Assembly (NCBI RefSeq): GCF_000687455.2
Contig: NZ_JGVW01000074.1
Location: 1 to 64,000, forward strand
Source of the DNA: Burkholderia sp. lig30
GTDB lineage: Bacteria; Pseudomonadota; Gammaproteobacteria; Burkholderiales; Burkholderiaceae
Reading direction: 5' to 3'
Length of the DNA: 64,000 bases
Below the pieces are notes generated by a model that was not told the DNA's origin, ran no database searches, and saw only the letters and a program-made list of their open reading frames with translations. The position numbers and the translations under genes were made by a program. Positions 1 through 64,000 of this stretch are shown here, in pieces. The first letter of the stretch is position 1. The number at the start of each line of letters is the position of its first letter.

Positions 1-1124
1 GACGCGCGCGAGAAGTTCGAGATCTGCGCGCCCTGGATGCCGGTGCCTTCGAGCTGGTTCGCGCGCTGGTAGATCGCTTCCGTGTAGATGTCGGTGCGCG
101 GCGACAGGAAGTAGATGTTGACGATGCCGAGCTGGTGCCACTTCGGATACTTGACGCCGGTCGGCGTGTCGAAGCGCCCGAGCGTCAGCGTGTAGCCGGC
201 GGAGACGTGCCACTTCGACGTGATGAAGTAGCGCAGGTTGACTTCGAGGTTGTCGAAGCGCACGTCGTCGTGCGGCAGCGCGATGGCCGTGTCCGCGACG
301 TTGTTCATCGACGTGGCGTTGTCGAGCCGCGTCTCGCTCAGCACGATCCCCGCGATCGCATGATCGAAGCGGTACGAGCCGCCGGCCGCGTAGGTGCGCT
401 GGCGGGCCGCATTGAACGGCGCGCCGGCCGGCTCGGCGCCTTCCGTGTTCGCGGTCGCCGCGTTCGACGCGTTGTTGAACTGGAAATAGCCGGCGCCCGC
501 GTTGAAGCCCCCGTACTGGTAGCCGACGCCGAAGCTGTAGCCGCGGCTGTTCGCGAAGCCGCCGGCCTGATTCGAGAAGCCGTACAGCGCACCGAAGGTC
601 AGCCCGTGCCACGTCGGGCTGGTGTACTTCACCGAGTTGTTGGTGCGCGTGTAGTTGTCGAGGTTGTCGTTGTCGAACGGATGCGCGAACGCCGTGCCGC
701 CGTACATCGTGCCGCCGAGCGAGAACGGTTCGACGAACTGCACGACCTCGTCGAACTGGCGTCCGAGCGTGATCGAGCCGCGGCTTTTCGACGACAGGCC
801 CATGAAGGCCTGGAAGCCGAACAGGCGGCCCTGTTGCGCGGCGGTGCCCGTCATCGCCGAAAAACCGTTGGTCAGCGTGAAGATCGCGCTCAGGTCGTCG
901 TCGATCACCTCGTTGCCGGACAGCGTCCAGCGGCTGATGTTGATGTCGCCGTTCTTCGCCTGCCAGCCGCTCTTGTGGCCGGTGGTGTTGCCCATGTCGC
1001 TGACATAGGCGACCCCGGTATCCATCGAGCCGGAAAAGCGGACCGCGCTTTGCGCGTGGGCGGCCTGGGCGGCGAGCAGCGGCGCCGCGAGCATGGGCAT
1101 CATGGCCAACGATCGAATGTTCAC
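1..1124 (-). CDS. Gram-negative porin, OmpC-like, cut by the left window edge
   Basis: Reading the complementary strand from the GTG at 1124 gives an open frame to the window edge. It begins VNIRSLAMMPMLAAPLL and has a signal peptide ending AQAAHA before QSAVRFSGS. About 374 residues are present and the C-terminal strand is missing. Alternating aromatic and glycine-rich beta-strand segments such as RFSGSMDTGVAY, SITLGRQFDEVVQ and SPTWHGLTFGALYGFSN are typical of the Burkholderia trimeric porin family (Porin_4). GGAA lies about 9 nt before the GTG. An ATG at the eighth codon is an alternative start but would shorten the signal peptide. It should form a general diffusion channel in the outer membrane. 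Its substrate cannot be read from sequence, though the quaternary-amine genes beside it make uptake of such solutes plausible. Confidence 0.88.
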   Translation of the reverse strand, partial: MNIRSLAMMPMLAAPLLAAQAAHAQSAVRFSGSMDTGVAYVSDMGNTTGHKSGWQAKNGDINISRWTLSGNEVIDDDLSAIFTLTNGFSAMTGTAAQQGRLFGFQAFMGLSSKSRGSITLGRQFDEVVQFVEPFSLGGTMYGGTAFAHPFDNDNLDNYTRTNNSVKYTSPTWHGLTFGALYGFSNQAGGFANSRGYSFGVGYQYGGFNAGAGYFQFNNASNAATANTEGAEPAGAPFNAARQRTYAAGGSYRFDHAIAGIVLSETRLDNATSMNNVADTAIALPHDDVRFDNLEVNLRYFITSKWHVSAGYTLTLGRFDTPTGVKYPKWHQLGIVNIYFLSPRTDIYTEAIYQRANQLEGTGIQGAQISNFSRA

Positions 1125-1794
1125 GAAGCGGTATTCCGAAAAAAAGTCGTGGTTGGGGCGCAGCGCGCGACGCGCGCTGCGCGGTACATGCCGCCTGATT
1201 ACTGCACGTCTTGTAGGGAATCGCTGCGCCGGACTGGCGGCGTGCGGCGCGTGCGTGCTAAGGCAGTTCGTGTGCGATACATGGCGGATGTCCCCTGTTT
1301 GTTCGATGTTTAGTGTGATTCCGCGCGCTTCGTTGGCCGGGGGCGTATATGTACCATTCGTGAATTTGTTACATCCATACGGGTATCTGGAAGAGAGCTT
1401 TCCAGATGGCTCAACAATCTGCGACGCGATGCGGCTTGTTGCAGCTTTCCCGCCGTGATAGCGGCGCAGATGCGAATCGCACGGAGGCGCGTGCCGCCGC
1501 AATGCGGGTTCTTTCGTTCGCACATGCGGAAAAATCGCGCGGCGGCACCGGCGCGCGCGTGCCGACGCGCGGGCGGGCAAGCGCCGAATCCGGTCCGGTG
1601 ATGCGTGCGCGCAACGCTTTTTTTGCGGCGCGCGGCCGTTGTGCGGCGTCGCCGATGTCGGCGCGGGTCAAGCGCGTGTCGGTTTTTGCACGCCGGCCGA
1701 CCCGCGTGACGGACTACGCTCGGAGAGCCGCTGCGCGCACCCCGCATCGGGCAGCGGGCGGCGACGCCATCCAACGAGACATGGAGACAATGCG
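1125..1794. other. Intergenic region between the divergent porin and fdhA
   Basis: This 670 bp stretch separates two divergent genes. The open frames across it have no family signature and no good ribosome-binding site, so I do not call a gene. It is locally AT-richer around 1300-1400 and contains one strong palindrome at 1385-1407. Promoters for both flanking genes must lie here, but I could not place them with confidence. Confidence 0.5.
1385..1407. promoter_or_regulatory. 23-bp palindrome, candidate operator
   Basis: ATCTGGAA at 1385-1392 and TTCCAGAT at 1400-1407 are perfect 8-bp inverted arms around a 7-nt spacer. No U-tract follows on either strand, so a dimeric-regulator site is more likely than a terminator. 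It lies about 260 bp before the porin start and 390 bp before fdhA. Confidence 0.45.
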
Positions 1795-2994
1795 ATGAGC
1801 AGCAATCGAGGAGTCGTATACCTTGGGCCGGGCCAGGTCGAGGTGCAGAAGATCGGATATCCGAAGATGGCCGACCCGAGCGGCCGCGCGATCGGCCACG
1901 GCGTGATCCTCAAGGTGGTGAGCACGAACATCTGCGGGTCGGACCAGCACATGGTGCGCGGCCGCACCACCGCGCCGGCCGGCCTCGTGCTCGGCCACGA
2001 GATCACCGGCGAGGTGGTCGAGGTCGGCCGCGACGTCGAGACGCTGAAGATCGGCGATCTCGTCTCGGTGCCGTTCAACGTCGCATGCGGTCGCTGCGCG
2101 ATGTGCCGGGAGCAGCACACGGGCGTGTGCCTGAACGTCAATCCGTCGCGCGCGGGCGGCGCCTACGGCTACGTCGACATGGGTGGCTGGATCGGCGGGC
2201 AGGCCGAATACGTGCTGGTGCCGTATGCGGACTTCAACCTGCTGAAATTCCCCGACCGCGATCGGGCGATGGCGAAGATCCGCGACCTGACCTGCCTGTC
2301 CGACATTTTGCCGACCGGCTATCACGGCGCGGTGAGCGCCGGCGTGAAGCCCGGCTCGACGGTCTACATCGCGGGTGCGGGGCCGGTCGGGATGGCGGCG
2401 GCGGCATCGGCGCGCCTGCTTGGCGCGGCCTGCACGATCGTCGGCGACATGAACGCGGAGCGGCTCGCGCACGCGAAGGCGATGGGCTTCGAGGTCGTGG
2501 ACCTGTCGAAGGATGCGTCGCTCGGCGAGCAGATCGCGCAGATTCTCGGCAAGCCGGAGATCGACTGCGCGGTCGATTGCGTCGGCTTCGAGGCGCACGG
2601 CCACGGTGCGTCCGGGCATGCGGAGGAAGCGCCCGCGACGGTGCTCAACTCGCTGATGGAAATCACGCGGCCGGCCGGCGCGATCGGGATTCCGGGGCTC
2701 TACGTGACCGACGATCCGGGCGCGAAGGACGCCGCCGCGCAGCACGGCAGCCTGAGCATCCGTTTCGGCCTCGGCTGGGCGAAATCGCATTCGTTCCATA
2801 CCGGCCAGACGCCCGTGCTGAAGTACAGCCGCAACCTGATGCAGGCGATCCTGTTCGACCGTCTGCCGATCGCGAAGATCGTCAACGTCACGGTGATCTC
2901 GCTCGACCAGGCGCCGGAGGGCTACAAGCAGTTCGATGGCGGCGCGCCGCGCAAGTACGTGATCGATCCGCACGGGATGCTGAAGGCGGCGTAA
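1795..2994 (+). CDS. fdhA: Glutathione-independent formaldehyde dehydrogenase
   Basis: A 399-residue zinc-dependent medium-chain dehydrogenase that oxidises formaldehyde to formate with NAD in the cytosol. Its length equals that of Pseudomonas putida FdhA. Catalytic-zinc residues are visible as C47 in NICGSDQH and H68-E69 in LGHEITGEV. The structural zinc loop has C98, C101, C104 and C112, and the nucleotide fold has GAGPVGMAA. The ATG at 1795 is chosen because GGAGAC lies 7 nt upstream and MSSNRGVVYLGPG matches the family N-terminus; the frame runs open further upstream. In Pseudomonas fdhA sits in the betaine/sarcosine locus. Here it would remove formaldehyde released by GbcAB and DgcAB. 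Confidence 0.95.
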   Translation: MSSNRGVVYLGPGQVEVQKIGYPKMADPSGRAIGHGVILKVVSTNICGSDQHMVRGRTTAPAGLVLGHEITGEVVEVGRDVETLKIGDLVSVPFNVACGRCAMCREQHTGVCLNVNPSRAGGAYGYVDMGGWIGGQAEYVLVPYADFNLLKFPDRDRAMAKIRDLTCLSDILPTGYHGAVSAGVKPGSTVYIAGAGPVGMAAAASARLLGAACTIVGDMNAERLAHAKAMGFEVVDLSKDASLGEQIAQILGKPEIDCAVDCVGFEAHGHGASGHAEEAPATVLNSLMEITRPAGAIGIPGLYVTDDPGAKDAAAQHGSLSIRFGLGWAKSHSFHTGQTPVLKYSRNLMQAILFDRLPIAKIVNVTVISLDQAPEGYKQFDGGAPRKYVIDPHGMLKAA

Positions 2995-3015
2995 CGCGCA
3001 AGTGAGGGAATGAAC

Positions 3016-3045
3016 GGGCGGTTCGGTTTACGGGCCGCCCATTTT
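3016..3045 (+). terminator. Probable terminator after fdhA
   Basis: GGGCGG at 3016-3021 and CCGCCC at 3035-3040 can pair, and ATTTTGG follows. The loop is long and the U-tract short, so this is a moderate candidate. Confidence 0.45.
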
Positions 3046-3144
3046 GGTTGGTGGTAGGGCAGAGGACGGCGAGGAAATAACAGGTGAAGGGCTTGGCTAT
3101 CATGAAATTCTGGAGCGCGCGCAAGACATGTTTGGGGGGAGCTA

Positions 3145-3630
3145 ATGGCAAACGTTAAGGAACTGATCGTCCGGCGCCTTGCCGTTCTTGTCGGACTCGA
3201 CGTAAGCGGCATCAACCACGCCGCCGACCTGCTCACGATACAGTTTGGCCCATTGCGGCACGCCACGACACGAAGAGGCACGGTAAAGCAGGTGGGGGTA
3301 TGGGCGCTTCACGTTCAATGCAACTGGCAGATTGAGCGGGCAGGTGACATCGTGGCAACACAGGATGACCTTTTCGGGCCTGATGACAAGGCACACAGGG
3401 CTGCGGAGCGTCTCGACGAATTGTTTGTAAAGCACGGTCCTACGACCGTCGAGAGTGTGCGAGGCAGCGAATCGGGCGAGGTATGGATTGCATTGTCCGC
3501 CGGGATGCGTATTGTCATAACGCCGAATGGCGTCGCGGACGAAGAGGACTGGCGGTTCTTTGCGCCAGGCGTCGATGCAGCGCACTTTGTGATTGAGGGC
3601 GGCCGGATCGATCCCGATTCGCTCAATTGA
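3145..3630 (+). CDS. Hypothetical protein, 161 aa, unrecognised family
   Basis: The ATG at 3145 has an excellent ribosome-binding site (GGGGGGAG, 3134-3141). The product is soluble, with no signal peptide or membrane segment. I do not recognise the family. The middle holds a hydrophobic segment, VGVWALHVQCNWQIER, followed by an acidic helix-like stretch, and the C-terminus reads DWRFFAPG. Base composition is visibly lower in GC than its neighbours, which suggests transfer. It converges with the gbdR-like gene about 110 bp away, and nothing in the betaine pathway explains it. Confidence 0.7.
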   Translation: MANVKELIVRRLAVLVGLDVSGINHAADLLTIQFGPLRHATTRRGTVKQVGVWALHVQCNWQIERAGDIVATQDDLFGPDDKAHRAAERLDELFVKHGPTTVESVRGSESGEVWIALSAGMRIVITPNGVADEEDWRFFAPGVDAAHFVIEGGRIDPDSLN

Positions 3631-3739
3631 AGCTTGATCGCGAAGACTGTTTCAAAAATTCCGGCGCAGTCCGACGACTTCCACGATGGGCGAAAGCGGC
3701 CTGTACGGCCACACTGCATGTCGTGCGTATCGGACAAAC

Positions 3740-4765
3740 TCAAGCATGCATCGCGAGCGCCGGAAATGCGGTACCGCCCGCGCCCGACGGCGTCGCCAAC
3801 GGCGCGACCTGCTTGCGGCGCTCGCGCGTCGGCGCGACGCCGAACGAATCGCGATAACTCTTGCTGAAATGGCACGCGGACTGGAAGCCGCACGCCATCG
3901 TGATGTGCATGATCGACATGTCGGTCTGCAGCAGCAGCTCGCGCGCGCGGCGCAGCCGCAGCGTCAGGTAGTAATGGGTCGGCGTCATCCCGAGATGCTC
4001 GCGGAACAGGCGCTGCAACTGCCGCTGCGACATGTTCGCGAGGCGCGCCAGCTCTTCGCGCGACAGCGGCTCCTCGATGTTGTTCTCCATCAGCGCGATC
4101 ACCTCGAACAGCGACTTGTTCGCCGAGCCGAGGCGCGCGACGAGCGGCATCCGTTGCTGCGCGCTGGTGTCGCGCACGTGCTCGACGATGAACTGCTCGG
4201 CGATCTGCGTGACCCGCGCGGTGCCCACCCGCGCGGCGATCAGGTTCAGCATCATGTCGAGCGGCGCGACGCCGCCCGTGCAGGTGATGCGGTCGCGGTC
4301 GATCACGAACAGTTCCTTCAGGAAGCGCGTGTCGGGAAACTCTTCCTTCAGCGCCGACATGTTCTCCCAGTGGATCGCGCACGCGTAGCCGGCCAGCAGG
4401 CCGGATTTCGCCAGCGCGTAGGTACCGGTGCACAGGCTGCCGAGCGCGACGCCCTCGCGCGCGAAGCGGCGCAGCACCGACAGGTGGCTCGCCTGCGTCG
4501 CGCGCTGCACGTCGATGCCGCCGCATACGAACACGACATCCGGCTGCCCGACGCATTCCGCCGGGCCGGTGTCGACCGTCAGGCCGTTGCTTGCCGCGAC
4601 CGGGCCGCCCTCCGGGCTGATGATCGACCAGCGGTACAGCGGCTGGCCGCTCAGGTAATTCGCCATCCTCAGCACTTCGATCGCATTCGTGAACGCGATC
4701 ATCGTGAAGTCAGGAAGCGGCATGAACGCGAAGTGGGACAGCGACGCTGTGCGGTCGGGCGACAT
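3740..4765 (-). CDS. gbdR: GlxA-family AraC-type transcriptional regulator, GbdR-like
   Basis: A 341-residue protein with an N-terminal DJ-1/PfpI-like amidotransferase fold (FAFMPLPDFTMIAFTN; SLCTGTYALAKSGLLAG) and a C-terminal AraC double helix-turn-helix (ELARLANMSQRQLQRLFREH; DMSIMHITMACGFQSACHFSKSY). This architecture is shared by GbdR, CdhR and ArgR, which sense quaternary amines or arginine. The ATG at 4765 has AAGGAACG 7 nt upstream; a longer frame to 4807 lacks such a site. It is divergent from glyA and the betaine demethylation genes, which makes GbdR, the glycine betaine/dimethylglycine-responsive activator, the best assignment. GbdR is inferred from context; the family assignment is secure. 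Confidence 0.85.
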   Translation of the reverse strand: MSPDRTASLSHFAFMPLPDFTMIAFTNAIEVLRMANYLSGQPLYRWSIISPEGGPVAASNGLTVDTGPAECVGQPDVVFVCGGIDVQRATQASHLSVLRRFAREGVALGSLCTGTYALAKSGLLAGYACAIHWENMSALKEEFPDTRFLKELFVIDRDRITCTGGVAPLDMMLNLIAARVGTARVTQIAEQFIVEHVRDTSAQQRMPLVARLGSANKSLFEVIALMENNIEEPLSREELARLANMSQRQLQRLFREHLGMTPTHYYLTLRLRRARELLLQTDMSIMHITMACGFQSACHFSKSYRDSFGVAPTRERRKQVAPLATPSGAGGTAFPALAMHA

Positions 4766-5207
4766 GGGGGAGCGTTCCTTGGATCTAATAGCTTTGGCCC
4801 AGGGCACGGATTGGGCTGCGGTATTGTGAAATCGAGCGCAACAAGCGTGCCATACGGCGAAACCCTAGATGCGGGCGTGGCCGGGCAGGCGTCGCGATGC
4901 TGCGCTGCACCGAATTCGTGACGCGCTGCACCCGCACCGGGCGGCCGTGGCACTGCCGCAGTGCCTTGCCGGTCATTGCGCGCTGCGGAAGACTTTTTGC
5001 CATGTTTTAAAGCGCACGACCGGTCACTTGTGTAAAACGGACGCGCATGGCGGAAAAGGTAAAGAACGCGTCTAAATTCATCAATCCACCGAAAATCCGA
5101 ACGACAAGAATAGAGCCGTCGGCAGCCTTGTTCAGGCCTTGCCGGAAAGTCGGAAGCGCGGGCCTTTCGCGTTGAAAGCCGCCCACTTTTCAATTCACGG
5201 ACGCTCT
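4766..5207. other. Divergent intergenic region, gbdR-like gene and glyA
   Basis: This 442 bp region should hold the promoters of the regulator and of glyA. AT-rich stretches occur at about 4998-5015 and 5030-5095. I see no convincing -35/-10 pair, riboswitch fold or small gene in it. Short frames here lack family features. Confidence 0.4.
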
Positions 5208-6482
5208 ATGTCGAACACCACGCCTTTCTTCTCGCAGCCCCTTGCCGAGCGCGACGCGCCGGTTCGCAGCGCACTCCTGAAAGAACTCGAACGGCAGCAG
5301 TCGCAGGTCGAGCTGATCGCGTCGGAAAACATCGTGTCGCGCGCGGTGCTCGAAGCGCAGGGCTCCGTGCTGACCAACAAGTACGCGGAAGGCTATCCGG
5401 GCAAGCGCTATTACGGCGGCTGCGAATTCGCCGACGAAATCGAATCGCTCGCGATCGAGCGCGTGAAGCGGATCTTCGGCGCAGGCTACGCGAACGTGCA
5501 GCCGCACTCCGGCGCGCAGGCGAACGGCGCGGTGATGCTGGCGCTCGCGAAGCCGGGCGACACGGTGCTCGGCATGTCGCTCGATGCGGGCGGGCACCTG
5601 ACGCACGGTGCGAAGCCCGCGCTGTCCGGCAAGTGGTTCAACGCGGTGCAGTACGGCGTGAACCGCGACACGATGCTGATCGACTACGACCAGGTCGAGG
5701 AACTGGCGCAGCAGCACAAGCCGAACCTCATCATCGCCGGCTTCTCCGCGTATCCGCGCCAGCTCGACTTCGCGCGCTTTCGAGCGATCGCCGACAGCGT
5801 CGGCGCGAAGCTGATGGTCGACATGGCGCACATCGCCGGCGTGATCGCCGCGGGCCGCCATGCGAATCCGGTCGAGCACGCGCACGTCGTCACGTCGACC
5901 ACGCACAAGACGCTGCGCGGCCCGCGCGGCGGCTTCGTGCTGACCCACGACGAGGAGATCGCGAAGAAGATCAATTCCGCCGTGTTCCCCGGCCTGCAGG
6001 GCGGGCCGCTGATGCACGTGATCGCCGGCAAGGCGGTTGCGTTCGGCGAAGTGCTGCACGCCGACTTCAAGACCTACATCGACAACGTGCTTGCGAACGC
6101 GCAGGCGCTCGGCGACGTGCTGAAGGCGGGCGGCGTCGATCTGGTCACGGGCGGCACCGACAACCACCTGCTGCTCGTCGACCTGCGGCCGAAGGGGCTG
6201 AAGGGCACGCAGGTCGAGCAGGCGCTCGAGCGCGCCGGCATCACCTGCAACAAGAACGGCATCCCGTTCGACACGGAGAAACCGACGATCACCTCCGGCA
6301 TCCGGCTCGGCACGCCGGCCGGCACGACGCGCGGCTTCGGCGCTGCCGAATTCCGCGAGATCGGCCGCCTGATCCTCGAGGTGTTCGACGCACTGCGCGC
6401 GAACCCGGAAGGCGATCGCGCGACCGAGCAGCGCGTGCGTCGCGAGATCTTCGCGTTGTGCGAACGCTTCCCGATCTACTGA
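5208..6482 (+). CDS. glyA: Serine hydroxymethyltransferase
   Basis: A 424-residue PLP enzyme interconverting glycine plus 5,10-methylene-THF with serine plus THF. Landmarks are [13 protein letters not shown] near the N-terminus, the [16 protein letters not shown] loop and the PLP lysine K234 in [12 protein letters not shown]. The ATG at 5208 gives [16 protein letters not shown], close to the family start; the frame extends to 5139 but adds unrelated residues. The ribosome-binding site is weak. Its place ahead of the betaine genes suggests a dedicated paralogue that consumes glycine and methylene-THF from demethylation, as in the Pseudomonas gbc/sox locus. A housekeeping glyA would be expected elsewhere in the genome. 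Confidence 0.95.
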
Positions 6483-6510
6483 ACCGATACCGACAAGACT
6501 GGAGTCATTC

Positions 6511-7482
<972 letters not shown>

Positions 7483-7514
7483 GCCGCCCGACGATTCACT
7501 CGACAACAACGGGA

Positions 7515-7585
7515 CGTGCCCGCGCGAGCCGCGCGGGCACGCGGACGATGCCGCGCCTGCGAACCGGCGGCGCGCGGCCTTTTTT
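7515..7585 (+). terminator. Tandem hairpins with U-tract between dipeptidase and DUF5943 genes
   Basis: The first hairpin has perfect 11-bp arms, CGTGCCCGCGC (7515-7525) and GCGCGGGCACG (7531-7541). The second pairs GCCGCGC (7550-7556) with GCGCGGC (7572-7578) and runs into C plus six T at 7580-7585, an intrinsic-terminator layout. The next gene starts at 7604, so this may separate glyA-dipeptidase from the dgc operon or attenuate read-through. Confidence 0.65.
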
Positions 7586-7603
7586 CCTCACGGAGCCACC
7601 ACG

Positions 7604-8137
7604 ATGCAACCGCAACTGCCGATCGACGTCGATCCCGAAACCGGCGTCTGGACCACCGACGCGCTGCCGATGCTGTACGTGCCGCGCCATTTCTTCACGA
7701 ACAACCACACCGCCGTCGAGGAAGCGCTCGGCCGCGACGCGTACGCGGAGATTCTTTACAAGGCCGGCTACAAGTCCGCGTACCACTGGTGCGACAAGGA
7801 AGCGAAGCTGCACGGGATCGCCGGCATGGCGGTGTTCGAGCATTACCTGAAGCGCCTGTCGCAACGCGGCTGGGGGCTGTTCTCGATTCGTGAGGCCGAC
7901 CCCGCCGCCGCGCGCGCGAAGATCGAGCTGCGTCACTCGTCGTTCGTGCTCGCGCAGCCGGGCAAGGAAGGCAAGCTTTGCTACATGTTCGCGGGCTGGT
8001 TCGCCGGCGCGATGGACTGGGTCAACGACACGACGCCGGAAGGCAAGGACGCGCCCCGCGCGCAGTCGTCGGAGGTGCAGTGTGCGGCCGAGGGCCACGG
8101 CCACTGCGTCTTCGAGGTGTCGCCGATCGCGCGCTGA
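7604..8137 (+). CDS. DUF5943 / V4R-like domain protein
   Basis: A 177-residue soluble protein that begins MQPQLPIDVDPETGVW. Its C-terminal part resembles the 4-vinyl-reductase (V4R) small-molecule-binding domain: a helix YLKRLSQRGWG, the core CYMFAGWFAGAMDWV, and a cysteine pair in VQCAAEGHGHCVFEV typical of V4R. CACGGAG precedes the ATG. It lies just before dgcA, as does its homologue in Pseudomonas. V4R domains bind hydrophobic ligands or metals in sensors and chaperones. A role in cofactor delivery or ligand sensing for the dimethylglycine demethylase is only an inference. Confidence 0.85.
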   Translation: MQPQLPIDVDPETGVWTTDALPMLYVPRHFFTNNHTAVEEALGRDAYAEILYKAGYKSAYHWCDKEAKLHGIAGMAVFEHYLKRLSQRGWGLFSIREADPAAARAKIELRHSSFVLAQPGKEGKLCYMFAGWFAGAMDWVNDTTPEGKDAPRAQSSEVQCAAEGHGHCVFEVSPIAR

Positions 8138-8195
8138 CACGGCACCCCGCCCGCCACACGAGACATACGAACACAAACGCCCGAGGTCGTCTGCG

Positions 8196-10259
8196 ATGCG
8201 CTATCCCCACTTGTTCAAACCCCTGCAGCTCAACCAGCTGACGCTTCGCAACCGGATCGTCAGCACCGCGCACGCCGAGGTGTACGCGGAGCCGGGCGGC
8301 CTGCCGGGCGATCGCTACATCCGTTATTACGAGGAGAAGGCGAAAGGCGGCGTCGGCCTCGCCGTGTGCGGCGGGTCGAGCCCGGTATCGATCGACAGTC
8401 CGCAAGGGTGGTGGAAATCGGTGAACCTGTCGACCGACCGGATCGTCGATCCGCTCGCGCGGCTTGCCGAAGCGATGCATCGCCACGGCGCGAAGATCAT
8501 GATCCAGGCGACGCACATGGGCCGCCGCTCGGCGTTCCACGGCGAGCACTGGCCGCACCTGATGACGCCGTCCGGCGTGCGCGAGCCGGTGCATCGCGGC
8601 AACGCGAAGATCATCGAGGTCGAGGAGATCCGCCGCATCATCGCGGACTTCGCGGCCGCCGCGAAGCGCGTGAAGGACGCGGGGATGGACGGCATCGAGA
8701 TCTCGGCCGCGCACCAGCACCTGATCGACCAGTTCTGGAGCCCGCGCACCAACTTCCGCACCGACGAATGGGGCGGCAGCCTGCAGAACCGGCTGCGATT
8801 CGGCATCGAAGTGCTGACGGCCGTGCGCGAAGCGGTCGGCAAGGACTTCTGCGTCGGCCTGCGGATGTGCGGCGACGAATTCCACGAGGACGGCCTCGAC
8901 CACGCGCAACTGAAGGACATCGCGCAGGCGATGGCCGAGACCGGCCTGATCGACTACCTCGGCGTGATCGGCTCCGGCGCGGACACGCACAACACGCTCG
9001 CGAACTGCATGCCGCCGATGGCGTTGCCGCCCGAGCCGTTCGTGCATCTCGCGGCGGGCATCAAGTCGGTCGTCAAGCTGCCGGTGATGCACGCGCAGAG
9101 CATCCGCGATGCGGGCCAGGCCGAGCGCCTGCTCGCGAACGGGATGGTCGATCTGGTCGGCATGACGCGCGCGCAGATCGCCGATCCGCACATGGTCATC
9201 AAGATCCGAGATGGCCGCGAGGACGAGATCAAGCAGTGCGTCGGCGCGAACTACTGCATCGACCGCCAGTACAACGGCCTCGACGTGCTGTGCGTGCAGA
9301 ACGCCGCGACGTCGCGCGAGGCGACGATGCCGCACGTGATCGAGAAGTCGCGCGGGCCGAAGCGCAAGGTGGTCGTGGTCGGCGCGGGGCCTGCCGGGCT
9401 GGAGGCGGCGCGCGTCGCGCGCTCGCGCGGCCACGACGTCGTGCTGTTCGAAAAGAACACTGAGGTCGGCGGCCAGATCATGCTGGCCGCGAAGGCGCCG
9501 CAGCGCGAGCAGATGGCGGGCATCGTGCGCTGGTTCGACATGGAGACGAAGCGGCTCGGCGTCGATCGGCGGCTCGGCGTCGCGGCCGACGAGAAGACGA
9601 TCATGGCCGAGCAGCCGGACATCGTCGTGCTCGCGACCGGCGGCCGCGCATTCTCCGATCAGGTGCCGGGCTGGGGCGTCGTCGAAGGGCTCGCAGTCAG
9701 CGCGTGGGACATCCTGTCGGGTCGCGTCGAGCCTGGACAGAACGTGCTCGTCTACGACGGCGTGAGCACCCACGCGGGCGCGGGCGTCGCCGATTTCATC
9801 TCCAGCCGCGGCGCGAAAGTCGAGATCGTCACGCCGGACGTGAAGGTCGCCGACGACTGCGGCGGCACGACGTTCCCGATCTTCTATCGCCGCCTGTACG
9901 CGCAGGGCGTGATCCATACGCCGAACTACTGGCTAGACCGCGTGTACGAGGAAGACGGCAGGAAGATCGCGGTGCTGCGCAACGAGTACACCGAGGAGCT
10001 GGAAGAGCGCGCGGTCGACCAGGTCGTGATCGAGAACGGCTCGACGCCGAACGACGCGCTGTACTGGAAGCTCAAGCCGGAGTCGGTGAACCGCGGGCAG
10101 GTCGACGTGCACAAGCTGTTCGCGGCCGAGCCGCAGCCGTGCCTGTCGGAACCGCTCGGCAACGGCCGCTTCCTGCTGTTCCGGGTCGGCGACTGCATCT
10201 CGATGCACAACATCCACGGCGCGATCTACGACGCGCTGCGTCTCGTGAAGGATTTCTGA
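8196..10259 (+). CDS. dgcA: Dimethylglycine demethylase, flavin/iron-sulfur subunit
   Basis: A 687-residue protein of the old-yellow-enzyme/trimethylamine dehydrogenase type that demethylates dimethylglycine to sarcosine and formaldehyde. The N-terminal FMN TIM barrel (about 1-360) starts HLFKPLQLNQLTLRNRIVS and holds the AAHQHLIDQFWSPRTN segment. A cysteine cluster follows (CVGANYC, then VLCVQNAA), expected to bind [4Fe-4S]. The C-terminal dinucleotide domain has VVVGAGPAGLEAARVA. The ATG at 8196 gives the family N-terminus; the frame is open back to 7890 but there overlaps the preceding gene. dgcB begins 4 nt after its stop. Its length matches Pseudomonas DgcA. Confidence 0.94.
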   Translation: MRYPHLFKPLQLNQLTLRNRIVSTAHAEVYAEPGGLPGDRYIRYYEEKAKGGVGLAVCGGSSPVSIDSPQGWWKSVNLSTDRIVDPLARLAEAMHRHGAKIMIQATHMGRRSAFHGEHWPHLMTPSGVREPVHRGNAKIIEVEEIRRIIADFAAAAKRVKDAGMDGIEISAAHQHLIDQFWSPRTNFRTDEWGGSLQNRLRFGIEVLTAVREAVGKDFCVGLRMCGDEFHEDGLDHAQLKDIAQAMAETGLIDYLGVIGSGADTHNTLANCMPPMALPPEPFVHLAAGIKSVVKLPVMHAQSIRDAGQAERLLANGMVDLVGMTRAQIADPHMVIKIRDGREDEIKQCVGANYCIDRQYNGLDVLCVQNAATSREATMPHVIEKSRGPKRKVVVVGAGPAGLEAARVARSRGHDVVLFEKNTEVGGQIMLAAKAPQREQMAGIVRWFDMETKRLGVDRRLGVAADEKTIMAEQPDIVVLATGGRAFSDQVPGWGVVEGLAVSAWDILSGRVEPGQNVLVYDGVSTHAGAGVADFISSRGAKVEIVTPDVKVADDCGGTTFPIFYRRLYAQGVIHTPNYWLDRVYEEDGRKIAVLRNEYTEELEERAVDQVVIENGSTPNDALYWKLKPESVNRGQVDVHKLFAAEPQPCLSEPLGNGRFLLFRVGDCISMHNIHGAIYDALRLVKDF

Positions 10260-10263
10260 CGCC

Positions 10264-12189
10264 ATGAATCCGTCCTTCCTGATTACCGCATTGCTGTGGC
10301 TGTCGGTGGCGGGGCTCGCGTTCGCGGTCGCGAAGCGCGCGTCGTACTGGCGGCTCGGCCGGGCCACCGCGCCCGGCGCGTTCGGCGTCGCGAACCTGTT
10401 CGCGATCCCGAAGCGCTATTTCGTCGATCTGCATCACGTGGTCGCGCGCGACCCGTACATCGCGAAGACCCACGTCGTGACCGCCGGCGGCGCGATCGCC
10501 GCGCTCGCGCTGGTGTTCGTCAACTACGGTCTCGCGATCTACGCGCCGTGGCTCGACCGGCTGATTTTCGTCGCGGCGCTCGCGATGCTGATCGGCGCGG
10601 TGTTCGTGTGGCGCCGCCGTGCCGCGAAGAACGTGCCGGCGCGGCTGTCGCGCGGGCCGTGGAATACGCTGCCGTGGCTGCTCGGCGCGTTCGCGCTCGG
10701 CCTCGTGCTGTTCATGCTGGTGCCGGCCGGCGCGATGTCCGGTGCGTTCGCGGTGCTCTGCGCGCTGCTGATCGGCGTCGGCGCGTTCGCGATGACGGTC
10801 GGCGCGGCGAACGGCGGGCCGATGAAGCATGCGATCGCGGGCCTGCTGCACCTCGCGTTCCATCCGCGCCAGGAGCGTTTCGCGGCGACGCGCGAAGCGT
10901 TCACCGGCAACGGCACGGCCACGCCGCCGACCGCGCTGAAGCTGCCCGACATCGAGCAGCAGGAGTACGGCGTCGCGAAACCCGTCGAGTTCCGCTGGAA
11001 TCAGCTGCTGAGCTTCGACGCGTGTGTGCAGTGCGGCAAATGCGAGGCCGCGTGCCCCGCGTTCGCATCCGGCCAGCCGCTCAATCCGAAGAAGCTGATC
11101 CAGGATCTCGTGGTCGGGATGGCGGGCGGCAGCGACGCCGCCTATGCGGGCAGCCCGACGCCGGGTATCCCGGTCGGCCGGCATCGCGGCGAACCCGACG
11201 GGCCGATCGTGTCGGGCCTGATCGAAGCGCAGACGCTGTGGTCGTGCACGACCTGCCGCGCGTGCGTGCAGGAATGCCCGATGCTGATCGAGCACGTCGA
11301 CGCGATCGTCGACATGCGCCGCAACCAGACGCTCGTGCACGGCACGGTGCCGGGCAAGGGCGCGGACGTCCTCGCGAACCTGCGCGAGACCGGCACGATG
11401 GGCGGCTACGACACGGCCGCGCGCTACGACTGGTCGGTCGACCTGAGCGCGCCGCTCGCGCAGCCGGGCAAGCCGGTCGACGTGCTGTTCGTCGCGGGCG
11501 AAGGCGCGTTCGACATGCGCTACCAGCGCACGCTGCGCGCGTTCGTGAAGGTGTTGAACAAGGCCGGCGTCGACTACGCGGTGCTCGGCGGCGTCGAGAC
11601 CGATACCGGCGACGTCGCGCGCCGCCTCGGCGACGAGGCGACGTTCCGGCAGCTCGCGCAGCGCCTGATCGGCACGCTCTCCACGCTGTCGTACCGCCAG
11701 ATCGTCACGGCCGATCCGCACGTGATGCACAGCCTGCGCAACGAATACCGGGCGCTCGGCCTGCGCGTGACGGTCAAGCATCACACGACCTATCTCGCCG
11801 AGCTCGCCGCGAGCGGGAAGATTGCGCCGAAGGTGGTCGACGCGCTGCGCGAGAAGTGCACTACGTATCACGATCCATGCTACCTCGGCCGCTACAACGG
11901 CGAGACGGACGCGCCGCGCGCGCTGCTGAAGACGATCGGCATCCAGGTCGTCGAGATGGAGCGCAACGGCATGCGCGGCCGCTGCTGCGGCGGCGGGGGC
12001 GGTGCGCCGCTGACCGACATCCCGGGCAAGCAGCGGATTCCCGACATCCGCATCGCCGACGCGCGCGCGATCGGCGCGGACGTGGTCGCGGTCGCATGCC
12101 CGAACTGCACGGCGATGCTCGAAGGCGTCGTCGGCCCGCGTCCCGACGTGCTCGACGTCGCCGAACTCGTCGCGGCCTCGCTGGAGTGA
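10264..12189 (+). CDS. dgcB: Dimethylglycine catabolism iron-sulfur membrane protein
   Basis: A 641-residue protein with hydrophobic N-terminal helices (about residues 1-25, 75-110 and 140-180), two [4Fe-4S] ferredoxin motifs (CVQCGKCEAACP at C254 onward, CTTCRACVQECP at C328 onward) and a C-terminal CCG domain (GRCCGGGGGA near residue 574) like the heterodisulfide reductase D subunit. It probably carries electrons from DgcA/ETF to the quinone pool in the cytoplasmic membrane. In Pseudomonas both dgcA and dgcB are needed for growth on dimethylglycine. It sits 4 nt after dgcA and 4 nt before etfA, so translation is likely coupled. Confidence 0.93.
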   Translation: MNPSFLITALLWLSVAGLAFAVAKRASYWRLGRATAPGAFGVANLFAIPKRYFVDLHHVVARDPYIAKTHVVTAGGAIAALALVFVNYGLAIYAPWLDRLIFVAALAMLIGAVFVWRRRAAKNVPARLSRGPWNTLPWLLGAFALGLVLFMLVPAGAMSGAFAVLCALLIGVGAFAMTVGAANGGPMKHAIAGLLHLAFHPRQERFAATREAFTGNGTATPPTALKLPDIEQQEYGVAKPVEFRWNQLLSFDACVQCGKCEAACPAFASGQPLNPKKLIQDLVVGMAGGSDAAYAGSPTPGIPVGRHRGEPDGPIVSGLIEAQTLWSCTTCRACVQECPMLIEHVDAIVDMRRNQTLVHGTVPGKGADVLANLRETGTMGGYDTAARYDWSVDLSAPLAQPGKPVDVLFVAGEGAFDMRYQRTLRAFVKVLNKAGVDYAVLGGVETDTGDVARRLGDEATFRQLAQRLIGTLSTLSYRQIVTADPHVMHSLRNEYRALGLRVTVKHHTTYLAELAASGKIAPKVVDALREKCTTYHDPCYLGRYNGETDAPRALLKTIGIQVVEMERNGMRGRCCGGGGGAPLTDIPGKQRIPDIRIADARAIGADVVAVACPNCTAMLEGVVGPRPDVLDVAELVAASLE

Positions 12190-12193
12190 ACCC

Positions 12194-13381
12194 ATGAATC
12201 CGATCAAACGAATCGATCCGCGCAGGCCGTTCGTGATCACGGCCGCTGGCCTCAAGCGCATCACGCTCGGCGAAGCCGGCAGTGCGGACGCGAGTGCCGC
12301 GGACTGGCATGCGGGCGCGTCAACCACGTCGGGCCATGTCGGGCCGGGCCACGCCAGGCCGCGCCGTGCGCTCGACAACCCGACGCGCGTGCTGCTGGTC
12401 GCCGCGCACAGCGAGCGCGGCGCGCTCGACGACCACGCGCGCCAGGCGGTCGCCGCCGCCGCGCTGCTCGCCGATGCGCAGACCGAAGTGGCGCTGGCCG
12501 TGTTTGGCGAGCTGAAGGACGACGCGGCCGCGCTGGGCGCCGACAAGCTGATCGAGCTGGCCGAATTCGACCGTCGCGCGTTCGCGCCCGACAGCGAACT
12601 GCGCGCATTGCAGGCCTGCGTCGCCGCGCTCGCGCCGGCGCATCTGCTGCTGCCGGACAACGCGACCGGCGACGGCGACCTCGGCCGCCGCTACGCGGCG
12701 GCGGCCGGTGCGAGCGTCGCGACGCACGTCGTCGAGATCGATGCATGCCATGTCGGCGCATATGCGCAAGCGAAACGCGCGTTCGCGACACGCGACCTGC
12801 CCGACGTGATCCTGCTCGCGCCGAACGCGGTCGATGCGAGGCTGCCGTTCGTCGGCGCGGGCGAGCGCATGCCCGCCGGTGCCGTGCGCGACGCGAGCGG
12901 CGGCGCGCAGCCGTACCGCGATCTCGGGCTGGAGGAAATCGACGCGGCGCAGGTCGCGCTCGAGGAAGCGGATTTCATCGTGTCGGCCGGCAACGGCGTG
13001 ACCGACATCGCCGCGCTCGGGCGGCTCGCCGGCGCGTTCGGCGCGGCGATCGGCGCGAGCCGCGTCGCGGTCGACAACGGCCATTTCACGCGCGACAAGC
13101 AGGTCGGCGCGACCGGCAAGACCGTCGACGCGAGCGTGTACATCGCGTTCGGCATCTCGGGCGCGGTGCAGCACCTGCAGGGGATAAAGGATTGCCGGCA
13201 CGTGATCGCTGTGAACCTGGACGGCAGCGCGCCGATCGCGAAACGCGCGAACCTCACTGTCGTCGGCGACGCGCAGGCGACGATCGCCGCGCTGATCGAC
13301 GCGGTGCAGGCCGCGCGCGCAGCACGCGGACCATCGCCGGACACCGCCGGCGCCCGTGAACTGGAAGGAGCTGCAGCATGA
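12194..13381 (+). CDS. etfA: Electron transfer flavoprotein, alpha subunit
   Basis: A 395-residue ETF alpha subunit. The C-terminal FAD domain is clear: GRLAGAFGAAIGASRVAVDNG, QVGATGKTVDASVYIAFGISG and the HLQGIKD segment. The N-terminal domain is alanine-rich and about 70 residues longer than in housekeeping EtfA, with a low-complexity stretch near residues 30-60. It should accept electrons from the DgcA flavoprotein. Its stop overlaps the etfB start as ATGA, indicating translational coupling. A housekeeping etfAB pair for beta-oxidation would be expected elsewhere. Confidence 0.93.
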   Translation: MNPIKRIDPRRPFVITAAGLKRITLGEAGSADASAADWHAGASTTSGHVGPGHARPRRALDNPTRVLLVAAHSERGALDDHARQAVAAAALLADAQTEVALAVFGELKDDAAALGADKLIELAEFDRRAFAPDSELRALQACVAALAPAHLLLPDNATGDGDLGRRYAAAAGASVATHVVEIDACHVGAYAQAKRAFATRDLPDVILLAPNAVDARLPFVGAGERMPAGAVRDASGGAQPYRDLGLEEIDAAQVALEEADFIVSAGNGVTDIAALGRLAGAFGAAIGASRVAVDNGHFTRDKQVGATGKTVDASVYIAFGISGAVQHLQGIKDCRHVIAVNLDGSAPIAKRANLTVVGDAQATIAALIDAVQAARAARGPSPDTAGARELEGAAA

Positions 13382-14163
13382 ACGTCCCGAGACAGGTGAA
13401 ACGCATCGCAGTGCTGGTGTCCGCCGGCCGGCATCCGGTCAGCGGCACGCCGCGCTACAGCCGCAACGACGCGGCCGCGCTGGAGATCGGCCGGGGCCTC
13501 GCCGAGCGCCACGGCGCGCAGCTCGACGTGATCCATGCGGGCGACCCGGCCAGCCCGGCACTTGCCGACTACCTCGCGCTCGGCGCGCGCGAAGTCGAGG
13601 TGCTCGCATGCTACGCGGGCGAGGACGCAGCAAGCGCGCTCGCCGCGCGCGTGCAGGACTACGACCTGGTGCTGACCGGCACCCGCGCCGAGGGCGCGTA
13701 CGACACCGGAATGCTGCCGTACCGCGTCGCGACCGCGCTCGGCTATCCGCTCGTCGGCGCGGCCGTCGACGTCGATGCCGCCGGCGGGCGCGTCGCGGTC
13801 CGGCAGTTCCTGCCGAAAGGCGTGAGGCGGCGCGTCGATGCGGCGCTGCCTGCCGTCGTGGCGGTGCATCCGCTCGCCGGCGCGCAGCCCCGCTACGCGT
13901 ATGCGCGCCTGCGCGCGGGGGCGGTCCGCCCGGTGCGCGTCGCACTGCCCGCCGACGGCGGCTCTGCCGCGTGGACGGTCGGCCCGGCCGAGCGCAAGCC
14001 GGTCAGGCTGGCCGCCGCCGAGAAGCGTTCCGGCCATGCCCGGATGCTGTCGGCGACGACGACCGAGAGCCGCGGCGGCAACGTCGTAATTGAAGGGAGT
14101 TCGGTCGAAAAAGCACAAGTGATCCTCGCGTATTTGCGCGAGCATCAACTCATCGATTACTGA
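13378..14163 (+). CDS. etfB: Electron transfer flavoprotein, beta subunit
   Basis: A 261-residue ETF beta-type protein that pairs with EtfA. Supporting segments are KRIAVLVSAGRHPVSG at the N-terminus and LVLTGTRAEGAYDTGMLPYRVA in the AMP/interface region. The C-terminus reads EKAQVILAYLREHQLIDY. It is more divergent than housekeeping EtfB, as seen for the demethylase-linked copies in Pseudomonas. The start overlaps etfA by 4 nt. Confidence 0.92.
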   Translation: MNVPRQVKRIAVLVSAGRHPVSGTPRYSRNDAAALEIGRGLAERHGAQLDVIHAGDPASPALADYLALGAREVEVLACYAGEDAASALAARVQDYDLVLTGTRAEGAYDTGMLPYRVATALGYPLVGAAVDVDAAGGRVAVRQFLPKGVRRRVDAALPAVVAVHPLAGAQPRYAYARLRAGAVRPVRVALPADGGSAAWTVGPAERKPVRLAAAEKRSGHARMLSATTTESRGGNVVIEGSSVEKAQVILAYLREHQLIDY

Positions 14164-14222
14164 TTTTGCTGATCGATGCCTGTCGGCAACAACCCATGGA
14201 TGCAAGGAATCCGGAGCACACG

Positions 14223-15464
14223 ATGAAAGTATCGGCAGACATTCGCGCGCTGGTCGAACGGCGCAACGCAGGCTACAGCCTCGAGGCGCCGTTTTATCTC
14301 AGCGACGACATATTCGCGCTCGACATGGAGGCGATCTTCCGGCAGCACTGGATCCAGGTGGCGGTCGAGCCGGACGTGCCGGAGCCGGGCGACTACGTGA
14401 CGGTCGAGCTGGGCGAGGACTCGATCCTGATCGTGCGCGACGACGACCTGCAGATCCGCGCGTTCCACAACGTGTGCCGCCATCGCGGCGCGCGACTGTG
14501 CAACGAAGACAAGGGCTCGGTCGGCAACATCGTGTGCCCGTACCACAGCTGGACGTACAACCTGACCGGCGAGTTGATGTTTGCCGAGCACATGGGCGAG
14601 AAATTCGACCGCTGCAAGCACAGCCTGAAAAGCGTGCATGTCGAGAACCTCGCGGGCCTGATCTTCATCTGCCTCGCCGACGAGCCGCCCGCCGATTTCG
14701 CGGTGATGCGCGCGGCGATGGAGCCGTACCTGCTGCCGCACGACCTGCCGAACACGAAGATCGCCGCGCAGGTCGACATCATCGAGAAAGGCAACTGGAA
14801 GCTGACGATGGAGAACAATCGCGAGTGCTACCACTGCGTCGCGAACCATCCGGAGCTGACGATCTCGCTGTACGAATACGGCTTCGGCTACCAGCCGTCG
14901 CCCGCGAACGCCGAGGGGATGGCTGCGTTCGAGCGCACCTGCGTCGAGCGCGCCGCGCAGTGGGAAGCGCTGAACCTGCCGTCGGTGGAGATCGAGCGCC
15001 TGCGCGACACGACCGGCTTTCGCACGCAGCGCCTGCCGCTCGACCGCAGCGGCGAATCGCAGACGCTCGACGCGAAGATCGCGTCGAAGAAGCTGCTCGG
15101 CGAATTCCGCCGGGCGGACCTCGGCGGCCTGTCGTTCTGGGTGCAGCCGAACGCGTGGAACCACTTCATGAGCGACCACATCGTCACGTTCTCGGTGATT
15201 CCGCTGTCGGCCGGCGAGACGCTCGTGCGCACCAAGTGGCTCGTGCACAAGGATGCGAAGGAAGGCATCGACTACGACGTGAAGCACCTCACCGCCGTGT
15301 GGAACGCGACCAACGACCAGGATCGCGCGCTCGTCGAGTATTCGCAGCGCGGCGTGGCGAGCAGCGCGTACGAGCCGGGCCCGTACTCTCCGTACACCGA
15401 AGGTCTCGTCGAGAAATTCTCGGCCTGGTACATCGATCGGCTCGCCGAGAAGATCGGCGCATAG
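14223..15464 (+). CDS. gbcA: Glycine betaine monooxygenase, Rieske oxygenase subunit
   Basis: A Rieske non-haem iron oxygenase that demethylates glycine betaine to dimethylglycine and formaldehyde. The Rieske centre is C85-x-H87 and C105-x2-H108 (CRHRGARLC, CPYHSW). The mononuclear iron region is NNRECYHCVANHPEL. I take the ATG at 14223 (413 residues) because GGAG lies 6 nt upstream; starts at 14166 and 14196 are possible. It is followed 25 bp later by its reductase gbcB. In Pseudomonas the two genes are divergent, whereas here they share one strand with dgcAB-etfAB upstream. GbdR control is expected from family knowledge. Confidence 0.95.
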   Translation: MKVSADIRALVERRNAGYSLEAPFYLSDDIFALDMEAIFRQHWIQVAVEPDVPEPGDYVTVELGEDSILIVRDDDLQIRAFHNVCRHRGARLCNEDKGSVGNIVCPYHSWTYNLTGELMFAEHMGEKFDRCKHSLKSVHVENLAGLIFICLADEPPADFAVMRAAMEPYLLPHDLPNTKIAAQVDIIEKGNWKLTMENNRECYHCVANHPELTISLYEYGFGYQPSPANAEGMAAFERTCVERAAQWEALNLPSVEIERLRDTTGFRTQRLPLDRSGESQTLDAKIASKKLLGEFRRADLGGLSFWVQPNAWNHFMSDHIVTFSVIPLSAGETLVRTKWLVHKDAKEGIDYDVKHLTAVWNATNDQDRALVEYSQRGVASSAYEPGPYSPYTEGLVEKFSAWYIDRLAEKIGA

Positions 15465-15489
15465 CGGAAAGTAATGAGCGGAGGCTGAC

Positions 15490-16653
15490 ATGATGCGAGA
15501 CGCGGCGAATTTCGAGCCGACCGACAGCCGGGTGACGCGCCCGGCATTCTGGAGCACGCTGCCGGAGCGCTGGACGAGCGACGTCGAGGAAACGCTGGTG
15601 TGCTGCCAGGTCCGGCAGGAGACGCACGACGTGAAGAGTTTCTTCTTCCGTTCGCCGCAGGGCCGCGCGTTCGCGTTCGAGCCGGGGCAGTTCGTCACGC
15701 TGGAGCTCGACATCGACGGCGAAGCGGTCAACCGCTGCTACACGATTTCGTCGTCGCCAGCGCGTCCGCACACGATCTCGATCACCGTCAAGCGCGTGCC
15801 GGGCGGCAAGGTGTCGAACTGGCTGCACGACAACCTGCAGCCGGGTGCGCCGGTTCGCGTGCTCGGCCCGGCGGGCGAGTTCACCTGCGCGCGGCATGCG
15901 GCGCGCAAGTACCTGTTCCTGTCCGCCGGCTCCGGCATCACGCCGCTGATGTCGATGAGCCGCGCGCATCACGATCTCGCCGAGGATCGCGACATCGTGT
16001 TCGTGCACAGCGCGCGCACGCCCGACGACATCATCTTCGCACGCGAACTGGACCTGATCGCGTCGAGCCACGCGAACTTCCGAACGTCGTTCGTCTGCGA
16101 GCGCGTGGGGGCGCGCACCAACTGGCCGGGCGTGACCGGATACCTGTCGCTGCCGCTGCTGAAGCTGATCGCGCCGGACTGGACGGAGCGTGAGATCTTC
16201 ACCTGCGGCCCCGCGCCGTACATGAAGGCGGTGCGCGAGCTGCTCGACGAGGCCGGTTTCGACCGTGCCCGGTATCACGAGGAGAGCTTCTCGTTCGACA
16301 CGCTTTCGGAGACCGGGGCAGCCGGACTGTCCGCCGATCCCGCGCCCGAGGTGGACGGGACGGACGGGGCGGAAAGCGGCACGGCGGCGAAGCAGTTCAC
16401 TGTCAGCTTCGCGAAGAGCCACCGCGAGATCGTCTGCGGATCGGAGCAGCACGTGCTCGATGCGGCGCGCCAGTCCGGCGTGCGGCTGCCGGCGTCGTGC
16501 ACGCAGGGCATGTGCGGCACCTGCAAGGTCAAGCTCGTGTCCGGTCAGGTCGAGATGAAGCACAACGGCGGCATCCGCCAGCGCGAGATCGACCAGGGGA
16601 TGGTGCTGCTGTGCTGCAGCAAGCCGCTGTCGGATCTCGTCATCGACAAGTAG
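15490..16653 (+). CDS. gbcB: Glycine betaine monooxygenase reductase subunit
   Basis: A 387-residue ferredoxin-NAD(P)H reductase with a C-terminal plant-type ferredoxin. The flavin motif is RCYTISSSP, the NAD domain has FLSAGSGITPLMSM and FTCGPAPYMKAV, and the [2Fe-2S] ligands are C337, C342, C345 and C375. A linker of about 30 residues rich in Ala, Asp and Gly (near 280-310) joins the two halves. It passes electrons from NAD(P)H to GbcA. Confidence 0.95.
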   Translation: MMRDAANFEPTDSRVTRPAFWSTLPERWTSDVEETLVCCQVRQETHDVKSFFFRSPQGRAFAFEPGQFVTLELDIDGEAVNRCYTISSSPARPHTISITVKRVPGGKVSNWLHDNLQPGAPVRVLGPAGEFTCARHAARKYLFLSAGSGITPLMSMSRAHHDLAEDRDIVFVHSARTPDDIIFARELDLIASSHANFRTSFVCERVGARTNWPGVTGYLSLPLLKLIAPDWTEREIFTCGPAPYMKAVRELLDEAGFDRARYHEESFSFDTLSETGAAGLSADPAPEVDGTDGAESGTAAKQFTVSFAKSHREIVCGSEQHVLDAARQSGVRLPASCTQGMCGTCKVKLVSGQVEMKHNGGIRQREIDQGMVLLCCSKPLSDLVIDK

Positions 16654-16775
16654 CGCGCGCACGTCGTAACAGGACAAATGCGCGTCGGAAAACGGCGATA
16701 TCAAGAAATTGTGGTCGAAGAACCTAGAGAGGAAACGCGCTTATCGCGCTCACGCGCACACCAAGGAGATCGACC

Positions 16776-17639
16776 ATGAAGCTTTTCGGAAAACTGTTGT
16801 GGACCGGCGCGCTGTCGGCGATGTTGACGCTGAGCGCATCCGCGCTGGCGGATACCAAACCCACGCTGAAGATCGGCTATGTCGAAGGCTGGGACGACAG
16901 CGTCGCGACGTCGAACGTCGCCGCGCGCATCATCGAGAAACGGCTCGGCTATCCGGTTCAGCTCGTGCCGGTCGCGGCCGGCGTGATGTGGCAGGGCGTC
17001 GCGCGCGGCGACCTGGACGCGACGCTGTCCGCGTGGCTGCCGGTCACGCAGGGCGCGTACTGGGACCAGTTCAAGACCAAGGTGGTCGATCTCGGCACGA
17101 ATTTCCCCGACGCGAAGATCGGCCTGATCGTCCCCGCTTACGTGAGCGCGAAGAGCATCGACGACCTGAACGCGCAGAAGGCCGCGTTCGGCGGGCGCAT
17201 CGTCGGCATCGACGCCGGCGCCGGCGTGATGCGCAAGACCGACGACGCGATCAGGAACTACGGCCTCGGCTATTCGCTGATGCCGAGCTCGGGCAGCGCG
17301 ATGACGGCGGAGCTGGCTCGCTCGATCCATGCGAACAAGCCGGTGATCGTGACCGGATGGGCGCCGCACTGGATGTTCGCGAAATGGAAGCTGCGCTTCC
17401 TCGACGATCCGAAGAAGGTGTTCGGCGAGGCGGAGCACGTCGACAGCGTCGCGAATTCGGCGCTCGAAACGAAGGCGAAACCGGTGGCCGCATTCCTGAA
17501 GAAATTCCAGTGGAAGCCGGGCGAGATCGACGGCGTGATGCTCGCGATCCAGGGCGGATCGAAGCCGGAAGCCGCCGCCGACGCGTGGATCTCGGCACAC
17601 GCCGACCGCGTGAACGCATGGGTCGAAGGCACGGAATAA
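16776..17639 (+). CDS. Periplasmic glycine betaine/choline-type ABC substrate-binding protein
   Basis: A 287-residue OpuAC/ProX-type binding protein. It has a signal peptide ending SASALA and the ligand-box segments IGYVEGWDDSVATSN, DATLSAWLPVTQGAYWD and VTGWAPHWMFAKW. The tryptophans there are typical of an aromatic cage for a quaternary amine. No permease or ATPase gene of this transporter type lies nearby, so it is an orphan. In Pseudomonas several orphan binding proteins (CbcX, BetX, CaiX) share one core transporter, which is the likely arrangement here. Glycine betaine is the best guess for substrate; choline or dimethylglycine cannot be excluded. Confidence 0.9.
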   Translation: MKLFGKLLWTGALSAMLTLSASALADTKPTLKIGYVEGWDDSVATSNVAARIIEKRLGYPVQLVPVAAGVMWQGVARGDLDATLSAWLPVTQGAYWDQFKTKVVDLGTNFPDAKIGLIVPAYVSAKSIDDLNAQKAAFGGRIVGIDAGAGVMRKTDDAIRNYGLGYSLMPSSGSAMTAELARSIHANKPVIVTGWAPHWMFAKWKLRFLDDPKKVFGEAEHVDSVANSALETKAKPVAAFLKKFQWKPGEIDGVMLAIQGGSKPEAAADAWISAHADRVNAWVEGTE

Positions 17640-17760
17640 CCCGCCGGGAAAACGGCGTAAACGACGCGATGGACATGGCGGTAAGCATGGCGAATCAATT
17701 CGTACGCAATGCGGCCATGTCCTAAATTTTTTTGTTCAAGGTGCGAAAAATCGAGTGCGT

Positions 17761-17800
17761 TGCTACACTACGACGCTTGTACGGAGTCTTCGAAGGAGGA
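17761..17800 (+). promoter_or_regulatory. Extended -10 promoter and strong RBS before the APC permease
   Basis: TGCTACACT at 17761-17769 is an extended -10 (TGn plus TACACT) preceded by an AT-rich tract at about 17724-17736. AAGGAGGA at 17793-17800 is a near-perfect ribosome-binding site 5 nt before the ATG. No good -35 is seen, as is common with extended -10 promoters. Confidence 0.45.
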
Positions 17801-17805
17801 TCTGG

Positions 17806-19461
17806 ATGAGTCAGGCAGGACTGCGCGAGCGCAGCACCAGCGGGGTGGAGACCACCATCTCACATGATTCCGGCGGCCACACGTTGCAGCGTGGCCTCAC
17901 ATGGAAAGATGCATTCTGGGTGACGAGCGGCGTGCCGGCAGGCGTGCTGTTCACGATCGGCGGCGTGTGCGCGACGATCGGCCAGCCCGCGTGGGCGATC
18001 TGGATCGCCGCGATCACCATGGGTTTGATTCAAAGCGCGACTTATGCGGAAATTTCCGGGCTATTTCCGCATAAATCGGGCGGCGCGTCGGTCTACGGCG
18101 CGATCGGCTGGGTGCGTTACAGCAAATTGATTGCCCCGGTCTCCGTCTGGTGCAACTGGCTCGCATGGTCGCCGATGCTCGCGCTCGGATGCGGCCTCGC
18201 GGCGAGCTACGCGCTGACGAGCCTCTTTCCCGCCGATGCGGCGGTGCTGCAATGGCAGCTCACGATTGCCGATCTCGGCTTCGTCAAGCCGGGTCTGTCC
18301 CTGCGGATCAATGCGACGTTCATCATCGCGACGATCCTGCTCCTCATCACGTTCAAGCTCCAGCACAGCGGCGCGTCGAAGGCGGCGCGCACGCAACGCA
18401 TTCTCGGCATCGCATCGCTCACGCCACTGCTGATCGTCGGCATCGTGCCGTTCGTCACCGGCGACGTGCCGATGTCGAACCTGCTGCCGCTGCTGCCGCT
18501 CGGCCACGACGCGCAGGGCGACCCGAGCGCCGCGGCGCTCGGCAGCTGGAACGGGCAGGGCGTCGTGATGGCGCTCGGCGCGATGTTCATGGCGGGCTGG
18601 GCGTCGTACGGCTTCGAAACGGCGGTCTGCTACACCCGCGAATTCCGCGATCCGCGCCGCGACACCGCGAAGGCGATCTTCTGGTCCGGCGCGCTGTGCC
18701 TCGTCGTGATGACGCTCGTGCCGATGGCGTTCCAGGGCGCGCTCGGCACGGCCGCGATGCTCGATCCGTCGATCGGCGACGGCACCGGCGTCGCCGCGGC
18801 GATGGCGAGGATCGTCGGCGGCGGCGCATGGGTCGCGAACGCAATCGTCGTGATGCTGATGCTGTCGATCCTGCTGATCGTGATGACGTCGATGATGGGC
18901 TCGTCGCGCACGCTGTACCAGGCGTCGGTCGACGGCTGGCTGCCGAAATACCTGTCGCACGTCAACGAGCACGGCTCGCCGACGCGCGCGATGTGGACCG
19001 ACCTCGGCTTCAACCTCGTGCTGCTGATGATGTCGGATTACATGACGGTGCTGTCGATCTCGAACGTCTGCTACATGCTGTTCGTGTTCCTCAATCTGCA
19101 GTCCGGATGGATTCACCGGATGGATCGCGGCGGCTGGCAGCGTCCGTTCCGCTGCCCGACGTGGCTGCTCGCGCTCGGCGGGCTGTGCGGCTTCGCGAAT
19201 CTCGTGTATGTCGGCGCGGGCGCGAACCTGCAGGGCGAAGGCACGCTGCGCAACGGCCTGATCGCGATGCTGCTGATCGTGCCGGTATTCGTGTATCGCC
19301 ACTACTGGCAGGACCGCGGCCGCTTTCCCGCGCAGATGGTGCGCGACGTCGAGCTCGACGTGCCCGCGCGCAGCGGGTGGCTGAACCTCGCGCCCTATGC
19401 GGCGCTCGCGGCGGCCGCGTTGACGATCTGGGGCTCGTACTATCTGGCGTGGGTGCGGTAG
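17806..19461 (+). CDS. APC-superfamily amino acid/amine permease
   Basis: A 551-residue inner-membrane transporter with about 12 hydrophobic helices. The N-terminal hallmark is WVTSGVPAGVLFTIGG and the second helix region reads YAEISGLFPHKSGGASVYGA, the consensus of amino acid-polyamine-organocation permeases. The start at 17806 follows AAGGAGGA. It lies between the orphan betaine-binding protein and the convergent ABC ATPase gene. The substrate is unknown; an amino acid or amine linked to the betaine pathway is an inference from position. Confidence 0.88.
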   Translation: MSQAGLRERSTSGVETTISHDSGGHTLQRGLTWKDAFWVTSGVPAGVLFTIGGVCATIGQPAWAIWIAAITMGLIQSATYAEISGLFPHKSGGASVYGAIGWVRYSKLIAPVSVWCNWLAWSPMLALGCGLAASYALTSLFPADAAVLQWQLTIADLGFVKPGLSLRINATFIIATILLLITFKLQHSGASKAARTQRILGIASLTPLLIVGIVPFVTGDVPMSNLLPLLPLGHDAQGDPSAAALGSWNGQGVVMALGAMFMAGWASYGFETAVCYTREFRDPRRDTAKAIFWSGALCLVVMTLVPMAFQGALGTAAMLDPSIGDGTGVAAAMARIVGGGAWVANAIVVMLMLSILLIVMTSMMGSSRTLYQASVDGWLPKYLSHVNEHGSPTRAMWTDLGFNLVLLMMSDYMTVLSISNVCYMLFVFLNLQSGWIHRMDRGGWQRPFRCPTWLLALGGLCGFANLVYVGAGANLQGEGTLRNGLIAMLLIVPVFVYRHYWQDRGRFPAQMVRDVELDVPARSGWLNLAPYAALAAAALTIWGSYYLAWVR

Positions 19462-19475
19462 CGCGCGCCCGGCCG

Positions 19476-20849
19476 CTACGCGTCGTCGTCGTCGTTGTCG
19501 TCGCCTCGCCTGAACACGCGCGCGCGGTCGTCGTAGGTGTAGAGACCCGAGAAGCGGCCCCAGTCGATCGCGGTGAGCAGCGCGCGGTCGGCGTCCGACG
19601 GGTTCAGGTGATCCTGTAGTTCGAGTTCGAAGCGCTCGCGCGGCGCGACGTGCGCGTCGCGCTCGTCGAGCACTTCGCGGATGTGCGCGACGAGCGGCAC
19701 GAAATGCTCGAGGTGCTCGCGGAAGATCCGCTTGCGCGCCGGCGGGCCGCTGCGCGCGTATGCGCGGCCGGCGGCCGTCAGCCTGATCGAGCCGTCGTGC
19801 AGCTCGCCGAATTCGAGCAGGTGCAGCGCCGTCGCGACGGGCAGCATCTCGTCCATTTTCATCGTCAGCGATGCGGCCAGACGCGCGAATTCCGCATCGC
19901 CGTCGCCCGCGTTCGCGGCGAGCGCATCGACGAAGCCGTCGATCCGGTACGCCGACACGTTCGGCAAGCGTTGCGCGAAGCCGTTGTGCGTGCTGTCCCG
20001 CATCGCGATCGACTCGACGATCCGCGTGGTCAGCACCGAGTAGATTTCGTTCGCGAGCGCCTGGAATGCGCCGTCGAGCCGGTTGCGCGGATACGCGAGC
20101 GGTATCCGCACGTCGGCCACCACATGCCCCGGATGCGCGCCGAGCACCAGCACGCGGTCGCACATCAGCACCGCTTCCTCGATGTTGTGCGTGACCATCA
20201 TGACCGCCTTGATGGAGAGCTGATGCGCGTGCCACAGATCGAGAAAATCCGTGCGCAGCGTGTCCGCCGTCAGCACGTCGAGCGCCGAGAACGGCTCGTC
20301 CATCAACAGCAGCGCCGGCTCGGCGGCCAGCGCACGCGCGAAGCCGACGCGCTGTCGCATGCCGCCCGACAGCTCGCGCGGATACGCGGACTGGAAGCCG
20401 TCGAGGCCGATCAGGTCGATCGCTTCGCGCACGCGCGGCGCGACCTGGTCATGCGGCAGGTCGATCGCATCGAGCCCCAGCGCGACGTTGTCGGCGACGC
20501 TGAGCCACGGATACAGCGCGAACGTCTGGAACACCACCGCGATGCCTTCGGCGGGGCCGCGCAGCGGCGCACCGCGATAGATCACCTGCCCGGACGTCGG
20601 CGCGACGAGGCCGGCCGCGATCCGCAGCAGCGTGGATTTGCCGGAGCCGGAGCGGCCGAGCAGCCCGAGGATCTCGCCTTCGCGCAGCGTCAGGCCGACA
20701 TGGCCGAGGACGGGCAGCGGCTCGCCCGACAGCTTGGCGAACGACATGCTCACGTCGCGCAGCTCGATGACAGGCTCGGGCGCGGCCGCGCGCCGCGTGG
20801 CGGCGTGGTCGGCCTCGGCGTCGGCAGGCGCGGGCAGTTGCGTCATCAC
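19476..20849 (-). CDS. ABC transporter ATP-binding protein with C-terminal AAA-associated domain
   Basis: A 457-residue ATPase of the nitrate/sulfonate/taurine type. The Walker A is GLLGRSGSGKST, the signature LSGGMRQRVGFARAL, the Walker B LLLMDEPFSALD and the H-loop MMVTHNIEEAV. About 150 extra residues at the C-terminus form the AAA-associated domain typical of partners of duplicated anion-type permeases. The tail ends in an acidic run (RRGDDNDDDDA). It lies 6 nt downstream of the permease, so they form one unit. No binding-protein gene is present. Confidence 0.9.
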   Translation of the reverse strand: MMTQLPAPADAEADHAATRRAAAPEPVIELRDVSMSFAKLSGEPLPVLGHVGLTLREGEILGLLGRSGSGKSTLLRIAAGLVAPTSGQVIYRGAPLRGPAEGIAVVFQTFALYPWLSVADNVALGLDAIDLPHDQVAPRVREAIDLIGLDGFQSAYPRELSGGMRQRVGFARALAAEPALLLMDEPFSALDVLTADTLRTDFLDLWHAHQLSIKAVMMVTHNIEEAVLMCDRVLVLGAHPGHVVADVRIPLAYPRNRLDGAFQALANEIYSVLTTRIVESIAMRDSTHNGFAQRLPNVSAYRIDGFVDALAANAGDGDAEFARLAASLTMKMDEMLPVATALHLLEFGELHDGSIRLTAAGRAYARSGPPARKRIFREHLEHFVPLVAHIREVLDERDAHVAPRERFELELQDHLNPSDADRALLTAIDWGRFSGLYTYDDRARVFRRGDDNDDDDA

Positions 20850-20855
20850 AAGCTC

Positions 20856-22589
20856 CTAGTCGAGACGGTTGCGGCGTTCCGCGTAAGCATAGAGGGGCCG
20901 CCACAGCAGGCGGTTCGTCGCGACCACGAGGATCGACATCGTCGCGACGCCGAGCGCGATGCGCGGGTAGTCGCCCGCCGCGGTCATGCGGGCGATGTAC
21001 GCGCCGAGGCCGTGCGCATCGAGGGTCGTCGCGCCCCAGCTGACCCACTCGGACACGATGCTCGCATTCCATGCGCCGCCCGACGCGGTGATCGCGCCCG
21101 TCACGTAGTACGGGAGGATGCCGGGCAGCACCGCCTTGCGCCACCAGGAGGGCGGGCGCAGGCGCAGGCTCGCGGCGGCTTCGCGCAGATCGTCGGGAAA
21201 CGCGGTCGCGCCGGCGATCACGTTGAACAGGATGTACCACTGCGTGCCGAGGATCATCAGCGGGGTGAGCCAGATCGACGGCGTCAGGCCGAAATGCACG
21301 ATCAGGTAGACCGCGACCGGGAACAGCAGGTTGGCCGGAAACGCCGCGAGAAACTGCGCGACCGGCTGGACGAGCGCGGTCGCCTTCGGGCGCAGGCCGA
21401 CGTACACGCCGATCGGCACCCAGACCGCCGACGCGACGCCGATCAGCACGGTCACGCGCAGCAGCGTGAGCGCGCCGTTGCGCGCGACGGCGGCGACGTC
21501 GCTCCACGACAGCACCGGCCTCGCGAAGCGCCAGAGCACGAGCGCCAGACAGGCGGCCGCCGCGGCGCAGACCGCGAGCCACAACAGGTCGCCGATGCGG
21601 CGCGGCGGCGCGACGCGCGGCCGGGGCCAGCGCGGCACCCAGGCGAGCCGCGCGTGCGCGGCGCGGTGCAGCCAGGCGCCGGCGGGCGCCGCCGCGTGCT
21701 GGATCAGGCGCGCCCGGTGCAGCAGGTCGAGCAGCCAGCTCGGCGGCGCTGCGCTGCTGGCCGTCTGCTCGAAGCGGAATTTGTCTGCCCACGCGACCAT
21801 CGGCCGGAACAGCAACTGATCGTAGAGGACGATCGCGACCGTCATCGCCGCGATCGCATAGCCGACCGCGGCGAGGTCGCGCCGCTCGATCGCGATCGCG
21901 ACATACGAGCCGACGCCGGGAAGGGCGATGCGGACGTCGCCGACCGAGATCGCCTCGGACGCGACGACGAAGAACCAGCCGCCGGACATCGACATCATCG
22001 TGTTCCAGATCAGGCCGGGCATCGCGAACGGCACGTCGAGCGTCCAGAAGCGCTGCCATGCGCCGAGGCGCAGGCTGCGGCTCGCCTCGTCGAGATCGCG
22101 CGGCACGGTGCGCAGCGCCTGATAGAAGCTGAACGCCATGTTCCACGCCTGGCTCGTGAAGATCGCGAAGATCGCGGCCAGTTCGGCGCCGAACGTGTTG
22201 CCCGGCGTGAGCGACAGGAAGAAGACCACGGTGAACGACAGGTAGCCGAGGATCGGCACCGATTGCAGCACGTCGAGCAGCGGAATCAGCACCATTTCGG
22301 CGCGGCGGCTTTTCGCGGCGAGCGTCGCGTAGGTGAAGGTGAATAGCAGCGACGCGCCGAGCGCGGCGAGCATGCGCGTGACCGTGCGCAGCGTATAGCC
22401 GGGCAACGCGAGCGGCGACGTGGAGATGGCGGCGTGCTGCGTGACGGCCAGCGGGGCCGTCATCTGCCGCGCGCCCGAGCCGAGCAGCACGATCAGGCCC
22501 AGCACGAGCAGGACGGCGATCAGGTCGCGCCAGCCGGGTATGCGCGGGCGCCAGCGCCCGCCGGCCAGAAGGTCGGCATGATGCTCCAC
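20856..22589 (-). CDS. ABC transporter permease with two fused membrane domains
   Basis: A protein of about 577 residues from a GTG at 22589. Two BPD-type membrane domains are fused, each with an EAA loop: EASRSLRLGAWQRF in the first half and EAAASLRLRPPSWWRK in the second. This is the duplicated anion-type permease layout. No better ATG is available near the first hydrophobic helix (LIAVLLVLGLIVLLGSGA), so the start is uncertain. It sits between purU and its ATPase. The substrate cannot be deduced. Confidence 0.85.
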   Translation of the reverse strand: MEHHADLLAGGRWRPRIPGWRDLIAVLLVLGLIVLLGSGARQMTAPLAVTQHAAISTSPLALPGYTLRTVTRMLAALGASLLFTFTYATLAAKSRRAEMVLIPLLDVLQSVPILGYLSFTVVFFLSLTPGNTFGAELAAIFAIFTSQAWNMAFSFYQALRTVPRDLDEASRSLRLGAWQRFWTLDVPFAMPGLIWNTMMSMSGGWFFVVASEAISVGDVRIALPGVGSYVAIAIERRDLAAVGYAIAAMTVAIVLYDQLLFRPMVAWADKFRFEQTASSAAPPSWLLDLLHRARLIQHAAAPAGAWLHRAAHARLAWVPRWPRPRVAPPRRIGDLLWLAVCAAAAACLALVLWRFARPVLSWSDVAAVARNGALTLLRVTVLIGVASAVWVPIGVYVGLRPKATALVQPVAQFLAAFPANLLFPVAVYLIVHFGLTPSIWLTPLMILGTQWYILFNVIAGATAFPDDLREAAASLRLRPPSWWRKAVLPGILPYYVTGAITASGGAWNASIVSEWVSWGATTLDAHGLGAYIARMTAAGDYPRIALGVATMSILVVATNRLLWRPLYAYAERRNRLD

Positions 22590-22702
22590 GGAAACCCCGA
22601 ATGGTTGACCGCGACCATCGTCGGGGAAAGCCGGGGCGGCTTCGTTGATGTGCGTCAAGCTCCCGCGACGCGCGCGCGGGCGGCGTGCCGCCCGCCCGGG
22701 CG

Positions 22703-23575
22703 TTACCCGAACACCACCGTCCGGTCGCCGTTGAGGAACACGCGGCGCTCGATGAACGCCTTCACCGCGCGCGCGAGCGTGATGCATTCGACGTCGCGCC
22801 CGACCGCGAGCAGCCGCTCCGGCCGGTACGAATGGTCGACGCGCTCGACGACCTGCTCGATGATCGGGCCCTCGTCGAGATCGTCGGTGACGAAGTGCGC
22901 GGTCGCGCCGATCAGCTTGACGCCGCGCGTGTGGGCCTGATGGTAGGGCTTCGCGCCCTTGAAGCCCGGCAGGAACGAGTGGTGGATGTTGATCGCGCGG
23001 TTGACGAGCCGTGCGCTCGCCTCCGGCGACAGCACCTGCATGTAGCGCGCGAGGATCACGAGTTCCGCGCCGCTCGATTCGAACACGTCGAGCCATTGCG
23101 CTTCCTGTTGCGCCTTCGTGCCGGCGGTGATCGGGAAGTACCGGAACGGCAGGCCGTGCTGCTGCGCGAGCGGTTCCAGGTCGGGATGGTTCGACGCGAT
23201 CCCGACGATGTCCATCTTCAGCTCGCCCATCCGCCAGCGGAACAGCAGGTCCGCCAGGCAATGCTCGAGCTTCGACACCATGATCAGCACCTTCGGCCGC
23301 GCATTGACGTCGTGGATCGCCCACTGCATGTCGAATGCGGCCGCGATCGGCGCGAATTCCTGCCGCAGCGCGTCGACGCGCAGTTCGTGCGCGTCGGTCG
23401 GATGAAACACGCAGCGTACGAAGAAGCGCTGACTGAGATCGTCGTCGAAAACGGTCAGTTCGTCGACGTAGCAGCGATGGCGATCGAGCAGGCCGACGAC
23501 GGCGGCCACTTGTCCGGCGGCGCTCGGGCACGACAGCGTCAGGACGAATTGTTGCGAACGGGGCAGGGCGGACAT
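22703..23575 (-). CDS. purU: Formyltetrahydrofolate deformylase
   Basis: A 290-residue enzyme hydrolysing 10-formyl-THF to THF and formate. An N-terminal ACT domain (about 8-90) precedes a formyltransferase-fold domain with INIHHSFLPGFKGAKPYHQA and the catalytic aspartate region THAR to DDLDEGPIIEQ. The ATG at 23575 has GAGAGGAA upstream. Pseudomonas has a purU in its betaine/sarcosine locus. Here it should regenerate THF when demethylation floods the one-carbon pool. Its stop is 113 bp from the downstream permease start, so co-transcription is possible. Confidence 0.95.
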   Translation of the reverse strand: MSALPRSQQFVLTLSCPSAAGQVAAVVGLLDRHRCYVDELTVFDDDLSQRFFVRCVFHPTDAHELRVDALRQEFAPIAAAFDMQWAIHDVNARPKVLIMVSKLEHCLADLLFRWRMGELKMDIVGIASNHPDLEPLAQQHGLPFRYFPITAGTKAQQEAQWLDVFESSGAELVILARYMQVLSPEASARLVNRAINIHHSFLPGFKGAKPYHQAHTRGVKLIGATAHFVTDDLDEGPIIEQVVERVDHSYRPERLLAVGRDVECITLARAVKAFIERRVFLNGDRTVVFG

Positions 23576-23914
23576 GCGGTTCCTCTCGGTTCGTTGAGCG
23601 GCCGGCGCGTGCGGCGATTGCCGCGGCCGGCCATGCGTGAAGTAAAGCAGGCGCGGCCGCGCGCGGATAGAACCGAACCGCCGTGCGGCTGGTATCGCTG
23701 CGCCACGACGCGCGGTCGCTTTCGGCATGGTTGGTGTCGCTTGCAGACGGGTGGCGCGAAATATGGGTTTGTATTTTTCGCCAATGGGTCCGCCATTTCG
23801 GAACGCAGAACGAATGAAGTCGTTAGGCGTACGTGATTCAAATACATACAGCGGATCGGAGAAACAAGGTCTGGAGTCTTCTTTTCAACGAAGTGTCAGG
23901 GAGGGTGGTCGACA
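23576..23914. other. Divergent intergenic region, purU and porin
   Basis: This 339 bp region holds the promoters of two divergent genes. It is AT-richer from about 23756 to 23880. No hairpin, small gene or clear operator was identified. Confidence 0.4.
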
Positions 23915-25057
23915 ATGAGGAAATCGAAACTTGCCGCGGCAGCCGCCGTCGCATCGGCGGCAGCATGCATGCCAGCTGCGGGCCATGCGCAGAGCAGCGT
24001 GACGCTCTACGGGATCATCGACGCGGGCGTGACGTGGGCGAGCAATTCCGGCGGCGCGCACGTGTTCAAGTTTGACGACGGCGTGTCGTACGGCAACCGG
24101 ATCGGCTTCAAGGGCAGCGAGGATCTGGGCGGCGGCATGAAGGCGGTCTTCGTGCTGGAGAGCGGCTTCCGGCTCGGCAACGGCCAGCTCGGCTTCGGCG
24201 GCGCAGAATTTGGCCGCCAGGCCTATGTCGGGCTGCAGAACGACTGGGGCACGCTGTCGTTCGGCAACCAGCTCGACATGACCAACGAGATGGTGACGAT
24301 CTTCAACATCTCCGCGTGGGGGAGCGGCTATGCGATCCATCAGGGCGACTTCGACCGCCTCAACGGCGACCGTCTGCCGAATTCGGTGAAATTCCTGTCG
24401 AACGACTTCGGCGGCTTCAAGTTCGGCGCGATGTATTCGTTCGGCAACGTCGCGGGCGACATTCACCGCAACAGCGCGTGGAGCGCGGGCGCGAGCTACG
24501 CGAACGGCAACCTGTCGATCGGCGCCGCGTACACGCACCTGAACAACCCGTTCGGCATCTATGCGTTCGATCCGTACGCGATGATCGGCACGAAGACCTT
24601 CCTCGGCCAGCCGACCGTCAGCGTCGATCCGGCGACCGGGCAGGCGACCGACCTGTTCGCGAACACGCCGATGAACGTCGACAGCCAGGGCACGTTCGGC
24701 GTCGGCGCGAGCTATGTGATCGACAAGCTGACGTTGAGCGGCAATTTCTCGTACACGACGATCAAGGGCTTCGGCAACACGTCGCACATGCAGGTCTACG
24801 AAGGCGGCGGCCTGTACCAGTTCACGCCGGCGCTCAGCCTGATCGCGGGCTATCAGCACACGCGCTTCGAAGGCCATCACTGGAACCAGGGGTCGGCGGG
24901 CCTGCATTACATGCTGTCGAAGCGCACTGACGTCTATATTTCCGGCGACTACCTGCGCGCGTCGAACGGTGTCGATGCGGTGATCGGCTACAGCTTCGCG
25001 CCGTCGACGACGCCGACCCAGGCCGACGTGCGGATCGGCATGCGGCATTCGTTCTGA
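23915..25057 (+). CDS. Gram-negative porin, OmpC-like
   Basis: A 380-residue outer-membrane porin. The signal peptide MRKSKLAAAAAVASAAA ends GHAQ, and the mature start SSVTLYGIIDAGVTWASN is the Burkholderia/Bordetella porin hallmark. Also present are RIGFKGSEDLGGGMKAVFVLE near strand 2 and a terminal phenylalanine (MRHSF) needed for outer-membrane assembly. It is complete, unlike the porin at the left edge, and differs from it in sequence. It lies at the end of the betaine region, so a role in solute entry is plausible but unproven. Confidence 0.94.
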   Translation: MRKSKLAAAAAVASAAACMPAAGHAQSSVTLYGIIDAGVTWASNSGGAHVFKFDDGVSYGNRIGFKGSEDLGGGMKAVFVLESGFRLGNGQLGFGGAEFGRQAYVGLQNDWGTLSFGNQLDMTNEMVTIFNISAWGSGYAIHQGDFDRLNGDRLPNSVKFLSNDFGGFKFGAMYSFGNVAGDIHRNSAWSAGASYANGNLSIGAAYTHLNNPFGIYAFDPYAMIGTKTFLGQPTVSVDPATGQATDLFANTPMNVDSQGTFGVGASYVIDKLTLSGNFSYTTIKGFGNTSHMQVYEGGGLYQFTPALSLIAGYQHTRFEGHHWNQGSAGLHYMLSKRTDVYISGDYLRASNGVDAVIGYSFAPSTTPTQADVRIGMRHSF

Positions 25058-25153
25058 CCGGCAATGGCCGGACGGTCTTCGGCCGGTCGAGTGCGACGGT
25101 CGGCGGTTGACCGGGTTGACTTCCGGCCCGTGGCTGTAACGCCGCGGCTGCGG

Positions 25154-25516
25154 TCACGCCGCGCGCGTCACCTGCACTGCGGTGCCGTAGCAGATGACTT
25201 CCGTGATGCCGGTGCCGATCTCGGTCGAGTCGTAGCGCATGCCGATGATGCCGTTCGCGCCGCGCTGGCGGGCCTGGTCGAGCATCAGGTCGAATGCGTG
25301 CTGGCGGGTCTTTTCGCATAACGACGTATAGAGCGTGATGTTGCCGCCGAAGATCGTCTGCAGCGCGGCACCGAACGAGCCGACGACGGAACGCGAGCGT
25401 ACGACGACGCCCTGCACGATGCCGAGCGAGCGGACGATGGAATGGCCGGGCAGGTCGAACGCGGAGGTCACGCGGTCGAACGGGATATCGTCGGGCGAGT
25501 GGGCGGTGTTCGGCAT
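25154..25516 (-). CDS. YbjQ/UPF0145 family protein
   Basis: A 120-residue YbjQ-like (UPF0145) protein. The family core [20 protein letters not shown] is followed by [15 protein letters not shown] and a terminal beta segment [11 protein letters not shown]. The family is sometimes described as putative heavy-metal-binding and assembles into rings. Function is unknown. The ribosome-binding site is weak. Confidence 0.88.
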
Positions 25517-25570
25517 GAGTGGAAGGGGCCGGCGGCGCAGTGGGAGAAGCCCTGATTCTAGCGGAGTGTC

Positions 25571-26515
25571 CTACCGCGTTGCGCTTCGATCGTTTCGCGG
25601 GCTGACGCCGAAGCGCATGCGGTACGTCCGCGAGAAATGCGACGGCGATTCGAACCCGCACGCGCCGCAGATCGCGGCGATCGACATGTCGGTCTGCCGC
25701 AGCAATTCGCGTGCGCGGTCGAGCCGCAGGTTCTGGTAGAAGCGCGTCGGCGTGTCATTCAGCGTCGCGCTGAACAGCCGTTCGAGCTGGCGGCGCGTGA
25801 TGGCCGCTTCGTCGGCGAGCGCGTCGGGCTTCAGCGGATTTTCCATGTGGCGCTGCATCGTGCCGATCGCCTGGATCAGCTTGCGGTTATGCACGCCGTA
25901 GCGCGCGGCGATCTCGAGCCGCTGGCTGTCCGAGCGTTGCCGGATCCGGCTGACGACGAACTGCTCGGAGATCGTCGCCGCGAGATCCGCGCCGTGCCGG
26001 CGGCCGATCAGGTCGAGCATCATGTCGATCGACGCGGTGCCGCCCGCGCAGGTGATGCGCCGCTCGCCGATCTCGAACAGGTCCTGCGTCGCGGTGAGGT
26101 GCGGATAGCGTTCGCGGAACGCGGCGAGCGCTTCCCAGTGCAGCGTGACCGGATGCGACGGATCGAGCAGGCATGCCTCGGCGAGCACGAAGCTGCCGGT
26201 GTCGATGCCGCCGAGCGTCGCGTCACGCCGGTGGTGATGCCGCAGCCAGTCGGCAAGGGCGCGCGTATGGCAGGCGAGCGGATCGAAGCCCGCGACGACG
26301 AACAGCGTGTCGATCCGGTCGACGTCCGCGCACGCCGCATCGGCGGCGACCGGAATGCCGTTGCTGGCGGCGACGGGCGCGCCGTCCACGCTGAGCACGT
26401 GCCAGCGGTAGCGTTGCGCACGAAAGCGGTTCGCGACGCGCAGCGGCTCGAGCGCGGACATGAAGCCGAGCGCGGAGAACCCGGGCAGCAGCAGGAAGTG
26501 GAAATCCTCGGGCAT
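25571..26515 (-). CDS. cdhR: GlxA-family AraC-type regulator, CdhR-like
   Basis: A 314-residue regulator with an N-terminal DJ-1/PfpI-like domain (FHFLLLPGFSALGFMSALEPLR; FVVAGFDP) and a C-terminal AraC domain (ALADEAAITRRQLERLFSAT; DMSIAAICGACGFESPSHFS). I use the ATG at 26515; an ATG at 26578 would add 21 residues. It belongs to the GbdR/CdhR/ArgR group. In Pseudomonas, CdhR lies next to caiX and activates carnitine catabolism. Here the caiX-cdhCAB operon is divergent and 2.4 kb away, which makes CdhR the best assignment, with some doubt because a helicase gene intervenes. Confidence 0.78.
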   Translation of the reverse strand: MPEDFHFLLLPGFSALGFMSALEPLRVANRFRAQRYRWHVLSVDGAPVAASNGIPVAADAACADVDRIDTLFVVAGFDPLACHTRALADWLRHHHRRDATLGGIDTGSFVLAEACLLDPSHPVTLHWEALAAFRERYPHLTATQDLFEIGERRITCAGGTASIDMMLDLIGRRHGADLAATISEQFVVSRIRQRSDSQRLEIAARYGVHNRKLIQAIGTMQRHMENPLKPDALADEAAITRRQLERLFSATLNDTPTRFYQNLRLDRARELLRQTDMSIAAICGACGFESPSHFSRTYRMRFGVSPRNDRSATR

Positions 26516-26750
26516 GGGGGAGCGGTGGCGGACGGTATGAGCGTAACGGCCGATCGTACACGGGATTTCGTTCGTCATTCGGTCCGCTTGCCCCTGCTGC
26601 GTCCGGCACGCGCTTGACGCAGAAAGCATCTGTTCACGCTTCAGTGCGCCGTTACCCGCCGACCTGATGCGCGCCGAAGCGGCGCCGCTGTCTGCCAGCG
26701 GGTAGCAAACCTCCAGCCTGTTCCAGGGCTGGCTTGACTCATCCCGCGGA

Positions 26751-28196
26751 TCAGGGCTGGCGTTTGCCGCGGCCATCAGCGGGTTTGCCAGCCGGCTTGC
26801 GTGAACTCGCAGCCGGCTTGCTGGCGGGTTTGCTGCGTGGCTTTTGCGCGCTGAATGGACTGCCGCTGGACAAGCTTGTGCCTTTACCCGCGGCCACAGC
26901 GCGCGGCGCCACAGGCTTGCGTTTGTTTTCGCCACCTTGCGGGCGCGGTTTCTTGCCGGGCACCTGCACGGCGCCCGACGCAGCTTGCGGCACTTTGGGC
27001 TTCTTGGGCTTTTTGGGTTTCTTGATGATCTGGCCCGTCGCGCTGGTTTCCGGCACGCGGTGTTCGGCTTCAAAACCCGGCTCCTCTTCACGGCGCAGCG
27101 TTTGCCGGATCAGCGCTTCGATCGCGGCCAGTTGCGGTGCTTCATCGGCACACACAAGGGACACCGCCACACCGCTGGCGCCTGCGCGGCCGGTACGGCC
27201 AATCCGGTGCACATAGTCTTGCGCGACGATCGGCAGGTCAACGTTGATCACCAGCGGCAGGTCGTCGATATCCAGCCCGCGCGCAGCGACATCGGTGGCG
27301 ACCAGCATCTGTACTTCGCCGGCCTTGAAGCGCTCCAGCGCACGCAGGCGCGCGGGTTGCGGCTTGTCGCCGTGGATGGTGTCGACCGCATAGCCCGCTT
27401 CATCCAGCATGGCCGCCAGGTAATCCACGCCATTGCGGGTTTTGACGAACACCAGCGCGTGCTTCCAGTTGTTCTCGGCCACAAGGTGCATGAAGAGGTC
27501 GGGCTTGTTCCTTTTATCCACCGGCACCACCCACTGCTTGATCTTGCTGGCCGTGGCATTGGGCGGGCTGACGCTGATATTGACCGGGCCGCGCAGAATG
27601 CCCGCCGCCATCGCGCGGATATCATCGGTAAACGTGGCAGAGAACAGCAGGGTCTGGCGTTGAGCGGGCAACGCAGCAAAGACGGCGTTGAGTTCGCGCG
27701 CAAAGCCCAGATCCAGCATGCGGTCGGCTTCATCCAGCACCAGCGTTTGTACTTGATCGAACTGCACTGCGTTCTGGCGATTGAGATCCAGCAAACGGCC
27801 CGGCGTGGCAACGAGCACATCCACGCCTTTGCGCAACTTCATCATCTGCGGGTTGATGCTCACACCGCCGTAGGCGGCCAGAAATCGCAAGTCGAGGCCT
27901 TTGCCGTAAGCGATGAAGCTTTGCAGCACTTGTTCAGCCAGTTCACGCGTGGGCACCAGCACCAGAACACGCGCGCGGTTGCTGGACACCGCCGGGCCGT
28001 GTTGCACCAGCCGTTGCAACAGGGGCAGCGCAAAACCCGCCGTTTTGCCAGTGCCGGTCTGTGCCGCCGCCATGACGTCCTTGCCACTGAGCACGACAGG
28101 AATCACCTTGGCCTGCACCGGCGTAGGTGTCTGGTAATTGAGGTCCTGCACATTACGCAGCAACGGATCGATCAGGCCAAGCGAGGCAAAGGACAT
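26751..28196 (-). CDS. rhlE: DEAD-box RNA helicase, RhlE-type
   Basis: A 481-residue ATP-dependent RNA helicase. Motifs in order are the Q motif (YQTPTPVQAKVIP), I (AAQTGTGKT), Ia (PTRELAEQ), II (VLDEADRMLD), III (SAT), V (ATDVAARGLDI) and VI (HRIGRTGRAG). The last 100 residues are a basic Lys/Pro/Ala-rich tail likely to bind RNA. The ATG at 28196 gives MSFASLGLIDPLLRN, the RhlE start. Codon use is clearly less GC-rich than in neighbours, with more A- and T-ending codons. It separates the CdhR-like gene from the cdh operon. I infer recent acquisition from another beta-proteobacterium. Confidence 0.92.
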   Translation of the reverse strand: MSFASLGLIDPLLRNVQDLNYQTPTPVQAKVIPVVLSGKDVMAAAQTGTGKTAGFALPLLQRLVQHGPAVSSNRARVLVLVPTRELAEQVLQSFIAYGKGLDLRFLAAYGGVSINPQMMKLRKGVDVLVATPGRLLDLNRQNAVQFDQVQTLVLDEADRMLDLGFARELNAVFAALPAQRQTLLFSATFTDDIRAMAAGILRGPVNISVSPPNATASKIKQWVVPVDKRNKPDLFMHLVAENNWKHALVFVKTRNGVDYLAAMLDEAGYAVDTIHGDKPQPARLRALERFKAGEVQMLVATDVAARGLDIDDLPLVINVDLPIVAQDYVHRIGRTGRAGASGVAVSLVCADEAPQLAAIEALIRQTLRREEEPGFEAEHRVPETSATGQIIKKPKKPKKPKVPQAASGAVQVPGKKPRPQGGENKRKPVAPRAVAAGKGTSLSSGSPFSAQKPRSKPASKPAASSRKPAGKPADGRGKRQP

Positions 28197-28428
28197 GGAC
28201 GTATTCGGGGCTAAAACCGCAATTCTAGCGGTTACCGCGCGGATTGCCCCGCGCATATCCGCGGATACACAGGTGCCATGTCGCCGACGCGCGTTCTCGC
28301 AGCCTGACTGCGCAAGGCAGCCCGTTCGCCGATGATTTTGGACGCAGTCGACCGGGACACCCTATCGCACGGCGCCGGCCGGATTGCGAGTACCGTGCCT
28401 CACCGAGCGTCCAGCAGCGGATTTCGCG

Positions 28429-28617
28429 TTAGCCTCTGTCAACGTTGACGGCCACGATTTCGTATCCGGGGTCGGCATGCATGTTCGCCGCTTTTTTCGC
28501 TTCCTCATACGAGAGAAAGGATATGGCGTCTTCAATCGTCGGCGCCATGCCGATGTCGCCGTCCTCGGCGGCGCAGAGAAACTGCTCACCGGTCTTCACG
28601 ACATAGACGGTCGTCAT
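28429..28617 (-). CDS. Small hypothetical protein, 62 aa
   Basis: A 62-residue ORF starting MTTVYVVKTGEQFLCA, with a strong GGAGGGAA ribosome-binding site. The product is acidic and soluble and ends YEIVAVNVDRG. I recognise no domain. The good RBS and balanced composition argue that it is real. Confidence 0.65.
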   Translation of the reverse strand: MTTVYVVKTGEQFLCAAEDGDIGMAPTIEDAISFLSYEEAKKAANMHADPGYEIVAVNVDRG

Positions 28618-28905
28618 GTTTCCCTCCATGGGTTGCAGGGGAATTTCCAGTCTAGCAGGCCGGAAGGGCTGCGGGCGCTTCGCTGACGCCTTTCCGTCAT
28701 GTCCCCGCCGGAGGCATTCCCGCCTCGATTGTTCCCGACACCTGCCCCCCCATAGTGGTTTCCCCTCGCAGTCGCCCACAGTCAAGAAAGCGTCGCCATC
28801 AGTCGCCTCGCGACAAATACGTCCCGTTACTTTGGAGTCCATCACCCAGGCCGGAACCGATCCCGCCATCCGGCCAGCCGATCCATCGAACGTGGGGAAA
28901 CAACC
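28618..28905. other. Upstream region of the carnitine operon
   Basis: This 288 bp region lies between the divergent 62-residue ORF and caiX. It should carry the CdhR-dependent promoter. No clear palindrome or hairpin was found; GGGGAAA precedes the caiX ATG. Confidence 0.35.
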
Positions 28906-29859
28906 ATGAAGTCGAGAAAGATCGCCGCACTCGCCGCAGTCGTGCTTGCGGCATCCCTGTACCCGGCCGCATCCCGGGCCGAGCCGGAGCCCGCAAGCTG
29001 CCGCACCGTGCGCTTCGCCGACATTGGCTGGACCGACATCACGTCGACGACCGCGCTGGCGTCGGCCGTGTTCGAGGCGCTCGGCTACAAGCCGGCCACG
29101 ACGATCGCGTCGGTGCCGATCTCGTTCGCGGGCCTGAAGAACCGTCAGATCGACGTGTCGCTCGGCTACTGGTGGCCCGTGCAGCAGCGTCAGCTTCAGC
29201 CGTTCCTCGACGGCAAGTCGATCCAGCTGATCGAGCCGCCCAACCTGTCCGGTGCGAAGACCACGCTCGCGGTGCCGAGCTACGTGCATCAGGCGGGCCT
29301 CACGCGCTTCGACGACATCGCGAAGCATCGCGCCGAACTCGACGGCAAGATCTACGGCATCGAGCCCGGCAGCAGCGCGAACGCGACGATCCGGAAGATG
29401 ATCGACACGAACCAGTACGGCCTTGGCGGCTTCAAGCTCGTCGAATCGAGCGAGGCGGGCATGCTGGTCACGGTCGGGCGCGCGATCCGCGACAGGAAGT
29501 GGGTGGTCTTTCTGGGCTGGGAGCCTCATCCGATGAACATCGAGATCGACATGCGCTACCTGTCGGGCGGCGATGCGTCGTTCGGGCCGAATGACGGCGA
29601 GGCGCGCGTCTACACGCTGACCGCGCCCGATTTCCTCACGCGCTGCCCGAACGCGGGCAGGCTCGTCTCGAACCTGCGCTTCTCGACGCAACTCGAGAAC
29701 GAACTGATGCAGGCGGTGATGAACAAGACCCGGCCGGCGGATGCCGCGCGCGCGTACCTGAAAAAGAATCCGCAGGCGCTCGAACCGTGGCTCGCGGGCG
29801 TGAAGACGTTCGACGGCAGGGACGGCCTGCCGGCCGTCAAGGCCTATCTCGGCCTGTAA
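28906..29859 (+). CDS. caiX: Carnitine-type periplasmic substrate-binding protein
   Basis: A 317-residue binding protein with a signal peptide ([20 protein letters not shown]). The ligand-region segments are [25 protein letters not shown] and [10 protein letters not shown], with cage-forming aromatic residues as in choline- and carnitine-binding OpuAC proteins. It heads the cdhC-cdhA-cdhB genes exactly as caiX does in Pseudomonas aeruginosa, so L-carnitine is the best substrate assignment. No permease or ATPase gene accompanies it, so it probably docks on a shared quaternary-amine transporter encoded elsewhere. Confidence 0.9.
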
Positions 29860-29935
29860 CGGGCGAGGGCGCAGCGCTCGGCGCCCCGTGCCGATCCCCC
29901 CAAACAGACAACCCCTGCAAAACGAGGCACCCGGC

Positions 29936-30865
29936 ATGAACCATGAAGTCATCGTCACGTGCGCCGTGACCGGCGCGGGCGACACCGTCGGCAAGCATCC
30001 GGCGATTCCCGTCACGCCGAAGGAGATCGCCGCCGCGGCAATCGAGGCCGCGAAGGCGGGCGCGACGGTCGCGCACTGTCACGTGCGCGATCCGCAAAGC
30101 GGGCGCGGCAGCCGCGATCCGCACCTGTACCGCGAGGTGGTCGACCGGATTCGCTCGGCCGGCGTCGACATCATCATCAACCTGACCGCCGGGATGGGCG
30201 GCGATCTGGAGATCGGGCCGGGCGATGAGCCGATGCGCTTCGGCCGCGGCACGGATCTCGTCGGCGGGCTCGCGCGGCTCGCGCATATTGAGGAGTTGCT
30301 GCCGGAGATCTGCACGCTCGATTGCGGCACGCTGAATTTCGGCGACGGCGACTTCATCTACGTGTCGACGCCCGCGCAGCTGCGCGCCGGCGCGAAGCGC
30401 ATCCAGACGCTCGGTGTGAAGCCGGAGCTGGAGATCTTCGACACCGGGCATCTGTGGTTCGCGAAGCAGCTGCTGACGGAAGGCCTGCTCGACGCGCCGC
30501 CGCTCTTCCAGCTCTGCCTCGGCATTCCATGGGGCGCGCCTGCCGACACCGGCACGATGAAGGCGATGGTCGACAACCTGCCGCCGGGCGCGCAGTGGGC
30601 CGGCTTCGGCATCGGGCGGATGCAGATGCCGATGGTCGCGCAGGCGATGCTGCTCGGCGGTCACGTCCGGGTCGGCCTCGAGGACAACCTGTGGCTCGAT
30701 CGCGGCGTGCCCGCGTCGAACGGCGCGCTTGTCGAGCGCGCGCGCGACATCGTCGAACGCCTCGGCGCGCGGGTGCTGACGCCGGCCGAGGGGCGCCGCA
30801 CGCTCGGCCTGCCGCCGCGCGGCGAGCGTCCGCTCGAACGCCGCGCGCTCGCCAAATTCGCGTGA
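29936..30865 (+). CDS. cdhC: 3-dehydrocarnitine cleavage enzyme (BKACE family)
   Basis: A 309-residue beta-keto acid cleavage enzyme (formerly DUF849). It should convert 3-dehydrocarnitine plus acetyl-CoA to glycine betainyl-CoA plus acetoacetate. The zinc-binding histidines are in VAHCHVRDP, and the barrel segment [12 protein letters not shown] is typical. I chose the ATG at 29936; the frame is open from 29888 but adds unrelated residues. It is the second gene of the operon, 76 bp after caiX. Confidence 0.92.
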
Positions 30866-30944
30866 CGGTTCCCCATGTGGCGGCGTTCGCGCACGTGCCG
30901 CGGATGCCGCCGCTTTCTTCCCCGTTTTCGAGGATGCGCTTGTG

Positions 30945-31910
30945 ATGGACGTGACGACAGACATCAGGACATTCGCCGCAATCGGCACCGGCGTGATCGG
31001 CAGCGGGTGGGTCGCCCGCGCGCTCGCCAACGGTCTCGACGTGGTGGCATGGGACCCCGCGCCCGACGCCGAGCGGCAATTGCGCGCGAACGTCGCAAAT
31101 GCATGGCCCGCGCTCGAGCGCGCCGGCCTGAAGCCGGGCGCCGATCCGGCGCGCCTGCGGTTCGTGACGACGATCGAGGCCTGCGTGGCGGACGCGGATT
31201 TCGTGCAGGAAAGCGCGCCCGAACGCGAGGCGCTCAAGCGCGAGCTGCACGCGCAGATCGGCCGCGCGGCGAGGCCCGACGCGATCGTCGCGTCGTCGAC
31301 CTCAGGCCTCCTGCCGTCGGATTTCTACGCGCACGCGGCGCATCCGGCCCGCTGCGTGGTCGGCCATCCGTTCAATCCGGTGTATCTGCTGCCGCTCGTC
31401 GAGGTGCTCGGCGGCGCGCGTACGTCGCCCGACGCGGTCGAGGCGGCGATGCGGATCTATCGCGGTCTCGGCATGCGGCCGTTGAGGGTCCGCAAGGAAG
31501 TGCCCGGCTTCATCGCCGACCGGCTGCTCGAAGCGTTGTGGCGCGAGGCGCTGCACCTGGTCGACGAAGGTGTCGCGACGACCGGCGAAATCGACGACGC
31601 GATCCGCTTCGGCGCGGGCATTCGCTGGTCGTTCATGGGGACTTTCCTGACCTATACGCTCGCCGGCGGCGACGCCGGCATGCGACACTTCATGCGGCAG
31701 TTCGGTCCGGCGCTCGAACTGCCCTGGACGAAACTCGTCGCGCCGCCGCTGACCGACCGGCTGATCGACCGTGTCGTCGAGGGCACGGCCGAGCAGCAGG
31801 GCGCGCGCAGCATCAAGGCGCTGGAGCGCTATCGCGACGAGTGCATTACGGAGGTGCTGCGCGCGATCGGCGAAGTCAAGGCGCGGCACGGGATGCGATT
31901 CGAGGATTAG
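30945..31910 (+). CDS. cdhA: L-carnitine dehydrogenase
   Basis: A 321-residue 3-hydroxyacyl-CoA-dehydrogenase-fold enzyme oxidising L-carnitine to 3-dehydrocarnitine with NAD. The Rossmann motif is [17 protein letters not shown]. The active-site region includes [23 protein letters not shown] and VPGFIADRL. The ATG at 30945 gives the family length; an in-frame GTG at 30942 is better spaced from GAGG (30930-30933) and may be the true start. Its operon position matches Pseudomonas. Confidence 0.94.
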
Positions 31911-31933
31911 CGTAAACAAGCCCTGACCGAACC

Positions 31934-32443
31934 ATGACCGAAGACACGCCACTGACGATTTACCGCGACGTCGTGCGGCCCGAATGGGTCGATTACAACG
32001 GGCATCTGCGCGATGCGTTCTACCTGCTGATCTACAGCTTCGCGACCGACGCGCTGCTCGACCGCATCGGTCTCGACGACGCCGCGCGCAAGGCCCGGCG
32101 GCGTTCGGTCTATACGCTCGAGGCGCACATCAACTATCTGCGCGAGATCAAGGAGGGGCAGCGCGTGCGCGTCGACGCGCGCGTGCTCGCGAGCGACGCG
32201 AAACGCATGCATCTGTATCTGGAGATGTTCGCCGACGGGATCGACGCGCCGGTCTGCGCGAGCGAACAGATGCTGCTGCACGTCGACACCCGTGACGGCT
32301 CGAAGGCCGCGCCGTTCGATGCGGATGTCTCCGAGCGCATCGCCGCATTGCACGCGCTGCAGCGCGCATGTCCGGCGCCGACTCATGCGGGGCGCGTGAT
32401 CGGCTTGCCGGCACACAGCCAGCACGGCACGGCGGCCGTGTGA
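31934..32443 (+). CDS. cdhB: Betainyl-CoA thioesterase
   Basis: A 169-residue hot-dog-fold thioesterase. The catalytic segment is VRPEWVDYNGHLRDAFYLLI, with the usual aspartate and the NGH turn. It should release glycine betaine from betainyl-CoA, linking carnitine breakdown to GbcAB. It starts 24 bp after cdhA and closes the operon. Confidence 0.9.
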   Translation: MTEDTPLTIYRDVVRPEWVDYNGHLRDAFYLLIYSFATDALLDRIGLDDAARKARRRSVYTLEAHINYLREIKEGQRVRVDARVLASDAKRMHLYLEMFADGIDAPVCASEQMLLHVDTRDGSKAAPFDADVSERIAALHALQRACPAPTHAGRVIGLPAHSQHGTAAV

Positions 32444-32465
32444 CGCGCGTTTGCTCTGGTATTCG

Positions 32466-32496
32466 AAAAAGCGCCCGGACGCGATGCGTCCGGGCG
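32466..32496 (-). terminator. Hairpin between cdhB and DUF4148 gene
   Basis: CGCCCGGACGC (32472-32482) and GCGTCCGGGCG (32486-32496) are perfect 11-bp arms. AAAAA at 32466-32470 gives a U-tract on the complementary strand. It may stop transcripts from either side. Confidence 0.55.
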
Positions 32497-32524
32497 AAGC
32501 CGCCCCATACGGAGCGACGGAGGT

Positions 32525-32557
32525 AAAAAAAGACGAGCCCGGCAACCGGGCTCGTCT
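32525..32557 (-). terminator. Intrinsic terminator of the DUF4148 gene
   Basis: AGACGAGCCCGG (32531-32542) and CCGGGCTCGTCT (32546-32557) pair perfectly around a 3-nt loop. A run of seven A (32525-32531) supplies the U-tract for minus-strand transcripts. Confidence 0.85.
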
Positions 32558-32604
32558 GGATGCGTCATGCGCGATGCGCGGTGCCCGTAACGGGCACGCC
32601 GGGC

Positions 32605-32910
32605 TTAATGACCGAAGAAGATCGAATCGCGCGCGTTGGCCACCGCAGCGACCGGCGCCGGGCTGCCTGCACGTGCGACCGGCGCTGCCTGCGCGCCGTA
32701 GCCGCTGGTGTCGGCGCCTTGCGTGCGCGCTTCCGCAGCCTGGATGTCTTCCGGGTAGTACGGGCTTGCTGCGCCCGGCTGGTAGCCGGCCTTCTCGAGC
32801 TGAACCAGTTCCTCGCGCACTTGCGCGCGGCTCACGTTGCTTTGCGCGAATGCGCCGAACGAAGCGGACAGGGCGGTTGCGGCAACAACTGCAAAAACGA
32901 GCGACTTCAT
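32605..32910 (-). CDS. DUF4148 family secreted protein
   Basis: A 101-residue exported protein with signal peptide MKSLVFAVVAATALSA ending GAFAQ. The DUF4148 core SRAQVREELVQLEKAGYQPG is clear, followed by PYYPEDIQAAEAR. The family is abundant in Burkholderia and its function is unknown. GGAGG lies 10 nt before the ATG. A strong terminator follows the gene. Confidence 0.92.
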   Translation of the reverse strand: MKSLVFAVVAATALSASFGAFAQSNVSRAQVREELVQLEKAGYQPGAASPYYPEDIQAAEARTQGADTSGYGAQAAPVARAGSPAPVAAVANARDSIFFGH

Positions 32911-33271
32911 GATTACCTACCTCCGGTGTTTTATAAGGTTCGCTTTCGATACGATGTCTTAAGCGATTGGCTAAATCTTAGTCACCGGAGGCGCTAGGGT
33001 AAACGCTGCTTTTGGCTAAAGATTGTTGCTTAAACTGTAAATATCACGCGAGACGAAAGCCTTTCATTATTCTTTCGTTTCAGTGCGCGCAATAAGTGTG
33101 ACGAATTCGTGACATGCGATCCGGCCGTTGACGTGTATTCGGCGTGGCTGCCGCCGCACTGCGGCCCGGTGGGATCGAGTGCGATCTCGACGAACTGCGC
33201 GGGGATGCGGTGCGCGTGGCGGACAAGCAAGGGAACGGATCGGGTGATCCGGTGCTGCGCCGGACGGGCGC
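32911..33271. other. Promoter region of DUF4148 gene with a 9-bp direct repeat
   Basis: TTGGCTAAA occurs at 32967-32975 and again at 33012-33020, 45 bp apart in the same orientation, in an AT-rich stretch upstream of the DUF4148 start. The rest, to 33271, holds only out-of-frame open stretches. I see no gene here. Confidence 0.4.
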
Positions 33272-33562
33272 TTACTTGCCGCCGGACAGGCCGAGCACTT
33301 CGGCTGCGGAGATCATCGCGGCGGCGTTGGCGGGGGCCGGGCGCTCGGCCGGGCGGAACACCTCGTCTCCGCGCTGGATCACCTGGCGCGACAGCGCGCA
33401 GGTGCCGGTGCGCTGCGCAAAGCGGCGGCGCCACCGTTGCTCGCCGTAGTGACAGCGGCCGGGTTCGACCCAGCGGACGACGAGCAGCGTGTCGGAGCGT
33501 TCGAGAATTTCGACGTGGACGTCGTCAGGATCGAGCACTGGCATGGGTTTGGAGGACATCAT
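33272..33562 (-). CDS. DUF3331 family protein
   Basis: A 96-residue soluble protein. The family core is VRWVEPGRCHYGEQRWRRR, then GTCALSRQVIQRGDEVFRP, with conserved cysteines. DUF3331 is a Burkholderia family of unknown function. Two adjacent ATG codons (33562, 33559) are possible starts, and the RBS is weak. Confidence 0.85.
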   Translation of the reverse strand: MMSSKPMPVLDPDDVHVEILERSDTLLVVRWVEPGRCHYGEQRWRRRFAQRTGTCALSRQVIQRGDEVFRPAERPAPANAAAMISAAEVLGLSGGK

Positions 33563-33648
33563 TTGCCGTTTCCCAAAGCTCGCGCGGTCTCGCTGCAGGC
33601 AGTGGCTGCGACTGTCTGAAGTCGATTCCGTAGCGGTTTCCATAAGAA

Positions 33649-33669
33649 GTGCGCTAAATGTAAGCGCAC
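33649..33669. promoter_or_regulatory. 21-bp palindrome upstream of the DUF3331 gene
   Basis: GTGCGCT (33649-33655) and AGCGCAC (33663-33669) are perfect arms around a 7-nt AT-rich spacer. The site is 87 bp before the start codon, in a 305 bp gap, and is a plausible operator. Confidence 0.45.
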
Positions 33670-33756
33670 GCGCGCGGAAAAAACATCCTGCCTGGATCGA
33701 ATTACCTTTTGCCGATTCAGAAACAATCGGCGGGCATTCTCGAGAAAAGCGCAGAC

Positions 33757-33785
33757 AAAAATGCCCCGGATCGGGAGATCCGGGG
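33757..33785 (-). terminator. Intrinsic terminator after the DadA-like gene
   Basis: CCCCGGATC (33764-33772) and GATCCGGGG (33777-33785) form a 9-bp stem with a 4-nt loop. AAAAA at 33757-33761 gives a U-tract on the minus strand. Confidence 0.75.
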
Positions 33786-33867
33786 TGGCAAACGTGAGTC
33801 GTGCCGTTCCGCTTGATTCGCGAAGGCCTGTTGCCGTTATTGGCGGGAACGGACCCTGCACGACTAC

Positions 33868-35109
33868 TCAGAAGCGGTCGGCGCGATACGGCGTGGGATC
33901 GGTGAACGGCGTTTCGCCCGTCATCATCTCCGCGAGCAGCCGCCCCGTGACCGGGCCGAGCGTCAGGCCATGATGGTTGTGCCCGAACGCGAACCAGAGC
34001 CCGCGATGCGCGGGCGCGGGGCCGATTACCGGGCGCATGTCCGGCGTGCACGGCCGGAAGCCGAGCCACGGTTGCGGATCGAGCCGCTCGCCGAGCCGGA
34101 ACAGCGGCCGCGCGAGGCGCTCGGCGCGTTCGAGCTGCACGCCGGTCGGCGCGACCTGGCGCCGCGCGATCTCGACGCCGGTGGTCAGGCGCAGGCCGCG
34201 CTGCATCGGCGCAATCACGTACCCGGCTTCGCGATCGACGATCGGCGCGGAGGGCGTGCTCTGCGCGGTCGGCGCGTAGTGCATGTGATATCCGCGCTTC
34301 TCGCGCAGCGGAATGCGGTAGCCGAACTTCGCGAACACGGTGTCCGACCACGGCCCGAGCGCGACCACGACGGCGGGCGCCGCGGCGGTGCCGTCGCGCG
34401 TCGCGACCTGCCAGCCGGGCGAGCGCGCGTCGAGGCTCGCGGCGTCGCCGTCGAGCAGCGTGCCGCCGCCTTGCTCGAAGAGCCGCGCATACGCTTTCAC
34501 GAGGCCGCCCGGATCGACGACGCTTTTCGGATCGAGCCAGTGCAGCGCGCCGCAGAAGCCGGGCGCGAGGCTCGGCTCCTGCGCGAGCAGCGCCGTCGCA
34601 TCGAGCGGCGCGACGCGCAGGCCGTGCCGGCGCGCGGTCTGCGTGGCCTCGGCGATGCCGCGCTCGAATGCGGCCGGGGTGCGGAAGGCCTCCATCCAGC
34701 CGCTCGCGCGAATCAGCGCGTTCGCGCCGGCGCGTGCGATCAGCGCGTCGTGCTCGACGATGCAGCGCTCGATCAGCGGCAGCATGTCTCGCGCGGCCGC
34801 CGCGTGGCGCTGCGGCGCGGATTCCCACCAGAAGCGCGCGAGCCACGGCGCGAATGCCGGCAGCGACGCGCTGTGCCAGTAGAGATCGGTGGAGCGGTTC
34901 AACGCGTAGCGCAACAGCGTGAGCGGGCTGCGCGGAAACGGGTACGGCTCGACCGACGAGCGCTCGATCAGTCCCGCGTTGCCGAAGCTCGTGCCTTCGC
35001 CGGGGGCGCCGCGATCGAGCAGCGCGACCTTGTGTCCGCGATCCTGAAGATGAAGGGCGGCCGACACGCCGACGATGCCCGCGCCCAAAACGATCACGTC
35101 GAAATCCAT
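33868..35109 (-). CDS. FAD-dependent D-amino-acid dehydrogenase-like oxidoreductase
   Basis: A 413-residue DAO-superfamily enzyme like the DadA small subunit. The N-terminal FAD motif is VIVLGAGIVGVSAALHLQDRG, followed by GEGTSFGNAGLI. The C-terminal half has LGFRPCTPDMRPVIGPAP and WFAFGHNHHGLTLGPVTG. Substrates of such enzymes include D-amino acids and cis-4-hydroxy-D-proline. No hydroxyproline genes are nearby, so I assign no symbol. It is monocistronic with its own terminator. Confidence 0.9.
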   Translation of the reverse strand: MDFDVIVLGAGIVGVSAALHLQDRGHKVALLDRGAPGEGTSFGNAGLIERSSVEPYPFPRSPLTLLRYALNRSTDLYWHSASLPAFAPWLARFWWESAPQRHAAAARDMLPLIERCIVEHDALIARAGANALIRASGWMEAFRTPAAFERGIAEATQTARRHGLRVAPLDATALLAQEPSLAPGFCGALHWLDPKSVVDPGGLVKAYARLFEQGGGTLLDGDAASLDARSPGWQVATRDGTAAAPAVVVALGPWSDTVFAKFGYRIPLREKRGYHMHYAPTAQSTPSAPIVDREAGYVIAPMQRGLRLTTGVEIARRQVAPTGVQLERAERLARPLFRLGERLDPQPWLGFRPCTPDMRPVIGPAPAHRGLWFAFGHNHHGLTLGPVTGRLLAEMMTGETPFTDPTPYRADRF

Positions 35110-35902
35110 GGCATCCTGAAACGGTTACGGTTGGAAAGTCAAAAACGATCGGCACTGCGCATGCGTCGCGAGCGGGGCATCCGCTCACATCGGCCGCCGA
35201 CGCCCTCCGGTGTCGGTCGCGCGTGTGCGGCGCAGCGCGCGGGTGCTGCCGTGACGCGCTGTTCGGCGACGCGTATCGCTTGCCGGCGAAAACTGCCGCT
35301 TGCGCCGCATTGAAGATTAACAGGTGTGGATCGCCGTGGCTGTTCACACCAAAAATGCCTGTGCGCGGAATGACGGGCGTCGTGTGGCTTCGCGATGGCT
35401 GCGTGTGTGCGCGGCGCTAAAGGTTGTCCGGTTCGTGCCGAAAACAGATGAGGGAGTCGCATCTTTTCTGTCGGACGCGGCACGATCCGTTCGAATCGCG
35501 AGCGGTGGGTCGGATTGATCGGACGAATAAGCCGTCGCTCAGGCGGAATTTCCGTATTGAGACGCATTCCTGTCGCGAAGGCCGCCGTATACGGCGGGTT
35601 TCCGGAAAACTTTAGGTCGAATTTCGATTTTCTTTTTGGCGAGCAACGGCTGAATGTTGGCTCTCCATACTGTTTCCTTCTGTCCGGGAACGCGAGAAAA
35701 TCACGGTTTTGGAAGACGTCATTCAAAGAAGCCCCGCGGGCTCCGCGTGCCAGCCCGTTCCCATCCCCGGATGTGAACGCAGCAAGGCGAAGCGGACTGC
35801 GACCGAGGGCTCGCCGTCGACACGACCGGGCAGCCGCCGTGCGCACCTGCAGGGCGGCTACTGCGTCCGACGTACACAATAAAGGTTCCGCCTCAACTGA
35901 CC
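35110..35902. other. Long intergenic region before the globin-coupled sensor
   Basis: This 793 bp region between two divergent genes is visibly AT-richer than the surroundings, especially 35320-35720. Small open frames exist but none has both an RBS and a recognisable composition. It could hold an sRNA or a long regulatory region; I see no defined element. Confidence 0.4.
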
Positions 35903-38413
35903 ATGTCTGCTCTTGTTAATTTCGACAAGCGAAAAGCATTTGTCGCATTCTCGGCCGTTGACGAAAACTATCTCAGGAATTTTCACGCTTCGCTCGACGA
36001 GCTGGCGCCGGGTTTCGTGGACGCTTTTTACGAACACCTGAAGGGATTCGACGAAACCGCGCACCTGCTGGGCGACGAGACGACGGTCGCGCGCCTCAAG
36101 GAGAGCCAGCGCCACTATTTCTCGATGCTGACGTCCGGCAAGTATGACCGCGAGTACTTCGAGCACCGCCTTCGGGTCGGCACGGTCCACGCGAAGGTCG
36201 GACTGTCGCCGGAGTGGTACACGGGCGCGTACAGCCACTATCTCGTCAACCTGCTCCCGGAAATCGCACAGCGCATCGGCCCGAACGAGCCGGATTTCCT
36301 GCCGACGATCCAGGCGATCCTCAAGATCCTGCTGGTCGACATCGGGCTCGCGATCGACAGCTACATCATCGAGCGCGACGAGCGGATTGCGAGCCTGCGC
36401 GGCTTCGAAACCGCATTCGCGAACCTGCCGTTCGGCACGCTGGTAGTATCGCCGGATCTTCGCATCCTGTTCGCGAACCGCGCATGCGAAACGTTGTTCG
36501 ACATCAAGCCCGAGCAGCTGTGCGACGTGTCGCTCGACCGCGTGATGGCGGTCGACGTGCTGCGGGACCTGATCGCCCGCGCGCTGCACGAGCCGAAGGC
36601 GCGCGCGGAAACGGCGCTGCGCCTGTCCGATCGCCCCGCGCAGCTGGCGGTGCCGGTTGCGCTGACGGTCACGAAGCTGCCGCTGGGCCAGGATCAGCAC
36701 GATGAACGGCTGCTGATCGTGATCGAGGACCTGCGCAAGCAGACCCGGCTGGAGAAGGACCTGCTCAACGCGCAAGCGGTCGCCGGCATCGGCAACTGGC
36801 ACATCAACTTCATGACCGGCAAGGTCACGCTGTCGCCGGAGGCATACCGGATCTACGAATGGCCGCAGGACGAGACGTTCGACCGCGCGTCGTTCCTGCG
36901 CTGCGTGCATCCGGAGGATCGTGCGGACGTCCAGGCCGCATGGGACATCGCACTGACCGGCAAGCCGCTGAAAATCGAGCACCGCGTCAACATCGCATGG
37001 GCCGTGCGGTGGGTCGAGACGCGCGGCGTGATCGAGCGCGACGCGAGTGGGCGGCCGATTCGCGGGATCGGCACGGTATACGACATCACGGAGCGCAAGC
37101 TCGCCGAAAACGACATCGAGCGGCTGGCGTTCTACGACACGCTGACCGGTCTGCCGAACCGCTCCCAGGCGATGATCCAGCTTCAGCGCACGCTCGACGC
37201 CGCGCGCGCGTCGCGCGAGCAGGCGGCGGTGCTGTTCATCGATCTCGATCGGATGAAGGAGATCAACGATACGCAGGGTCACGCCACCGGCGACGAGATC
37301 CTGCGCCACGTCGGCGAGCGGCTGGGCGCCGTGCTGCACGAAGGCGAGACGCTCGCCCGCCTCGGCGGCGACGAGTTCATCGCGATTCTCGGCCCGACGA
37401 GCCGCGCCGCGGCGGCCGAAACCGCCGCTCGTCTGCTGAAGGCCATCACGCTGCCGTTCGCGGTCAACGGCATGTCGTTTACGATCGGCATGAGCGTCGG
37501 CGTCGCGATCTTTCCGGATGACGGCGAATCCGCCGACAACTTGCTGCGGCACGCCGACACCGCGATGTACTGCGCGAAAGCGCAGGGCGGCCGCGCGTCG
37601 CTCTTCTATCACCCGCGGATGAGCGACGACGTGCAGCGTTCGGTCGCGCTCGGGCGGCGTCTCGAAGTGGCGATCAAGGAACAGCGCCTGCACCTGAACT
37701 ACCAGCCGAAGATCTGCCTCGCGACCGGCACGCTGTCCGGCATCGAGGCGCTCGCGCGCTGGGTCGACGACGAGCTGGGGCCGGTCAGCCCCGCCGAGTT
37801 CATTCCGGTGGCGGAGGAGCGCGGCCTGATCGGCGCGCTGGGCGACTGGGTGCTCGCCGAGGCGAGCCGCCAGGTGTGCCGGTGGCGGCGCGCCGGATTC
37901 GATTTCCCGCACCGCGTTGCCGTCAACGTGTCGACGTGGCAGCTCGCCGACGAGGATTTCGTGCGCCGCGCGATCGCCCAGGTCGAGCAGGCGGGCGTCC
38001 ACACGTCGTCGATCGAGCTCGAGATCACCGAGTCGATGATGATGCACGACCCGAAAAAAGCGCGGGACATGGCCGAGCAGCTCGTCGGCGCGGGTTTCTC
38101 GCTGTCGATCGACGACTTCGGCACGGGCTATTCGTCGCTCGCGCAACTGAAGCACTTCCCGATCGACCGGCTCAAGATCGACCAGTCGTTCGTCCGCGAC
38201 ATGTCGGACGATCCCGCGAGCCGCACGATCGTCAAGACGATCATCGGCATGGCCAAGGCACTGCATCTTCGCACGGTCGCGGAGGGCGTCGAGACGCGTG
38301 CGCAGTCGGACGATCTGCTTCACCTCGGCTGCGACGAAGCGCAAGGCTATTACGTTGCGCGACCGATGAGCGCTCAGGAGTTCACCGCCCGGTGGCTTAG
38401 CCGGGCCGCCTAG
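35903..38413 (+). CDS. Globin-coupled sensor with PAS, GGDEF and EAL domains
   Basis: An 836-residue cytosolic cyclic-di-GMP protein. Residues 1-160 form a haem globin sensor; H96 in RVGTVHAKVGL is the likely proximal haem ligand and is followed by SPEWYTGAYSHY. Two PAS-like regions follow (about 175-270 and 285-405; the second contains GIGNWHINFMTGKVTLSPEA). The GGDEF motif is intact at 488-492 (RLGGDEF) and EAL is intact at 615-617 (GIEALARW), so both cyclase and phosphodiesterase activity are possible. It should couple oxygen or nitric oxide to c-di-GMP level. The Aer-like gene follows 100 bp later. Confidence 0.93.
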   Translation: MSALVNFDKRKAFVAFSAVDENYLRNFHASLDELAPGFVDAFYEHLKGFDETAHLLGDETTVARLKESQRHYFSMLTSGKYDREYFEHRLRVGTVHAKVGLSPEWYTGAYSHYLVNLLPEIAQRIGPNEPDFLPTIQAILKILLVDIGLAIDSYIIERDERIASLRGFETAFANLPFGTLVVSPDLRILFANRACETLFDIKPEQLCDVSLDRVMAVDVLRDLIARALHEPKARAETALRLSDRPAQLAVPVALTVTKLPLGQDQHDERLLIVIEDLRKQTRLEKDLLNAQAVAGIGNWHINFMTGKVTLSPEAYRIYEWPQDETFDRASFLRCVHPEDRADVQAAWDIALTGKPLKIEHRVNIAWAVRWVETRGVIERDASGRPIRGIGTVYDITERKLAENDIERLAFYDTLTGLPNRSQAMIQLQRTLDAARASREQAAVLFIDLDRMKEINDTQGHATGDEILRHVGERLGAVLHEGETLARLGGDEFIAILGPTSRAAAAETAARLLKAITLPFAVNGMSFTIGMSVGVAIFPDDGESADNLLRHADTAMYCAKAQGGRASLFYHPRMSDDVQRSVALGRRLEVAIKEQRLHLNYQPKICLATGTLSGIEALARWVDDELGPVSPAEFIPVAEERGLIGALGDWVLAEASRQVCRWRRAGFDFPHRVAVNVSTWQLADEDFVRRAIAQVEQAGVHTSSIELEITESMMMHDPKKARDMAEQLVGAGFSLSIDDFGTGYSSLAQLKHFPIDRLKIDQSFVRDMSDDPASRTIVKTIIGMAKALHLRTVAEGVETRAQSDDLLHLGCDEAQGYYVARPMSAQEFTARWLSRAA

Positions 38414-38513
38414 CCTTTACGTCGATGGCCGCACGACGGCTCGGCCTGCGCCTCGACGGCGCGACGCGGCCGCTGCGTGCCATCCTGCTTAAACGTTTTC
38501 AGAATCCACGACG

Positions 38514-40163
38514 ATGCGCGATAACCACCCCGTAACCCAGAATGAGTATTCCCTGTCGGCAAAACAGACGCTTGTTTCGGTCACCGACGTAAAAGGCCGC
38601 ATCACCTACTGCAACCGCGCGTTCATCGAAGTGAGCGGTTTCAGCAAGGAAGAGCTGCTCGGCCAGCCGCACAACATCGTTCGTCATCCCGACATGCCGG
38701 AGGAGGCGTTCCGCGACATGTGGGATACGCTGCAGAAGGGCTTGCCGTGGAGCGGCGTGGTCAAGAATCGCCGCAAGAACGGCGACCACTACTGGGTGAT
38801 GGCCAACGCCACGCCGATGGTGGACGGCAATCGCGTCACCGGCTATCTGTCGGTGCGCTGCGTGCCGTCGCGCGAAGCAGTACAGGCGGCCGACCGCCTG
38901 TATGCGGTGATGCGCAAGGAGGCCAGCGACGGCAAGAAGGAGCACGTGTTGCGCGAGGGTGAATTGGTGCGCGGCAACTGGCTCGGCACCGTTCACCGGA
39001 TGCTGCGTCCGAGCACCGAGGTCAAGCTGTTCGGGGCGCAGCTGGCGGCGGCAGGCGTGATCATCGCGCCCGCCGCGCTGGGTCTGCCGCTGCCGGTCAC
39101 GCTGGCGACCGCCGCGGTCGCGATCGGGCTGAATTTCTGGCTGACGCGCTGGCTCGCCATCGCGCCGATGAACCTGCTCGTGGACGATGCGAACCGGCTG
39201 GCCGCGGGCGACCTGTCGAAGGGCGTGAGCACCGGCTCGACCGGCACGGTCGGCCGTCTGCAGAAAGCCCTGATGCAGATGTCGGTGAACCTGCGCACGG
39301 TGGTTCACGACGTGCGCGGCGAACTCGATCAGCTGCGTCTCGCGATCAGCGAAATCGCCGCCGGCAACAACGACCTGTCCGCGCGCACGGAATCGCAGGC
39401 GTCGAGCCTGGAGGAAACGGCCTCGTCGATGGAGCAGATCAACGGCACCGTGAAGCAGTGCGCGGACGCGGCGGAGCGCGGCGCATCGCTCGCGCACGAC
39501 ACGTCCGAAGTGACGCTGCAGGGCAACGAGGCGGTGCAGGCGGTCGCGGAAACGATGGAAGGCATCACCGAGTCGACGCGGCATATCAACGACATCGCGC
39601 AGCTCATCGAGGGCATCGCGTTCCAGACCAACATCCTCGCGCTCAACGCGGCGGTGGAAGCCGCGCGCGCGGGCAGTGCCGGCCGGGGCTTCGCGGTCGT
39701 CGCGTCGGAAGTGCGCGCGCTCGCGCAGCGGACGTCGGTCGCGACGAAGGAGATCAAGGAAGTGCTGACCGATTCGGCGCAGCGCGTGTCGCTGGGCCGC
39801 GACCGCACGATCGACGCGCGCGACCGGATGAAAGAGGTGCTGGCGGCCGTCACGTCGGTCAGCACCGTGCTCGACGAGATCAGTGTCGGTGCGGCCGAGC
39901 AGCGAACCGGCGTCACGCAGATCAGCGTCGCGGTGAACCATATCGATTCGGTCACTCAGCAGAACGCGGCGATGGTGGAGCAGCTGGCGGCGGCGGCCGA
40001 GTCGTTGAAGGAGCAGGCGGAAGAAGTCACCAACTCGATGCACCTGTTCCGTCTCGCGAGCGGCGAGGCGTCGCTCGGCGAACTCGATGCGGTCGAGCTG
40101 CGCCGCCAGGGGAAGCTCGCCGGCGCGCCGGCCGACGCGGCGTTGGAAACGTCGCCGGCCTGA
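38514..40163 (+). CDS. aer: Aer-like PAS-containing methyl-accepting chemotaxis protein
   Basis: A 549-residue energy-taxis receptor. The N-terminal PAS domain (about 15-120) has [33 protein letters not shown], the Aer signature for FAD binding. A hydrophobic hairpin (about 165-215) anchors it in the membrane, and there is no periplasmic domain. The C-terminal signalling tip is near [18 protein letters not shown]. It lacks a terminal CheR-docking pentapeptide. Its location after a globin-coupled c-di-GMP enzyme suggests a joint response to oxygen or redox state. Confidence 0.92.
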
Positions 40164-40198
40164 CGCGACGCAGGGGCGGCGCGTGGGTTCCGTCTGCC

Positions 40199-40246
40199 GG
40201 GCCGTGCCGCGCATGCGCGAGATGCGCGAGATGCGCGGCACGGCCC
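40199..40246. terminator. Large hairpin after the aer-like gene
   Basis: GGGCCGTGCCGCGCAT (40199-40214) and ATGCGCGGCACGGCCC (40231-40246) are perfect 16-bp arms. The 16-nt loop itself repeats the sequence GCGCGAG. No immediate U-tract follows, but T-rich sequence begins about 30 nt later. Confidence 0.6.
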
Positions 40247-40923
40247 GGGCGATAACCGGAACGAACGCGCGCATTCATTTCACTTTTCTAACGTTTTTAT
40301 TTCGAATGCGAACGAATTGACGGCTGATTGAAAGATCGGCTCGTCCGTGCGCATGCACCGGGACGGTGTTCGCGTGATCCGCCACGCGCACCCGGTTGTC
40401 GCATCATGCTGCGACGCGGCATAAACGATTCGCGTCGCGCGTCGCCGTGCTCGCCAGGAAGCCTGTCACACAACAAAAGACTGCAAAATCGGTCTTCGCG
40501 GCGCAACCGGATTGCAACGTTCGCCACGCTGCGCTGCGAAAGCGGTTGCGCCGGGGTGGCGACGGAGACCGTCAATCGTCCTACGGGTTTTCCCTTGGTT
40601 TGTCTGCATTTACGCCAGACGAAAGAAAAACGCTTTTATAATTTCGGCTGCCTTGCCAACGGCTGTCGGAACATCCCTCCGGCGAGCGGTTCGGCAAGCG
40701 GGGCAGGCGAAACGCTTGCGCAATGCAAGACGCATCACGTTGTCTTTCCGAACCAAGGTTCCCTCCGGGAACTGCACGAGCCGGGCCCCGCATACGCATT
40801 TCATCCGCCGCAGGTCCGTCTTTCGCGTCTCGGGCGTGTCTCATGTCTCGTCCCGGGTGCTGTTCGATTGCGCAAGTCATGCCGCCTTCGCCCGTATGAC
40901 TAAACAACATCGAGGAGCTCCTG
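40247..40923 (+). promoter_or_regulatory. Upstream region of the liv operon with a TATAAT box
   Basis: A perfect -10, TATAAT, is at 40637-40642, downstream of an A-rich tract; the -35 is weak. Transcription from here would leave a leader of about 275 nt before the livJ-like start. I could not identify a riboswitch fold or leader peptide. The ORFs that cross this region look non-coding. Confidence 0.4.
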
Positions 40924-42039
40924 ATGACGCTTTCCCGTCTTTCGTCCATTTCTCTCGCCGCCGTCCTGTTCGCCGCTGGCGCCGCACACGCGGAAACCGT
41001 GAAGATCGCCATTGCCGGCCCGATGAGCGGCTCCGTCGCCCAGTACGGCGACATGGTGAAGGCCGGCGCGCTGACCGCGATCGAGCAGATCAACGCGGCA
41101 GGCGGCGCGGGTGGCAACAAGTTCGAGGTGGTGATGATGGACGACGCGTGCGAGCCGAAGCAGGCCGTCGCGGTCGCCAACAAGATCGTCAGCCAGAAGA
41201 TCAAGTACGTGATCGGCCACGTGTGCTCGGGCTCGACGATCCCGGCATCCGACATCTACGAGAACGAAGGCATCGTGATGGTCACGCCGTCGGCCACCGC
41301 GCCGCAGCTGACCGAGAACAAGAAGCGCAAGTTCGTCTTCCGCACGATCGGCCGTGACGACCAGCAAGGCCCGGCCGCCGCGAAGTACATCATCGCGCAC
41401 GTGAAGCCGAAGAAGGTCGCGGTGCTGCACGACAAGCAGTCGTATGGCCAGGGCATCGCGTCGTCGGTGAAGAAGGATCTCGAAGCGGCGAAGATTCCGG
41501 TCGTGCTGTTCGAAGGCATCAACGCCGGCGATTCCGACTACTCCGCGATCATCACGAAGCTGAAGTCGCAAGGCGTCGATTTCGTCTACTTCGGCGGCTA
41601 TCACCCGGAAATGGGCCTGCTGCTGCGCCAGGCGCGCGAGCAGGGCGTGAAGGCGGTGTTCATGGGGCCTGAGGGCGTCGGCAACAAGGACGTGACGGCG
41701 ATCGCCGGCCCGTCGTCGGAAGGCATGCTCGTCACGCTGCCGGCCGACTTCTCGGCCGATCCCGCCAACGCCGGTCTCGTGAAGGCCTTCGCCGACAAGA
41801 AGCGCGACGCGAACGGTCCGTTCCAGATGCCCGCCTACGCCGCCGTGAAGATCGTCGCCGACGCCATTGCCGGCGCGAAGTCGACGGACCCGACGAAGGT
41901 CGCCGCGTACATGCACCAGCACACGTTCGACACGCCGATCGGCAAGGTCGCGTACGACGCCCAGGGCGACCTGAAGGCGTTCAAGTTCGTCGTCTACACG
42001 TGGCACAAGGACGCCACGAAGACCGTCGCCGCCAACTGA
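40924..42039 (+). CDS. livJ: Branched-chain amino acid ABC transporter substrate-binding protein
   Basis: A 371-residue periplasmic binding protein (Peripla_BP_6) with signal peptide ISLAAVLFAAGAAHAE. It matches LivJ/LivK: VKIAIAGPMSGSVAQYGDM, NKIVSQKIKYVIGHVCSGSTIPA and FGGYHPEMGLLLRQAREQG. GAGGAGCTC precedes the ATG. It opens a livJHMGF-type operon for leucine, isoleucine and valine, or a related amino acid. The exact ligand is not readable from sequence. Confidence 0.94.
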   Translation: MTLSRLSSISLAAVLFAAGAAHAETVKIAIAGPMSGSVAQYGDMVKAGALTAIEQINAAGGAGGNKFEVVMMDDACEPKQAVAVANKIVSQKIKYVIGHVCSGSTIPASDIYENEGIVMVTPSATAPQLTENKKRKFVFRTIGRDDQQGPAAAKYIIAHVKPKKVAVLHDKQSYGQGIASSVKKDLEAAKIPVVLFEGINAGDSDYSAIITKLKSQGVDFVYFGGYHPEMGLLLRQAREQGVKAVFMGPEGVGNKDVTAIAGPSSEGMLVTLPADFSADPANAGLVKAFADKKRDANGPFQMPAYAAVKIVADAIAGAKSTDPTKVAAYMHQHTFDTPIGKVAYDAQGDLKAFKFVVYTWHKDATKTVAAN

Positions 42040-42067
42040 CCGGAGTACCCGCCCGTGCCTGCCGCCT

Positions 42068-42116
42068 CCGCCCGAGACCCGGGCGGCGCGGCGGCGCTCG
42101 GCCGCGCACGCGGCCG
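42068..42116 (+). promoter_or_regulatory. Two GC-rich hairpins between livJ and livH
   Basis: CCGCCCG (42068-42074) pairs with CGGGCGG (42080-42086), and CGGCCGCG (42099-42106) pairs with CGCGGCCG (42109-42116). No U-tract follows. Hairpins at this position commonly protect or attenuate mRNA so that binding protein exceeds permease; this is an inference. Confidence 0.5.
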
Positions 42117-42206
42117 GGGCGGTTCGAGACACACCGTGCGTTGCGCGCGGCCGCGCCGTGATCCGGCGGCGGCGCGCGGCGCGGCGCAACCGGGAGCTTC
42201 CCGCAC

Positions 42207-43133
<927 letters not shown>

Positions 43134-43144
43134 GGGAGGCGCAG

Positions 43145-44415
43145 ATGAGTCAAGTCATCACATCCGTTCGTCATCCGGCCGCGGGCGCGTCCTTCGGCCA
43201 GTCGCTGAAAAACGCCGTGACCGCCGCGCTGCTGACGGCGATCCTCACGATTCCCGTGCTCGGCCTGCAGCTCAAGCTCGACGGCTACCAGGTCGTGCTC
43301 GAGCCGCACTGGCGGCCGGTCTGGGTCGCGGTCGCGGCCGTGTTCCTGTTCCAGCTGTTCAAGCCGTGGCTCACGCGCGCGAAAGCCGCCGTGAAACTGC
43401 CTGCGATGCCAGAACTCGGCGCATCGCGGCAGCGCGCGATCGTCTGGGCGATGCTCGCGGCCGGCCTCGTGTGGCCGTTCTTCGGTTCGCGCGGCGCGGT
43501 CGATATCGCGACGCTCGCGCTGATCTACGTGATCCTCGGCCTCGGCCTGAACATCGTCGTCGGTTTCGCGGGCCTGCTCGACCTCGGCTATGTCGGCTTC
43601 TACGCGGTCGGCGGCTACACGTACGCGATGCTCAACCAGTATTTCGGGCTGACGTTCTGGGAATGCCTGCCGCTCGCCGCGCTCGCGTCGGCGACGTTCG
43701 GCTTCCTGCTCGGCTTTCCGGTGCTGCGGCTGCGCGGCGACTATCTCGCGATCGTCACGCTCGGCTTCGGCGAAATCATCCGCCTGCTCGCGAACAACCT
43801 GACGAGCCTCACCGGCGGCCCGGACGGCATTTCCGGCATTCCGAAGCCGACCGTGTTCGGCTTCGAGATGGCGCGCAGCGCGAGCGTCGAGGGCGCGAAG
43901 ACCTTCCACGAGCTGATCGGCCTCGAATACAGCGGCGAGCACATGGTGATCTTCCTGTACCTGATCGCACTGCTGCTGGTCGGCTTCACGCTGTTCGTGA
44001 CGAGCCGCCTGATCCGCATGCCGATGGGCCGCGCGTGGGAAGCGCTGCGCGACGACGAGATCGCATGCCGTTCGCTGGGGCTGAACCCGACCCGCATCAA
44101 GCTGTCGGCGTTCACGCTCGGCGCATCGTTCGCGGGCATCGGCGGCGCGTTCTTCGCGGCGCGCCAGGGCCTCGTCAATCCGGAGTCGTTCACCTTCATC
44201 GAGTCGGCGCTGATCCTCGCGATCGTCGTGCTCGGCGGGATGGGCTCGCAGCTCGGCGTGATCCTCGCCGCGATCCTGCTGACCGCGCTGCCCGAAGTCG
44301 CGCGCGGTTTCGCCGAGTACCGGATGCTGATCTTCGGTCTGGTGATGGTGTTGATGATGATGTGGCGTCCGCAGGGCCTGCTGCCCGCGAGCCGTCCCCA
44401 CGTGGAGTTGCCGCA

Positions 44416-44419
<4 letters not shown>
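43145..44419 (+). CDS. livM: Branched-chain amino acid ABC transporter permease LivM
   Basis: A 424-residue permease. The conserved block [21 protein letters not shown] and the loop [23 protein letters not shown] identify LivM. It has about 90 extra N-terminal residues, including two hydrophobic segments, as in the long LivM forms. GGGAGG precedes the ATG at 43145. The stop overlaps livG by 4 nt (ATGA). Confidence 0.95.
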
Positions 44420-45890
<1,471 letters not shown>

Positions 45891-45897
45891 CGGTGTG

Positions 45898-45927
45898 CGC
45901 CGCCTGCCCGGCGACGGGCGGGCGGCG
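45898..45927 (+). terminator. Strong hairpin after livF
   Basis: CGCCGCC-T-GCCCG (45898-45910) pairs with CGGGC-G-GGCGGCG (45915-45927) around a GCGA loop, giving 13 pairs including one G-U. No U-tract follows, so termination may be Rho-assisted. Confidence 0.6.
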
Positions 45928-45985
45928 TGATCTCGCGGCGGAGGCTTTCCGCTGCCGAGGCCGACGCGGTCTGCCGGAACGGCCG

Positions 45986-46012
45986 GCACACGCAGCACAC
46001 GCAGCACACGCG
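45986..46012. repeat. Three tandem 9-bp repeats
   Basis: GCACACGCA is repeated at 45986-45994 and 45995-46003, with a third copy ending in G at 46004-46012. It lies between livF and the ferredoxin gene. It is too short and regular to be a CRISPR array. Confidence 0.7.
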
Positions 46013-46055
46013 TCGGCGGGCATTGTGCACCGCACCGCTTGCGGCGGCTCGCCGG

Positions 46056-46355
46056 TCAGCACATCTGCGCGTCCGGCACGTCGAGAACGAGATCCGACGT
46101 GGCCACCGCCACGCACGGCAGCGTATAGCCGTCCGCCTTCTCCTCGCGGCTCAGTCCCGGCCATTCGATCGTGTAGCGCACCGTTCCGCTGACGATCCGG
46201 CACAAACACGTCCGGCACGTTCCGTTCCGGCACGATCTCGGCAGCGACACTCCCGCGAACCCTGCCGCTTCCAGCACTGTCAGCGATTCGGGCGCGTCGA
46301 AGCACGCGCCGAGCGGTTCCACGCGCACGAGATGGGAAGGGTCGGGTTCGGTCAT
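46056..46355 (-). CDS. Small [2Fe-2S] ferredoxin
   Basis: A 99-residue plant-type ferredoxin. The ligands C42, C47, C50 and C81 follow the C-x4-C-x2-C-x30-C pattern (SCRNGTCRTC, then LPC). I use the ATG at 46355; an upstream frame to 46442 adds an Arg-rich, non-family stretch. No oxygenase or reductase partner is adjacent. It stands downstream of the AcoR-like gene on the same strand, so it may serve an enzyme encoded elsewhere. Confidence 0.87.
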   Translation of the reverse strand: MTEPDPSHLVRVEPLGACFDAPESLTVLEAAGFAGVSLPRSCRNGTCRTCLCRIVSGTVRYTIEWPGLSREEKADGYTLPCVAVATSDLVLDVPDAQMC

Positions 46356-46434
46356 GGGCGGCACGCGTCGGACATCCGGTCGGCAAACCGCCAAGGATAC
46401 CCGACGCCGCGCGGCCGCGCCGCGCCGACGGGCA

Positions 46435-46529
46435 GCCGGCAATGCACGTTCCCCCGTCTTTGAAAATTCCTTCGCGGGGCCGGCAACGCTCGTTCCCCTG
46501 TCTTTGAAAAATTCTTTCGTGGGGCCGGC
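46435..46529. repeat. Tandem imperfect 44/45-bp repeat
   Basis: Two copies of a unit that begins GCCGGCAA, continues CGTTCCCC and GTCTTTGAAAA, and ends TTCG-GGG are laid head to tail. GCCGGC recurs at 46435, 46479 and 46524. The second copy has one extra A and several C/T changes. The unit lies between the acoR-like stop and the ferredoxin start. Confidence 0.75.
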
Positions 46530-46563
46530 CGTCAGAAGTGTCCGTTATCAGCGTGACCAGACC

Positions 46564-48492
46564 CTAGCCGCGCCGCAGATGCCGGTACACCGTATTGCGG
46601 GCCAGCCCCAGCTCGCGGGCGGTCGCGGACACGTTGCCGTCGTGCCGCGCGAGCGCCGCGTCGATCAGCGCGGCCTGGTGGTCCTGCAGCGTGGTCGAGG
46701 CCGGTGCGGCCGGGGCGTTCGCTGGCCGGTCCAGCGCGGCGGCCGCGGGCCGGTCCGTCGCGGCGGCGGGCATCGTGTCGCAATCGAGCCAGAAATCGTC
46801 GGGCAGGTGCGCGAGCGCGAGCTCCGCTTCGTCCTCGGCCAGCATGCCGGCCGTGCGCAGCACGTTCGTCAGCTGGCGCAGGTTGCCCGGCCAGCGGCAG
46901 CGCGCGAACGCGGCGAGCACGTCGGGCGACACCCGCTGCGGCATCGGCTCGCTGCGGCCCAGGCGCGCGAGGACGCGCGCGACGAGCACCGGCAGATCCG
47001 TGCGCGCCGCGAGCGGCGGCAGCGTGACCGCCAGCCCGTTGATCCGGTAGAACAGATCCTCGCGGAACGTGCCCGCGGCGATCATCGCGCGCAGGTCGCG
47101 GTGCGTCGCGCACACCACCCGCACGTCGACCGGCACCGCGCGGCCGCCGCCGAGCGGCATGACCGCGCGCTCCTGCAACACCCGCATCAGCCGTACCTGT
47201 TGCGCGAGCGGCATGTCGCCGATTTCGTCGAGGAACAGCGTGCCGCCGTCCGCCTGCGTGATCTTGCCGGGGCTGCCGCGCTTGCGCGCGCCGGTGAATG
47301 CGCCGTCTTCGTAGCCGAACAGCTCGGCCTCGATCAGCGAATCGGGCAGCGCCGCGCAATTGACCGCGACGAACGGGCCGTCCGCGCGCGGCGACGCGTG
47401 GTGCAGCGCGCGCGCGAGCCATTCCTTGCCGGTGCCCGTCTGGCCGAGGATCAGCACCGGCAGGTCGCGGCCGCGGACCTTGCCGACCCGCTCGAGCACG
47501 GCCGCCATCCGGGTGTCGCCGGTGTCAAGCGTCGCGAACGTGATCGCGTCGGTATCGAGCGTGCCGGCACGCTGCACGGCCGGCGCGCGCGGCGAGACGC
47601 CAATCGTCGCTTTCTGCGCGGCGGCGAATTCGCAACGTGCCAGCACGCGCACGCCGCTCGGCAGCGTCAACGTGAAAGCGCCGCCCGCCGCGCTGGCCGC
47701 GTGTTGCGCGAGCGCGCCGAAGCGCATGCCGAACAGCGTGTCGCAGCCCTGGTGCTGCAGCGCGTCGAACGGCGCGCCGAGCTGGAACTGCGCGCTGCGG
47801 TTCGCGGCGATCAGGCCACCGTCCGGGCCGAACGCGACGAGGCCGGCGAACAGCGAATCGACGCATTCCTCGTGCGCGTGAAAGCGCACCCGCAGCGCTT
47901 CCTCGCACTGGTTCGCGAACAGGTGGTTCTCGATCAGCTGCGCGGACATTCGCACCAGCGCGAGCGTATGCGGGCTGAAGCCGCGCGGGTCGCCGCTGAC
48001 GTCGAGCGCGCCGAGGGTGCGGCCGAACGGATCGACGATCGGCGCGCACGAGCAGGCGAGGATCCGGTTCGCCTGCAGGAAATGTTCGTCGCCGTGCACG
48101 GCGAGCGCCTGTCCCGACACGAGCGCGGTGCCGATCGCATTGGTGCCGCGCGTGCCCTCGGCCCACGACACGCCGGCGCACAGCGCGACGCGATTGGCTT
48201 TCTCGATGAATTCGGCGTCGCCGATGCTGTGCAGGATCACGCCGTCCGGGTCGGTCAGCAGCACGAGGCTTTGGGTGTCGGCGATCTGCGCGTGCAGCGT
48301 TTCCATCACCGGGCGCGCATGCGTGTACAGCGACTGGTTGCCGTTGATCAGTTCGTGCAGTGCAACGCGCGACAGCGGCGAGAAGTCGGGCATCTCGCCG
48401 GCGCGCAGGCCGAACGCGGCCGAACGGGCGTGCGCCTGCGCGAGCAGGTCGACGCGGCCCGCGGCGGCGGGTAGCACGGAAGAGTGTGGCAT
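46564..48492 (-). CDS. acoR: Sigma-54-dependent activator, AcoR-like
   Basis: A 642-residue enhancer-binding protein. A GAF-type sensor (about 60-210) contains GVILHSIGDAEF and the EGTRGTNAIGTAL motif of AcoR. A central AAA+ domain has Walker A GQTGTGKEW, the sigma-54-contact GAFTGA at 397-402 and the CATHRDLRAMIA region. A C-terminal Fis-type helix-turn-helix (VSATARELGLARNTVYRHLRR) binds DNA. The ATG at 48492 follows GGAGA. AcoR regulates acetoin or alcohol catabolism; no such genes are in the window, so the target is open. Confidence 0.88.
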   Translation of the reverse strand: MPHSSVLPAAAGRVDLLAQAHARSAAFGLRAGEMPDFSPLSRVALHELINGNQSLYTHARPVMETLHAQIADTQSLVLLTDPDGVILHSIGDAEFIEKANRVALCAGVSWAEGTRGTNAIGTALVSGQALAVHGDEHFLQANRILACSCAPIVDPFGRTLGALDVSGDPRGFSPHTLALVRMSAQLIENHLFANQCEEALRVRFHAHEECVDSLFAGLVAFGPDGGLIAANRSAQFQLGAPFDALQHQGCDTLFGMRFGALAQHAASAAGGAFTLTLPSGVRVLARCEFAAAQKATIGVSPRAPAVQRAGTLDTDAITFATLDTGDTRMAAVLERVGKVRGRDLPVLILGQTGTGKEWLARALHHASPRADGPFVAVNCAALPDSLIEAELFGYEDGAFTGARKRGSPGKITQADGGTLFLDEIGDMPLAQQVRLMRVLQERAVMPLGGGRAVPVDVRVVCATHRDLRAMIAAGTFREDLFYRINGLAVTLPPLAARTDLPVLVARVLARLGRSEPMPQRVSPDVLAAFARCRWPGNLRQLTNVLRTAGMLAEDEAELALAHLPDDFWLDCDTMPAAATDRPAAAALDRPANAPAAPASTTLQDHQAALIDAALARHDGNVSATARELGLARNTVYRHLRRG

Positions 48493-48733
48493 GACGTGTC
48501 TCCAGGGAGCCGGCGGCAGGGTGCGTTCCCCGCTCGGAATGCGTGGCGGACCAAAGCGCCGGCCACGCCGGCACGCCCCATGATACAAGCGTGGCGCCGG
48601 TTGTGCGACCGCAAACGCAATTCCGCTTGCTTTCAGGCGTGTGCCTGCAATGATGAAAGTGGAGCACGTGCGCGCCGTGTTCCGCATCGCAACATGCATG
48701 CGCCGCGACATGCATCCGTTCGGGAGACGCATC

Positions 48734-48928
48734 ATGGTACGGACGGAACTGAGGGTAGTGCTGGCGGCGATCGCCACGTTTGTCATGCTCGGCGGAATCG
48801 CGGTGTCGATCCACGGCCTGCTGTTCGATCTCGACGACGCGGTGCGCTACGGCGCGGCGGCGATCGCGCTGGGCATCACCACCTGCGCGGTGTCGCTGAA
48901 CGTGTGGCCGAAAGATCCCCATCCGTGA
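48734..48928 (+). CDS. Small two-helix membrane protein, 64 aa
   Basis: The 64-residue frame MVRTELRVVLAAIATFVM onward has two hydrophobic helices (about 8-28 and 38-56) and a short polar tail ending WPKDPHP. GGGAGA lies about 8 nt before the ATG. It is divergent from the acoR-like gene. No family is recognised, and starts further upstream (48641, 48710) are possible. Confidence 0.6.
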   Translation: MVRTELRVVLAAIATFVMLGGIAVSIHGLLFDLDDAVRYGAAAIALGITTCAVSLNVWPKDPHP

Positions 48929-49179
48929 TGCCGCCCGGCGCGAGCGAAACGCGCCGCGCTCGCCCGGCCAGGGCAACGGAAAACGGGGCGTGAGCCGCGT
49001 GTCTCCGTAAATTTTGCCTCCTGCGCGAAACCGTCTAAAGTGAATGCAACCGGCACGCATTGTCCGCCCGGCACTCGGCGCCCGATGCATCTGCCGGCCC
49101 GCCCGCGCGCATCGCCCGGCAGGTCACGGCCGACGCGCGCGGCCCTTTGTCGTTTTACCTGACGGTCAAGGCAGCTCCC

Positions 49180-49467
49180 ATGCAGATCAATTTCCCGAAT
49201 GAAGCTCCCGAGTATTCGGGGCGCGAACTGACGCTCGCGTTTCCGGCGTTGGTCGATGGCGAGCGGGTCCAATGCCACATCACCGCGGAGGCCCTCGAAG
49301 ATCACTTCGGCGCGGCATCCCCTCGCTTCGAGGACATGGTCGGCGCGTTCGACATGCACCGGTCGCGCATCGAGGCCGCCACCCGGCGCCTGTTGTCGGA
49401 AACCCGCGCGCAGTGCGTGGTGCTGCGCAGCGGCTACGTGCGCTTCTACGAGGCGAACTGGCGATAG
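49180..49467 (+). CDS. DUF1488 family protein
   Basis: A 95-residue soluble protein starting MQINFPNEAPEY. The family pattern is LTLAFPALVDGERVQCHITAEALEDHFGA followed by a helical segment RIEAATRRLLSET. Function is unknown. The frame is open from 49060, but the ATG at 49180 matches the family start. Confidence 0.85.
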   Translation: MQINFPNEAPEYSGRELTLAFPALVDGERVQCHITAEALEDHFGAASPRFEDMVGAFDMHRSRIEAATRRLLSETRAQCVVLRSGYVRFYEANWR

Positions 49468-49637
49468 CCGGCCAGCCGGGCCACGGTCACGCGGGCGCTG
49501 TCATCGCGGATGGCGCCCGTTTCTTGTCGGCGGGGACGCGCGATGCACGGCGGGCGCGCGCGAAAGCCTGCCGCTGATTCCGCCACCTGCGGCGGGCGCA
49601 AGCCCGTGACGCGCGTGGGCCGTCCGTTACACCGCTG

Positions 49638-51767
49638 TCATTCCGCGCTGTCCGCCGAGACGAGCACGGCCGGCTCGTTCGCCGGGGCGGGCGGCGGCGG
49701 GGCACCGAAATGCGACACCGTGTCGAGGAACCGCTCCGCGGGTGCCGGATGGCCGAGCAGATAGCCTTGCAGTGAATCGCATCCCAGGTCGGTGAGCGTG
49801 GCCTGCTGATCCGCCGTTTCCACGCCTTCCGCGACGATGCTGAAATCCAGCGTCTGCCCGAGCGCGATGATCGACGACACGATCGCCACGTCTTCCGCGT
49901 CGCTCGCGAGACCGCGGACGAAGCCCCGGTCGATCTTGAGCTCGTCGGCCGGCAGCCGCTTCAGGTAGAGCAGGCTCGAATAGCCGGTGCCGAAGTCGTC
50001 GATCGCGATGTGCACGCCGATCTGCCGCAGCTTCTGCAGCACGAGCAGGCTGGCTTCCACGTCGCGCATCGCGGTCGATTCGGTGATTTCGAGCGTCAGG
50101 CAGCGCGGCGCGAGGTGATGGCGCGTCAGCGCGCCCTGCACGGTGTCGACCAGCTCGGCGTGCGCGAACTGCACCGCCGACAGGTTGACCGCGATCGACC
50201 ACGAATCGTGTCCCGCGTCGTGCCATTCCCGCAATTGCCGGCACGCCTCGTCGAGCACCCAGGCGCCGATCGGAATGATCTGGCCGTTCTTTTCCGCCAA
50301 CGGGATGAACTGATCCGGCGGAATGAGCCCCCGGGCCGGATGATTCCAGCGCAACAGCGCTTCGGCGCCGGTCACCGGCCCGCTTGGCGCGATGACCTTC
50401 GGCTGGTAATGCAGCACCAGTTGGCGGCGCTCGATCGCGTGGCGCAGGTCCTGCATCAGTTGCAGGTGCGCGCGGACGTTCGCATTCATCGATTCCTCGA
50501 AGAAGCAGGCCGCGTTGCGTCCGGTCGATTTCGCGTGATACATCGCCGCATCCGCATTCGACAGCAATTCCTCCGGCGTCTTGCCGTCATTCGGATAGAC
50601 GGCGATGCCGACGCTGGTCGACACGCGCAGTTCCATGCCGTCGATCGTGTACGGCGCGCGGATCGCGTTCACCAGCGTGTCGCTCAGCGCGGCGGCGTCG
50701 GCTGCCTCGCCGATTTCCGCGACGACGGCGAACTCGTCGCCGCCGACGCGCGCGAGCGTGTCTTGCGGGCGCACCGCCGCGAGCGTGCGCTTCGCGACGT
50801 CGATCAGCAGCTTGTCGCCGGTGCAATGGCCGTATGCGTCGTTGACCGCCTTGAAGCCGTCGAGATCCATGAACATCAGCGCGAAGCCGACGCCGGTGCG
50901 ATCGGTGCGCTCGATCGCCTGATCGAGCCGGTCGCCGAGCAGCATCCGGTTGGGCAGCCGCGTCAGGCTGTCGTGCAGCGCGAGGTAGGTCAGTTCCTGG
51001 TTCGCCTCGGCGAGCGACGCGGTGAGCCGGGCGGTATGCGACACATGGCGCAGGTCGAGCACCGACAGCAGGATCGTGGCCGTGAGTATCGACACGGCGC
51101 CGATGATCACGACGGGCGCGAGCCATGCGCTCGTCACGCCGGTGCCGACCGCGCCGCAGACGCTGCCGAGCGGAAAATCCGCTGCCGCCATGCCCGTGTA
51201 GTGCATGCAGGCGATCGCGAAGCCCATCAGCACCGCGGCTCCGGCGCGGAGCGCCGTCGCCGATGCCACGCGGCGGCGCAGGCGGGACACGAGCCACAAC
51301 GCGGCGCCCGACGCGCCCACCGCGATCGCGATCGACAGCGCGAAGACGGCCGGTTCGTAGCGGATGCCCGGCTGCATCCGCAGCGCGCCCATGCCGATGT
51401 AGTGCATTGCCGCGACGCCGCATCCCATCACGAGTGAGCCGACCGCGAGACGCCGCGCCTGCAGTGTTTCCCGCGACACCAGCCATAGCGCGTAGGCCGA
51501 CGATGCGATCGCGACGACGAGCGATGCCGCCGTGATGGCCGGGTCGTAGCCGAGCGGGATCGGCAGGTGGAACGCGAGCATGCCGATGAAGTGCATCGAC
51601 CAGATGCCGGCGCCCATCGCGAGGCTGCCGCCCGCGAGCCACCAGCGGGCGGTGCGCGCGCTGGCCATCGAGATGCGTCCCGCCATGTCCAGCGCCGTAT
51701 AGGACGCCAGGATCGCGACGATGATCGAGAACAGCACCAGCAAGGGGTCGTAGTTGCCGACGTACAT
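49638..51767 (-). CDS. MHYT-GGDEF-EAL cyclic-di-GMP protein
   Basis: A 709-residue membrane protein. The N-terminal MHYT sensor has repeated MHFIGM, MHYIGM and MHYTGM motifs in a bundle of about seven helices (1-250), thought to bind copper and sense gases. GGDEF is intact at 342-346 (RVGGDEF) and EAL at 469-471 (GAEALLRW). I prefer the ATG at 51767 (MYVGNYDPLLVLFSI), typical of the family, over a GTG at 51794. It lies downstream of the EAL-HDOD gene on the same strand but is separated from it by a hairpin. Confidence 0.92.
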   Translation of the reverse strand: MYVGNYDPLLVLFSIIVAILASYTALDMAGRISMASARTARWWLAGGSLAMGAGIWSMHFIGMLAFHLPIPLGYDPAITAASLVVAIASSAYALWLVSRETLQARRLAVGSLVMGCGVAAMHYIGMGALRMQPGIRYEPAVFALSIAIAVGASGAALWLVSRLRRRVASATALRAGAAVLMGFAIACMHYTGMAAADFPLGSVCGAVGTGVTSAWLAPVVIIGAVSILTATILLSVLDLRHVSHTARLTASLAEANQELTYLALHDSLTRLPNRMLLGDRLDQAIERTDRTGVGFALMFMDLDGFKAVNDAYGHCTGDKLLIDVAKRTLAAVRPQDTLARVGGDEFAVVAEIGEAADAAALSDTLVNAIRAPYTIDGMELRVSTSVGIAVYPNDGKTPEELLSNADAAMYHAKSTGRNAACFFEESMNANVRAHLQLMQDLRHAIERRQLVLHYQPKVIAPSGPVTGAEALLRWNHPARGLIPPDQFIPLAEKNGQIIPIGAWVLDEACRQLREWHDAGHDSWSIAVNLSAVQFAHAELVDTVQGALTRHHLAPRCLTLEITESTAMRDVEASLLVLQKLRQIGVHIAIDDFGTGYSSLLYLKRLPADELKIDRGFVRGLASDAEDVAIVSSIIALGQTLDFSIVAEGVETADQQATLTDLGCDSLQGYLLGHPAPAERFLDTVSHFGAPPPPAPANEPAVLVSADSAE

Positions 51768-51830
51768 AAGGTTCTTTATTTCCACGAAGGCCACGCCGGA
51801 CCGGCGTTGCGGGCGCGCGTGCCCGACGTG

Positions 51831-51862
51831 CCGGCCCGCCGCCGGAAACCGCGGCGGGCCGG
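51831..51862 (-). terminator. Hairpin between EAL-HDOD and MHYT genes
   Basis: CCGGCCCGCCGC (51831-51842) and GCGGCGGGCCGG (51851-51862) are perfect 12-bp arms with an 8-nt loop. No U-tract is visible on either strand. Confidence 0.5.
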
Positions 51863-51873
51863 TTGCGAGCGGG

Positions 51874-53208
51874 TTACAGGCTGTTTTCGGCGACCCATTG
51901 CGCGGCGCGGATCGCGAGATCGGAGCTCGCGCTCCGGTTCAGGCCCGGCCAGCCGTTCGCGCACGCGTCGATCGCGTCCTCGTCGAGCGATTCGATCGCT
52001 TCGGCGTAGCAGAGCAGGCGGCCGAGCTCGCCTTCGCGGTGGGCCACGGCGCCGCGAATCTCGTCGCTGACTTCAAGCTCGTGCAGCAGTTGCGCGAGAT
52101 CGATGCCCAGCGCGGCGTCGGCCAGCGACAGGATGCCGACCAGGTACGCGCGGGATGCGAGATCCTCCGACGCGTGCCGGGGCGAGGCGATCCGGCAGGC
52201 CGCGAGCTCCATGAACCGCGCGCGCATGCCGACCATCTGGATCAGCGGATTCGCGTGCATCGGCAGGTGGCTGCCGTGCGCGTAGATCAGCAGCTGCGCC
52301 CAGCGCTTCAGGCGCACCGTCCCGACGCGCTGGATCGCTTCGCGCAGCGAATGCACCGGTATGTGGGTGCGGTAGCAGGACGCGGAGTTGGTGAGCTGGA
52401 GCGCGCGGATCAGGATGTCGGGCGTGGCCTTCAGCGCGTCGTCGAGCTCGTCGAGATTCGCGTCGCGGTTGAGGACGTTGATCAGGCGTATCAGCGCGCT
52501 GGCGGAGCCGGGCCGCTGGCGGGCCGACAGCACTTCCGGCCGCGCGAAGAAATACCCCTGGAACAGCGCGCAACCGAGCTGCTTCGCGCGCTCGAAGTCG
52601 TCGGCGCTCTCGACCTTCTCGGCGAGCACGGTCGCGCCTGCGCGCAGGTAGCTGTCGATCAGCGCCGGCAGATCGTCGGGCGGCGTCGACATGAAGTCGA
52701 TCTTCACGATGTCGACGATGCCGCGCACCGCATCGGGCACGATCCGGCCGGTCGTCACGTCGTCGAGCGCGAGGCGGTAGCCGGCCGCTTTCAGCGCGCG
52801 GCATCGCGCGATCGTCGCGTCGTTGAAGACGACGTCCTCGAGGATCTCGAGCACGAAATGCTGGGCCGGGAGCGCCTCGATCGCCTCGCTCATCAGCATC
52901 CCCTTGCCGACGTTGACGAAGCCCGACTTGTTGCCGAGCACGCCGCGCATCCCGAGGCCGCAGATCGTGTTCACGATGACCTGGGCCGTCGCCCGGTCGG
53001 CGTCGGCGAAGGTCGCGTGATTGCCTTCGCGATGCTGCCGGAACAGCAGCTCGTATCCCGACAGCGCGCCGGCGCGATCGATGATCGGTTGCCTGCCGAG
53101 GTAGATGCTGGTCAGAAAGGAGGCGTCCCCGTGCTCGGAACGGGTGCCGAAATCCGCGTCGTTGTCAACAGAACTCATCGCCAATGTCTGGTTCGTTGCG
53201 TCGGCCAT
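51874..53208 (-). CDS. EAL-HDOD signalling protein (YuxH/CdgJ-like)
   Basis: A protein of about 444 residues with an N-terminal EAL-type domain followed by an HDOD domain. The family hallmark is IYLGRQPIIDRAGALSGYEL, and LFQGYFFARPEVL closes the first domain. The catalytic EAL triad is replaced by ELL (YELLFRQ), so phosphodiesterase activity is doubtful. HDOD segments include ALQLTNSASC and REAIQRVGTVRLKRW. The start is uncertain: ATGs at 53208, 53178 and 53250 all lack a good RBS. Confidence 0.88.
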   Translation of the reverse strand: MADATNQTLAMSSVDNDADFGTRSEHGDASFLTSIYLGRQPIIDRAGALSGYELLFRQHREGNHATFADADRATAQVIVNTICGLGMRGVLGNKSGFVNVGKGMLMSEAIEALPAQHFVLEILEDVVFNDATIARCRALKAAGYRLALDDVTTGRIVPDAVRGIVDIVKIDFMSTPPDDLPALIDSYLRAGATVLAEKVESADDFERAKQLGCALFQGYFFARPEVLSARQRPGSASALIRLINVLNRDANLDELDDALKATPDILIRALQLTNSASCYRTHIPVHSLREAIQRVGTVRLKRWAQLLIYAHGSHLPMHANPLIQMVGMRARFMELAACRIASPRHASEDLASRAYLVGILSLADAALGIDLAQLLHELEVSDEIRGAVAHREGELGRLLCYAEAIESLDEDAIDACANGWPGLNRSASSDLAIRAAQWVAENSL

Positions 53209-54038
53209 CGTAGAGCGCGAGACACGCTGATGCGTGCCGTCGACGCTCATGCAGGACAGGGCGACCGCAAATGATCGAGCGCGCACCTCGCGTGCCGGCC
53301 GCGCGGCCTGGCGCCGCGCCGAGCCCGCGACCGTGCGTCGCGTGGCTGCAGTGCGTGCCCGCCAGGCTGGCTGGCAGGGTGGCGCCGGGTTCGTCTACCG
53401 TCATGAGAGGCGCTCGAACAGGAAAGTCGTTGCATATTCTTGAGCCGAACACGAACCGGTAGCGAAACGTGTCAAGCGCGAGTCTTGATGAAGCTCATCT
53501 AGTGGAGAAATTCTACAGGAGGAGAAATGGCCTGTGCTGATCCGCCATTCTGCGCAAACGTTTTCGTCGAAAATGACGAGGCGGCGGGCGAACTTTCTTT
53601 TTGCGCGGGTGGGGGGGCGTGGCGCGCGGTGTGCCGATGCGAGCAACGCGCGGATGGAAGTCGGCGGCTTTTCCGACAGGTCATCGAGCAGCTTGTTGAT
53701 CCCGGCTTTCAGGGGCTCTTCACGAGGTCACAGTACTGATCACGTGAACGGCACACCGGCCTGTGGAGCACCCCGGCAAGGAAGTGGCTTTCTTGCAGCG
53801 AAAGTTGCTGGCCGCGTGACTCGCCGCCGCGGGCGCGGTTTTTCTGCCTATGCGTTGAAGCTGGCCGTGCTGTGGCGCGCAGTCGATACGGGCTGCACCG
53901 GGACGAGACCGACGAGGACATCTCCGTCGAGGGGCTGCTCGCCGGTCGCGGCCAGCGCTACCGGCGAGTTTCTCCCGCCGGGCTTTCACACGCAAGTGTC
54001 GCCGATGCTCGACGGGATCGCAATCCGCCCCGCGATAC
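53209..54038. other. Gene-poor region at the left edge of the oph island
   Basis: This 830 bp gap has a low-GC core (about 53440-53620) and then a mixed stretch up to the ophA1 stop. Open frames (for example 53527-53739) have no RBS or family signature. The composition change suggests the boundary of transferred DNA. I saw no integrase, insertion-sequence end or tRNA. Confidence 0.45.
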
Positions 54039-55007
54039 TCAAAGATCGAGAACCAGCTCCGCGGATTTCGCACGCGACACGCAGACCATGATCTGCGTTT
54101 CTTTCTCGTCGTCGCGCAGCACGAGATCCCGATGATCCGCCTCCCCTGAGCACAACCCTGTCTTGCACGAGCCGCAGGTGCCGCTTTCGCACGAACTCGG
54201 CACGCGCACGTTCGCGTCGCGCAGCACCTCGAGGATCGAGCGATTGGCGGGAATGTCGAACGACGTGCCGCTGCGCGCAAGCCGCACAGTGAACGGCGTG
54301 TTTTCGTGCGTCTTCGCATGGCTTGCACCGAAGCTCTCGAAGTGAACCGTGCCCGACGGCCAGTGGCCGGTCATGTCCCGCACGGTGTCCATCAGCGCCT
54401 GCGGGCCGCAGCAGTACACGTGTTGCGCCGACTTCGACCTCTCGAATACGGGCCAGAAGTCGAATGCTTTCGACGGATCGCCGTAATCGTGATGAATCTT
54501 CACGTCCGAACGCCATTCGTCGCCGGTCAGTTCATCGAAGAATGCGGTGCCTTCCGGATCGCGGGCGAGGTAGTACAGCTTGAACGAGCGCAGGCCTTCC
54601 GCCCGCAACTGCTGCGCCATCGACAGCATTGGCGTGATACCGATACCGCCCGCGACGAGGATGAATGAGTTTGCGCGCGCATCGAGGGGAAACTCGTTGC
54701 GGGGCAAAGAGACGTCCACGGCGTCGCCCTCGGCCGTATCGTCGATGAAGCTCATCGAGCCACCGCGTCCGTTGCTGTCACGCTTCACCGCGATGACGTA
54801 GCGGTTGCGCTCCTGCGAGTCATTGCACAGCGAATAACTGCGTCGCGAGCCGTTGGGCACGACGACGGTCAAGTTCGCACCGGCCTCGAACGGCGGCAAC
54901 GGCGCGCCTTGCGGGGCGGTCAGTTCAAAGCGCCAGATGTCACGGGCGACTTTCTCCTTGCCCGCAATCTTCAGACGAAGAAAACCGTCTTCCTGGGGGG
55001 TAGTCAT
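54039..55007 (-). CDS. ophA1: Phthalate dioxygenase reductase
   Basis: A 322-residue FMN/NADH reductase with a C-terminal plant-type ferredoxin. The flavin motif is RRSYSLCND, the NAD domain has FILVAGGIGITPMLSMA and HVYCCGPQALMD, and the iron-sulfur ligands are C273, C278, C281 and C309. This spacing equals that of the structurally known B. cepacia phthalate dioxygenase reductase. AAGGAGATA precedes the ATG. It is divergent from ophD, as in strain DBO1, and feeds electrons to OphA2. Confidence 0.95.
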   Translation of the reverse strand: MTTPQEDGFLRLKIAGKEKVARDIWRFELTAPQGAPLPPFEAGANLTVVVPNGSRRSYSLCNDSQERNRYVIAVKRDSNGRGGSMSFIDDTAEGDAVDVSLPRNEFPLDARANSFILVAGGIGITPMLSMAQQLRAEGLRSFKLYYLARDPEGTAFFDELTGDEWRSDVKIHHDYGDPSKAFDFWPVFERSKSAQHVYCCGPQALMDTVRDMTGHWPSGTVHFESFGASHAKTHENTPFTVRLARSGTSFDIPANRSILEVLRDANVRVPSSCESGTCGSCKTGLCSGEADHRDLVLRDDEKETQIMVCVSRAKSAELVLDL

Positions 55008-55063
55008 GCCTATCTCCTTCTGACCGGTCCGGTCTTGTGTTGCGTCAACATGGACCGCATGTT

Positions 55064-55092
55064 ATTACTAGATCTCTAGTTATGCAAGTCAA
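55064..55092 (-). promoter_or_regulatory. ophA1 promoter with TAGA-N2-TCTA operator in the spacer
   Basis: On the minus strand TTGACT (complement of 55087-55092) is the -35 and TAGTAA (complement of 55065-55070) the -10, 16 bp apart. The spacer holds ACTAGA-TC-TCTAGT (55067-55080), a palindrome with 6-bp arms that partly covers the -10. A repressor there would block RNA polymerase. Confidence 0.7.
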
Positions 55093-55136
55093 GAAAAGCC
55101 ATTCTTCTCGATCTTGCTCTCGGTATAAACCCGTTC

Positions 55137-55183
55137 TTGCCAGCGACAAAATGCCGCCTTACCTTAAGATTAGAGCTCTAATC
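55137..55183 (+). promoter_or_regulatory. ophD promoter with a perfect 16-bp operator
   Basis: TTGCCA (55137-55142) and TACCTT (55160-55165) are spaced by 17 bp. The perfect palindrome GATTAGAGCTCTAATC (55168-55183) begins just after the -10 and spans the expected start of transcription. Confidence 0.7.
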
Positions 55184-55244
55184 ATGCAGCGAGAGCCTCC
55201 CTGTTCCAGCCGGTATCCAGAGTCAAATTCGGAGACATTCAGTC

Positions 55245-56579
55245 ATGGCACATTCAACGTTGCACTCCGGGGACCTGTCCCTGCCTGTCGTAGCCGACTC
55301 GGCGGCGGAGGAAGCGACTTACCGCAAGATCACGATCAGGTTGATGAGCTTCCTTTTCGTTTGCTGGGTCCTCAACTATCTCGATCGCGTCAACGTCAGC
55401 TTCGCGCAGTTGCAGCTGAAGCACGACCTCGGCTTGAGCGACGCGGCGTACGGGCTCGGCGTGAGCCTGTTTTTCATCGGCTACATCCTGCTCGAAGTGC
55501 CGAGCACGCTGTTGTTGCGGCGCATTGGCGCTCGCAAGACCGTCACACGGATCATGCTGCTGTGGGGCAGCATCTCCACTGCCATGGCGTTCATGACCGC
55601 TCCATGGCAGTTCTATCTCGCCCGGACGCTTCTTGGCGCGGCCGAAGCGGGCTTTTGGCCCGGCATCATCCTCTATCTCTCGTACTGGTATCCGTCGAAG
55701 CGCCGCGCCCGCATCACGTCGCGGTTCTTGCTGGCGATTGCGGTTGCGGGGATCGTCGGCGGCCCGCTATCCGGGTACATCCTGCAAAACTTCATGGGCG
55801 TCTGGGGCTATCGCAACTGGCAGTGGCTGTTCTTCCTTGAAGGCTTGCCCGCCGTGATTGCCGGTGTCGTTGCCTACTTCTACCTGGTCGACCGGCCGCA
55901 AGACGCGAGGTGGCTGACCGAGGAGCAAAAGCGAATCGTCATTGGCGCGCTCGAGGACGAACACCGGAAGAAACCGCATGATGCGCCGAGCCGTCTGCTC
56001 GCCGCGCTGCGCGATCCGCGCGTGTACGTGATTGCGGCTGGCTGGGCTACGGTGCCCATCTGCGGGACCATCCTCAACTACTGGACGCCCACGATCATCA
56101 AACAGGCGGGCGTGTCCAACCTGTTGCAGATCGGCTTGCTGTCCGCGCTGCCATACATCGTCGGCGCCGTTGCCATGGTGCTGATCGCACGCAGCTCCGA
56201 CCTGCGGCTCGAGCGCCGCTGGCATTTCGTGCTGTCGACGACAGCCGGCGCCACGGGCGCGGTGCTCCTGACGGTTCTGACGCACAACTCGTTTGCCGCC
56301 ATCGCGTGCCTGAGTCTCGTTGCGGTGAGCTATTTCTCGGCCGCGGCCATCATCTGGACCATTCCGCCGAACTACCTCAAGGGCGAGGCGGCGGCTGGCG
56401 GTATCGGCGTGATCAGCAGTCTCGGTCAGGTGGGCGCTTTCTTCGCGCCCATCGTCCTCGGCTGGGTGAAGAGTGTGACCGGCAGCTTCTCGGCCGGCAT
56501 CCTGCTGGTCGCGGCGCTCGTTTTCATCGGCGGCATTGCCGTTTTCTTCGGCGTGCCGCGCGAGCGGCAGGCGCAGTAG
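55245..56579 (+). CDS. ophD: Phthalate permease, MFS
   Basis: A 444-residue MFS transporter of the anion:cation symporter family with 12 predicted helices. Helix 1 ends in [17 protein letters not shown], and the 2-3 loop is [16 protein letters not shown]. It imports phthalate across the inner membrane. GGAGA precedes the ATG. It is followed by ophC after 58 bp, the same order as ophDC in strain DBO1. Confidence 0.92.
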
Positions 56580-56637
56580 TCCGGCGCGTGACGACGCACG
56601 TGACGGACAGCATTTTGACAGTCAGACAGGAGCAGGA

Positions 56638-57630
56638 ATGAGCAAGCTTCAACTTTCCATCGCCGTTGGCAACTATGACCGGATGCGACCGCTGATCGAC
56701 GGCGACGTCCAGATCGACGGCGTCGACCCCGTGTTCATGCTGCAGGACCCGGAGGAAATTTTCTTTCGTGCCTTCCGGCACGCGGACTACGACATTTGTG
56801 AGCTTTCGCTCAGCAGCTATTCGGTGAAGACGGCCGCGGGCACGTCGCCCTACATTGCCGTGCCGGTGTTCCCTTCGCGCGCGTTCCGGCACAGCTCGAT
56901 CTATGTGCGTTCCGACCGCGGGATCGATCGTCCCGAGGACCTGAAGGGCAAGCGGATCGGCGTGCCGGAATACCAGCTCACGGCCAATGTGTGGGTCCGG
57001 CTGTTTCTGGAGGAAGAGTATGGCGTGAAGGCGTCGGACATTCGCTGGGTGCGGGGCGGCTACGAGGATCCGACACGCGTGGAGAAGATCGCGTTGAACC
57101 TGCCCGAAGGCGTCGTGCTGGAAAACGCGCCCGAAGGCCAGACGATTTCGAACCTTCTTGCCGACGGCGAGATTGACGGCGTGATCGGACCGCGCGCGCC
57201 GTCGTGCTTCGAGCGTGGACATCCGAAGGTCAAGTACCTCTTCGATGACCCGCAAAAGAGCGCCGCCGAATGGTACGAGCGCAGGACGCTCTTCCCGATC
57301 ATGCACACGCTGGGCATTCGCAAGACGCTCGCGGATCAGCACCCGTGGCTGCCCGGCGCGATCGCGAAGGCGTTCGAGCAATCAAAGGAAGTGGCGCTGG
57401 CCCGTTTGAGCGACACCTCGGCGACCAAGGTGACGCTGCCGTTCATCGAGGACCAGTTGCGCAATGCGCGGCGTCTGATGGGGCACGACTTCTGGTCGTA
57501 CGGATTCGCGAACAACGAACACGTGATCGACCGCTTCCTCGCGCAGCACCATGCCGAGGGTTTGTCGAGCCGTCGCCTGCAGCCTGCTGAACTGTTCCAC
57601 CCGGCCAGCCTGGAGCGATTCAAGATCTGA
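56638..57630 (+). CDS. ophC: 4,5-dihydroxyphthalate decarboxylase
   Basis: A 330-residue cytosolic enzyme converting 4,5-dihydroxyphthalate to protocatechuate. It starts MSKLQLSIAVGNYDRM and contains PVFMLQDPEEIFFRAFRH and GKRIGVPEYQLTANVWVRL, part of a fold related to periplasmic binding proteins. CAGGAGCAGGA precedes the ATG at 56638. The frame stays open beyond its stop codon, which is noted separately. Confidence 0.93.
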   Translation: MSKLQLSIAVGNYDRMRPLIDGDVQIDGVDPVFMLQDPEEIFFRAFRHADYDICELSLSSYSVKTAAGTSPYIAVPVFPSRAFRHSSIYVRSDRGIDRPEDLKGKRIGVPEYQLTANVWVRLFLEEEYGVKASDIRWVRGGYEDPTRVEKIALNLPEGVVLENAPEGQTISNLLADGEIDGVIGPRAPSCFERGHPKVKYLFDDPQKSAAEWYERRTLFPIMHTLGIRKTLADQHPWLPGAIAKAFEQSKEVALARLSDTSATKVTLPFIEDQLRNARRLMGHDFWSYGFANNEHVIDRFLAQHHAEGLSSRRLQPAELFHPASLERFKI

Positions 57631-57822
57631 CCTCTCGCGGCGGTCGTTGGTGCCTCAACGCCGTACGGCACGCTCACGCTCGGACGTCACCCGAACCTGC
57701 CCTACGAGCTGATGGACAAGTACGATGCGACGCTTCCGAACGGTGCGAGCGTGCCAGGCGCGACGAAGGTGGGCCGCGAAATGAGCGCGGCGGCCCAGTG
57801 CCGCTCGCGCCAGCTAACGCGC
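57631..57822 (+). pseudogene. Possible gene remnant after ophC, family unknown
   Basis: Directly after the ophC TGA the same frame is open and coding-like: it reads TPYGTLTLGRHPNLPYELMD, then KYDATLPNGASVPGATKVGR. It has no start codon or RBS of its own near the front and merges into the leader of the MarR gene. I do not recognise it. It may be the truncated end of a lost enzyme gene. Confidence 0.4.
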
Positions 57823-57849
57823 TATGATTGTCACCAGTCTGGTCACAAT
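57823..57849 (+). promoter_or_regulatory. -10 box and 23-bp palindrome before the MarR gene
   Basis: Half-sites ATTGTnACCAG (57827-57837) and CTGGTnACAAT (57839-57849) form an imperfect palindrome centred at 57838, matching at 20 of 23 positions. TATGAT (57823-57828), a likely -10, overlaps its left edge. The site is 15 bp before the ATG, a layout suited to autorepression. It differs from the TAGA-N2-TCTA box. Confidence 0.6.
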
Positions 57850-57864
57850 AACGGCGAGGAAGGT

Positions 57865-58455
57865 ATGGCAGCAGCACGTAGTTCAGGCAAGGGCGGGGGC
57901 GCGAGCGAGGACCCCATCCTGCGGCACTGGCGCGAGGCGGTGCCGGATGATCGTCTTGCTCACCTGGTGAAGGATGCGGGCCGCGCGATGATACGTGGCC
58001 TGCAAATGCGCCTGGCGCAGCATGAAGTCTCGTTCGGCCACTGGGCGTTTCTGCGTGTGCTGTGGGTCACCGACGGTCTGACGCAGAAGGAGCTCAGCGA
58101 CGAGACCGGCACCACGACGCCCACCACGTTCAGCGCGGTGTCGGCGATGGAAAAGCTCGGGTACGTCGAGCGCCGCTATGCGCCCGGCAATCGCAAGAAC
58201 ACGCACGTCTATCTCACGCCGCGCGGGCGGAGCCTGAAAAACAAGCTCGTCCCGCTCGCGGAAGAAGTCAACGAAATCAGCGTCAGGGGCCTGAAAGCCA
58301 CCGAGATCAACGTCGCGCGGAAGGTCCTGCTGGCGATCATCGAGAACATGGCACGCGACGAATCCGAGTCGGACGACCCGGCGCTGCGCATTCCGTCGAC
58401 GCGGGAAGTGGGCAACCTGATCGCGGCACGCGGCGAAGAAATCGATCAGGATTGA
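57865..58455 (+). CDS. MarR-family transcriptional regulator
   Basis: A 196-residue winged-helix regulator. The recognition region is LTQKELSDETGTTTPTTFSAVSAMEKLGYVERR (about 72-104), followed by the wing APGNRKNTHVYLTPRG. It has an extended N-terminus (about 40 residues) and a charged tail. Since it sits between ophC and ophE, it is the best candidate to control the oph genes, most likely as a repressor relieved by phthalate or an intermediate. GAGGA precedes the ATG. Confidence 0.9.
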   Translation: MAAARSSGKGGGASEDPILRHWREAVPDDRLAHLVKDAGRAMIRGLQMRLAQHEVSFGHWAFLRVLWVTDGLTQKELSDETGTTTPTTFSAVSAMEKLGYVERRYAPGNRKNTHVYLTPRGRSLKNKLVPLAEEVNEISVRGLKATEINVARKVLLAIIENMARDESESDDPALRIPSTREVGNLIAARGEEIDQD

Positions 58456-58496
58456 GGCGCAGCGCTTCAGGTCATTCCCGAGTAGCAATCAAATTA

Positions 58497-58542
58497 TAGA
58501 TCTAATAATATTGGCGAGCGTGCCAGGTCCAAGACTGGCACG
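58497..58542 (+). promoter_or_regulatory. ophE upstream region: TAGATCTA box and inverted repeat
   Basis: TAGATCTA (58497-58504) lies in AT-rich sequence and resembles the oph box without its 2-bp centre. It is followed by perfect 8-bp arms CGTGCCAG (58519-58526) and CTGGCACG (58535-58542), 51 bp before the ophE start. The second element could be an operator or a leader hairpin. Confidence 0.5.
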
Positions 58543-58592
58543 ACGGCAGGCCACTGCATGCTGATTTCTCGCTCAAAAGATACGGATCTGGA

Positions 58593-59438
58593 ATGGATGG
58601 AATGACCCGCGCGGCGATGACGCGCAACGTCCGCGATGCGCTCGCGGAAGATGTCGGCGAGGCCGACTGGACGTCGCTACTGATCGACCCCGACGCTTCA
58701 GCCGAAGCTGTCCTGACTGTGCGCGAACCCGCCCTGCTGTGCGGCAGGCCGTGGTTCGACGAAACACTCCAGCAGGTCGACCCGCGCATCACGATTGAAT
58801 GGTTTGTCGGCGAAGGCGAACGGATGCGCGAAGGGCAGGCCGTCTGCCGGATCGCTGGCCCGGCGCGCGGTATGCTCACCGCCGAGCGCACCGCGCTCAA
58901 CTTCATTCAGTTGCTTTCTGGCGTGGCCACCGAGACGAACGTGATGACGCGGATCGTCGAAGGCACGTCCGCGCGGATTCTCGACACGCGAAAAACGCTA
59001 CCCGGATTGCGCCTCGCGCAAAAGTACGCGGTGTGTATCGGCGGCGGCGAAAACCATCGTCGCGGGCTGTACGACGGTATCCTGATCAAGGAAAACCACA
59101 TCGCGGCGGGCGGCGGCATTGCGTCGACGCTTCGCGCCACTCAAGCGTTGGGTGCGGGTGTGCCCGTGCAGGTCGAGGTGGAGACGCTCGATGAGTTAAA
59201 CGAAGCGTTGGCTGGGGGCGCCGCGGCGATTCTGCTCGACAATTTCTCGATCGAGGCGATGCGCGAGGCGGTGCGCGTCACCGCAGGGCGAGCCGAGCTG
59301 GAAGTCTCGGGCGGTGTGACCGAGGAGACGCTGCGAACCATTGCCGAGACCGGCGTGGACCGCATTTCGCTCGGCAAGCTGACGAAGAACGTCAGGGCGA
59401 TTGATTTTTCGCTGCGCTTCGCAGCGTTCGCCGGGTAA
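58593..59438 (+). CDS. ophE: Quinolinate phosphoribosyltransferase paralogue in the phthalate cluster
   Basis: A 281-residue NadC-family enzyme. Active-site segments are TAERTALNFIQLLSGVAT, ARILDTRKTLPGLR, GGGENHRRGLYDGILIKENH and VEVETLDELNEA. NadC converts quinolinate and PRPP to nicotinate mononucleotide. Phthalate resembles quinolinate, so an additional copy in the cluster probably keeps NAD synthesis going when phthalate inhibits the housekeeping enzyme; this was proposed for ophE in strain DBO1. The ATG at 58602 is an alternative start. Confidence 0.92.
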   Translation: MDGMTRAAMTRNVRDALAEDVGEADWTSLLIDPDASAEAVLTVREPALLCGRPWFDETLQQVDPRITIEWFVGEGERMREGQAVCRIAGPARGMLTAERTALNFIQLLSGVATETNVMTRIVEGTSARILDTRKTLPGLRLAQKYAVCIGGGENHRRGLYDGILIKENHIAAGGGIASTLRATQALGAGVPVQVEVETLDELNEALAGGAAAILLDNFSIEAMREAVRVTAGRAELEVSGGVTEETLRTIAETGVDRISLGKLTKNVRAIDFSLRFAAFAG

Positions 59439-59544
59439 CGAGATCGGGGCGAACGGGGCGCATGTGTGCGCCCCGTCGAAGCTGGGGGCTGCCTGTTGCC
59501 TGCTTTCCGGATTTCAAACTGTCCGGTTTGCCGGAAGCACCGAT

Positions 59545-59591
59545 AAAAAAACCTCGCTTTAACAGAGTACATGGCTCTGTTCAAAGCGAGG
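59545..59591 (-). terminator. Terminator after ophB
   Basis: CCTCGCTTT-AACAGAG (59552-59567) pairs with CTCTGTT-C-AAAGCGAGG (59575-59591), a 16-bp stem with one bulge. Seven A (59545-59551) give a U-tract for minus-strand transcripts. A second GC hairpin at 59454-59475 probably serves ophE on the other strand. Confidence 0.8.
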
Positions 59592-59620
59592 GTAACGAGG
59601 GCTTTTACGCTTACCCCGGA

Positions 59621-60799
59621 CTATGAAAGCGTGACATCTGCGCCCGTTTCGCTCGACTTCAGAATCGCGACGCAGATTTCCAGCGTGCCCTTCGCCCATT
59701 CGCCATCGTGTAGCGGCCCGCATCCGTCGACCACCGCGCCATACAGCTCGTCGATCACTTCGGCGCGCGGCACGGCGGGTGCGGGCAGCGGCAGCGTCTG
59801 GCGCTGTTCGTCGCCGTAGACGACGATCGAATCGGGCAGCGGACGCAGGTCCGCATGCTCGCAAGACACGATAACCGGGCCGAAATGCTGATGAAATCGC
59901 AGCGGCTCGTCCGCGGTGGCCGTTGGCGGCTTGTATGCCGATCCGCCGTAGGTGCCGGCCGCCTTGAGCCTGGCCTCGTCGTCCGAGGACTCGAGCGTCT
60001 CCAGACGGCGGCGGGCGCTGCCGTACGCGTCGGGGTTCGTGCGATCACCCATCTCGCCGATCCAGCCGCTCCACTCATCGGTGTTGAAGTGGCCGTAGCC
60101 GTTGTACGAGAGCGACGCATACGCGCCGTTCTCGAACCAGATCAGCGCCGAATACGCCCCCTCGGTCGGGCGCGACGGATCCCACCGGCCGACGCTCGCG
60201 CGCAGCCGGGTCGCGCGCGAGCCGGCCAGCATTCGCACGATGTCGACCTGGTGCGCGGCCTGGCTGAAGACGGCGCCGCCGCCTTCGGCTGTCGCCAGCT
60301 CCTCGGGCCGGCGCGGTCGGTACAGGTAGTCGGTGTAATTGACGGCCTGAATCATTTTTACCGCTCCGAAATCGCCGAGGTCGATCAGTTCGCGCGTACG
60401 CAGGTACGGCGTGTCGAAACTGTGGCAATGGCCGACGATCAGATGCACGTTCGCTGCGCGGCATGCAGCGATCATGCGATCGCAGTCCGCAGCAGCGAGC
60501 GCCATCGGCTTTTCGACCAGCACGTGTTTGCCTTTCGCCGCGGCAATTTCCGTGTGATGCGCGTGGAACTGGTGCGGACTCGCAACGTAGATGATCTCGA
60601 CGTCAGGGTCCTCCGCCAACTCCGCGACGCCCGCATAGGTGGGCGCCGCGAAGTCGGCGGCGAACTGCCGCCGCGCTTCCTCACGCGGATCGCACGCAGC
60701 GACGAGCTGGACTCTGGAGTCGCGCAGGAAGGTCGGCAGCATCAGCGAGAATGCCCGTCCCAGTCCCGCGACCCCGATGCGCAAACGGCGCTGCTCCAT
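59621..60799 (-). CDS. ophB: cis-Phthalate dihydrodiol dehydrogenase
   Basis: A 392-residue Gfo/Idh/MocA-family NAD-dependent dehydrogenase. The Rossmann motif is [12 protein letters not shown], the EKP motif is in [11 protein letters not shown], and the catalytic segment [18 protein letters not shown] follows. It oxidises the cis-dihydrodiol from OphA2 to 4,5-dihydroxyphthalate. GGGAGG precedes the ATG at 60799. It follows ophA2 by 16 bp in one operon. Confidence 0.93.
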
Positions 60800-60815
60800 G
60801 GCCGTGTGCCTCCCG

Positions 60816-62147
60816 TTATTGCTTGACCTGATAGTCCGTTGCGAGCGCGGACGGCTGGTCGTCAGGTTCCGGGTTCTTCTTGCTGACGTAACGCGCGGCA
60901 TACGTGCGCCAGTCGATTTCTTTCGGCACGACAGCCTGGTACGAGCACACTTCCCGGGGAATCGCCTGCGCACCGGTGCCGATGGCTTCGCCATCCTTCT
61001 CGAATTCGGCGAGCGCGTCGATCATGCGGCGTCGGAATTCGACGATCGCGAGATCGCTTGCGCCGAGGCGCTCGTCCGACCGGTTCGCAATCGGGCCCAT
61101 CGTGACCCACATGGCGACGTCCTGGTTCGGGAAGCCCGAGATGCCGGTGAAATTGCCGGCCTTCATCGCCTGGCGGTCCTGCCAGAAGCGGTTGTCGTGA
61201 TTGCGCAGCGGGCGATAGTACGGGTCGAGATCAATACCGACCTGCTGACGCAGGAACTTGCGCCACGTTTCGTTTTCCGGCGTCGTCTCCGGATCGCCCC
61301 AGGCCATGAAGTAGAACACTGTGTTCGTGTCGTCCATCGGCACGTTGACGTTCGCGACGTTGTACAGATTGTTCGGCGGAATCAGCACCGTTCCCGGCGC
61401 CACGAACACCGTGGAGCGCACGTAGTCGTGCGTGTTGGCGTTGAAGATCGGGCGGCGCAGCGCGGCGTAACGAAAACCGTAACCGGTGCGCTCGACCTGC
61501 AGCCGCGGCGCCTTGTCGGTGGACGGGCGCAGCCAGTTCTTGCCGGTCGCTTCGGCGCCGCCGACGCGTGCCGGCACGAAGTCCGACGAATGCAGGCTCG
61601 AGCTGTGCGCGGAATCGATCGCGCCTTCGAGAATCTGCGCCCAGTTGCACGGCAGCAGCACCTTCGCGATGCTCACGCGGGTGTCGGCGGTCGGCGCCCA
61701 GGCCGGCGGCACGAACTCGGGGATGGCGTTTTGCGGGCCCATGTACGCCCACACCATGCCGCCCCATTCCTGCACTGGATAGGCCTTGTGCTTGACCTTG
61801 TCGGTCATGCAGCTCGACGCGGGTTCGGACGCCATTTCGAGCACGTTGCCGGCGACGTCGAACTTCCAGCCGTGATACAGGCAGCGCAGGCCGGCATCTT
61901 CGTTGCGGCCGTAGACGAGCGATGCGCGGCGGTGCGGGCAGTACTCGTCGAGCACGCCGACGCGGCCTTCGGAATCGCGGAATACGACGAGATCCTCGCC
62001 GAATATGCGCGCTTTGACCGGCGCGCCGTCCGGCTCGCTGACTTCTTCGATGAGGCAAACCGGCGTCCAGTGTCGGCGCATCAACTGGCCCATCGGGGCA
62101 TCGCCTTCGACGCGGCACAGCAATTCGTTTTCTTGGTGGGTCAGCAT
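60816..62147 (-). CDS. ophA2: Phthalate 4,5-dioxygenase, oxygenase subunit
   Basis: A 443-residue Rieske oxygenase. The Rieske ligands are C70, H72, C89 and H92 ([14 protein letters not shown]). The mononuclear-iron segment [19 protein letters not shown] has D178, H181 and H186. It hydroxylates phthalate at positions 4 and 5 with electrons from OphA1. GGGAGA precedes the ATG. It belongs to the single-component oxygenase group with no beta subunit. Confidence 0.95.
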
Positions 62148-62195
62148 GTAATGTCTCCCGGCGAGAGGTCGCCTTCATCAACAGGTGTGGCTCAA

Positions 62196-62224
62196 CTATA
62201 TTAGAGATCTAGTTATACTGGCAA
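62196..62224 (-). promoter_or_regulatory. ophA2B promoter with TAGA-N2-TCTA operator
   Basis: On the minus strand TTGCCA (complement of 62219-62224) is the -35 and ATATAG (complement of 62196-62201) the -10, with a 17-bp spacer. The spacer holds the box; in plus-strand sense it reads ATTAGA-GA-TCTAGT (62200-62213). This is the same layout as the ophA1 promoter. Confidence 0.7.
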
Positions 62225-62341
62225 GAACCTTTCGGTGCATGCGGGAAAGTACGGACGGTCGAAAGTGCCGATGGACCAGAAATATTCGATCCCTAATATA
62301 AAGAAGCGGGATTCATCGCCGATAGATACGGTGAGCTTAAA

Positions 62342-62355
62342 AATAGAGATCTAAT
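62342..62355 (+). promoter_or_regulatory. oph-type box overlapping the chemoreceptor ribosome-binding site
   Basis: AATAGA-GA-TCTAAT (62342-62355) matches the TAGA-N2-TCTA boxes of the oph promoters. It ends 2 nt before the ATG at 62358, and its AGAGA is the only purine-rich candidate for the ribosome-binding site. Confidence 0.65.
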
Positions 62356-62357
62356 AC

Positions 62358-63902
62358 ATGAGACGAATCACCTTTTATCAGAAGCTCTGGATCCCCCTTG
62401 CGATTTCCTTGCTATGCATCGCGGCGATTGCGGCGTTTGGCGTGATTCAGGACAAACTGGACGGCATTGCGGAGCGCGAACGCGCACTGCGCGAGATTGC
62501 CGATATCGCCGGGACCACGGTGTCGCGCTACCAGCAACTCGTCGCCTCCGGCCAGTTGAGTCCCGCGGACGGCAAGCGCGAGGCGCTGGCTGCGCTTCGT
62601 GCGATGCGCTTCGGCAGGGACGGCTACATTGTCGTCATCGATCCCGGGATGCATGCGGTGATGAATCCCTCGAAACCGGAAACCGAGGGCAAGTTCCTCG
62701 GTGACTACACCGACGCGAAAGGGGTGTACGTCTATCGTCGAATGACCGCGGTCGCGAACGACAGTGGCGGGGGCTTCGTCGATTACTACACGCATCGGCC
62801 CGGTGAAACCGCCCAGGTCAGAAAGCGCAGCATGGTCAAACGCTCATCGGCCTGGAACTGGATATTCGTCACTGGCGAGTATGTGGACGATATCGATTCC
62901 GCGTTCTGGCGCTCCATGTATGTGGCGTTGTTTTTTGTCGCGGCAATCAGCGTTGTGCTGGGTGTCCTGGTCTTTCTCGTCAACCGCTCCTTGATTCGCG
63001 CCCTCGGCGGTTCTCCCGAATACGCGAAGACCGTCGTGCGCGCAACGGCAAGCGGTGACCTGTCCTGTGCGATTGACTCGCGAGCCGCCGAGGACAGCCT
63101 GGTCGGGCAAATCCGCGTGATGCAAACGCGTTTGCGCGCAGCCGTTTCGGAGATTCAGCGAGGCGCCGAGACCATCACGCTGGCGATGGAGGAGGTGGCG
63201 ACAGGAAACGCGGACCTGTCGCAACGAACCGAAGCACAGGCTGCTGCGCTCCAGCAGACCGCAGCGAGTCTTGCACAGTTCAAGTCGGCTGTCGCCGATA
63301 ACTCGGTGAACGCGGAGAGCGCTGCGCGCCGCGCCGCGGACGCGCTGAATTCAGCCCGGCAAGGTTATGAAGCGGTTAGCGCGGTGGCCGGGACAATGAA
63401 CAACATCGCGGCCAGCTCGGCGGAGGTCAACAACATCGTGGGCATGATTCAGGGCGTGTCCTTCCAGACGAATATTCTCGCCCTGAACGCGGCGGTCGAG
63501 GCAGCACGCGCCCGGGAGCATGGGCGCGGCTTTGCTGTCGTGGCATCGGAAGTGCGGGCGCTTGCGCAACGGTCGTCTGTCGCGTCGCGGAACATCGAAA
63601 CGCTGATTGGCACGTCGGATGGACACGTTCGGCAGGGCGCAAGACAGGCGAGTGTGGCGGGCGAGCGCGTCGAAGAGATACTCGATACCGTTCGACAGGT
63701 CGATGGTGTGCTGAGAGAGATCGCGTCCGCGTCCGAGGAGCAACGCAACGGCGTCGAAGAGCTGTCGCGCGCGTTGTCGCAGATCGACGACGTCACGCAA
63801 CACAACGCAGCCCTCGTGGAAGAATCCGCCGCGGCGACTGAAGCGGTGCGAGATCAGGCCAGAAAGCTTCTCGAAAGCGTTTCGAGTTTCAGGCTGGCAT
63901 AG
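62358..63902 (+). CDS. Methyl-accepting chemotaxis protein with single Cache domain
   Basis: A 514-residue chemoreceptor. Helix 1 (about 10-30) and helix 2 (about 192-212) flank a periplasmic single-Cache (sCache_2) domain, with GRDGYIVVIDPGMHAVMNPSKP and WNWIFVTGEYVDDIDSAF. The signalling tip is near [17 protein letters not shown]. It ends FRLA with no CheR pentapeptide. It is divergent from ophA2 and carries an oph-type box at its start, so phthalate or a related aromatic acid is the most likely attractant. This is inferred from context and not from ligand-pocket residues. Confidence 0.92.
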   Translation: MRRITFYQKLWIPLAISLLCIAAIAAFGVIQDKLDGIAERERALREIADIAGTTVSRYQQLVASGQLSPADGKREALAALRAMRFGRDGYIVVIDPGMHAVMNPSKPETEGKFLGDYTDAKGVYVYRRMTAVANDSGGGFVDYYTHRPGETAQVRKRSMVKRSSAWNWIFVTGEYVDDIDSAFWRSMYVALFFVAAISVVLGVLVFLVNRSLIRALGGSPEYAKTVVRATASGDLSCAIDSRAAEDSLVGQIRVMQTRLRAAVSEIQRGAETITLAMEEVATGNADLSQRTEAQAAALQQTAASLAQFKSAVADNSVNAESAARRAADALNSARQGYEAVSAVAGTMNNIAASSAEVNNIVGMIQGVSFQTNILALNAAVEAARAREHGRGFAVVASEVRALAQRSSVASRNIETLIGTSDGHVRQGARQASVAGERVEEILDTVRQVDGVLREIASASEEQRNGVEELSRALSQIDDVTQHNAALVEESAAATEAVRDQARKLLESVSSFRLA

Positions 63903-64000
63903 ACGGGGGCGATCGATCGCGTTGGTTCGGGCAAACGGCCGTGATGGTCGACATGTGGCATAAGTTCCCGGTGAGCAGGTAACCGCATCGGCCTCGGGCT
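63903..64000. other. End of window
   Basis: The last 98 bp hold no gene that can be supported. Confidence 0.5.

What the first reader, a model, noticed from the sequence alone, without database searches (positions are those of the whole stretch)
55064..62355. A shared TAGA-N2-TCTA palindrome defines a candidate phthalate regulon
Four intergenic sites share TAGA-N2-TCTA with 6-bp or nearly 6-bp arms: ophA1 (55067-55080), ophD (55168-55183, perfect 16-mer), ophA2 (62200-62213) and the chemoreceptor (62342-62355). ophE has a version without the 2-bp centre (58497-58504). Three of them sit inside or just after plausible -35/-10 pairs, as repressor sites do. I found no similar box at other promoters in the window.
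Basis: partly seen in the sequence, partly recalled or inferred. Interest (0 to 1): 0.78.

Follow-up and report, generated by a model that had tools for sequence, protein, structure and literature searches.

The report
Shared operator of phthalate genes
A short mirror-image DNA word stands in front of the genes this bacterium would use to sense, import and break down phthalate, and the same word stands before the same genes in many other bacteria; most likely the repressor encoded among those genes binds it, which is an ordinary kind of switch with a seemingly undescribed operator.

Summary
Confirmed and extended. The four TAGA-N2-TCTA sites are real and are the only exact copies in the 5.5-Mb genome. 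They are the cores of a 20-22-bp palindrome, roughly TAWWATTAGATATCTAATWWTA. There are six sites: the ophE site has the normal 2-bp centre with one mismatch, and a sixth lies at 62280-62301. With the 20-mer at up to 2 mismatches, 6 of 7 genome hits lie here. In 111 loci (1.99 Mb, four fetched twice) the matrix finds 243 sites at 18 bits or more, 0 in a Markov-2 null; about 130 are its own training sites. Boxes follow operon heads when genes are rearranged. In 11 genomes chosen by phthalate oxygenase alone, 11 encode a relative of the cluster's MarR protein and 10 carry the palindrome upstream of ophA2. The first residue of the predicted recognition helix covaries with an operator base, but on only two changes in the tree. 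Best explanation: a MarR repressor of phthalate uptake, catabolism and chemotaxis. Binding, repression and inducer were not tested. New member of a known kind.

The parts
55063..55084 (.). operator O1 (ophA1), TATTACTAGATCTCTAGTTATG, centre about 67 bp upstream of the ophA1 start
   Evidence: 29.9 bits; ophA1 has a >=18-bit site within 140 bp upstream in 31 of 31 window-type clusters, three of them fetched twice
55165..55186 (.). operator O2 (ophD), TAAGATTAGAGCTCTAATCATG, centre about 70 bp upstream of the ophD start
   Evidence: 27.2 bits; ophD 31 of 31 window-type clusters
58489..58510 (.). operator O3 (ophE), TCAAATTATAGATCTAATAATA, one core mismatch, centre about 93 bp upstream of ophE
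   Evidence: 26.9 bits; ophE 23 of 27 window-type clusters; aligned
62196..62217 (.). operator O4 (ophA2), CTATATTAGAGATCTAGTTATA, centre about 60 bp upstream of ophA2, inside a promoter-like spacer
   Evidence: 30.4 bits; promoter-like match; ophA2 23 of 30 window-type clusters, the other 7 having ophA2 in tandem behind ophA1
   Evidence: 21.2 bits; whole-genome 20-mer hit with 2 mismatches
62338..62359 (.). operator O6 (chemoreceptor), TAAAAATAGAGATCTAATACAT, reaching the start codon at 62358
   Evidence: 25.1 bits; same site in L054
57865..58455 (+). MarR-family regulator, 196 aa, proposed repressor
   Evidence: PF01047 33 bits against cut-off 24.6; winged-helix model, mean pLDDT 80.9
54039..55007 (-). 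ophA1, reductase component
   Evidence: Fer2, NAD- and FAD-binding domains
55245..56579 (+). ophD, MFS permease
   Evidence: MFS_1
56641..57630 (+). ophC, 4,5-dihydroxyphthalate decarboxylase family
   Evidence: 61% identical to a Polaromonas protein annotated so; Pfam gives only a weak solute-binding-fold match
58593..59438 (+). ophE, quinolinate phosphoribosyltransferase
   Evidence: TIGR00078 above cut-off
59621..60799 (-). ophB, Gfo/Idh/MocA dehydrogenase
   Evidence: PF01408
60816..62147 (-). ophA2, Rieske oxygenase
   Evidence: PF00355 and PF19301
62358..63902 (+). methyl-accepting chemotaxis protein with a single Cache domain
   Evidence: PF00015 and PF17200

Best explanation
The boxes are operators of the cluster's own MarR-family protein (57865-58455). 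A dimer binds the 20-22-bp palindrome at the promoters of ophA1, ophD(C), ophE, ophA2(B) and the chemoreceptor gene and keeps RNA polymerase out. Phthalate or an early metabolite binds the dimer and releases it, so uptake, catabolism and chemotaxis switch on together. Shown by computation: a shared, conserved, palindromic site at operon heads, tied to phthalate genes that travel with this type of MarR. Inferred: that this MarR is the binder, that the effect is repression, and what the inducer is.
For: Genome specificity: 6 of 7 20-mer hits at <=2 mismatches lie here. Conservation: 243 sites >=18 bits in 111 loci against 0 in four Markov-2 sequences of the same length; 207 lie within 260 bp upstream of an annotated oph, marR or mcp start; about 130 of the 243 are the exact-core sites that trained the matrix. 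Operon heads: ophA1 31 of 31, ophD 31 of 31, ophE 23 of 27, ophA2 23 of 30 window-type clusters; the 7 without an ophA2 box have ophA2 in tandem behind ophA1. Choice by OphA2 alone: 9 of 300 order genomes and 5 of 398 phylum genomes, 11 besides the window's; 11 of 11 encode a MarR relative, 9 of 11 on the same contig within about 10 kb; 10 of 11 have the palindrome upstream of ophA2, once with a core mismatch. Fit: residue 85 non-Glu, base A in 194 of 222 half-sites; Glu, base C in 52 of 76; residue 85 begins a predicted helix at the place of the recognition helix. The box also stands at the marR start in L120 (23.2 bits) and, weaker, L117 (17.9 bits). The ophA2 box fills a -35/-10 spacer.
Against: No binding or expression data. 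marR has no box in the window, although MarR sites are often found in marR promoters (PMC5487221, passages); another imperfect palindrome lies there. The covariation rests on two residue changes and its independent-pairs test cannot reach significance. The 80 main loci were chosen through MarR, so co-occurrence in them is circular. Clusters L164 and L165 (Sphingobium) have a distant MarR and no such palindrome upstream of ophA2. 13 of 100 loci with oph genes have no site at 18 bits; nine of them have a diverged CTTAG-N4-CTAAG form near an oph start. ophE of L059-L061 and L076 reaches no 18 bits. The scanner called no promoter at ophA1, ophD or ophE.
Confidence: 0.82

Rival explanations
1. The box is a true operator of the phthalate regulon, but a regulator encoded elsewhere binds it, and the local MarR binds something else, such as the palindrome at its own promoter.
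For: No box at marR in the window; a 23-bp imperfect palindrome lies there instead. MarR relatives without oph genes nearby (L101, L104, L109, L110, L113) have no box.
Against: 11 of 11 OphA2-chosen genomes encode this MarR type; recognition-helix residue and operator base change together; box at marR itself in L120. The 23-bp palindrome is kept as such only in the window, L054 and L057 among the loci printed.
Confidence: 0.09
2. The MarR binds the box but acts as an activator, or both ways, rather than as a simple repressor.
For: Some MarR proteins activate (PMC9613470, passages). Two conserved boxes stand between ophA1 and ophD at a restricted spacing, and a further conserved block lies between them.
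Against: The ophA2 box fills the -35/-10 spacer, and O6 reaches the start codon; both places suit blocking.
Confidence: 0.07
3. The boxes are AT-rich promoter parts or chance palindromes without a dedicated binder.
For: Palindromes as such are common in the window; the bare 10-mer occurs in 57 of 65 genus genomes.
Against: A shared sequence with 0 matrix hits in the Markov-2 null, conserved on both half-sites, at differing distances from the start codon and at operon heads only.
Confidence: 0.02

Closest known systems
IadR (MarR_73) and the auxin (iad) locus of Variovorax (PMC9613470, passages seen)
   Same: A MarR repressor in an aromatic catabolic locus, released by the pathway substrate; a 24-bp binding sequence upstream of the catabolic genes was mapped
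   Different: Ligand is IAA; one mapped site, against six boxes here; operator letters were not in the passages seen, so they were not compared
OphR, IclR family, phthalate operon of Rhodococcus sp. DK17 (PMC8222616, passages seen)
   Same: Control of phthalate catabolism
   Different: Another protein family and another listed motif (CGCGTACGCG)
phtR, MarR-family gene of the Sphingobium yanoikuyae SHJ phthalate cluster (PMC6051330, passages seen)
   Same: A MarR gene annotated in a phthalate cluster and said to take part in its regulation
   Different: No operator was given in the passages seen; on the related plasmid region L165 no such palindrome lies upstream of ophA2
PecS of Vibrio vulnificus, a MarR-family protein with 18-bp palindromes (PMC6391409, passages seen)
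   Same: MarR-family repressor with AT-rich palindromic sites in divergent promoters
   Different: Different operator letters (TATCTTTATATTAAGATA), ligands urate and xanthine, efflux target

Membership tests
MarR family of transcription factors | MarR winged-helix domain by curated profile | tested here: met
   PF01047 33 bits against 24.6; PF12802 32.9 against 27
MarR family of transcription factors | winged-helix fold between dimerisation helices | tested here: inconclusive
   Monomer model with the expected helices and wing strands, mean pLDDT 80.9; fold search was off, dimer not modelled
MarR-type repressor regulon | shared palindromic site of about 16-24 bp at target promoters | tested here: met
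MarR-type repressor regulon | site also at the regulator's own promoter (common, not universal) | tested here: not met
   no box at marR in the window; present at marR in L120, weaker in L117 and L162
MarR-type repressor regulon | the regulator binds the site and a ligand releases it | not testable with these tools
   needs gel shift and footprinting
known named MarR equivalogs (HpaR, SlyA, OhrR, FabT and others in NCBIfam) | score above the curated cut-off | tested here: not met
   8 models matched, all far below cut-off, e.g. HpaR 30.8 against 121.2
IclR-type phthalate regulators (OphR of Rhodococcus) | IclR-family protein in the cluster and a CGCGTACGCG-like motif | tested here: not met
   the cluster's regulator matches MarR best; HTH_IclR only weakly as a generic helix-turn-helix; the operator differs

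The most novel reading that the evidence does not exclude
The phthalate MarR and its operator are a natural case of repeated specificity change: loss of a glutamate at the first residue of the recognition helix (85), to Thr in the window's clade and to Ala in Caballeronia, and by eye also in the Acidovorax plasmid L137 against Polaromonas L138, goes with a change of the operator base pair at +-6.5 from C to A, while regulons with different transporters and chemoreceptors were carried along.
Probability: 0.45. Interest if true: 0.6.

Novelty: new member of a known kind. Interest (0 to 1): 0.5.

Why it matters
No operator for a MarR-type phthalate regulator was found in the open-licence library by the searches made (subscription papers mostly not held). 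If right, the box lets one read off which transporters, enzymes and chemoreceptors belong to phthalate use in new genomes, offers a part for an o-phthalate biosensor, and makes joint control of chemotaxis and catabolism testable.

Tried and rejected
The bare 10-mer as evidence: too weak, 57 of 65 genus genomes have it, and G011, without this MarR at E <= 1e-20, has 10 copies. The 14-mer at 2 mismatches: not specific. Off-cluster 10-mers of G046 and G051 as further regulon members: 12 stretches fetched, 11 have no matrix score above 14.5 bits, one (L193) has 25.7 bits but no oph gene recognised beside it. The marR-promoter palindrome as the operator: not kept as a palindrome in most relatives printed. 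Reversed sequence as control for the short core [TC]TAG-N4-CTA[AG]: useless, 199 real against 175 reversed, since its reverse is a commoner word; for the matrix the reversed control gave 0 at 18 bits, 1 at 16 and 16 at 14 and the Markov-2 null 0, 0 and 2.0. My core pattern was mistyped (T[TC]AG) and took in distant OphA2 paralogues; one search replaces it. Phylogenetic test of the covariation: too few changes. Idea that the MarR belongs to the urate-responsive (HucR/PecS) group: a lead from memory, not tested. Fold comparison: tool off. Palindromes as such: 148 places with 16-20 bp and at most one mismatch in the window, so not unusual.
Full report
What is there. The window ends in a phthalate cluster: ophA1 (reductase), ophD (permease), ophC (decarboxylase family), a MarR gene, ophE (quinolinate phosphoribosyltransferase), ophB, ophA2 (Rieske oxygenase) and a Cache-domain chemoreceptor.

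Check of the sites. The core alone is not diagnostic: 57 of 65 genus genomes have one or more, and the 14-mer with two mismatches has 6 hits here and 8 elsewhere. A symmetric matrix built from 105 different sites (130 in all) of the window and 86 relatives' loci shows information over 20-22 bp with A/T-rich flanks. In the window a softened form of it gives six sites of 21.2-30.4 bits, O1-O6, the next best in 64 kb being 9.1. With the 20-mer at up to two mismatches the genome has seven hits, six of them these.

Relatives used. One scan for relatives of the MarR protein confirmed 128 places and kept 80 (L053-L132). With the window that is 111 loci, 1.99 Mb.

Conservation. At 18 bits or more there are 243 sites; four Markov-2 sequences of the same length gave none, the reversed loci none. 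About 130 of the 243 are the matrix's own training sites, so the sum is not independent, but the place is: 207 lie within 260 bp upstream of an annotated oph, marR or mcp start (medians 67 bp ophA1, 86 ophD, 84 ophE, 60 ophA2), 36 elsewhere. 87 of 100 loci with ophA1, A2, C or D at 50% identity or more have a site; of the 11 others 2 have one. Those two are L078 and L136, both with an ophE relative beside the box. Of the nine without, L126 and L201 still hold ophB, L205 is a contig end, L166 is Rhodococcus, and five are Caballeronia MarR relatives without oph genes. Of the 13 oph loci without a site, nine (L118, L123, L129, L130, L132, L158, L159, L198, L202) have a diverged CTTAG-N4-CTAAG palindrome near an oph start. 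L164 and L165 have none upstream of ophA2 (L165 has one core match at 11266, at an annotated ferredoxin start), nor has L167; L204 is a 4-kb contig piece.

Boxes follow operon heads. In clusters arranged like the window's, ophA1 and ophD have a site in 31 of 31, ophE in 23 of 27, ophA2 in 23 of 30, mcp in 3 of 3. The seven without an ophA2 box are those with ophA2 in tandem behind ophA1 (L067, L071, L072, L074 and second fetches L188-L190). In other arrangements the box stands before other heads: ophA1 and ophD in Caballeronia, ophA2 and marR in L120; on annotated plasmids before a TRAP binding protein (L160), a chemoreceptor about 90 bp downstream (L163, 15263), an aldehyde dehydrogenase (L163) and a citrate synthase (L137). 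Chemoreceptor genes of L054, L075 and L133 also have one. In aligned intergenic DNA of 13, 10 and 11 chosen loci the TAGA/TCTA columns of O1, O2 and O4 are invariant and those of O3 nearly so, within flanks that vary.

Which protein. To avoid choosing by MarR, genomes were chosen by OphA2 at E <= 1e-100: 9 of 300 of the order and 5 of 398 of the phylum, that is 11 besides the window's own, one found in both. All 11 encode a MarR relative (8 of 8; 3 of 3; ten at 57-63% identity, one, G451, at 38%, E 8e-23); in 9 it is on the OphA2 contig within about 10 kb, in G201 and G116 on another contig. In 10 of 11 the palindrome lies upstream of ophA2, in nine about 36-70 bp and in one (L141) about 166 bp away; L143 has one core mismatch; the eleventh, L146, has no site but is cut by a contig end at ophA2's start. 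In the gammaproteobacterial plasmid L161 boxes before ophA1 go with a MarR 39% identical to the window's.

Operator-regulator fit. By the residue aligned to MarR 85: with Thr, Ala or Gln the base 5' of the core is A in 194 of 222 half-sites (C in 3); with Glu it is C in 52 of 76 (A in 14, G in 9) (149 sites in 84 loci; 20 aligned loci gave no site by its pattern and are left out). By locus: non-Glu 53 A, 1 C; Glu 25 C, 3 A, 2 other. In the model residue 85 begins the helix at the place of the recognition helix (the helix name is my reading). On a tree of 104 proteins without that column the residue changes twice and the base five times, and only one or two independent pairs exist, so the test cannot decide. 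L137 (Ala, ATTAG sites) against L138 (Glu, CTTAG site) looks like a third case, by eye.

How it most likely works. A MarR dimer covers the box and blocks polymerase. At ophA2 the box fills the spacer of TTGCCA-18-TATAGT. At ophA1 and ophD -35/-10 readings are by eye and the scanner did not call them. Phthalate or an early metabolite would release the repressor; this is inference from the family (PMC5487221, PMC9613470; passages). Against the usual pattern, marR's own promoter lacks the box here.

Literature. Ten searches and passages of nine papers showed IclR-type phthalate regulators and one MarR gene named phtR, but no operator for a MarR-type phthalate regulator. Two papers on Burkholderia phthalate uptake were not held, so a published account cannot be excluded.

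Verdict.

Noticed in passing
55122-55132: A second conserved block, GGTATAAACCC, lies between the ophA1 and ophD boxes: largely invariant in 13 aligned loci, the only copy in the window, and present as GGTA(A/T)AAACCC in 21 of 28 loci L053-L080. It could be another regulator's site or a promoter part.
   Followed up: partly
57827-57849: Imperfect 23-bp palindrome ATTGTCACCAGTCTGGTCACAAT (10 of 11 pairs) at the marR promoter; reported as a palindrome also in L054 and L057, broken in the other relatives printed.
   Followed up: partly
55073 and 55175 (box centres): The distance between the ophA1 and ophD boxes is 92-94 bp in 4 and 101-104 bp in 27 of 31 window-type clusters (three fetched twice), with nothing between: about one helical turn apart, as if phase matters.
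   Followed up: no
window 54039-63902: Only 3 of 65 genus genomes, the window's included, have this MarR, and the window's copy groups with Paraburkholderia lycopersici (97%) rather than with the other two; this suggests horizontal transfer of the cluster.
   Followed up: partly
L101, L104, L109, L110, L113: Caballeronia loci with a MarR 61-67% identical to the window's, no oph gene and no box nearby; L113's copy has a stop in the matched frame. Their targets are unknown.
   Followed up: no
L065 and L087: CTTAG-N4-CTAAG palindromes stand upstream of distant OphA2 paralogues (31-32% identity), so other Rieske clusters may use related operators.
   Followed up: no
L063 17412, L069 3595, L077 4784, L193 1973: Strong boxes (25.7-28.1 bits) beside genes not identified here; possible further regulon members.
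   Followed up: no
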